Below, one piece after another: positions 1 through 28,770 of a stretch of 28,770 bases of DNA. Under the pieces are notes generated by a model. That model had not been told where the DNA came from and did no database searches. It saw nothing but the letters and a program-made list of their open reading frames with translations. A program made the position numbers and the translations under genes. The stretch lies in IMG/VR virus record IMGVR_UViG_3300009128_000105, positions 1 to 28,770 of that record, one strand, 5' to 3'. This DNA is from a virus. How positions within the stretch are numbered: the stretch's first letter is position 1; every line of letters starts with the position of its first letter.

Positions 1-23
1 AAGCTTGAGAAGTAAAGAAAATC

Positions 24-76
24 AAAAAAAGTTCGTTTTTGCCCTCTACAGCAGCCGGGGATGCTGTACTTTATGA
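24..76 (+). promoter_or_regulatory. Putative early promoter element, copy A
   Basis: AT-rich stretch carrying TTCGTTTT (32-39), five bases, then TCTACA (45-50), followed after about 19 bases by a TTTATG-like box (70-75). The same TTCGTTTT-N5-TTTACA arrangement, with exactly the same spacing, occurs at 6686-6704 and 23434-23452, each time ahead of a + strand gene. TTTACA resembles a -35 box, but the distal box sits too far away for a standard sigma-70 promoter, so recognition by a phage or alternative factor is possible. This is the most diverged of the three copies. Promoter function is inferred from repetition and position. Confidence 0.55.
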
Positions 77-98
77 ATGCGAGATCGGAAGCCTCGCC

Positions 99-112
99 GG
101 GCAATCAAGCCC
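99..112 (+). promoter_or_regulatory. Leader hairpin before the first gene
   Basis: GGGC-AATCAA-GCCC forms a four-base-pair stem in the untranslated leader, followed by a purine-rich AAAGAAAGGGA ribosome-binding region and the ATG at 129. Similar short GC stems just before a Shine-Dalgarno site recur at five other places in the window. Its role (mRNA stability, keeping the start site open, or protein binding) is not known. Confidence 0.4.
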
Positions 113-128
113 AAAAGAAAGGGAAACC

Positions 129-338
129 ATGAGCATCACGAAAACCGTGCACATCGCAGCCGGGATTAAGCGCATTATTCGGTTCGACGCCGAGACATTC
201 GCCCAGACGGGTGATTACTTGGCCGCCCGAGATGGCGGATGCGGATGGCTCCTGATGGAGAACATCAAGAGCCACGAAAAGATCGGGTTCTTCCCGACGC
301 TAAAGGCGACGGTCGCCGTCGTGAAGTCGATCCGATGA
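129..338 (+). CDS. Hypothetical early protein, 69 aa
   Basis: First gene of the left early unit. The frame is open from 39, but the ATG at 129 is chosen because a purine-rich AAAGGGA lies just before it and the upstream part overlaps the promoter element. The product is a 69-residue soluble protein beginning MSITKTVHIAAG, with mixed charge and no signal peptide, membrane segment or recognisable motif. Its stop overlaps the next start as ATGA (335-338), implying translational coupling. No family recognised. Small genes at the head of an early phage operon often modulate the host, but nothing in the sequence shows that here. Confidence 0.7.
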   Translation: MSITKTVHIAAGIKRIIRFDAETFAQTGDYLAARDGGCGWLLMENIKSHEKIGFFPTLKATVAVVKSIR

Positions 339-550
339 ACGCCGCCGAGGGCGTCGCCGGGCAATCAGCCGCCATCCGCAACGCTGGGTCCATCGCAGGG
401 AACGCCCTCGCCGACTTCATCGCTAGAATTGTTGACGGCGACAGCCCGTTCGCCGATGCAGTCCGCGCCGCCGAGGCCGCCGGCGACACCGAGGCCCTCA
501 ACAATCTCAGCGACGAGCTGGTCGCTGCGTTCATGGAGTCGATCCGATGA
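335..550 (+). CDS. Hypothetical early protein, 71 aa
   Basis: Starts on the ATGA overlap with the previous gene and ends on another ATGA overlap with the next. The 71 residues are Ala-rich and acidic, mostly predicted helical, with no transmembrane stretch or motif. It begins MNAAEGVAGQ; the following gene also begins MNAAA, and both start codons sit in the same local sequence (GTCGATCCGATGAACGCCGC), so the junction itself is nearly repeated at 325-344 and 537-556. That suggests a small local duplication or a conserved translational-coupling cassette. Function unknown. Confidence 0.65.
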   Translation: MNAAEGVAGQSAAIRNAGSIAGNALADFIARIVDGDSPFADAVRAAEAAGDTEALNNLSDELVAAFMESIR

Positions 551-729
551 ACGCCGCGGCCGCCGCCGCCGGGGCGATCGTCGCCCTGATGGATAGGCGA
601 ACGAGGGACTATCTACGGGACAACGCAGGCAACGACCCGTCCGAGGAGCTCCTCAAGGACTGCGGATGGCCCGATGACCTTGCGCAGCGCCTCGGTGCGC
701 TCCTCGATAAGCACAACACCGCCCGCTGA
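547..729 (+). CDS. Hypothetical early protein, 60 aa
   Basis: Third member of a run of three coupled small genes, starting at the ATGA overlap at 547. After an Ala-rich N-terminus, the 60 residues include an acidic central part (RDYLRDNAGNDPSEELLKDC) and a helical C-terminus. No membrane segment, metal motif or recognised domain. Its last codons (721-726) form one arm of a possible alternative hairpin with the leader of the next gene. Function unknown. Confidence 0.6.
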   Translation: MNAAAAAAGAIVALMDRRTRDYLRDNAGNDPSEELLKDCGWPDDLAQRLGALLDKHNTAR

Positions 730-755
730 GGGCACAGAGCGGGCCGGGAGCCCGC
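721..755 (+). promoter_or_regulatory. Two mutually exclusive GC hairpins before the 769 gene
   Basis: GCGGGC (739-744) can pair with GCCCGC at 750-755, giving a six-base-pair stem with a CGGGA loop directly before the GGAAGGAGAG ribosome-binding site. The same GCGGGC can instead pair with GCCCGC at 721-726 inside the end of the previous gene, so ribosomes finishing that gene would favour the downstream hairpin. The pairing is visible in the sequence; any regulatory use is inference. Confidence 0.4.
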
Positions 756-768
756 GGAAGGAGAGAAA

Positions 769-1164
769 ATGCGACACGTCGTAGTGAATAAAGTCCTCAT
801 GGAGGCGCTAACCCGCCTCCGTGTTATCGGGGCCGACGGCTCCGAGGTGATCGCGGTCGGGAAGATCCACGCTCAGTCGGATGTTAGGCCGGGAGATCAT
901 CTCCACGCCATCGGGATCAGGACGAGGGCCGCGAGCCTCTTCGATCGGGCGACCGACTACAACGTCGGCGGGATCGTCCCGAAGGAGGTCCCGAATATGG
1001 TCGCCGCCCTTGAAGCTAACGAAGGGGATCACCTCGAGGTCGAGATCTCCGAGGTCTGCCGGGTCCGCCTGATCGACGGAAAGATCCGAGAGATAGAGGA
1101 ACTTCAGCGGCGTCTCGATCAACTAAAGGCCGACGTGAACGATCGGGCCGGGGGGCTCTTCTGA
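769..1164 (+). CDS. Hypothetical early protein, 131 aa
   Basis: ATG at 769 follows a strong GGAAGGAGAG Shine-Dalgarno site and a GC hairpin. The 131-residue product has a beta-rich first half (VNKVLMEALTRLRVIGADGS, then alternating hydrophobic strands) and a charged helical C-terminus (about residues 108-127, KIREIEELQRRLDQLKADV) that looks like a short coiled coil. No catalytic motif seen. Its TGA shares the A of the next ATG (TGATG at 1162-1166), so it is coupled to the nuclease gene and could belong to the recombination module. Family not recognised. Confidence 0.75.
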   Translation: MRHVVVNKVLMEALTRLRVIGADGSEVIAVGKIHAQSDVRPGDHLHAIGIRTRAASLFDRATDYNVGGIVPKEVPNMVAALEANEGDHLEVEISEVCRVRLIDGKIREIEELQRRLDQLKADVNDRAGGLF

Positions 1165-2372
1165 TGCAGATCAGATACGTTATCGCCCGCCCGGAGCTCC
1201 CGAAGGAGCCCAGGCGAACGACGAAGGGGCTCTCGACGGCGAAGGCCCAGGACACCACCGCCGCGCTGATGCAAGTCGCCGCGCTGGAGGAGGTCGCCGC
1301 GCTCGCAAAGAAGCGCGACAGCGCTGTATCCTGCGCCGCGGAGTTCCTAGAAAGCGCCACGCTAGCGAAAGCCGCCGAAAGGGCGGAGGTGGTGCTCTCC
1401 GGTGCTATTGAGAGACTCGACGCCACGATCGAGCACCTTCGGGAGCGCGACCTCGAAGCCTGGGCCGTCCGGCTCGACATCTTCTCCGGGGCCGAGCGAC
1501 AGCTTGCCGCGCTCCGGGACGCCTCCGCCATCACCGGCGCGATGAAGGCCACCGGTGACCGCCCGGCTCGGAACCCGTGGGCCTGCGACCGCTGCGACTG
1601 GGCTCCGCTCTGCGAGGGCGACCCCACGGCCGACAACGTGGCGAACTGGTACGGGCTCGGCCGGGCTAAGCCGCCGTCGCCGCTCTGGATCGAGCCGACC
1701 TGCGGGGGCTCCATGCGCAAGATGAAGCGGTCTGGCCGACACGGGGCGGTCGTATCGCCCTCCGAGATGCGGACCTTCAGCTCGTGCCCTCGCCGCTGGC
1801 GCCTGGAGTACGTAGAGCGCCTGCGGCCAACCGATCGGGACTGGGCGCGGATGGGCGCTCGGATCAAGGGCGTGATCACGCACGCCTTCTTCGAGGCGAT
1901 TCTCCGGGCCTGGACGCCCGGAGACACCTTCGCCCTTTCCTGGACCATGGAGGGGCCTGAGGGCCACGCTCGGGCGGTCGTCGATCAGTACTACACCGCC
2001 GACGTGATGAGCGCGGTTGACCGCTGCGTCGCCGATCTCCACCCGGACGACTGGGAGGGGCGAGAGGAGCTCCGAGCCGTCATCCCGGCCTGCGCCAAGG
2101 CTGCCTACGACGCCGCGGCGCTCGCCCTTGAGGGGGCGACGGAAGTGATCGCCGTCGAGGAGGCCCGCGCCCTGAAGCTCGACGGAGTGAACCGCTGGGT
2201 CTTCGGGACCGCTGACGCCGTGATCCGGCTTGGGGACCGGCTCGCCCTCGTCGAGCTGAAAACGACGAGCTCAAAACAGCTTGCCACGATGGCCGAAAAA
2301 TATAGAAACAACCCTGCGGTGGATCTCTACGCCGCGATGCTAACGATGGGCCGGAAAGCCCGGAAAGGATGA
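1164..2372 (+). CDS. PD-(D/E)XK nuclease, RecB/Cas4-like, with permuted domain order
   Basis: 402 aa. Family knowledge: Fe-S RecB/Cas4-type exonucleases run Cys1, a GxxxH helix, Asp, ExK, QxxxY, then C-x2-C-x5-C near the C-terminus. Here residues 199-389 give the first part in order: SPSEMRTFSSCPRRW (C208), GARIKGVITH (H240), GTADAVI (D351), ELKTT (E364, K366) and a QxxxY-like NPAVDLY with Gln replaced by A385. The protein stops soon after (402). The missing C-terminal part is instead at the N-terminus: a strand (IRYVIARPELP), a helical stretch and CDRCDWAPLC (C141, C144, C150). Joining C-terminus to N-terminus would restore the usual order, so it reads as a natural circular permutation joined by a linker at about 151-195. 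It likely trims DNA ends for recombination with the adjacent Sak4-like and ssDNA-binding proteins. The nuclease call is firm; the permutation is my reading of motif order. Confidence 0.85.
   Translation: MQIRYVIARPELPKEPRRTTKGLSTAKAQDTTAALMQVAALEEVAALAKKRDSAVSCAAEFLESATLAKAAERAEVVLSGAIERLDATIEHLRERDLEAWAVRLDIFSGAERQLAALRDASAITGAMKATGDRPARNPWACDRCDWAPLCEGDPTADNVANWYGLGRAKPPSPLWIEPTCGGSMRKMKRSGRHGAVVSPSEMRTFSSCPRRWRLEYVERLRPTDRDWARMGARIKGVITHAFFEAILRAWTPGDTFALSWTMEGPEGHARAVVDQYYTADVMSAVDRCVADLHPDDWEGREELRAVIPACAKAAYDAAALALEGATEVIAVEEARALKLDGVNRWVFGTADAVIRLGDRLALVELKTTSSKQLATMAEKYRNNPAVDLYAAMLTMGRKARKG
2348..2361 (+). promoter_or_regulatory. Hairpin before the Sak4-like ATPase start
   Basis: GGGC-CGGAAA-GCCC forms a four-base-pair stem inside the last codons of the nuclease gene, immediately followed by GGAAAGGA and the next start. 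Loop and position resemble the hairpins at 4255, 6751 and 23497. Confidence 0.35.
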
Positions 2373-2377
2373 GAGAG

Positions 2378-3160
2378 ATGCTGAAAACCATAAACTACAA
2401 CGAGCCGAGCTCGACTGGGCTGATGCTCCTGATATACGGCCCGCCAGGGATCGGGAAAAGCTCCATCGGAGCGGGACTCGCCAAGGCTTGCGAGGACGTT
2501 GAAAAGCGCGCCGTGATCGGCGACACGGAGCTCGGCTCGGCCGCGGCCCTTCGCCGGGCTGGCTGCTCGAAGAGCGCCCTCCTGGACCTCACGGTCGCCG
2601 GCGGTGCCGCCTCCGCTCGGGCTCTGGGCGGCCACGTCCTGAACGATCCGACCTGCGGGCTCTACGTGCTCGACACGCTAACGGAGCTCGCCGTGACGGT
2701 GCTCCGGGATGCGATGGGCGAGCGGGACATGCCCGAAATGAGGGATTACGGGAAACGCAAGGTGGGCGTGATGCAGATCATTCGCTCGGCCCGTGACGTC
2801 GCCGCCTCGGGGCGCCCGGTCCTGATCACGGCCCAGCAAGGCACCCACGAGGTTGAGGGCCTGCAAAACGTCCACGTCCCCGAGGTGCCGCGCAACGACC
2901 GACAGGATCTCGTCTCGCAGATGGACGCCGTCGCCCGCCTTCGGATCGCCACGCCCGCCGACGCTGAGGGGCTTGGGATGGAGCCCGGCGACCGTTACCT
3001 CGACTTCAGGACGGACCGCCGGCACCTGACGAAGATGCGAGACCCTAAGCCGTTCCTCGCCCACGGCCTCCTCCCAACAGGGATCTGGCCGCTTAACTCC
3101 GATGATTCACTCGCGCGGCTCTTCGCCGCAATCTCACAAACCCAGACGAAAGGAATTTGA
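2378..3160 (+). CDS. Sak4-like RecA-fold ATPase (single-strand annealing/recombination)
   Basis: 260 aa from ATG 2378. GGAAAGG (2362-2368) gives good spacing to this ATG; an in-frame ATG at 2369 overlaps the nuclease stop but has the same purines directly against it. Walker A is GPPGIGKSS (residues 21-29), followed by VIGDTELGS (a Sak4-like second strand), a Walker B region YVLDTLTEL (D99) and a sensor-like strand RPVLITAQQ. Size and order fit phage Sak4-type ATPases, a compact RecA-like group that works with an ssDNA-binding protein in annealing or recombination. Its position between a RecB-like nuclease and a DUF669-like gene supports this. A generic AAA ATPase is the alternative. Confidence 0.85.
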   Translation: MLKTINYNEPSSTGLMLLIYGPPGIGKSSIGAGLAKACEDVEKRAVIGDTELGSAAALRRAGCSKSALLDLTVAGGAASARALGGHVLNDPTCGLYVLDTLTELAVTVLRDAMGERDMPEMRDYGKRKVGVMQIIRSARDVAASGRPVLITAQQGTHEVEGLQNVHVPEVPRNDRQDLVSQMDAVARLRIATPADAEGLGMEPGDRYLDFRTDRRHLTKMRDPKPFLAHGLLPTGIWPLNSDDSLARLFAAISQTQTKGI

Positions 3161-3162
3161 TC

Positions 3163-3708
3163 ATGGGTATTCGCGACAATTATAAAAGCACGAACGACGG
3201 CAACAGCCGAGAGTTCGACCTCCTCCCTGCGGGTTACTACACCTGCGAGCTTACCGCCGCCGTGGAGCGGGAACGCCCCTGGAACGGCGAGACAGAAACG
3301 AGCCTAACCTTCGAGGTCGTGGAGGGGGCGCACGCAAGCCGGCGAATCTTCTGCCAGGCTCCCCAGCGGGAATCTATGGCTTGGTGGATGCGGATGATCT
3401 GGGACGGGCTCGGGCTGAAGGGCGCACCATGGGACGGGCTCCCCGAGGACTGCCCCGACTCCGAGATCTGGGCGAACCTCACCCAGACGGCGGCCCAGTC
3501 CATCGGGGCGCGATGTAAGGTCAGGCTTGCCCATCGGAACTACGACGGGAAGGACGGCACGGAGAAGACCTCGGCCGACGTGAAGGCTATCGCTCCGCTG
3601 CCTGACGCTTGCGCGGCCTTCACGGCGAAGGCGGTCAACCCCTACGCTGAGCAGGCTGCAACCGCTCCAGGCTACGGAACGCAGGCTGGAAACGAGCTCC
3701 CGTTCTAG
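3163..3708 (+). CDS. DUF669-like single-stranded DNA-binding protein
   Basis: 181 aa. ATG 3163 is chosen because AAAGGA (3149-3154) lies eight bases upstream; an in-frame TTG at 3157 is less likely. The start MGIRDNYKST, the strand-rich region FDLLPAGYYTCELTAAV, the central TSLTFEVVEG strand and the disordered C-terminus ending in Pro-Phe are typical of the phage DUF669 group, thought to bind ssDNA, and of SSB-like proteins with an acidic or Pro-Phe tail. Its place directly after the Sak4-like gene is the usual one. The family call rests on resemblance and synteny. Confidence 0.65.
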   Translation: MGIRDNYKSTNDGNSREFDLLPAGYYTCELTAAVERERPWNGETETSLTFEVVEGAHASRRIFCQAPQRESMAWWMRMIWDGLGLKGAPWDGLPEDCPDSEIWANLTQTAAQSIGARCKVRLAHRNYDGKDGTEKTSADVKAIAPLPDACAAFTAKAVNPYAEQAATAPGYGTQAGNELPF

Positions 3709-3709
3709 G

Positions 3710-4243
3710 ATGCAAATTCTCGGAATAGATCCGGGCTTCGCTTCGATCGGTTGGGGCCTCGTCGAATTCAGTTCGACGGGGTCCCGGCTGCTCGACTGCG
3801 GGGTCATCCGAACGACACGCGACAGCGCCCAAAAACGGAGCGAGGACAACGCCGAGAGGTGCGCCCGCATCGCCGTAGCCCTCCGCCCTCTCATTACGAG
3901 CGAGACGGACATTATTGCCATCGAGGCCCAGAGCTGGACCCGGCGACACGCCGCTGATACCGGGGTCGCGATGACCTGGGGCGTGGTGTCCACGGTCGCG
4001 GCATGGGCGGAGCTGCCCCTGATCCACGTCCGACCGAGGGAGGTCAAACAACGGATGAAGGGACGCCAGAGCGCGACCAAGGCCGAGATCATCGCGGCCA
4101 TCGAGGATGAGGTCGCCGCCGCGGAGCTCCTGCTCGACGGGATCCCGAAGACACGCCGGGACCACGCCGCCGACGCCATCGCCTGCGCTCTCGTCGTTCG
4201 CGATGGACCCCTTGCGCAAATTTTGGCACGACGAGGACTGTGA
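3710..4243 (+). CDS. RuvC-like Holliday junction resolvase
   Basis: 177 aa, starting one base after the previous stop. The RNase H-fold resolvase signature is clear: MQILGIDPG (D7), IIAIEAQ (E72), and the C-terminal HAADAIACAL (H152, D155), matching the D/E/HxxD catalytic set of RuvC. Length is close to cellular RuvC (about 170 aa). It would cleave four-way or branched junctions formed during phage recombination and replication, resolving DNA before packaging. It lies in the recombination/replication cluster upstream of the helicase. Confidence 0.9.
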   Translation: MQILGIDPGFASIGWGLVEFSSTGSRLLDCGVIRTTRDSAQKRSEDNAERCARIAVALRPLITSETDIIAIEAQSWTRRHAADTGVAMTWGVVSTVAAWAELPLIHVRPREVKQRMKGRQSATKAEIIAAIEDEVAAAELLLDGIPKTRRDHAADAIACALVVRDGPLAQILARRGL

Positions 4244-4254
4244 CCAGTTGAGCG

Positions 4255-4271
4255 CCCGCCCGGAAGGCGGG
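4255..4271 (+). promoter_or_regulatory. Leader hairpin before the helicase
   Basis: CCCGCC-CGGAA-GGCGGG is a perfect six-base-pair stem with a CGGAA loop in the 41-base gap before the helicase, followed by AAAGGA (4275-4280) and the ATG at 4285. It is the strongest of the recurring CGGAA-loop hairpins. Confidence 0.5.
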
Positions 4272-4284
4272 ACGAAAGGAATCC

Positions 4285-5568
4285 ATGACCACGACAGAGA
4301 GAGACCCCAGCGAGCTTATTGAGCGGGCGTTCCTCGGGGCGATCCTCCTGGAGTTCGACCCGGAGACAGCGGCCGAGCAGGTCGCCAGGCTTAGGCCCCG
4401 AGACTTCGGCCACATCACCAACCGGAATCTTTTCGAGGTTATTTCCGGGGCCGTCTCCGAGGGGGCTCCGACACACGGGGTCTCCATCCTGACGAGGGCC
4501 GCGGACGCTGGGGCCATCATCTCATGCGGAGGCCCTGACGGTATTCAAGGGGTTATGGACTGGGCGCTCAACGCTCAGGCGACATCCGAGCAAGCGGCCG
4601 ACGCCGTCGTCAAGCAGGCGCACCGGAGGGATTTGGCCAAGGCTGCGCAGATAGCTCTAGACGTCGCAGAGGGCGGCGCGAGCATGGAGACGAGCACCGC
4701 GCAGCTTCGCCACATCCTCAACGTCCACGAGGAGAGGGCGAGGAAGGACGACGACCACTCGGTCCTCGCCTCCAAGGCCCTCTTTGACCTCATCGTCACG
4801 GACCCCGTCCCGTCTTATGGGGTCGGCCTGAGGGCAACCGACGACATCCTGGGCGGCTTCTCGCCGGGGAGGCTCTACGTCGTAGGGGCTCGCACGGGCG
4901 AGGGCAAAACAACCTCCGCGGTGTTCATGATGGAACAGCTCATGCGACGCCAAGGTGGCCGGGGGCTCTTCGTATCATGCGAGATGATCCCCGCAGAGAT
5001 GGGCAAAAAGTTCGCGTCCGTGGCATCGAACCGGGATGTCGCCGGGGAGCTCTCAAGGGCGAGCGACGAGGGCACCAGAGCCGCCATTATCGGGCAGAGC
5101 GTTATCGCTGACGAACTCTTTGACTCGCTTCTCCTGGACTACGCCCGGGACATGCGGAGGGTGACAGCGGAGGCGCTGCGCCTGAAGGCTGAGCCCGGGG
5201 GCCTGCGCTATGTCGTGGTAGACTATATCCAGGCGATGACGACTGGAGAGTACGAGAGCAGGACTCAGGACGTCGGGGCCGTCTCGCGGGCCTGCAAGCG
5301 GCTAGCGACCGAGCACGGGCTTGTCGTTATCGCGGCGAGCCAGCTCAACCGAAGCTCCGCCGGGGACAAGCCGAGGCGTCCGGTCCTGTCGGACCTCAGG
5401 GACTCGGGCGAGATCGAGCAGGACGCCGACGCCGTAATCCTACTCCACCGGGACGGCGAGGACGCCACGACGCTTACCATGGACGTCGCCAAAAATCGCT
5501 GGGGCCTGATGGGCTCGGCAAAAACAAAAGTCGTCTGGGAGACTGGGCGCTTCGGGGAATGGAGATGA
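4285..5568 (+). CDS. DnaB-like replicative helicase
   Basis: 427 aa, ATG after AAAGGA. An N-terminal DnaB-type domain (about 8-115; ERAFLGAILLEFDPE, then RPRDFGHITNRNLFEVI) is followed by a linker and a RecA-like motor domain from about 175. Visible motifs: Walker A GARTGEGKTT (201-210), Walker B VVVDYIQ (D313), SQLNRS (352-357) and DLRDSGEIEQDADAVILLHR, all characteristic of hexameric DnaB-family helicases. It would unwind DNA 5' to 3' at the phage fork. No primase or DNA polymerase is seen in this window, so these come from elsewhere in the genome or from the host. No intein or frameshift. Confidence 0.95.
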   Translation: MTTTERDPSELIERAFLGAILLEFDPETAAEQVARLRPRDFGHITNRNLFEVISGAVSEGAPTHGVSILTRAADAGAIISCGGPDGIQGVMDWALNAQATSEQAADAVVKQAHRRDLAKAAQIALDVAEGGASMETSTAQLRHILNVHEERARKDDDHSVLASKALFDLIVTDPVPSYGVGLRATDDILGGFSPGRLYVVGARTGEGKTTSAVFMMEQLMRRQGGRGLFVSCEMIPAEMGKKFASVASNRDVAGELSRASDEGTRAAIIGQSVIADELFDSLLLDYARDMRRVTAEALRLKAEPGGLRYVVVDYIQAMTTGEYESRTQDVGAVSRACKRLATEHGLVVIAASQLNRSSAGDKPRRPVLSDLRDSGEIEQDADAVILLHRDGEDATTLTMDVAKNRWGLMGSAKTKVVWETGRFGEWR

Positions 5569-5741
5569 CGAGTTATCGTGCTATGATCTGGCCGCTATGC
5601 GGGATCGTCTACGAGGGGCACGGTGAGTTCCTCGCCGCCTGTCTGCATCTCTACGGGTACGTGCTACGGTGCGAGATCACTGAGGACGGTGACCTTCTCG
5701 ACCTCGAAACGGGCGTCGTCATTTTGGAGAAAATACAATGA
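5565..5741 (+). CDS. Hypothetical small protein, 58 aa
   Basis: Start taken at ATG 5565, which overlaps the helicase stop as ATGA and has GGGGA six bases upstream; ATG 5559 is an alternative adding two residues. The product has an aromatic/Cys-containing N-terminal half (MIWPLCGIVYEGHGEFLAAC) and an acidic C-terminus (EDGDLLDLETG) with alternating strand-like hydrophobics. No recognised domain. Coupled with the next gene through ATGA at 5738-5741. Confidence 0.55.
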   Translation: MTSYRAMIWPLCGIVYEGHGEFLAACLHLYGYVLRCEITEDGDLLDLETGVVILEKIQ

Positions 5742-5905
5742 ACCGGCTTCGACCCATCATAGACCGCCTCGCCGCCCGAAGGGCTCAGGGGCTCCCAATC
5801 ACTCAGGACGAGGCCGACTTGGAGCACCTGCTCATCCTCGTCAAACACCTTAGCCGCCCGGACGCCCTAGTGGTCGCTCGGGCTCTCGGAAGGAGCACAC
5901 CATGA
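5738..5905 (+). CDS. Hypothetical small protein, 55 aa
   Basis: Short gene open from ATG 5738 to TGA 5903-5905, overlapping the previous stop and the next start, both as ATGA. It encodes a helical, Arg/Leu-rich protein beginning MNRLRPIIDRLAARRAQG and ending ALVVARALGRSTP. The two-sided ATGA linkage is the main evidence that it is real. No family recognised. Confidence 0.6.
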   Translation: MNRLRPIIDRLAARRAQGLPITQDEADLEHLLILVKHLSRPDALVVARALGRSTP

Positions 5906-6201
5906 GCTCAGGACTGCCATATATGCCAACGATCACACGCCGGGCCATCGGGATAACCGACCAACAAGCGGAGTTAGGGTTCAGGACCGGACCGCCTAGA
6001 CCGCCGGCGAAGAAGCCGAATAGTTATGTCCCCGTCAAGGTCACAACCTCCAGCGCCGGAGAGCAGGTGATGATCGGGCGAGCTGGGACACACCTAGAGG
6101 CCGCTAGGATGCGGCTCGCCTGGTATCGCGAGCACCGGCCGGGATCAAAGACGGCGAGCTCGGCCGCCCGGCGGGTCCAGCGGCTCGGGGTGAAGTCATG
6201 A
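5902..6201 (+). CDS. Hypothetical basic protein, 99 aa
   Basis: ATG 5902 follows GGAAGGAG with good spacing and overlaps the preceding stop. The 99 residues are basic and Pro-rich in the middle (TGPPRPPAKKPNSYVPVKV), ending in an Arg/Lys-rich helix (AARRVQRLGVKS). The composition could suit nucleic-acid binding, but no domain is recognised. Coupled to the next gene by ATGA at 6198-6201. Confidence 0.65.
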   Translation: MSSGLPYMPTITRRAIGITDQQAELGFRTGPPRPPAKKPNSYVPVKVTTSSAGEQVMIGRAGTHLEAARMRLAWYREHRPGSKTASSAARRVQRLGVKS

Positions 6202-6548
6202 AGCCCCGCCCGACGAGGGTCGCGATCAACAAGCTCTCTCACCTGTGGCACGTTGGAACGGAGGAGCAGCTCGCCGAGATGGCGGGGGAGTATGTCGTCG
6301 CCCTATGGGCTGAGGTCGAGTCGCTCGACAGGCTGCGCCGCTCGTGCCGGGCGAAGGCCCAGGAGGCGAGGCTGGCGCGTCTCCAGAGAGAGCGCCAAAA
6401 AGAGAACGAACTGAAAGCAGCTCAACGCCGGGTCGCCCATCTGGAGCAGGAGCGGGACGAGCTGGCTGATATGGTGGACCGCTGGGCGATGGGTCTCGCC
6501 ACGAGCCGGCAAAAGAAGCGGGCGCGACCGAGCTCCGAGAAAGGATAA
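6198..6548 (+). CDS. Coiled-coil protein, 116 aa
   Basis: Starts on an ATGA overlap. After a short N-terminal part (MKPRPTRVAINKLSHLWHVG), residues about 24-95 form a long charged helix with heptad-like hydrophobics (LARLQRERQKENELKAAQRR, then VAHLEQERDELADMVDRW), and the tail is basic (RQKKRARPSSEKG). It is likely an oligomeric coiled-coil protein, perhaps nucleic-acid associated. No family recognised. It is the last gene of the left early unit before a 231-base gap. Confidence 0.7.
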   Translation: MKPRPTRVAINKLSHLWHVGTEEQLAEMAGEYVVALWAEVESLDRLRRSCRAKAQEARLARLQRERQKENELKAAQRRVAHLEQERDELADMVDRWAMGLATSRQKKRARPSSEKG

Positions 6549-6556
6549 CCGGAGCC

Positions 6557-6586
6557 CGGCCCGCCGGCCATGAGCGCGGGGCCGGA
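6557..6586 (+). terminator. GC hairpin at the end of the left early unit (possible terminator)
   Basis: CCGGCCC (6557-6563) pairs perfectly with GGGCCGG (6580-6586) around a 16-base loop, nine bases after the last stop of the unit and before promoter copy B. No T run follows, so it is not a classical intrinsic terminator; it may only protect the 3' end or reduce read-through. Confidence 0.35.
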
Positions 6587-6680
6587 AGTTCCACACGCTG
6601 ACGCCCTTATAGGTCGGGCGGAGCCGTCCCGCAAGGGGGCTTAACCCTGTTCAAAAGCACGGGAACTTAAAAAAGATTTA

Positions 6681-6731
6681 CTTTCTTCGTTTTTCCCCTT
6701 TACAGCGTGGCGGGCTTGTTGCATTGTATAG
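6681..6731 (+). promoter_or_regulatory. Putative early promoter element, copy B
   Basis: Contains CTTTCTTCGTTTT, TTTACA at 6699-6704 (13 bases after the start of TTCG, as in the other copies) and TTGCATTGTATAG, where TGTATA begins 20 bases after TTTACA. The segment from TTTCTTCG to the downstream AGGAAGA is nearly the same as at 23430-23487. It heads the second early unit. The long spacing argues against a plain sigma-70 promoter; the repetition argues for a real, specifically recognised site. Confidence 0.65.
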
Positions 6732-6750
6732 CCAGGAAGAGAACAGCAAC

Positions 6751-6763
6751 GCCCCGGAAGGGC
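6751..6763 (+). promoter_or_regulatory. Leader hairpin of the second early unit
   Basis: GCCC-CGGAA-GGGC stem-loop, followed by AAAGGAAG and ATG 6780. The surrounding string CAACGCCCCGGAAGGGCA is identical to that before the gene at 23524, so promoter and leader were copied together. Confidence 0.5.
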
Positions 6764-6779
6764 ACGAAAGGAAGAGAAA

Positions 6780-7019
6780 ATGATCAACCTAAACGAGAAC
6801 GAGCTCGCCAAGATCTTCACCGACCAAAACAGCGCAGGTCGTGGGTTCGCCCCTGACTGCGCAGACTGCGACGATACCGCTGCAATCGCCGCGCAACTAG
6901 GGGAGCTGGTGTTTGAGGGTTTCGAGTTCGCCGTCTACTCCGACGGAGAGTACGCCAGCCTCGTGAGCGACTGCGACGGTGCGTGGGCCGTCAGCCTCGA
7001 CATGGAGGTCCTGCGATGA
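6780..7019 (+). CDS. Hypothetical acidic early protein, 79 aa
   Basis: First gene after promoter copy B, with a clear AAAGGAAG ribosome-binding site. The 79 residues are strongly acidic (repeated Asp/Glu, CADCDDTAAIAAQLGELVFE) with three Cys and a strand-helix feel near the C-terminus (AWAVSLDMEVLR). No recognised domain. The charge would suit a DNA-mimic or inhibitor protein, but that is speculation. Linked by ATGA to the next gene. Confidence 0.7.
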   Translation: MINLNENELAKIFTDQNSAGRGFAPDCADCDDTAAIAAQLGELVFEGFEFAVYSDGEYASLVSDCDGAWAVSLDMEVLR

Positions 7020-7330
7020 TCGTTCACCACCTAGGGCTCGTCGAGAAAATCACTCTAAAACTAACGCGGGCTCTCGCAGCGGAGGAGGAGGTGCCGGGCG
7101 TGCTAGGCTTCGCCACGATGCGAGACGAGCAGCTCATCGTCTGGGCCGAGCCTAACGCCCGAGGGGGCTGGGATGCAGGGTTAGAACACGGGATCGGGAG
7201 CAGCGCGGTCGAGAAGGTCGCCAGCGGCCTCGATCCCTTCGACGCCCTCGCGCCGATCGTAACCTGGGCCGCTGACCGCTTCGGTCTTTCGCTGTCCATC
7301 CAGATTGAAAATAAGGAAATACAAGAATGA
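7016..7330 (+). CDS. Hypothetical protein, 104 aa
   Basis: ATG 7016 has GGAGG (7005-7009) at good spacing and overlaps the preceding stop. The 104-residue protein is mixed alpha/beta (MIVHHLGLVEKITLKLTRAL, then LGFATMRDEQLIVWAEPN) without membrane segments or catalytic motifs that I recognise. Coupled to the HTH gene by ATGA at 7327-7330. Confidence 0.7.
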   Translation: MIVHHLGLVEKITLKLTRALAAEEEVPGVLGFATMRDEQLIVWAEPNARGGWDAGLEHGIGSSAVEKVASGLDPFDALAPIVTWAADRFGLSLSIQIENKEIQE

Positions 7331-7602
7331 AAGTAACACAGGCCGAGAAAATACTAGGCTCGTCGCTACTGCGACAGGTCCAGCGCCGGCTCCCCGAGGG
7401 GGGTCGGCTCACGATACCAGCCCGTTATCCAAAGCGAACGAAGCCCGTAAACCCGAATCCCGAAAAGACAGATCGCAACCGTGAGGTCTGTCTGCTCGTT
7501 CTCGTCGCCGGCGAAAAGAAGAAGGACGTCGCCGCCCGGTTCGGCATCAGCGCCGGTCGGGTCACGGCGATCCTAAAGGGCTCAGACAGGTGGCTCTCAT
7601 GA
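7327..7602 (+). CDS. Helix-turn-helix DNA-binding protein, 91 aa
   Basis: Starts on an ATGA overlap. The basic N-terminal half (PARYPKRTKPVNPNPEKTDR) is followed by a probable HTH at about residues 52-86: LLVLVAGEKKKDVAARFGIS then AGRVTAILKGS, the pattern of a helix, a KDVAARFGIS turn and a recognition helix, as in sigma-like or resolvase-type HTH proteins. It may be a small transcription regulator of the phage. The DNA target cannot be told from the sequence; the three promoter elements are obvious candidates to test. Confidence 0.65.
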   Translation: MKVTQAEKILGSSLLRQVQRRLPEGGRLTIPARYPKRTKPVNPNPEKTDRNREVCLLVLVAGEKKKDVAARFGISAGRVTAILKGSDRWLS

Positions 7603-7760
7603 TCTGCGAAGACTGCGAGGGCGGCATCGTTTACGCTTGGGATGGAACGCCCGAATGTCCGGGAAGATATACCTGCGACACCTGCGAGGGGACCGGGGAG
7701 GTCACGCCGACCTGCGACCGGTGCTGCGATGATGCCTGTGCTGAGGACTGCCATGAGTAG
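7599..7760 (+). CDS. Cys-rich zinc-ribbon mini-protein, 53 aa
   Basis: Short gene on an ATGA overlap (7599-7602), ending at TAG 7758-7760 and overlapping the next start. Eleven of 53 residues are Cys, arranged as CEDC, CDTC, CDRCC and CAEDC, with a CEGTGEV segment like the CxxCxGxG repeats of the DnaJ zinc domain. It probably folds around one or two zinc ions. It sits next to QueD-like and QueE genes but is not a known queuosine enzyme. The conserved Cys spacing and the overlaps support a real gene. Confidence 0.6.
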   Translation: MICEDCEGGIVYAWDGTPECPGRYTCDTCEGTGEVTPTCDRCCDDACAEDCHE

Positions 7761-7995
7761 GCCGGATAGGCTGTTTACGCTCGCCCTGTCGAGCGACGAG
7801 ATGGCAGCTCCGATTAAGGCGAGCGGGCTGAAGACATACGCAATGCCCGAAGGGATGAACCCGACGGCGGAGAACATGGCCGCCCACCTAGCGGGCAAGG
7901 CTAAAGACCTCCTTCGGAACAAGGGCATCGTCGTCACGAAGGTCCGGCTCTTGGAGACACCGAACGCTTGGGCCGACTGGGAGCTAGAGCGATGA
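7753..7995 (+). CDS. QueD-like C-terminal domain fragment (6-carboxytetrahydropterin synthase family)
   Basis: 80 aa from ATG 7753, overlapping the Cys-rich gene before it and QueE after it (ATGA at 7992). Residues about 36-77 match the second half of QueD/6-pyruvoyl-tetrahydropterin synthases: NPTAENMAAHL, then VTKVRLLETPNAWADWE, where the Glu of ETP is the conserved pterin-binding residue. The N-terminal half of the family, with the zinc-binding histidines of the AAH and HGH motifs, is absent; full-length QueD is about 120 aa. The piece is either a degenerate remnant, a half-domain acting with another subunit, or repurposed. Adjacency to QueE supports the family call. Confidence 0.7.
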   Translation: MSRPDRLFTLALSSDEMAAPIKASGLKTYAMPEGMNPTAENMAAHLAGKAKDLLRNKGIVVTKVRLLETPNAWADWELER

Positions 7996-8645
7996 GTTAT
8001 ATGGTTAAAGAGATCTTCTGGTCGGTTAAGGGGGAGGGCTTTCAGGCAGGAACACCCGCCCTCTTTATCCGGTTCGCTGGCTGCAACTTCTGGAACGGCA
8101 AGGAGGAGGACCGAGAGAGTTCGTCCTGCTCGTTCTGCGACACTGATTTCATTGGCGGCGAGAGGTGGGAAGCTGAGGCGCTGGCAGACCGAGCTGCAGA
8201 GCTCGCCGGGATAACCGAGCCGGTGACCATAGGTGGCCGCGTGCTTTGCGTTCTCACCGGCGGGGAGCCGCTTCTCCAACTAGACGTCGTGCTCGCACAG
8301 GCGCTTTGCTCCCGTGGGTTTCATCTTAGCCTTGAAACCAACGGGAGTATCGACCCCAGCCCGGAGCTGAAGTGGGAGTTGAGTTGGGTCTGTTGCTCCC
8401 CGAAGGATCTCGGGAGACTACAGTTCAGGGATATCGTGGACGAGCTTAAGGTGGTACACCCGAACACGTTCAACCCGGAGGACGCCAAGCGGGCTATCCT
8501 GGGGCTTGGGTCGGAGCCGAGAAGGTTCTACCTACAGCCGATGGATGGGTGCGATGGGGCGACTGAGGAGGTTGTCGAATATGTCAAAAGCAACCGGGGC
8601 TGGAGGATCAGCACACAATGTCACAAGGTGTGGGGAATCGAATGA
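7992..8645 (+). CDS. queE: 7-carboxy-7-deazaguanine synthase QueE (radical SAM)
   Basis: 217 aa from ATG 7992 (ATGA overlap). QueE features are clear: VKEIFWSVKGEGFQAG at the N-terminus; the 4Fe-4S site C31-x14-C46-x2-C49 in GCNFWNGKEEDR...CSFCDTDF, the extended loop form known from Burkholderia-type QueE; VLTGGEPLLQ and LETNGS for SAM and substrate binding. It converts 6-carboxytetrahydropterin to 7-carboxy-7-deazaguanine, the precursor of preQ0. In phages this pathway supplies preQ0 or related bases placed in DNA to resist restriction, or feeds host queuosine. Upstream QueD is only partial, and QueC and DpdA are not in the window. Confidence 0.92.
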   Translation: MSYMVKEIFWSVKGEGFQAGTPALFIRFAGCNFWNGKEEDRESSSCSFCDTDFIGGERWEAEALADRAAELAGITEPVTIGGRVLCVLTGGEPLLQLDVVLAQALCSRGFHLSLETNGSIDPSPELKWELSWVCCSPKDLGRLQFRDIVDELKVVHPNTFNPEDAKRAILGLGSEPRRFYLQPMDGCDGATEEVVEYVKSNRGWRISTQCHKVWGIE

Positions 8646-8794
8646 ACAAGCCAACGAGAGAGCAAGCTGAGGGCGCTGTCCGTACCCTCCTGGCATACAC
8701 CGGCGAGGACTGGCCCGCGGTCGTTCGCCAAGCGGCCTTGATCGGATGTTTCGTGGTCACGCTAGGCGTCGCCCTCTTCGCCTGCGCGCCCTAG
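8642..8794 (+). CDS. Small single-pass membrane protein, 50 aa
   Basis: Starts on the ATGA overlap with QueE and ends at TAG 8792-8794. The N-terminal half is charged (MNKPTREQAEGAVRTLLAYT) and residues about 31-49 form a hydrophobic segment (AALIGCFVVTLGVALFACA). Last gene of the + strand block; its stop lies within a CTAG that is also the stop of the convergent - strand gene. Function unknown; a small early membrane protein or exclusion factor is possible. Confidence 0.6.
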   Translation: MNKPTREQAEGAVRTLLAYTGEDWPAVVRQAALIGCFVVTLGVALFACAP

Positions 8795-9069
8795 AGGATC
8801 AGGAGCGCCGATGCTAGCCCGAGGGCGAGCCCTGATAGCGCTGAGGCGATTAAGGGCCACCATGCGTCTCCTGATGGCTCTAAGGCCACGCTTGGGCAGA
8901 CGGACGAGCGGCGCAGACGGAGCTCCTCCCGGCATATGATCGCGGAGCGGACTTGCTCAGCGGTGACGAGCACGCCATCGCAGGGCGAGAGCCGGCCGGC
9001 GTCGAGCGGTTGAGCTCGCTCGCAGATGGGAGCGCCGAGGAGGGCCACGGAGAGCGCCAGCCCGATCAC
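8791..9069 (-). CDS. Possible spanin-like Cys-containing membrane protein, 92 aa
   Basis: Last gene of the late block. Residues 1-15 are hydrophobic like a signal sequence and are followed by C16; three more Cys lie at 30, 46 and 58 (LSPCDGVLV, AIICREEL, SSVCPS), and residues 71-92 are a C-terminal membrane helix. The arrangement of a short Cys-rich periplasmic part between an N-terminal signal and a C-terminal membrane helix resembles small phage proteins found beside spanins. The residues before C16 (GAPIC) do not fit a good lipobox, so a classical Rz1 or unimolecular spanin is unproven. Starts on an ATGA overlap with the next upstream gene. Confidence 0.55.
   Translation of the reverse strand: MIGLALSVALLGAPICERAQPLDAGRLSPCDGVLVTAEQVRSAIICREELRLRRSSVCPSVALEPSGDAWWPLIASALSGLALGLASALLIL
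8798..8836. terminator. Imperfect inverted repeat at the early/late convergent junction
   Basis: ATCAGG (8798-8803) pairs with CCTGAT (8831-8836), with an inner CGCC/GGCG stem and a 14-base loop. It lies just past the + strand stop, inside the last codons of the - strand gene. No T run follows, so terminator function is uncertain. There is no intergenic space here, since the two stops share a CTAG. Confidence 0.28.
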
Positions 9070-9293
9070 GGGAGCCCGTCGTTGAGGATTTTGGCGAGGC
9101 GTCCCCGGTCATCCTCGGGGAGCTTGTCCGCCGCGGCATCGACCGCCGCCTTGATCTGCGTCTCTCGGAGCCGCCTAGCCTGATCGCTCCGAAGTTTGTC
9201 CCTCTCGTCGCCTAGGGCCTTCGCTTCCCAGACGGCGAAGCCGAGCCACGCGAGCACGGCGAGCACGACGCCGGCGGCGAGGGCGTCAGCCAT
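9066..9293 (-). CDS. Possible inner-membrane spanin (Rz-like), 75 aa
   Basis: N-terminal membrane helix (about residues 5-22, LAAGVVLAVLAWLGFAVWEA) followed by a charged helical periplasmic segment (DERDKLRSDQARRLRETQIK, then more acidic helix). This is the layout of an i-spanin, and it sits in the lysis region next to another small membrane protein. It is shorter than most i-spanins (100-150 aa). Its stop overlaps the next start as ATGA. Confidence 0.5.
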   Translation of the reverse strand: MADALAAGVVLAVLAWLGFAVWEAKALGDERDKLRSDQARRLRETQIKAAVDAAADKLPEDDRGRLAKILNDGLP

Positions 9294-9501
9294 CAGTCGG
9301 ATCCTGAGACAGCCAGGCGGGGCCGGCGACGAGCTCGATCGCCTCGGAATGGTCCAACGAGCGAACGCCCGCCGGCAGATCGCCGGGGTCGTCGCTGCTC
9401 TTTAAGATCGCTTGCGAGCCATCGAGGCTCAGACGCACCCATGGCCGGGACACGTCGAGCGCCTCCACCTTGGCCGCGGGGCCGGTGTAGTAGGTCATCA
9501 T
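9286..9501 (-). CDS. Hypothetical protein, 71 aa
   Basis: Starts ATGATG at 9501, overlapping the upstream stop; GGGGG precedes it. The small strand-rich protein (MMTYYTGPAAKVEALDVSRP, then VRLSLDGSQAILKSS) has no membrane segment. It lies between a LamG protein and the Rz-like gene, so it may be a tail or particle-associated protein rather than a lysis protein. No family recognised. Confidence 0.6.
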   Translation of the reverse strand: MMTYYTGPAAKVEALDVSRPWVRLSLDGSQAILKSSDDPGDLPAGVRSLDHSEAIELVAGPAWLSQDPTDG

Positions 9502-10208
9502 GAGTGTGCCCCCATCCCCGCGTGATAGTTGCGCACAAGCTCGTCGGTGCTGAGCTTCCGATCGTAGATCGCCACGTCATCGACCTCGCCGTTGAAGGGC
9601 GAATTAGAATAATAATTATCGCCTACATAATAGGCGTATGGCGTCCCTACGGCGTAGGGGCTACCCGTCCCGGCGAGCACCTGCACGCCGTCTATCGCTA
9701 ACTCATAGACGCCGGTCGCCCGTTCAAAATAGAGCGCCAGGTGGTGCCATTTTCCGTCGGTCCATAGCACCCCTGAATCAATCCATCCAACGCCGTGGAT
9801 GTATAAGCCCCAAGTTGAAGAAAACGCCATAATCCGATGTAGAGCGTGCCAACTCGCCGGGCTGCCCCAGGCTACCATTCCAGGGTCAGGGCGCGCCCAT
9901 ACGCTTAGCGTCATAACGTCATTATTCAGCGCGGCCACCGCGGCCGGGTCCGTATAGAGCACGGCGAGCCATGTAGGGGTAGTCATGTCGTAGCCTTGGC
10001 CCGTGCCGCAGATGTCGCCCACACCGTCAAACACCGGCCAGGAGCCGCCAGTCATGTCCATCCCAGCGGGGCAATCACGGCCCGGCGCGACGTTGCCCCA
10101 GGTCGGGGGAACCGGAGGCATACCGCCGCCGGGGTCGTGCGACCGAGGCGAAAACAACCCAACGAGGCCGTCGGTGACGATCCCCCGCTCAGGCATGATC
10201 AGCGCCAT
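9498..10208 (-). CDS. LamG/concanavalin-like lectin-fold protein, 236 aa
   Basis: After a short Pro/Gly-rich N-terminus, residues about 50-230 carry the LamG jelly-roll pattern: MTLSVWARPDP (the SVWV-type strand), DGKWHHLALYFERATGVYEL, AIDGVQV, and the terminal FNGEVDDVAIYDRKLSTDEL. This fold usually binds carbohydrate or other surface ligands and is common in tail fibres and particle decoration. The large tail protein at 11449-14403 also begins with a LamG domain, so the phage has at least two. It is probably a virion adhesion protein. TGA overlaps the next start. Confidence 0.8.
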   Translation of the reverse strand: MALIMPERGIVTDGLVGLFSPRSHDPGGGMPPVPPTWGNVAPGRDCPAGMDMTGGSWPVFDGVGDICGTGQGYDMTTPTWLAVLYTDPAAVAALNNDVMTLSVWARPDPGMVAWGSPASWHALHRIMAFSSTWGLYIHGVGWIDSGVLWTDGKWHHLALYFERATGVYELAIDGVQVLAGTGSPYAVGTPYAYYVGDNYYSNSPFNGEVDDVAIYDRKLSTDELVRNYHAGMGAHS

Positions 10209-10212
10209 CGGA

Positions 10213-10503
10213 TCAGTCCCGGAACTCGGTGATGCGGAGCGTCTGCCCCGCCGTCCCGTTGACGTAGACCGAGGGGGCCAGGACGGCGAAGCCGAAGGAC
10301 TCGCCCGGGCTCAGGATCAGGCCGCCGTCGCCGCCGTTGTCAGGGGTCACCGTAACGGTGTTAACCCCGGAGTTAAAGAGCATGAGATAGTTCGTCGTCG
10401 ATCCAAGCGACAGGAGTTCCACGCCGCCCGCTAGAGTGAGCGTTGAGGCCGCAGCCAAGGAACCCCAGACAGGGGCGTTGAGTCGTTCGCGTCGGATTGT
10501 CAT
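10213..10503 (-). CDS. Beta-rich virion-associated protein, 96 aa
   Basis: ATG 10503 overlaps the holin-like stop (ATGA). The 96 residues alternate in strands (VELLSLGSTTNYLMLFNSG, VNTVTVTP, GLILSPGESFGFAVL) with Gly/Asn turns and no Cys or membrane helix, like a small beta-sandwich found in phage fibre or decoration proteins. It lies between the lysis genes and the LamG gene. Family not recognised. Confidence 0.6.
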   Translation of the reverse strand: MTIRRERLNAPVWGSLAAASTLTLAGGVELLSLGSTTNYLMLFNSGVNTVTVTPDNGGDGGLILSPGESFGFAVLAPSVYVNGTAGQTLRITEFRD

Positions 10504-10709
10504 TTTTCAGTCTCCGTTGTCGTCTCGATCTTTGATTTTGCCTTCGCCACATCTTCGACCGTCAGACCGAGGACGCCGCCAAGGAGCCCCACGATCGAAA
10601 GGGCGAATTTTTCGGCGGGGAGGTCAGGAGCGATTGCATGAAGCAGGGGGGGGAGCAGAGCCGCGGCGATGGTCAGCCAGAGCTTGCGAGATTTTAGACG
10701 TTCAGCCAT
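10500..10709 (-). CDS. Holin-like membrane protein, 69 aa
   Basis: ATG 10709 lies within the end of the endolysin gene, an eight-base overlap. The N-terminus is basic (MAERLKSRKLWL), with two hydrophobic segments (about 10-24 LWLTIAAALLPPLLH and 35-50 FALSIVGLLGGVLGLT) and a charged C-terminal tail (KAKSKIETTTETEK). Two membrane segments, under 100 residues, a charged tail and direct linkage to the endolysin fit a class II holin that forms the inner-membrane lesion at lysis. A longer reading extending up to 10982 is not supported. Confidence 0.7.
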   Translation of the reverse strand: MAERLKSRKLWLTIAAALLPPLLHAIAPDLPAEKFALSIVGLLGGVLGLTVEDVAKAKSKIETTTETEK

Positions 10710-11115
10710 TTTTAGGCTCCTCTTTTGGTGTTCTTTCGTCCCAGCGGGCCTGGGTTCCTCGTAAATCGTAATGGACGCCCCAGTCATATAGCCCGACGCC
10801 CCCTTGAGGGATGCGCCCGGCGCGGATGAGTTGGAGCAGCTCAGCGGCGAGCTCCTCGGGGGTGACGCCGGTATGAAGGTCGGCGGCCCAGCCCTGGAGA
10901 TGCTGGGAAAACAGAGCGCCGCCAACCTCTGCGTTATGAACCGGGCAACGGTAAGACGAGGCGATATGGATCGGGGAGCCAATGGCGTCCCGGATAGCCT
11001 GGAGGCTCCACGCTAGATGACGAACGCGGTCCATGCTCGGAGCGTCGCAACCCATGCCGCACCGACAGGCGAATTCATGAGGCCGGAAGTTGCGCGGGAA
11101 CCCGTCGGCGCTCAT
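10702..11115 (-). CDS. Endolysin, M15-family L,D/D,D-peptidase
   Basis: 137 aa; ATGA overlap with the upstream gene. It resembles the M15_3 (DUF882-like) peptidase: NFRPHEFACRCG at the N-terminus, SSYRCPVHNAEVGG, then the zinc ligands in SQHLQGWAADL (H72, D79) and WGVHYDLRG (H115). Such enzymes cut peptide cross-links in peptidoglycan. No signal peptide or SAR helix is seen, so export depends on the neighbouring holin-like protein. Residues 17-23 (CRCGMGC) add a Cys cluster common in this group. Confidence 0.92.
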   Translation of the reverse strand: MSADGFPRNFRPHEFACRCGMGCDAPSMDRVRHLAWSLQAIRDAIGSPIHIASSYRCPVHNAEVGGALFSQHLQGWAADLHTGVTPEELAAELLQLIRAGRIPQGGVGLYDWGVHYDLRGTQARWDERTPKEEPKNG

Positions 11116-11456
11116 CGTGGCATGTCCATCCGCTCAAGGCGGGTTTCAATGCGCTCAAGGAGGAGCTGCTGGCGGCTCTGCGTCTCCACGAGCTGCGCGA
11201 GAAGGCTCTTTGAGGAGTAGATCTTTTTAGCCCCGTCGGGCTCGCTCGCTCCGATAATCCCGTGGGCCTCTACGATCTTCGCCGCGATTCGCCCGACCGG
11301 CTCTCCGCTCCAGGCGCAGCCACTCGCCGAGGTGGAGGGTGTCTGCTCGTCCCCCCGGAGCGTCTTCACGCCGCTGATAACGATCGCCACGAGTTCCTTC
11401 ACGATGAAAATCAAAGCTCCAATTTGAAGGGTTGCCATCGGGTCCATACTATCCAT
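11112..11456 (-). CDS. Membrane-anchored coiled-coil protein in the lysis group, 114 aa
   Basis: Start taken at ATG 11456 (AGGA seven bases upstream); ATGs three and six residues later are possible. Residues about 8-30 (ATLQIGALIFIVKELVAIVI) form a membrane helix, followed by a linker and a C-terminal charged helix (SLLAQLVETQSRQQLLLERI and on) that looks like a coiled coil. This layout would fit a second holin, an antiholin or a spanin-type protein; the position directly upstream of the endolysin supports a lysis role. Exact type not determined. Confidence 0.6.
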   Translation of the reverse strand: MDSMDPMATLQIGALIFIVKELVAIVISGVKTLRGDEQTPSTSASGCAWSGEPVGRIAAKIVEAHGIIGASEPDGAKKIYSSKSLLAQLVETQSRQQLLLERIETRLERMDMPR

Positions 11457-14403
11457 CTCGCTGTCCTGTTCTTCCGCCGGAGAATTCCCCGGCCACGATG
11501 TCAAAATCTTGATCGGCCATGATCTGCGAGTCGAAGATATCACCTTTCGCAGCCAGAAACACGGGTGTCTGGATCGAGACTGTCACGACGACCAAAGCGC
11601 CGCCGAACCCGGGGGCGAGCCCGTACCGATCGCTTGTTATCACGGCCCCGTTTTTGCGGAAGCTGAGGGCTGCCGTGGTGATGGGGCTCACGAGGGGCTT
11701 GTTCGACTCGATCTCCGCCCGGAGGGCGAACTGGTAGAACCCATCGGCGGGGGCCACGAAGTCGCCAGCTCCGAGCGCGTAGTTCTGCCCGTGGTCGTAA
11801 AGCTCTGAGTCCGGGACGAAGTCGAAGGTTCCGATCGTTTTATTTTGGGCGACGGTGATCGACGCGAAGAATCCCCCATAGAGGAGATCAAGTCGGACAT
11901 GGTCAAGAGTAATAACCCCGGCCCCGGCGATCTTCCCGACACGAACACGCACAAAGCGAGCGGAGCTCAGCGCCTCGAACGTCCCGCGGGTCACCTCGAA
12001 GACGCCAGCGGCCCCGACCGTCGCTGAGGCCACGATGACAGGCGATCCGAGGGAGGTTCTCGCGGCGTCGAACTGCTCGACGGTCGCGGCCATTTGGTCG
12101 GCTGCGTTCGAGCCTGTCCACTCGATGCGGGCCTCGTAGGCCCTTGAACCGAAGACGGGGATAAGCTCAGAGGTAACGATAGCGGAATTATTTTGAAGAA
12201 GGATCGCCCGGCTCCCGCTCTGCTGGCCCGTGTCGGTGAACCAGACGTCTCCGGCGATCCCGTAGGTGGGAGCCCCCCAGCCGTTAGGAGGGCTGACGAC
12301 GGGGTCTAGGTGGAGCTCGAAGCCGCCGTTCGAAACGTCGGAACCGTGGGCCGCGCTCATCGCATCGGTGAAGCGGGAGGCTGCCTCAGCGACGCCGACC
12401 ACGAAGCGTGAACCAGCCTGCGAACGGGCGTCCTCCGCAGAGAGCGCCGGCGGCTGGGCTCGCCCGGTGCGGGCCTCGCGCTCGAAGTGACTATGCCAGC
12501 CGCCCGAGGGGATCGTTTTCGTCGTGATCGAAGTCTTCGCTCGGCCGCCCCGAAAGGTGTGCGAGATGGAATAAACCGCGCCGAAGTGAGTTGTGTCGAA
12601 GTGACGGCCGTCAGGGGCGAAACGGAGCACGTCGCCTAGTTCGATCTCCCAGAGCGAGGCCATAGCGCCAGAAAGGTGAACGTCCGGGTTCGCGAGGTCG
12701 GCCAGGAGAGCGTCGGCCATCGCTTGCGCCTCGGCGGGCGTGTCGATGTTTGACGAGCTGCTTTCAGCGATCTCCATGAACCGCGTCCCGTAAGCCGCGA
12801 TCGAGCCGGCGTTGCTGACGGTGTAGCTATTCCGCGGATAGACGGGATCATCGTTCTGATCCCGGCCGATTTCTGGCTGCGTGGCGTCACTGTAGGCGAC
12901 CCGTATTTTGTTTCGGACCTTGGAGCGGTTTTTTTTCACGCCGCCGAGGGCCTGGTAGTCTGTGGGCTCGATGGCCCCGTCAACTCGGGTGCGGTTGCGC
13001 TCGGGGTCGTAGAGCGTCAGACGGAAGCCCTGGGTGAGCCCGTCCCAACGATAACCAACGAGCCAGCCGAGTTGAGTCGCTAAGGCTTTTAGTGCGGCGA
13101 AGGTAGGCTCCCTGCGCTGGGAAAATGGGCCGATGATCCAGCCCGGAGAAACTGGTGTGTAGAGCGCCGGAGGTGCCACCATGTTGTCGGCGAGGATCGA
13201 GCTCATAGTGGTTTCGACCGGGTTCGTCGTGCCGACGTTGTAGTCCCGTGTCTCCTCGATATAGGCGTCCACAAGCTCGCCGCCGAGATCGCGGGCCTTG
13301 ATCGTGATCAAGTCCGAGCCCCAGTCGATCGAGTCGATCGCACCGACGAAGAGCGCCTGCGGCGTCAGACCTCGCTGCGCGTAGATGATCAGTTCAGCAC
13401 CGAAGGAAAGGAGCTCCGCGAAGCTCGTCGTGTCCGGGCCTGGGTTCGTCGGACTGGGTAGAGGGTCCTGGTTCAGCGGGCTCGCCGTCATGCCGGGGGC
13501 GAGGCTCACGCCGTAGATCGAGCGACGGAGACGGAGCTGCGCGCTCTGCGTCCCTTGGTCAACGCTCGCGGAGATCTGAGCATCGACGAGCCAGTCCTCG
13601 CCCCGAAGGTCGGAGAGGTCCACGGCGGACGCGATCCATGGGGGCTTGATCGTCACTGAGAGCGAAACGTCGGCCGGTGCGCCGTTAGGGGTGACCCAGC
13701 CCATACCTCTTCGCCAGTCGGCGCGAGGTTCGGCGCTGGCGGCTGCGGAGGTGCGGACCGAGGCCGAGCAGATAGCGCCCTCTTTGAATTTTGAGTTCTC
13801 GCCGTCGAAAAGCTGCCAAAGAGCGCTCGCCCCACCAGAGCTCGTCGCCAGGCCGAGCCACGTTCCCGCTGGGCTTCCGTTGAGGTAGAGCGTCACGTCG
13901 TAGTCCACGCCGTTAAAGCCCTTCACGACCGTGATTAATTGCCACTTCCCGAAGGCAAGCTTCGCTGTGCTCACACCGCTGACCCAGGCCCCCCCAGCGT
14001 CCCGCCAGCCCCAGACCGGGAAGAGGTCCGGCCCCTGGATGGCGATGTCGAGGAGCTTGTTGTCGGCCGGTATGGCGACTCCGGTTCCGCCGTAGGCGAG
14101 CAGGCTCACGGTCCCGACTGGAACGTCGTCGAGGCGGACCCAGACGCTCGCCGTCCAGGAGCCGGCCATGGATGCGGCGTCAGCTCCGGGGGCGCTAACG
14201 AAGTCCACGAAGGGATCAGCCCCAATCTCGACACGCTGCCCGATCAGGCCGGAGGCCCATGACGGGGCAGAGGCCGCCATAAGGTGCCGCCCGCCGACGT
14301 GATCCTGGACGACAGAGCCGGAGCCGAAGTCGCAGCCCCAGAGCGCCAGGGTGTCGGCTTGGACCGAGGGGTGGAGGCCCTGCTCAGCGTTCGGTGTCCT
14401 CAT
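11449..14403 (-). CDS. Large multidomain tail protein (LamG head, tail-hub-like centre, C1q-like end)
   Basis: 984 aa. Residues about 20-235 form a LamG domain (SWTASVWVRLDD, GKWQLITVVKGFNG, VTLYLNGSPAGTW). About 240-640 look like a tail hub or Tal/gp44-type module (ITIKARDLGGELVDAYIEET, FAALKALATQLGWLVGYRWD, ELGDVLRFAPDGR). About 690-850 resemble a carbohydrate-binding jelly roll (NGGFELHLDP, ARFVRVRVGK). The last about 130 residues recall a C1q-like trimerising head (GDFVAPADGFYQFALRAEIE, VFLAAKGDIFDSQ). It would sit at the tail tip as the receptor-binding or adhesion device. Domain limits are rough. Starts on an ATGA overlap with 14400-15203. Confidence 0.8.
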   Translation of the reverse strand: MRTPNAEQGLHPSVQADTLALWGCDFGSGSVVQDHVGGRHLMAASAPSWASGLIGQRVEIGADPFVDFVSAPGADAASMAGSWTASVWVRLDDVPVGTVSLLAYGGTGVAIPADNKLLDIAIQGPDLFPVWGWRDAGGAWVSGVSTAKLAFGKWQLITVVKGFNGVDYDVTLYLNGSPAGTWLGLATSSGGASALWQLFDGENSKFKEGAICSASVRTSAAASAEPRADWRRGMGWVTPNGAPADVSLSVTIKPPWIASAVDLSDLRGEDWLVDAQISASVDQGTQSAQLRLRRSIYGVSLAPGMTASPLNQDPLPSPTNPGPDTTSFAELLSFGAELIIYAQRGLTPQALFVGAIDSIDWGSDLITIKARDLGGELVDAYIEETRDYNVGTTNPVETTMSSILADNMVAPPALYTPVSPGWIIGPFSQRREPTFAALKALATQLGWLVGYRWDGLTQGFRLTLYDPERNRTRVDGAIEPTDYQALGGVKKNRSKVRNKIRVAYSDATQPEIGRDQNDDPVYPRNSYTVSNAGSIAAYGTRFMEIAESSSSNIDTPAEAQAMADALLADLANPDVHLSGAMASLWEIELGDVLRFAPDGRHFDTTHFGAVYSISHTFRGGRAKTSITTKTIPSGGWHSHFEREARTGRAQPPALSAEDARSQAGSRFVVGVAEAASRFTDAMSAAHGSDVSNGGFELHLDPVVSPPNGWGAPTYGIAGDVWFTDTGQQSGSRAILLQNNSAIVTSELIPVFGSRAYEARIEWTGSNAADQMAATVEQFDAARTSLGSPVIVASATVGAAGVFEVTRGTFEALSSARFVRVRVGKIAGAGVITLDHVRLDLLYGGFFASITVAQNKTIGTFDFVPDSELYDHGQNYALGAGDFVAPADGFYQFALRAEIESNKPLVSPITTAALSFRKNGAVITSDRYGLAPGFGGALVVVTVSIQTPVFLAAKGDIFDSQIMADQDFDIVAGEFSGGRTGQRDG

Positions 14404-15203
14404 CCGACCGAGCTTCGATCGCGCAGATTCATCGTCACCGTTCGTCCCAAATTGGAGCCCGAGAGGGCGACCACCTGAAGAGCCTCGCTCGATGGCGCGC
14501 CGATGACCACCGAGAAGCTCTGCGGGATTATGTCGCCGGTGAGGTTCAGCGCCGGGAGCGGGGCGAAGGCTACGCCCGCCCCATAGTGGCCCGACACCTC
14601 TGCGGCCGGCATCACCCAGGGGACAAAGACAAGGTCGTCGTAATCGCTCGCAGCGTTGACCCCGCCCGCGTCTTTACCATCGATCGAGAACGAACTAGCC
14701 CCGAAGGTCGTAAAGTTCGTCACGTCGTCGGTTCCGATAGGGGTGTGAGCTGCGCCGTTCTTCCACTGCGCGCCGCTCGAATCGATCCCGTAGTGATCCC
14801 AGGTCGCGCCGTTGAATCGCCAGACGAGCAGGGTATAGACCGAAGGGGCGATAGCATAGGCCAGCGACGAGCCCGCGTTCACCTGGACCTTGCCCCCATA
14901 CTTGCCACCGACGGCGCTCAGGGTGACGGTGTAGCCCGTATTTGGCCCGGTGCCCTTGGAGCCCCAGAGGTCGTTGTCGAAGCTCCACGATTCGCCCAGG
15001 CCGGCCGCTAGGCTCTCAAGAGCGTTCGCTGTGGCCTCGTCCTGCGGAGGGGTTGTCAGCTTGAAGTCTCGAACGAGCGCCCGGCGCTCGCCGGAGGCCC
15101 AGCCGGAGAAAGCCCGTTGAATCGACCCAAGTCCGCGCTGGGTAACGCTAGCGCCTCCCTCGGCGACGGGGACCGCCCAGCCGTTCAGTTCGCAAAATGC
15201 CAT
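14400..15203 (-). CDS. Tail tip protein, 267 aa
   Basis: ATG 15203 with GGGGAGG upstream, two bases after the tape-measure stop. The protein opens with MAFCELNGWAVPVAEGGAS and QRGLGSIQRAFSGWASGERR, a pattern seen in phage proteins placed right after the tape measure, then a strand-rich middle and a final beta module. Position after the tape measure and before the hub-like protein is that of a distal tail or tip component. Family assignment is by synteny and general resemblance. ATGA overlap with the following gene. Confidence 0.65.
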   Translation of the reverse strand: MAFCELNGWAVPVAEGGASVTQRGLGSIQRAFSGWASGERRALVRDFKLTTPPQDEATANALESLAAGLGESWSFDNDLWGSKGTGPNTGYTVTLSAVGGKYGGKVQVNAGSSLAYAIAPSVYTLLVWRFNGATWDHYGIDSSGAQWKNGAAHTPIGTDDVTNFTTFGASSFSIDGKDAGGVNAASDYDDLVFVPWVMPAAEVSGHYGAGVAFAPLPALNLTGDIIPQSFSVVIGAPSSEALQVVALSGSNLGRTVTMNLRDRSSVG

Positions 15204-15205
15204 CG

Positions 15206-17578
15206 CTAGGGCCTCCCCATGAATCCGTCGCCCAGCCCGGTGGCTAGGTTGTCCTGCGCGTCTGATACCATATCCATCAGCTCCCGGAGGAACTCGACCG
15301 GGTTGTCCGCGAGGAGGCTGACGCCGCTCACGTTGACCGTCGTTGACTGGCCGCCCCGCTGATCGAGCGCCCGGGAGTCGAAGCCCTCTTCAGAGGTGGC
15401 CCCGAAGCGAGCTCTCGCGACCTTGATCCCGGCGGGGACGTTGGTCAGGCTTTCGCCGATGGCCCCGTTCAGGCGCTCCAGGTTGCCGGCCGTGTTCGCC
15501 GCCGGCTCCGAGATCCCGTTGAGCGAGTCCCGGCTGTTTTGAATCGACTGGTCGATCGACGAATGGAGCCCGGAGAGGCCGCCGAAAATCCCGTTGAAGA
15601 AGGCGACGACGCCGCGGAAGATGGACATCCAGCCGATCGCCATATGAGTCACGATCTTGGCTAAGAATTTGAAGGCCGGGACGAGTATCTCTAGGATCGT
15701 GATGAACGGCATCAGGAGCTCGATGATCGGGCTGAGGGCGTTCGCCAGCGCCTGGAATATCCCGCCGAGGGCCTCCTTCATCTTCTTCCCGCCCTTCGAC
15801 GCGTCGAAGAGGGCCATCCCGAAGTTCACCGCCACCTGCGAGACGGGATCAAGCGAGGAGGCGAGCTTGCCGACGGCGCCCGAGACGTTGCCCTGGATGA
15901 ACTGCGCCGCGGCCCCGAGCTTGCCGGCCATCTTCGCCGTCGCCGCCTCCTGCGCCTGGATCTGCATCTCCAGCGCCGCCAGCTTGCGCTCTTCGGCCCG
16001 GACGAGCTCGGCGGTCGTGGACTCGATGAGGGCAACGCCGTCGAAGGTGGACGCCTGGACGGCTTGGACCGCGGCGGGAGCCACCTGAGCAGCGGCGGGG
16101 GCTCCAGCCCCGGAGGGAGCCGCCGAGCCGGTCGCCGTAGGGGCCGCCGTCCCAGCGCCACCGAAGAGGGCGCCCTGGATGTCGCGCTTGATCAGCTCCA
16201 GCCCGGCCATCGCCTGCTTCGCATCGTTCGAGAGCCCGGCGGTGAAGCCCCCGAGCCCGCTCTTGATCTCGCTGCCGACGAAGGCGGCCGTCTCAGCGGC
16301 CTTGGCGGCGAGGTCATCGAGGAAGCCGAACTCGACCGGGGCGTCGGCGAAGGCCGCGATGCTCTTCGCTAGATCCTCCATCCCGAAGGCGAAGGCGAGC
16401 TCGCCGAGCTGCTTCAGCATCCCGCGGACGCTCCGGCTGATGGCGCTCACGACGGCGCGGAACATCTCGCCGACCTTGCGAGCCCAGCCCTTGACCGCGA
16501 TCGTCGCCAGCTCGAACATCTCCTGGATCTCGAAGACGAAGGCCGCGCCGAAGTCGTGCCAGGTCTTGCGGAGCATCGCCGCTACGGTCCCGAGGGCAAC
16601 CGCAGCCGCGGCGAAGGCCGCAAGGGGGAGCGCAGCCGCGGAGAAGGCGCCGCCGGCCGCAAGGATGGCGGCCTTCATCAGTCCGAACCCGGTAACGATC
16701 GAGGGGAGCACGAGAGCGAGCCCGGCGAGCGCAGCCGTGGCGCCGCCGAGGACAAGCGCCCACTTTCCGATCGTCACGACGAGCTCGCGGGCGCCGGGGT
16801 TGAGCTGGGCGAGGACAGCGATCACGTCGCGGGAGCTCTTCGCCCAGCGATCGAACATCTCGGTCATGGGGGTCTCGATGAGCTTCCCGATCTCCTCCAT
16901 GAGATCACCGGCCGCGTTCTGGGCTCTCTTAAACGCGCCGACGGCGGTGTTCCCGACGGCCTCCGCTGCGCCGCCCGTGTTCGAGTCGAGCGTCTTCATC
17001 AGGATCGAGAACTTCTCAGCTCGCCCGGAGGCGTTAAAGATCGCCTTGTCGGCCTCGTCCATCACGATCCCGAAGCGGGAGAGCTGCCCAGCCGAGCCGC
17101 TCATCGCCTTCCCGATTACCATCGCCATGTTTTCGAGGCTCGTCCCGCCGAAGGCGGCCGCGTCCACGAGGCGCGGGAGCGCAGCGAGGAGCTCGTTCTC
17201 GGTCATTTTGAACGATTCGAGCATGGCGGCGCCCGAGATGATCGCCTCGTCGCCGAAGGTGCTCATCTCGGCGAGCGCCTCAGCGCGGGCCTTGATCTTC
17301 TCGACGTCGATCGCTTCGCCCGACGCGCGGATCGCCGCGGCCAGGCGGTTCTCCGCCTCGCGCTGCCGGGAGAGGGCCTCGGTCGCCTTCCAGGCCGCGC
17401 CAGCGACCCCGGCGAAGGCCGCGGCGCCGACGCCCGCTAGGCGCTTGAATCCGGCGCTCGCAGCGTCGAGTTGGGTGGCGATACCGGCGAGCCCCTTGGC
17501 GGCCCGCTTGGCGTCCTTCTCAATCTTTCCGACGCCGCCGATTCTCAGCTCGGCGTCCACTACTCCGATCGTCGTCAT
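15206..17578 (-). CDS. Tail tape measure protein
   Basis: 790 aa from ATG 17578, which overlaps the stop of the GT frameshift product (ATGA); an upstream extension in frame is really the T region in another frame. Typical tape-measure features: Ala-rich helical N-terminus (VDAELRIGGVGKIEKDAKRA), a conserved TMP block around MLESFKMTENELLAALPRL, a long hydrophobic stretch (about 290-360, LVLGGATAALAGLALVLPSI), a second hydrophobic stretch near 650-710, and Ala/Pro/Gly-rich linkers. It sets tail length; at the usual 1.5 angstrom per residue a tail of about 120 nm is expected. Two large antisense frames over this gene are shadows. Confidence 0.95.
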   Translation of the reverse strand: MTTIGVVDAELRIGGVGKIEKDAKRAAKGLAGIATQLDAASAGFKRLAGVGAAAFAGVAGAAWKATEALSRQREAENRLAAAIRASGEAIDVEKIKARAEALAEMSTFGDEAIISGAAMLESFKMTENELLAALPRLVDAAAFGGTSLENMAMVIGKAMSGSAGQLSRFGIVMDEADKAIFNASGRAEKFSILMKTLDSNTGGAAEAVGNTAVGAFKRAQNAAGDLMEEIGKLIETPMTEMFDRWAKSSRDVIAVLAQLNPGARELVVTIGKWALVLGGATAALAGLALVLPSIVTGFGLMKAAILAAGGAFSAAALPLAAFAAAAVALGTVAAMLRKTWHDFGAAFVFEIQEMFELATIAVKGWARKVGEMFRAVVSAISRSVRGMLKQLGELAFAFGMEDLAKSIAAFADAPVEFGFLDDLAAKAAETAAFVGSEIKSGLGGFTAGLSNDAKQAMAGLELIKRDIQGALFGGAGTAAPTATGSAAPSGAGAPAAAQVAPAAVQAVQASTFDGVALIESTTAELVRAEERKLAALEMQIQAQEAATAKMAGKLGAAAQFIQGNVSGAVGKLASSLDPVSQVAVNFGMALFDASKGGKKMKEALGGIFQALANALSPIIELLMPFITILEILVPAFKFLAKIVTHMAIGWMSIFRGVVAFFNGIFGGLSGLHSSIDQSIQNSRDSLNGISEPAANTAGNLERLNGAIGESLTNVPAGIKVARARFGATSEEGFDSRALDQRGGQSTTVNVSGVSLLADNPVEFLRELMDMVSDAQDNLATGLGDGFMGRP

Positions 17579-18113
17579 CGTCGCTTCGCCTTCGCTCGGT
17601 TCATCGCCTTTTTCTCCTGCTTCGCCTTCCAGTCGAAGAAGGCCGCCCACTCAAACAACTCGGACACCGACAGGCGCTCTTCGAGCTCCGACACGGTCCC
17701 GCCGAGCGTCTCGGCGAGGTGAAACAGGAGGAGGCGCTCCTTGTCCCTGGCTAGAGCTTTCCCGCCTTCTCAGGCTCCGTATTCATCAACTCCAAGGCGA
17801 CGCCGCTCACCTCGTCGAACCACTCGTTGGTCGGGAGCTCCAGCAAGGCGGCCTTGTCCGCGCCCTCGAAGATCCGATCGTTCCCGCCGGGGACAAAGCA
17901 GCATTGAACCACCGCCGCCGCCTGGAGAGCCCCCAGGTCGGTTACGTCGTTCGAGCCCGCAGATACGCCGGCCGCTGCCATAATCCGCGAGCGTGCGCCC
18001 ACTGTCGGCTGTCGAACCTCGATCGAGATCCCATCGGAGATCTCGACCAGACGGCTCACGCGCTTTTTGCCCGCTAGGAGGGCGCTTCTCAAGTCTGCTT
18101 TCGTTGTTCCCAT
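17575..18113 (-). CDS. Tail assembly chaperone GT (programmed -1 frameshift product)
   Basis: Predicted 179-aa fusion: residues 1-119 from the G frame, then 60 residues read after a -1 slip at GGGAAAG (17763-17757). The T part begins ALARDKERLLLFHLAETLGG, includes ELFEWAAFFDWKAKQE and ends in a basic tail; its TGA (17577-17575) overlaps the tape-measure ATG. The -1 frame has no start of its own near the overlap. In lambda, gpG and gpGT are made the same way from the same heptamer and chaperone the tape measure during tail assembly. The evidence is the in-phase heptamer, the open frame, the T-like sequence and gene position. Confidence 0.85.
17751..18113 (-). CDS. Tail assembly chaperone G
   Basis: 120 aa from ATG 18113 (AAAGG seven bases upstream); ATGs eleven and five residues earlier lack such a site. 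It has the size and position of gpG-type chaperones, lying between the tail tube and tape-measure genes: basic helical start (TKADLRSALLAGKKRV), a strand pair (VEISDGISIEVRQPTVGARS), then a mostly helical C-terminus ending AGKL. It ends at TAG 17753-17751, two codons after the slippery site. It is the more abundant product; a minority of ribosomes shift to make GT. Confidence 0.85.
   Translation of the reverse strand: MGTTKADLRSALLAGKKRVSRLVEISDGISIEVRQPTVGARSRIMAAAGVSAGSNDVTDLGALQAAAVVQCCFVPGGNDRIFEGADKAALLELPTNEWFDEVSGVALELMNTEPEKAGKL
17757..17763 (-). promoter_or_regulatory. Ribosomal frameshift site GGGAAAG
   Basis: In the G frame the heptamer reads G-GGA-AAG, a correctly phased X-XXY-YYZ slip site identical to that of phage lambda G/T. 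A small hairpin AGGAG-CGC-CTCCT (17741-17729) starts 15 bases downstream and could stimulate the shift. The 0-frame stop follows after one codon (CTC TAG). Confidence 0.88.
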
Positions 18114-18152
18114 TCCGGCACCTTTCATTGGCGTCAATCGCCTCAAAGGGCT

Positions 18153-18788
18153 TTAGGCCGCAACGAAGCCGAACGCAACCGTCCCGCTTAACTGGGCGTC
18201 AAGCTGCCAACTGAGCGAGAGCTCGACCAAGCCGTCCACGCTGCCAGAGGGCTCGACGCTCTCCATCACGGCCCAGGCCCGGACGATCTCATCGACGAGG
18301 TTCATCTCGATGACCTTACTGGACCCGTTGGTCAGCCAGGCCGAGAGGGTGCCACCGCCGAAGTCGGTAAGCCCGACGTCGAGCGCCGAAAAGGAACCCG
18401 AGCAGTCAAGGAGGGTGTGAGCCCTCGTCTTGAAGCCGCTCGCTGAGTCGAGGGTCGTCGTGTCCACCACGTCCGCCGCTAGGCTCACCGAGAACTCAGT
18501 CGTCTCGGTAAGTTCGTGGCGGGGTAGGTATGCCACATCGCAGGTGACGGGTGCGCCGGGGGCCACGGCGAAGGTGAACCGCCCGAAGAGGTAGTTAACG
18601 CCGACGGCGACGGGGACACCTCCGTCATAGACGATGGGGGCGACTACGGGGTCGAGGATCCGCTTCGCTGCGTCGGTGATCTCGAAGACGAGCCCGCCGG
18701 TGCCGGCGACGACCTGACAGGACTCGCCGAGAACCGCCGTCGTCGTTCCGGTGTAATAGAGCGAGCAAGTATGCGCTGCGCGTGCCAT
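18153..18788 (-). CDS. Tail tube-like protein 2, 211 aa
   Basis: ATG 18788 follows GGAAGGAGG. Strand-rich protein whose C-terminal 120 residues parallel the upstream 139-aa tail tube protein: FSVSLAADVVDTTTLD and FKTRAHTLLDCSGSFSALD against FSLNGDILDTTSFD and FKTRIHGLREFSVSLSGDW, then EPSGSVDGLVELSLSW against EISGSVDGKVEVSFS. It has an extra N-terminal region of about 90 residues. It is probably a second tube protein, a tube terminator, or a decorated tube variant. Location between the first tube gene and the chaperones agrees. Confidence 0.75.
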   Translation of the reverse strand: MARAAHTCSLYYTGTTTAVLGESCQVVAGTGGLVFEITDAAKRILDPVVAPIVYDGGVPVAVGVNYLFGRFTFAVAPGAPVTCDVAYLPRHELTETTEFSVSLAADVVDTTTLDSASGFKTRAHTLLDCSGSFSALDVGLTDFGGGTLSAWLTNGSSKVIEMNLVDEIVRAWAVMESVEPSGSVDGLVELSLSWQLDAQLSGTVAFGFVAA

Positions 18789-18812
18789 GCTCCGCCTCCT
18801 TCCGTTAGGGGT

Positions 18813-19232
18813 TTACGCGAAGACGACCTCAGAGATGGAGCTCAGCGAGAAGCTGACCTCAACCTTGCCGTCAACGGAGCCGCTGATCTCAAGGCTCTCG
18901 CAGAGGACCTGGCACTCGTAGCCCTGCGAGCCGGCCGCTGCCGATGGGTCGAAGAGGACACGGACATGAAGGGCGTTCGTCGCCGAGTCCATGAAGTTCG
19001 CCTTAATCAGCGCGTAGGCTGCATCGGTGGCGGCCCAGTCGCCCGACAGACTCACGCTAAATTCACGTAGGCCGTGGATGCGGGTTTTAAAGGCTCCGCC
19101 GTCGAAGCTCGTGGTGTCGAGAATGTCGCCGTTCAGGGAGAACGACACGTCGTTCATCCCGGTGATCAGCGTCCCGCCTGCGCCGGCGGTGGTTTTCAGG
19201 TAGATCTCGGTCAGGTGTGCTGCTGTGGCCAT
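18813..19232 (-). CDS. Major tail tube protein 1, 139 aa
   Basis: Start at ATG 19232 with AAGGG upstream. Short beta-rich protein with the pattern of siphovirus major tail (TP901-1/phi13-type) proteins: VSFSLNGDILDTTSFDGGAF, KTRIHGLREFSVSLSGDW, a central HVRVLFDP strand and the C-terminal ESLEISGSVDGKVEVSFSLS. Such proteins stack as hexameric rings around the tape measure. Its paralogue lies immediately downstream, so one of the two may form most of the tube and the other a special part. Which is the main one cannot be told from sequence. Confidence 0.78.
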   Translation of the reverse strand: MATAAHLTEIYLKTTAGAGGTLITGMNDVSFSLNGDILDTTSFDGGAFKTRIHGLREFSVSLSGDWAATDAAYALIKANFMDSATNALHVRVLFDPSAAAGSQGYECQVLCESLEISGSVDGKVEVSFSLSSISEVVFA

Positions 19233-19238
19233 AGTGTT

Positions 19239-19637
19239 TTAGCCCTTCCATTGTAGTTCGCAATTAATCGAAAAGAGAGGGTGCTCGGTGTCGTCGAGCC
19301 CGATGAAAATAGGGTCTGAGTTGCGGACGTAGGTCGCAACGTAGCCGGCAAGACTGGCCCGCTGGATCGCCGTCAAAGCCGCCCGGGCTCGTATTTGGGC
19401 GAGCCCGTAGGCCCCGGCGTCACCTCGGATAAGTACCTGGACGCTCGCCGCGCTGAAGTCGCTCTGCGAACCGTCGAGGTAGGGGACCGGAGAAGCTCCG
19501 CCGGAAGCAATTACGAAGATCGAAGCCTTGTTGATCTGGACGCTCGGAGGCTTCATCGGCCCGGCGAAAATATCGCGGCCGAGGGTTCCAATCCCTTGCG
19601 CTGCGAGGTGCGTCGCTAGGTCGAGGTCAGGGGTCAT
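19239..19637 (-). CDS. Tail completion / minor tail-terminator-like protein, 132 aa
   Basis: Start is ATG 19637, sharing its A with the upstream TGA (TGATG); the TTG one codon earlier is not needed. The protein begins MTPDLDLATHLAAQGIGTLG and has a mixed alpha/beta body (INKASIFVIASGGA, AASVQVLIRGDAG, a helix, then a final strand EHPLFSINCELQWKG). Position between the gp10-like neck gene and the tube gene is that of the tail terminator (HK97 gp10/lambda U region), and phage minor capsid proteins of this look are common there. Confidence 0.68.
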   Translation of the reverse strand: MTPDLDLATHLAAQGIGTLGRDIFAGPMKPPSVQINKASIFVIASGGASPVPYLDGSQSDFSAASVQVLIRGDAGAYGLAQIRARAALTAIQRASLAGYVATYVRNSDPIFIGLDDTEHPLFSINCELQWKG

Positions 19638-20029
19638 CAAGCCCCCCTAGAGTAGCGGTCGAGAGCGCGGGCCGTCACGATGCGCCCGAACTTAGGCCGG
19701 AGGGCGTTCAGCGGGCGCTCTAGGTACTTCGGGCCGGTGCCGGGCGTGGTCCAGTTCGTTCCCTCGGGCATCTCGTGGACGAAGAGCGCATAACTAGCGG
19801 CCATCCCACCGAACCCGACCTTAAGGGAGACGGTACCACCTGTCCTTTTCGGCCGGGTGACGAAGTTCGACGAGCGGAGCGCTCCAAGGTCTTTCGGCAC
19901 CTCTCGGATCGAGTCCGCGATGAGCTGCTGGGCGACGTCGTGGACAGCTCCCTCGATCGCTCGGATCGCGGAGGCCGTCTCCTTGCGGAGCTCGGCGGCG
20001 AAGTCGTCCAGGCTAACCGTGCGCCCCAT
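19637..20029 (-). CDS. HK97 gp10-like neck/tail completion protein, 130 aa
   Basis: TGATG junctions at both ends. Long N-terminal amphipathic helix (DDFAAELRKETASAIRAIEG) followed by SIREVPKDLGALRSSNF, then strands with VGFGGMAASYALFVHE and a final GPKYLERPLNALRPKFG. The pattern of a helix, a P-x-D-x-G-x-L-R-x-S turn and Y-x-x-F/Y-V-H-E is the hallmark of HK97 gp10-type proteins at the head-tail joining region. Confidence 0.8.
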   Translation of the reverse strand: MGRTVSLDDFAAELRKETASAIRAIEGAVHDVAQQLIADSIREVPKDLGALRSSNFVTRPKRTGGTVSLKVGFGGMAASYALFVHEMPEGTNWTTPGTGPKYLERPLNALRPKFGRIVTARALDRYSRGA

Positions 20030-20361
20030 CAGACCGTCACTCGCCAGAAATTCACGGAGCCCAGTTCGCCAACGCCGCGCTCGATGCGCTTCGCCAAGCG
20101 CCCGAGGGTGAGATCCCGCGGATCAACGCCGGGCAAAAAAATCAGGGACGTTTCAAGGATCTCCGTCTCGGTGATCAAGACGGCGGCGCTCGTCTCGGAG
20201 GTGCCGTCGCCGCCCTCAGTCGTGCCGTCAATCCAGACAACGCGGGCCGCCTGCGCGACCGCTACCCTATAGGATAGATCGCCCGAGGCGTTCGCCATTG
20301 TGGCCGGGGCGACGTTGATCGTCTCCCTGAGTTGGCCGCGGAGCTGGGGGTCGAGAGCCAT
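20029..20361 (-). CDS. Head closure / connector protein, 110 aa
   Basis: Overlaps neighbours by TGATG. Short beta-rich protein opening MALDPQLRGQLRETINVAPA with strands (YRVAVAQAARVVWIDG, SAAVLITETEILETSLIFLP) and the segment LPGVDPRDLTLG before a helical end. Gene order (connector, this gene, gp10-like) and the beta-barrel look suit a head-closure (stopper) protein. No strong motif. Confidence 0.65.
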   Translation of the reverse strand: MALDPQLRGQLRETINVAPATMANASGDLSYRVAVAQAARVVWIDGTTEGGDGTSETSAAVLITETEILETSLIFLPGVDPRDLTLGRLAKRIERGVGELGSVNFWRVTV

Positions 20362-20774
20362 CAGGCCGTCGCCCCGCCGAAGTCGTCCATACCGACCGAG
20401 AAGGCCGGCTGAATAGCGTCTGAGTCGTCAGCGAGTAGATCCTTCCCGCTGATGGTAAGACCGCCGCAAAACACCTCACCGAGCGCGCTGGCCCGGTCGC
20501 GAAGGTCGTTCGCTAGAGTGAGATAGGCCGCCGCACGCTTGGAAGCGTTCACGCTTAGGCCCTGGTTCACGGTGTCAGTCTGGCGGCTGTAGTGCGCCGC
20601 TATGCCCTCGCAGGCCGCAGGGGCCGCAGCGAGAGCGTCGTCGCCGTTGCCGGCGAGGTAATAGGCCACCTCCTCGTCAGTGAGGAGCTGGTCGCTTGTG
20701 TCGGTGTCGCCCACGAGGAGCCGGAGCTCATCCCGTGTCGAGTTCGCCGGGTCGTTGCCGTAGGTCCAAGTCAT
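20361..20774 (-). CDS. Head-tail connector (gp6/gp15-like adaptor), 137 aa
   Basis: Helical protein with the adaptor signature: STRDELRLLVGDTDTSDQ, LLTDEEVAYYLAGNGDDALA, then a helix containing AACEGIAAHYSR and a later helix ASKRAAAYLTLANDLRDRAS. This resembles the D-x-L-R-x-x-x-G-D...L-x-D-E-E-I pattern of phage adaptor proteins that dock on the portal after packaging. Starts as an ATGA overlap with the small gene upstream. Confidence 0.8.
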   Translation of the reverse strand: MTWTYGNDPANSTRDELRLLVGDTDTSDQLLTDEEVAYYLAGNGDDALAAAPAACEGIAAHYSRQTDTVNQGLSVNASKRAAAYLTLANDLRDRASALGEVFCGGLTISGKDLLADDSDAIQPAFSVGMDDFGGATA

Positions 20775-20974
20775 GTCCTGGCCTTTCGCTTGCGACGCTT
20801 CGGCGCGGGCTTCGCCTCCGGCTCGGGGCCATCGCTTTCGACGATAGCACCCTGCCGGATGCGGAGCGAGCGGACCTCAGCCGGCCAATTATCGGCCTCA
20901 GGGACGGGCTGCCCCTGGAGCCGATAGCTGCCATCCGACAGGCGGATGCGCCGGCTGAGAACCGTGAAAACCAT
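20771..20974 (-). CDS. Hypothetical small basic protein, 67 aa
   Basis: Starts one base after the capsid stop at 20976. Begins MVFTVLSRRIRLSDGSYRLQ, a beta-rich half with two strands, and ends in a Pro/Lys/Arg-rich tail (PEAKPAPKRRKRKART). Located directly after the capsid gene, where phages often have small head proteins. The basic tail could touch DNA. No family recognised. Confidence 0.65.
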   Translation of the reverse strand: MVFTVLSRRIRLSDGSYRLQGQPVPEADNWPAEVRSLRIRQGAIVESDGPEPEAKPAPKRRKRKART

Positions 20975-20975
20975 G

Positions 20976-21947
20976 CTAGGCGATCACCTCGTCGAAGAAC
21001 GCACCGCACTCGGGAGCGACAACCTTCGAGGCGAAGGCGAGCTCGGCCTCGATGCGGTCCGAAGCGAGGTGCTCCATGCGGAAGCGCTTGATCCGGTTGC
21101 CCATTGCGCCAGCGCCGAGCAGACCGTTCCAGCTGAAGAGATAGCCGCCGCTGGGCTGCATCAGGCTCGGGGTGGGGTTGCTGTAGACGAGCAGGGCGTC
21201 CTTCTCGCCGGCGATGAAGCCGGTGGTCGTTGTAGCTGCGCCCTCTGCGGAGGTCGTAGCGATGGCCCGGCTCACAAGGTAGGTGTCCACGCCGAAGACG
21301 GCGGCGAGGAGATCCTCGGTCACGATCCCGGTCTGGGTGTACTTGATACGATCGAGCACGTCGGGATGATTCATCAGCACGCGGTGCACCTGAGCGCCGA
21401 CGACCATTTTGTTCGGGCGGACTCCTGTTTTGGCAAGGACCGCTTCAGCCTGCTGCGCAACGTCCTGAATGGGAGTTGATAGGGAGTAATTGCTCCAGAG
21501 GTTGCCGGGGGTGATGTCGGAGCCCGTGGTCGAGCCGGTCCAGACCGAGGTCGTGAAGAAGCTCGCGGCCCAGAGTTGGTCCCGCTTGATGAGGAGCTGG
21601 TTCGTTACGTATTGGGTAGCGTCACGGTCGGCGTTGATCGCAGCGTCGGCGTTCGCACGCATCTGGTCGCTGACGTCCATATGTACGGCGTAAACCGGAG
21701 CATAATAAGTGTCGGTCGTGAGGCGATAGCCCGCACCTGCCGACTCGCTGCCTGGGCCGCGGAGCTGCGCCTCGCTGCGGAGCATGTCGCCGCGGTCGTA
21801 CTTGAAGAACGCGTCGCTCTGCTTCCCTACGGGGAGGACGGGGAACACCTTGTCTGCGACGAAGGCACCGGGCTCGTTGGCGAAAGCGACGCTGACTTGT
21901 GTCAGGGCTGCATCGACATGAACGTCTGATGGAGTTGGATTGCTCAT
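20976..21947 (-). CDS. Major capsid protein (HK97-fold, E-like family)
   Basis: 323 aa; AAGGAG seven bases before ATG 21947. Characteristic E-like phage capsid features: an N-arm with NEPGAFVADKVFPVLPVGKQ, then AFFKYDRGDMLR, YYAPVYAVHMDVSD, a spine helix, ANADAAINADRDATQYVTNQ, and a P-domain core KTGVRPNKMVVGAQVHRVLM...LAAVFGVDTYLVS, ending KVVAPECGAFFDEVIA. It forms the icosahedral shell. Flanked by a DUF2190-like gene upstream and connector genes downstream. No delta-domain or cleavage site is evident; scaffolding is supplied by the gene at 22368. Confidence 0.9.
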   Translation of the reverse strand: MSNPTPSDVHVDAALTQVSVAFANEPGAFVADKVFPVLPVGKQSDAFFKYDRGDMLRSEAQLRGPGSESAGAGYRLTTDTYYAPVYAVHMDVSDQMRANADAAINADRDATQYVTNQLLIKRDQLWAASFFTTSVWTGSTTGSDITPGNLWSNYSLSTPIQDVAQQAEAVLAKTGVRPNKMVVGAQVHRVLMNHPDVLDRIKYTQTGIVTEDLLAAVFGVDTYLVSRAIATTSAEGAATTTTGFIAGEKDALLVYSNPTPSLMQPSGGYLFSWNGLLGAGAMGNRIKRFRMEHLASDRIEAELAFASKVVAPECGAFFDEVIA

Positions 21948-21969
21948 GGGTTAATCTCCTTATTTTGGG

Positions 21970-22344
21970 TTAGATCACGATCAGCGCGGGGCTGATCATG
22001 GCGGTCAGGATCTCGTCGGCTGCGGAGCCTTCGAGGACCAGAGCGACGGGGTACTGGGTTGCGACGGCTGCCTGGGCCTGTGCGTCGGTAGCGGTGCCAC
22101 AAATGGCCCCGGCTGCGAGCGTAGCGCCGCTCTCAAGTTTGCTGATTCCGCTGATGCAGACGACAGCGGCCTGGCCGGCGGTGGGCTTGTTTTGAAGCAC
22201 TCCGACGGGGACGTCAGTAATCGCCGTACAGATAGCGACGGTATTGTTGGCGCTCATCTTCACGAAGCGGTACTGCTTCGCGCTGAGGTCGCCCGAGGCG
22301 ATGAAGGTGGCGCAAGTAGCGCCGGCGGTGAGATCGTAAGCCAT
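21970..22344 (-). CDS. DUF2190-like capsid decoration protein, 124 aa
   Basis: AGGAGA before ATG 22344. Beta-rich Ala/Gly-rich protein with the DUF2190 look: SGDLSAKQYRFVKMSANNTV, PVGVLQNKPTAGQAAVVCIS, GISKLESGATLAAGA and a final VALVLEGSAADEILTAMISP. DUF2190-type proteins trimerise on phage capsids as decoration or stabilising proteins. Its position between scaffold and major capsid genes agrees. Confidence 0.78.
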   Translation of the reverse strand: MAYDLTAGATCATFIASGDLSAKQYRFVKMSANNTVAICTAITDVPVGVLQNKPTAGQAAVVCISGISKLESGATLAAGAICGTATDAQAQAAVATQYPVALVLEGSAADEILTAMISPALIVI

Positions 22345-22367
22345 TTCTGTTCTCCTGGTTTTCGGCG

Positions 22368-23099
22368 TTACTTGGTTCGCTCGGCGAGATATTCGCCATA
22401 GAGCTTGGGTTCGGTCTTCAGCACGGTATCGATGGCCTTCGCCTTGTTCTCGTCCAGGCCCTTGCGGACCCGGTCCTGCGCGAGCTGCTCGATGCGGTCC
22501 CAGGCGGATCCAGCGGCCTCGACGGCGGTGGTCTTCCCGGTCTCGCTGAGCAGGCCCTCGGCCTTGGCGACGCTGGCGGCGGTCAGGCGTCCGAAGGTGT
22601 CCTCGATAACCTTGAGGGCATCGGGGGCGGCCTTGCGGAGCTCGCCCCAGACGGGAGCCAGCTCGTCGGCCTTGACGCCGGGGAGGGCGCCGAAGCGGTC
22701 GGCGATGCTCTCGGTGTCGGCCTTCAGGACGCGCTCGTCTCGCTCGGCCTTGAGGACGGCCTCAAGCTCGGCGATGCGATCGTTCGCGGCCTTGAGCACG
22801 GGGTCGAGCTCGTCGGCGGCCTTCTCGACCTCGGCGGGCTCGTCCTCGATGGCGGCGGCCTCAGGCTCCTCGGCGTCAGCCTCGGGCTCGTCCTTGGCGA
22901 CCTCGGCGGGAGCTCCGGCCAGGCCGAAGGCGCTGAGGGCCTCGGCGGGGATCTCGTCGGCGAAGCCCACGAGAATACGGTGGGCGGTGGTGAGGGCCGC
23001 TTGGGCGTCCTCGGAGAGATCGAGCTTGGCGACGGCCTCGATGAGGTCCGCCTCTCGCTCGGTCGCTACTTCTGCGACGGCGTTCAGGGTGTCTTTCAT
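22368..23099 (-). CDS. Probable internal start: short scaffold, 243 aa
   Basis: An in-frame ATG at 23099 (MKDTLNAVAEVATEREADL) is preceded by AGAGGAA at good spacing, the best ribosome site in the frame. Starting here omits the XkdF-type motif and leaves only the acidic scaffold part. Nested scaffold genes within a longer frame are known in other phages (lambda C/Nu3). Both products may be made; this may be the main one. Confidence 0.5.
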   Translation of the reverse strand: MKDTLNAVAEVATEREADLIEAVAKLDLSEDAQAALTTAHRILVGFADEIPAEALSAFGLAGAPAEVAKDEPEADAEEPEAAAIEDEPAEVEKAADELDPVLKAANDRIAELEAVLKAERDERVLKADTESIADRFGALPGVKADELAPVWGELRKAAPDALKVIEDTFGRLTAASVAKAEGLLSETGKTTAVEAAGSAWDRIEQLAQDRVRKGLDENKAKAIDTVLKTEPKLYGEYLAERTK

Positions 23100-23231
23100 G
23101 GGGGTTCCTCTTTGGTGGTTTTTCCACACGAGGAAGCGCCGGCCGTTGGCCGCACGATCGACGAGGCTCACCTCATCGACGGTCAAATTCTCAAGGAGGG
23201 TGGCCTCCTGGGAGGCGGGGCGCTCGCTCAT
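22368..23231 (-). CDS. Scaffold protein with XkdF-type N-terminal motif
   Basis: 287 aa from ATG 23231. The open frame reaches back to GTG 23429, but none of the upstream starts (GTG 23429, ATG 23279, ATG 23231) has a good Shine-Dalgarno site, so this start is a judgement. Near the N-terminus lies NLTVDEVSLVDRAANGRRFL, a motif normally seen at the head of XkdF-like prohead protease genes. The rest is acidic and Ala/Glu-rich with a long helical heptad region (LKAANDRIAELEAVLKAERD) and a helical C-terminus ending YLAERTK, as in scaffolds that direct capsid assembly. The protease body itself is encoded separately at 23801-24562 across an inserted + strand gene. Confidence 0.72.
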   Translation of the reverse strand: MSERPASQEATLLENLTVDEVSLVDRAANGRRFLVWKNHQRGTPMKDTLNAVAEVATEREADLIEAVAKLDLSEDAQAALTTAHRILVGFADEIPAEALSAFGLAGAPAEVAKDEPEADAEEPEAAAIEDEPAEVEKAADELDPVLKAANDRIAELEAVLKAERDERVLKADTESIADRFGALPGVKADELAPVWGELRKAAPDALKVIEDTFGRLTAASVAKAEGLLSETGKTTAVEAAGSAWDRIEQLAQDRVRKGLDENKAKAIDTVLKTEPKLYGEYLAERTK

Positions 23232-23430
23232 GGGGTCAGTCTCGGATTGGTCGCCTCTCGGCGTCGTATCTGAGCCCATGTCGTCATCGGGCGCGGTGGG
23301 CTGGGCTCGCCATAGATCGGCGGAGTTCCTGCTCCCCTGTAGGGTGAGGGCTCCCGAGGGGCTTGTCAATACCCTAGAAAAGACAGGGCGGAACCCGTGC
23401 TTTTCTGGGGTTTTTGAAAATAGTTTCACT

Positions 23431-23479
23431 TTCTTCGTTTTAGGGCTTTACAACGGTTAGGGGTTGCTGCATTGTATAG
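23431..23479 (+). promoter_or_regulatory. Putative early promoter element, copy C
   Basis: TTCTTCGTTTT, TTTACA (23447-23452) and TTGTATAG with TGTATA starting 20 bases downstream, matching copy B in order and spacing. It points rightward, opposite to the surrounding late genes, and precedes a single small gene. It lies in an AT-rich island (23401-23480) in otherwise GC-rich sequence. Confidence 0.65.
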
Positions 23480-23496
23480 ATAGGAAGAAACACAAC

Positions 23497-23509
23497 GCCC
23501 CGGAAGGGC
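23497..23509 (+). promoter_or_regulatory. Leader hairpin of the inserted + strand gene
   Basis: GCCC-CGGAA-GGGC stem-loop, then AAAGGAG and ATG 23524. Same leader string as at 6747-6764, showing that promoter, leader hairpin and ribosome site form one repeated cassette. Confidence 0.5.
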
Positions 23510-23523
23510 AAAAGGAGAACGCA

Positions 23524-23766
23524 ATGACCTACCTGCCAAACTTCAAAGTCGTCAACGTCTCGACCCAGACCGAAGAAACCACCTTATACGAAGCGGCCAA
23601 AACACTAACCGCCCTCTCCGAGAACGGAACCACTGGCCCAGACGACAACGCGTTGATCGCCAAGCACGGGAGGGCGGTTGCCTTCTATAGCTTCTGGCAC
23701 AACCAAATCCGGCCCGCCTATAGCGCAACGGAGCGGGAGCGCCGGGCGCTTGGCTTCAACCTATAA
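23524..23766 (+). CDS. Moron-like early gene inside the late block, 80 aa
   Basis: ATG 23524 has AAAGGAG seven bases upstream; the frame opens earlier at 23464, but that part is leader. The product starts MTYLPNFKVVNVSTQTEETT and has a helical middle (LYEAAKTLTALSENG) and an aromatic/His region (AVAFYSFWHNQIRPAYSATE). No membrane segment or family recognised. It is the only + strand gene between 8795 and the window end, has its own promoter copy and leader, and is closed by an inverted repeat shared with the convergent protease gene. That layout is typical of a moron. Function unknown; early anti-host, superinfection or anti-defence roles are possibilities only. Confidence 0.75.
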   Translation: MTYLPNFKVVNVSTQTEETTLYEAAKTLTALSENGTTGPDDNALIAKHGRAVAFYSFWHNQIRPAYSATERERRALGFNL

Positions 23767-23797
23767 GGGAGCCCAGCCGCCTGGGGGATCGGCTCCC
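23767..23797. terminator. Inverted repeat between convergent genes (bidirectional terminator candidate)
   Basis: GGGAGCC (23767-23773) pairs with GGCTCCC (23791-23797) in the 34-base gap between the + gene stop (23766) and the - gene stop (23801). A smaller CAG/CTG stem can form inside. It is symmetric and so could act on both transcripts. There is no T run on either side, so intrinsic termination is uncertain. Confidence 0.5.
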
Positions 23798-23800
23798 CGC

Positions 23801-24562
23801 TTAGGCCGGCGACCTGGTCCCGTAGCCGCCTATGGAAAACCCGGAGTAGTCGCCGCTTTTTACCATCGCCCAGAGGGCGTCGCTGTGGACCTTGACCGCC
23901 ATCAGCCACGTCCCGGCCTCGTAGGTCTGCCCGCCCATCGAGCCGGGCTCGGGAGCGATCCAGCTCTCGACCACCTCGGCGTCGGCCTCCCTTGTGTGCA
24001 TGTCGCCGACGGTGCGCGACCGGGCGAGGAAGTCGTGGGCGGCCTGCTCGATCGTCTCGGACGTTAGGGTGTCGCCCTGGAGGTCGATCGTGTTCGGCTC
24101 CAAGACAATCCCGTAGACGAGGCGCTTGTCCTCGTCGGCCTTGGCGACCTCGCAGCCCAGCTCGAATCGGCGAGCCCTCTGATCCACGAGGCGCTTGACC
24201 GCGCGCAGCTTGCGCCCCACCTCGCCTGAGTCGCCACGACGGAGCACGGCGGCCGGATGCGGGAGCGTCAGGTCAGCCCGATCGCCTAGAGCCTGCCGGG
24301 CCTTCTTACCGAGCGCCACGACGACGGGGACGCCCTCAAGCGCCTTGAGCACCTCGGCGGGGTCGAGTTCATCGACGAGCCCGGACTCCGCGCTGATCGT
24401 GGTCACTAGGTGAGGGAGCCCCAGCGGCTCGGCGTAGACCTTTCGGAAGGCGCAGCCGACACGGCCGGAGAGGTGACGCCCGCGGGCGGCGTCGAGCGCC
24501 GAGGGGGAGGCCCCGACGAAGGCAACAAGGGGCGAGCCCTCGGTCTGGTTAACGGTGATCAT
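23801..24562 (-). CDS. UDG-like domain fused to XkdF-like prohead protease
   Basis: 253 aa from ATG 24562 (AAGGAG six bases upstream). Residues about 137-248 match the phage XkdF serine-protease-type domain: LVYGIVLEPNTIDLQGD, a helix (SETIEQAAHDFLARS), VGDMHTREAD, VVESWIAPEPGSMGG, GTWLMAVKVHSDALWAMVKS and GFSIGG. Residues about 12-127 resemble the uracil-DNA glycosylase superfamily (family 4/5 type): LVAFVGASPSALDAARGRHL, SGRVG, VVVALGKKARQALG and LPHPAAVLRRG. The UDG active-site motif normally reads GEAPG; here it is GASPS, so glycosylase activity is doubtful. Protease role: capsid maturation. Role of the UDG-like part: perhaps DNA or portal binding. It lies between the MuF-like gene and the inserted + gene. 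Confidence 0.8.
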   Translation of the reverse strand: MITVNQTEGSPLVAFVGASPSALDAARGRHLSGRVGCAFRKVYAEPLGLPHLVTTISAESGLVDELDPAEVLKALEGVPVVVALGKKARQALGDRADLTLPHPAAVLRRGDSGEVGRKLRAVKRLVDQRARRFELGCEVAKADEDKRLVYGIVLEPNTIDLQGDTLTSETIEQAAHDFLARSRTVGDMHTREADAEVVESWIAPEPGSMGGQTYEAGTWLMAVKVHSDALWAMVKSGDYSGFSIGGYGTRSPA

Positions 24563-24572
24563 GGATGGCTCC

Positions 24573-25577
24573 TTAGATCTTGGTTTCGAGCACGACTGCG
24601 CATCGGCAGTTTGGGTGAGCTGGCGGGAGCTCATAGAGGTCGCCCAGGCCCTCGAAGGCGCCGCCGATGGGGGACTCCTTCCCATCGAGGTCGGAGCAGA
24701 TGGGACAGGTGCGCTCGCCGGGGTCAGCGACCCAGACGCGAACGGCGCCGGCGAGAACGAGGCCCTCTTCGACCGCCTGCCGAAACGCCTGATCTTGCCC
24801 GGCCGCCTGGGCGAAGACTGTTTCGGTGCGGGCGATGAGCTCGGCGCGCTGGCGCAGGAGCTTGCGCCCGTAGGCGTCGATGGCCCGGTCGTGCGCAGCG
24901 GCGCTCAGACCGGCGAGCTCCTCACTGCGACGCATCACCGCCCGGATCTGATCCGAGCGCAGACCGATCAGGGGGCGGATCGTGCGGGCGAGCCGGCTGG
25001 CGCTCCCGCCCTGGAGATAGGCGTCGGCGACGACCTCCCGGATCGCCTCCCGGGTCGTCGAGGTGATCTCGGTCACGAGCTCCGCGGTGCGCTGCTCCAG
25101 CCAGGGGATCGTCCAGGGGTTGCGCAGGGAGAAGCTCCCGCCCAGCTCGGCCATGGCCGCCTCGCCCGAAGCCCAGGCGAGTGTCCTCATCGCGGTCTGA
25201 TAGCGCAGCGCCGCCTCCACCTGCTCGGCCTCCATCCGCTGAGCGAGCCCGGCGATGGCGAGCCCGGTCGGCGTGATCGGGGTCGCGGCCTTGCGCTGGC
25301 GGGCGGGGAGCGCCTCGATGTCGATCGGTGGGAGCTCGGGCGTCACGATCCGATCGAGGACCGGCGAGGGGTTGCCCGAGCTGATCGCCTCCGACATCGC
25401 GGCGAGCGGGACGGCCCCTTGCATCGCCCGGAAGAAGGCGATCATGGCCGGCCGGACCTCCTTCACCTGACGATCGCGCTGAGACTCGGCGGCGCGCCAG
25501 TCGATGAGCTCACGCCGGGCCTCGGCCGACTTGCTGATCTTCGCGGGGCTCCCCTTGTGCGAGCAGCAGAAGGGCAT
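24573..25577 (-). CDS. MuF/SPP1 gp7-like minor head protein
   Basis: 334 aa; start overlaps the portal stop (TGATG). Mostly helical, with the C-terminal MuF domain: RAELIARTETVFAQAAGQDQ, then VRVWVADPGERTCPICSDLD and LYELPPAHPNCRCAVVLETK. The CxxCxxLDG and HPNCRC pairs are the family signature (likely zinc- or disulphide-linked). Such proteins sit next to the portal inside the head and may be injected with DNA. No toxin domain is fused at the C-terminus, unlike some polymorphic MuF proteins. Downstream of portal and upstream of the protease, the usual order. Confidence 0.9.
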   Translation of the reverse strand: MPFCCSHKGSPAKISKSAEARRELIDWRAAESQRDRQVKEVRPAMIAFFRAMQGAVPLAAMSEAISSGNPSPVLDRIVTPELPPIDIEALPARQRKAATPITPTGLAIAGLAQRMEAEQVEAALRYQTAMRTLAWASGEAAMAELGGSFSLRNPWTIPWLEQRTAELVTEITSTTREAIREVVADAYLQGGSASRLARTIRPLIGLRSDQIRAVMRRSEELAGLSAAAHDRAIDAYGRKLLRQRAELIARTETVFAQAAGQDQAFRQAVEEGLVLAGAVRVWVADPGERTCPICSDLDGKESPIGGAFEGLGDLYELPPAHPNCRCAVVLETKI

Positions 25578-26884
25578 CAGCCCAGCTCGCTCGACACGCC
25601 GGTGACGGCGCTTTCTAGGTCCACGGCGGGGAGCCCGGCCGCGCTGCGGAGGTGCTCCTCCAGCACGGCGTCAGGCGTGATGAGCCCGGCGCCGGTCATC
25701 GTCTGAAGGAACCCGCCCAGCTCATCGAGGGGCCGGTCCTCGATGTCGCCATAGTCGAAGCTCGGGAGGAGCTCCCGGTCGAACTCAGGGTTCAAAGCGA
25801 AGAGCCGAGGGACGGCGAAGCGGTTAAGGACGCTCGCTATGCTCTCCAGGGTGGAGCGGAGCGCCGTAGCAAAGAGGGCCGTCTTCGAGGCCGCGAGGGC
25901 GAAGGAACCGTGAGCGTCGGCACCGAGCAGGATGAACTCGGCTAGAACGCTCATCGCGATCCGAGACTCATAGCGCCGAATGATCTCGTCGGTGTTCAGC
26001 GACCGGCTCCCACCGGTAGAGAGCAGCGAGAGCTTGAATCCGGTGGGCTTGCCCTCTCGGTCGAGCTCGGCCGGCATAATCACGCCCTCGCGCTCGTCGC
26101 GTCGGATCTGCTGGATCATCGACTCAAGGTTTGACCGCAGAGCCTTCTGCGCTGGCGTCGCCTTGGCCGTCATGATCTCGGGCGGAACCTGGAGCACGGG
26201 GAGCCCGGCGAGGTCGCGCTCGACGCCAATCGCTTCGATCTCCTGGAGGCGCTTCAGGAAGTACCAGGAGCGATATCCGTTACGCAGGACCGAGCGCCCT
26301 TGCGGGTTATTTCGCTCAGAGCGGGTGCGAAAGAGGAGGAGCTTCTCGATCGGGATCAGCGTCTCCTCGTAGGTCGGAGGTGTGCGCTGCCAGAGGCCGC
26401 GGATGCCGCCGTCGAGGTCCATCTCCCAGCGCGCTACCGTGTCCTGACCGCGGATGGCGAACTTGCGCCAGCCGATGCGCCCGTCGTCGTAGGCCGATCG
26501 CTGAAAGGGTTCGTTGGAGTCGCCGCCGCGAACCTTGTAAACAATCTCAAATGGGGCGAAGCCGAAGACCAGCATCGAGAGCACCTCTGAGATGAAAGCC
26601 TCCCAGTCGCTAGACATGTCGCCGACGCACTCCTCAAGGAACTCGGCGGCCCGCGCGGCCGCGTCGCTCTCGTTGGCCGGTCGTACCGTCCACTCGACCT
26701 GACGAATCAGGCTCTCGATGGCGTAGAGGATCGCCCCGACGACGGCGTCGTTGTCGCGCATCTCGGCGTAGGCCCGGACGCCGCGCTGGCCCTTGAGCTG
26801 GGCGAGCCACTCCTGGTCAATCTGGCCACCATTCGTTCGGAGGCCGGTGGTCCCGATCTCGATGAGGTTCTCGTCTGTCGCCAT
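25577..26884 (-). CDS. Portal protein
   Basis: 435 aa; GGAG before ATG 26884. Portal-type sequence throughout: YAEMRDNDAVVGAILYAIES, VEWTVRP, FLEECVGDMSSDWEAFISEV, SMLVFGFAPFEIVYK, IPIEKLLLFRTRSERNNPQG, RSVLRNGYRSWYFLKRLQEI and EAIGVERDLAGLPVLQVP, then a helical wing and C-terminal region. It forms the dodecameric ring at the packaging vertex, on which terminase and connectors dock. Gene order terminase-portal-MuF agrees. Which portal subfamily (DUF935 or HK97-like) is not clear to me. Confidence 0.9.
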   Translation of the reverse strand: MATDENLIEIGTTGLRTNGGQIDQEWLAQLKGQRGVRAYAEMRDNDAVVGAILYAIESLIRQVEWTVRPANESDAAARAAEFLEECVGDMSSDWEAFISEVLSMLVFGFAPFEIVYKVRGGDSNEPFQRSAYDDGRIGWRKFAIRGQDTVARWEMDLDGGIRGLWQRTPPTYEETLIPIEKLLLFRTRSERNNPQGRSVLRNGYRSWYFLKRLQEIEAIGVERDLAGLPVLQVPPEIMTAKATPAQKALRSNLESMIQQIRRDEREGVIMPAELDREGKPTGFKLSLLSTGGSRSLNTDEIIRRYESRIAMSVLAEFILLGADAHGSFALAASKTALFATALRSTLESIASVLNRFAVPRLFALNPEFDRELLPSFDYGDIEDRPLDELGGFLQTMTGAGLITPDAVLEEHLRSAAGLPAVDLESAVTGVSSELG

Positions 26885-26895
26885 TGGGATCTCCG

Positions 26896-28392
26896 CTATA
26901 TTTGCCAGGGTGAGGAGCGCAGGCCAAAGTCGCCGAAGTTTAGCTCCTCGGTGCGCGTAATATCAGGGTTTTGAACCGCGAACGCAAGGGCGAGGGCATC
27001 AGCCCTATCGGGGGAGCCTCTTTGGTCCTTCTTCGGGTCTAGTTGGATCTTCCCCGCGGAGGTGATCCCGTAGGTCTGAGCGGCGAGTTGAGAGCCCAGG
27101 TCGTCGTCGTCTTCGGGGAGGTCCATCTCCCCAGCTTCGAACCGCTCACGGAGTACCCAGAAGATCTCAGCCCGGAGGTTAACGAAACGGTCCGGCTCCC
27201 TGGCTCTGCTCGCTACGTTAACCCCTTCAGCGGGGAGCTGTAGTTCCCGCAACCGATCAAGCACGCCGGCTCCGATTCCGATCTCGTCCACGTTGACCGC
27301 CTCGGGCTGGACCTCTGCGATGGCGTAGAGGCGAGCGATCCGACCGGCGACCTCCATCGTGTCGAGCTTGCGGAAGGTGGCGAGCACGCGAGCGACGGGG
27401 CCGCGGCGTTCGACGATGACCGTCTCGTCGGAGCCCATGCGGGCGACGTCCACGCCCCAGGTGACGACGCCCTCGGGCTTCAGTTCGGCGCGCTGGGCGG
27501 CCTCGATGAGTCGTAGGGGGACCAGTGAGTTCTCGCCGTCCTCGGGGAACTCGGCGGCGATGCGGGCTTGCCACATCGGCGAGCTCACGCCCCACTGCTT
27601 GCGCTTCGCGTCAACCCACTCGGGCGTCGTCAGGGTCGGGGCGGGGAGGGGAGCCGGCCCCTTGAGCGCCTCCCAGTCGTCGAGGTTGTCCTCGTCGATC
27701 CCGAAGGCGGTGAAGTTCGGCGTGTCGAAGGCGCTTATCTGGAACCTAGCGCCCCGCTGCTGGGCGAAGGCACGGCCGAAGGGGGTCTGGGCATCAGTCG
27801 GGTTCCCGATGCGCAGGAGGCGGGCGTGGTCGCCGCTGAGGATCGAATCGACGGCGGTATCGATCGCCTCGGAGATCCCACAAGCCTCGTCCTGAATGAC
27901 GAGGGTGTGCTTCGCGTGGAAGCCCTGGAAGCGGTCCGGGTCATGATCCGCGGCGGTGAAGCCAAGGGCGAGCCAGTCCTCAGAGATTCTGAGCGCCGTC
28001 GTTGAGAGCTCGCCGCCAAGGGGGACCGAGGCGCGGGCGTGCGCCGTGGCGATCTCGCGCCAAATGATCCCGCGCACCTGCCGGGCGGTGGGGGCGGTGG
28101 TGATCACGAGCGATCTCGGATGGCAGAAAAGGAACCAGAGCGCCGCCCTGGAGGCGACCCAGGACTTGCCGGCGCTGTGGCACGAGCGGACGTTGACCTC
28201 TCGATTGTTGACGAGCGCCTGGAGGATCTCGGCCTGCTTTGGCCAGGGGTCGTCGCCTAGGATGTTGCGGACCCACCATGCTGGGTTTTCCTTGGCGGTG
28301 GCGACGAGCCTCTCCTGACGCTTGCGCTCCTTGGCGGGGTCTCGGGGCCGTCCGCGCTTGTTCGCGACGTAGGGAGCCGGGGCCTTGCTCAT
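26896..28392 (-). CDS. Terminase large subunit TerL
   Basis: 498 aa; starts on an ATGA overlap with TerS. ATPase half: Walker A-like VRSCHSAGKSWVASR (an HSAGKS variant), the motif TTAPTARQVRGIIWREI, and Walker B LVIQDEAC. Nuclease half: WGVDVARMGSDETV (first metal Asp), VNVDEIGIGAGVLDRL (second) and SPDRADALALAFAV (third), an RNase H-like fold. It translocates DNA into proheads and cuts it at packaging ends. The Walker A matches that of other phage terminases of this type and is not degenerate. Confidence 0.96.
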   Translation of the reverse strand: MSKAPAPYVANKRGRPRDPAKERKRQERLVATAKENPAWWVRNILGDDPWPKQAEILQALVNNREVNVRSCHSAGKSWVASRAALWFLFCHPRSLVITTAPTARQVRGIIWREIATAHARASVPLGGELSTTALRISEDWLALGFTAADHDPDRFQGFHAKHTLVIQDEACGISEAIDTAVDSILSGDHARLLRIGNPTDAQTPFGRAFAQQRGARFQISAFDTPNFTAFGIDEDNLDDWEALKGPAPLPAPTLTTPEWVDAKRKQWGVSSPMWQARIAAEFPEDGENSLVPLRLIEAAQRAELKPEGVVTWGVDVARMGSDETVIVERRGPVARVLATFRKLDTMEVAGRIARLYAIAEVQPEAVNVDEIGIGAGVLDRLRELQLPAEGVNVASRAREPDRFVNLRAEIFWVLRERFEAGEMDLPEDDDDLGSQLAAQTYGITSAGKIQLDPKKDQRGSPDRADALALAFAVQNPDITRTEELNFGDFGLRSSPWQI

Positions 28393-28770
28393 CCGTCCTC
28401 GTCGATCGTCTCGACCAGTTGAGCCCAGCTAACGGCGATCGGCGCGCCCTGGACGCCGCCAACATCCACACGGCGACGGCCCCAGCGATCGGGGGAGCGT
28501 CGTTCAAGCCGCCAGGCGTCCGCTTGCCAGGCCCCGTCGCGGCCCGCCTTGTTGATCCGGGCGAGGCTTGTGAGCTCTGCGTCGTCGATCGCTTTTGTAA
28601 CGGCGACCGATAATTTTAGGTAGAGCGCCTCACGTTTTCGGGGCTTCCCGCCCTCGTTGATCCGGTCCCGCTCCTTCGATCCTCGGCGAAGCCAGACCTG
28701 AAAAGTTGACTTGGCGATCTCGGCGTGACCGGCGGCCGTCTCGACATAGCAACCGGTCGCCAGAGCTGCG
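28389..28770 (-). CDS. Terminase small subunit TerS (partial, N-terminus beyond window)
   Basis: Open frame running from the window edge (28770) to TGA 28391-28389, overlapping TerL as ATGA; at least 126 residues. Visible part: an N-terminal HTH-type stretch (GCYVETAAGHAEIAKSTFQV then WLRRGSKERDR), a helical middle (EALYLKLSVAVTKAIDDAEL, TSLARINKAGRDGAWQADAW) and RLERRSPDRWGRRRVDVGG, the last being a frequent TerS C-terminal motif. It recognises phage DNA for packaging. The start codon lies outside the window. Confidence 0.88.
   Translation of the reverse strand, partial: AALATGCYVETAAGHAEIAKSTFQVWLRRGSKERDRINEGGKPRKREALYLKLSVAVTKAIDDAELTSLARINKAGRDGAWQADAWRLERRSPDRWGRRRVDVGGVQGAPIAVSWAQLVETIDEDG

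Follow-up and report, generated by a model that had tools for sequence, protein, structure and literature searches.

Gene order at the locus

The window, that is, the whole stretch of DNA analysed, corresponds to an entire IMG/VR virus record, 28,770 bases long. It carries a nuclease-Sak4-SSB-RuvC-DnaB gene module, of which the permuted nuclease described here is the first gene. The start of the nuclease ORF overlaps the stop of the preceding gene (TGATG), and its own stop overlaps the start codon of the Sak4-like gene (ATGA). The features are listed below.

1164–2372, plus strand: gene of a PD-(D/E)XK, Fe-S type exonuclease with permuted order (intact ORF, 402 aa and stop; order repeated in the related contigs L002, L003, and L005)
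1164–1712, plus strand: N-half, aa 1–183, corresponding to the canonical C-terminal module (HMM and HHalign against 75 canonical C-modules)
1584–1613, plus strand: C-x2-C-x5-C motif, codons 141–150 (Cys found in every permuted sequence aligned and in 75/75 canonical proteins)
1614–1784, plus strand: linker, aa 151–207, between the former C-terminus and the former N-terminus (judged by canonical tail and leader lengths)
1713–2369, plus strand: C-half, aa 184–402, corresponding to the canonical N-terminal module (PDDEXK_1 match at residues 197–399, E 4.3e-14; HMM and HHalign)
2367–2369, plus strand: codon of G402, the last residue (equivalent to the glycine invariant in 75/75 canonical proteins, just before the last core strand)
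2369–3160, plus strand: Sak4-like ssDNA annealing ATPase (phrog_124, E 7e-20; AAA_24, E 1.5e-8)
3157–3708, plus strand: SSB-like protein with the C-terminal tip GNELPF (phrog_378, E 1.4e-6)
3710–4243, plus strand: RuvC-like Holliday junction resolvase (PF02075, E 1.1e-14)
4285–5568, plus strand: DnaB-like replicative helicase (PF03796, E 3.7e-45)

The N-half of the nuclease contains the last core beta strand, a P-x2-P...G-LS-AK-DTT segment, helices, the C141/C144/C150 motif (Cys2–4 of a presumed Fe-S cluster), and part of the linker. The C-half contains Cys1 (C208), H240, E332, D351, E364-x-K366, and Y389. An earlier sequence-only reading had placed the intact frame, the four Cys, H240, D351, E364-x-K366, and the segment around Y389 at these positions, and all were recovered there.

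Approximately 37 extra Ala/Glu-rich residues, distributed over three alignment gaps within aa 33–82 (1254–1440), were found in the window nuclease and are missing from its relatives; the short direct repeats D5 and D8 lie near these insertions. The GNELPF tip of the SSB-like protein (3157–3708) resembles SSB tips that recruit partners, and the corresponding tip was NGRPW in both L002 (3797–4432) and L003 (4362–5000). Elsewhere in the window, a 43-nt direct repeat (84%; 319–361 and 531–573) spans the starts of two consecutive small ORFs, and a 984-aa tail protein with a laminin-G/ConA-like lectin domain (PF13385), possibly receptor-binding, is encoded on the minus strand (11449–14403).

Module order and its conservation

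As a direct query, the window protein retrieved no relative from IMG/VR, GTDB genomes, INPHARED phages, or PDB. Relatives were reached using the neighboring Sak4 gene as query and then an alignment of permuted proteins. Three IMG/VR contigs from three other metagenomes (L002, L003, and L005) showed the same module order and the same protein ends, with 58% identity to the window protein, so the order noted in the sequence-only reading does recur in other phages. The nuclease genes of L003 and L005 were identical, leaving two distinct relative sequences. Residues C141, C144, C150, C208, H240, D351, E364, K366, and Y389 were invariant between the window and the relatives, and all of these proteins stop at an equivalent position and carry no additional Cys cluster at the C-terminus. 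The dN/dS ratio between L002 and L003 was 0.12 (0.06 for the N-half and 0.18 for the C-half); thus, both halves are under purifying selection. In L003, the series of Sak4, SSB-like, RuvC-like, and DnaB-like genes, identified from translations, was also present, with small ORFs between them.

In both L002 and L003, the permuted start is immediately preceded by a Shine-Dalgarno-like AAAGGA. Ahead of this ribosome-binding-like site, L003 has a perfect inverted repeat at approximately 2480–2505 (GCCCCGACC-CTTGC-GGTCGGGGC), which is absent from L002; the boundary on the upstream side is therefore mosaic. When IMG/VR was scanned further with an alignment of one half or the other, the same contigs came back and, besides these, only L111, which was rejected as a different PD-(D/E)XK protein. 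The phage matches H1, H3, and H64 were rejected as other RecB-type nucleases or chance matches.

The Pfam profile PDDEXK_1 (PF12705) matched the window protein with 53.5 bits (E 4.3e-14; curated cut-off, 22 bits). In the native order, residues 197–399 covered only profile positions 2–175 of 247 (the first 70%). The sequence-only reading had proposed that joining the C-terminal end to the N-terminus would restore the canonical order; when the N-half was placed behind the C-half in this way, the match reached the end of the profile (2–247 of 247) and the score increased to 60.8 bits. A canonical set was built from 12 phage exonucleases (INPHARED) and 80 loci (IMG/VR), which gave 75 usable canonical-order proteins. 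Against the HMM of this family, back-permutation increased the scores of the relatives from 40–41 to 54–55 bits and that of the window protein from 23 to 35 bits, and control sequences, in which the C-half was followed by a shuffled N-half, scored 17–20 bits.

For a crossed test, the canonical family was split at the glycine preceding the last core strand, and separate HMMs were made for the N-module and the C-module. The N-half matched the canonical C-module HMM with 23.6 and 21.8 bits in the relatives and 10.9 bits in the window (best shuffled N-half, 8.5 bits overall and 6.4 bits for the window); the window's own signal is just these 10.9 bits, and the relatives contribute most of the N-half signal. 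The C-half matched the canonical N-module HMM with 21.8–23.8 bits (best shuffle, 9.1 bits). On the wrong module HMM, each half scored below zero or gave no score. The same pairing was obtained with HHalign, in which the probability was 92.3% for the N-half with the C-module, 95.7% for the C-half with the N-module, and 0.3–0.4% for the wrong pairs. The separate profile searches that the earlier reading had suggested therefore led each half to the opposite canonical module and to that module only. At the level of single sequences, the L002 N-half was 29% identical to the C-module of the Pseudomonas phage Lebethron exonuclease, with Y, R, P-x2-P, G, S, DTT, RN, and C-x2-C-x5-C aligned between the two.

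Because the module order is reversed, we describe the protein as a permuted variant of the phage Cas4-family exonuclease rather than as an ordinary member. We give a probability of roughly 0.85 to the reading that the product of ORF 1164–2372 is a phage exonuclease of the Cas4-family/RecB-like (PF12705) type that has undergone natural circular permutation. The crossed HMM and HHalign results, the joints described below, and the same-order relatives all support natural circular permutation of an Fe-S PD-(D/E)XK nuclease, the central proposal of the sequence-only reading.

Predicted fold, catalytic residues, and role

AF2 gave a poor model from the four permuted sequences alone (pLDDT 41). When unchanged fragments of canonical homologues were added to the alignment, the model improved to a mean pLDDT of 74.7 and a pTM of 0.70, with values of approximately 90 in the N-terminal strand (residues 2–8) and values below 50 at almost all positions of residues 133–193, which include the Cys motif and hence the part that is predicted to lie beside C208. 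The order of elements in this model was strand, helices, strand, helix, and then helices, three strands, and helices. In a Foldseek search of PDB, the top matches were AdnA, AddA, and AddB chains, with AdnA as the best (prob 0.96, E 0.027, TM 0.29); these matches are weak because a sequential alignment cannot follow a permutation. In BFVD, the 365-aa viral protein A0A516LBA7 matched the model over its full length and in sequence order (437 columns, E 2.3e-18, TM 0.62/0.67, 24% identity), and the PD-(D/E)XK nucleases below it in the list were partial matches with E of approximately 1e-3. From this collinearity only, we infer that A0A516LBA7 is probably permuted as well. A second BFVD entry, A0A516L0S8 (152 aa), gave a partial match (E 5.8e-6, 30% identity); this short protein may represent a fragment or an independently encoded half, and would then bear on the origin of the permutation.

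H240, D351, E364, and K366 aligned with the canonical catalytic residues, and C208, C141, C144, and C150 supply all four Cys of Fe-S nucleases, each of them invariant. The sequence-only reading had described a QxxxY-like segment near the C-terminus. Its Tyr (Y389) is kept in the permuted members, but the Gln, although invariant in 75/75 canonical enzymes, is absent from every permuted member, and the enzyme may therefore have changed or lost its activity. A protein that still folds but has impaired catalysis or a new use, assisting Sak4 structurally, by binding DNA, or as a regulator instead of acting as a nuclease, would also account for the loss of this Gln and of several positions conserved in more than 75% of canonical proteins, and inactivated viral derivatives of Cas4 are known, such as the TTV1 nucleocapsid protein (PMC5704561). 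We consider this unlikely, given that H240, D351, E364, K366, Y389, and the four Cys are invariant across lineages that are only 58% identical, and that the canonical family conserves the His in 71/75, the Asp in 75/75, and the Lys in 75/75 proteins.

The gene context suggests a role for an active permuted nuclease. Canonical counterparts directly precede a Sak4/AAA gene in most phages examined; Sak4 and its SSB form a single-strand annealing system, in which SSB stimulates Sak4 annealing (phage HK620; PMC5928155), and Cas4 is a 5′-3′ exonuclease with a four-Cys Fe-S cluster (PMC3466216). By analogy with these systems, the most likely function of the permuted enzyme is resection of DNA ends ahead of annealing by Sak4, and the ssDNA produced would be passed to the adjacent Sak4 annealing protein and SSB.

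Joints, origin, and known systems

Both joints were exact or nearly so. The last residue, G402, aligned with the glycine invariant in 75/75 canonical proteins, and M1 takes the next position, which is usually Val. When the ends were joined, the spacing between the motif Tyr and the last-strand Tyr was 18 residues (18–20 in 68/73 canonical proteins). From Cys4 to Cys1, the other joint was 57–58 residues long (58 in the window), and the canonical tail plus leader had a median of 64 and a range of 38–125. By these lengths, practically nothing was lost at either joint. The minimal core topology of the superfamily is alpha-beta-beta-beta-alpha-beta, and the cut lies inside it, converting it to beta-alpha-beta-beta-beta-alpha. 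Thus, the rearranged module order of the sequence-only reading stands, with the correction that the breakpoint is within the minimal core, before the last beta strand, and does not simply separate the core from a Cys appendix.

The ancestor would have had the canonical order of Cys1, H, D, ExK, Y helix, last core strand, and Cys2–4. In the path we propose, the new break fell after the Y helix and before the last beta strand of the core, and the old ends of this enzyme were joined by the linker of approximately 57 residues. The route would most likely have been a head-to-tail duplication, after which a new start and a new stop arose; this, or a duplication by recombination, would explain the exact joints. 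Tandem duplication and trimming is plausible because the linker length equals that of the canonical tail and leader. The product would refold to an unchanged shape, with the N-terminal strand slotting into the sheet and the N-half Cys meeting Cys1 to bind one Fe-S cluster together. No second copy of either module was found in an HMM scan of the available sequence. A search with the canonical alignment A4 also found no further copies, a result that proves little, since it missed the permuted gene itself.

A chimera made from two Cas4-like nuclease genes, with the 3′ half of one placed in front of the 5′ half of the other, is the less likely origin and, in our view, an improbable one. The best canonical relatives of the two halves did differ (Lebethron, L025, and L030 for the N-half; L051, Shrew, and L074 for the C-half), but these differences lie within weak scores, and a joint that is exact to the residue (18 against mostly 18–20), together with a linker equal to tail plus leader, is as expected for a gene joined to itself. 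The very long stem of the permuted clade, 3.45 changes per column, could also be taken as a sign of fusion; with this stem and its deviant composition the clade was left unplaced, and the stem is too long for the tree to decide the origin.

A protein of two domains, in which a truncated nuclease is preceded by a zinc domain unrelated to it, is very improbable: the N-half alone had neither a Pfam nor a PHROG match, but HMM, HHalign, and pairwise alignment all matched it to the canonical nuclease C-module, and only to that, and no zinc domain of the kind weighed in the sequence-only reading was found. An assembly or frameshift artefact has a negligible probability, for although the window record comes from a single virus contig, the same swap was present at 58% identity in three other metagenomes, with intact frames under purifying selection, as expected for a genuine conserved rearrangement.

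It is uncommon for a natural circular permutation to place the break within the catalytic core of an enzyme. With its Cys and metal-binding residues kept, the protein is a natural test of how an Fe-S staple holds the two ends of the fold. Order-dependent profiles match the catalytic half only, so that such proteins look truncated and their Cys-bearing half goes unannotated, a blind spot of this type of annotation. Permutants may exist elsewhere in the PD-(D/E)XK superfamily. We lean toward a family of functional Fe-S RecB/Cas4-type permutants with termini inside the core, spread across distant phages and including the window, L002/L003, and A0A516LBA7 lineages. Such a family would show that both the core sheet and the Fe-S staple tolerate re-threading without loss of any of the four Cys or of the metal-binding residues. 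In the literature searched, which covers few subscription papers, no permuted Cas4/RecB-type nuclease had been reported, in agreement with the sequence-only reading, which knew of none.

Among known systems, Cas4, AddB, and Dna2 Fe-S nucleases bind one cluster through four Cys, the first ahead of the RecB-type core and the other three behind it (PMC3466216). Their Cys2–4 are C-terminal to the core, whereas those of the permuted protein are N-terminal, with metal binding predicted. AdnA, AddA, and AddB chains are the best, though weak, matches of its model among solved structures, and A0A516LBA7 is alike over the full length in sequential order, its probable permutation being read from that collinearity alone. 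As in the phage HK620 module, for which SSB stimulation of Sak4 is known, the Sak4 gene adjoins the SSB gene; unlike in HK620, the permuted nuclease comes first. The phage Cas4-family exonuclease (PF12705; phrog_69/phrog_1218; e.g., Pseudomonas phage Lebethron XPB67147.1) shares with the permuted protein both modules, the four Cys, the H/D/(D/E)xK/Tyr residues, the G-LS-AK-DTT segment, and the place directly before a Sak4/AAA gene; it differs in its unpermuted order and in keeping the QxxxY Gln, and the permuted protein has diverged far from it in sequence.
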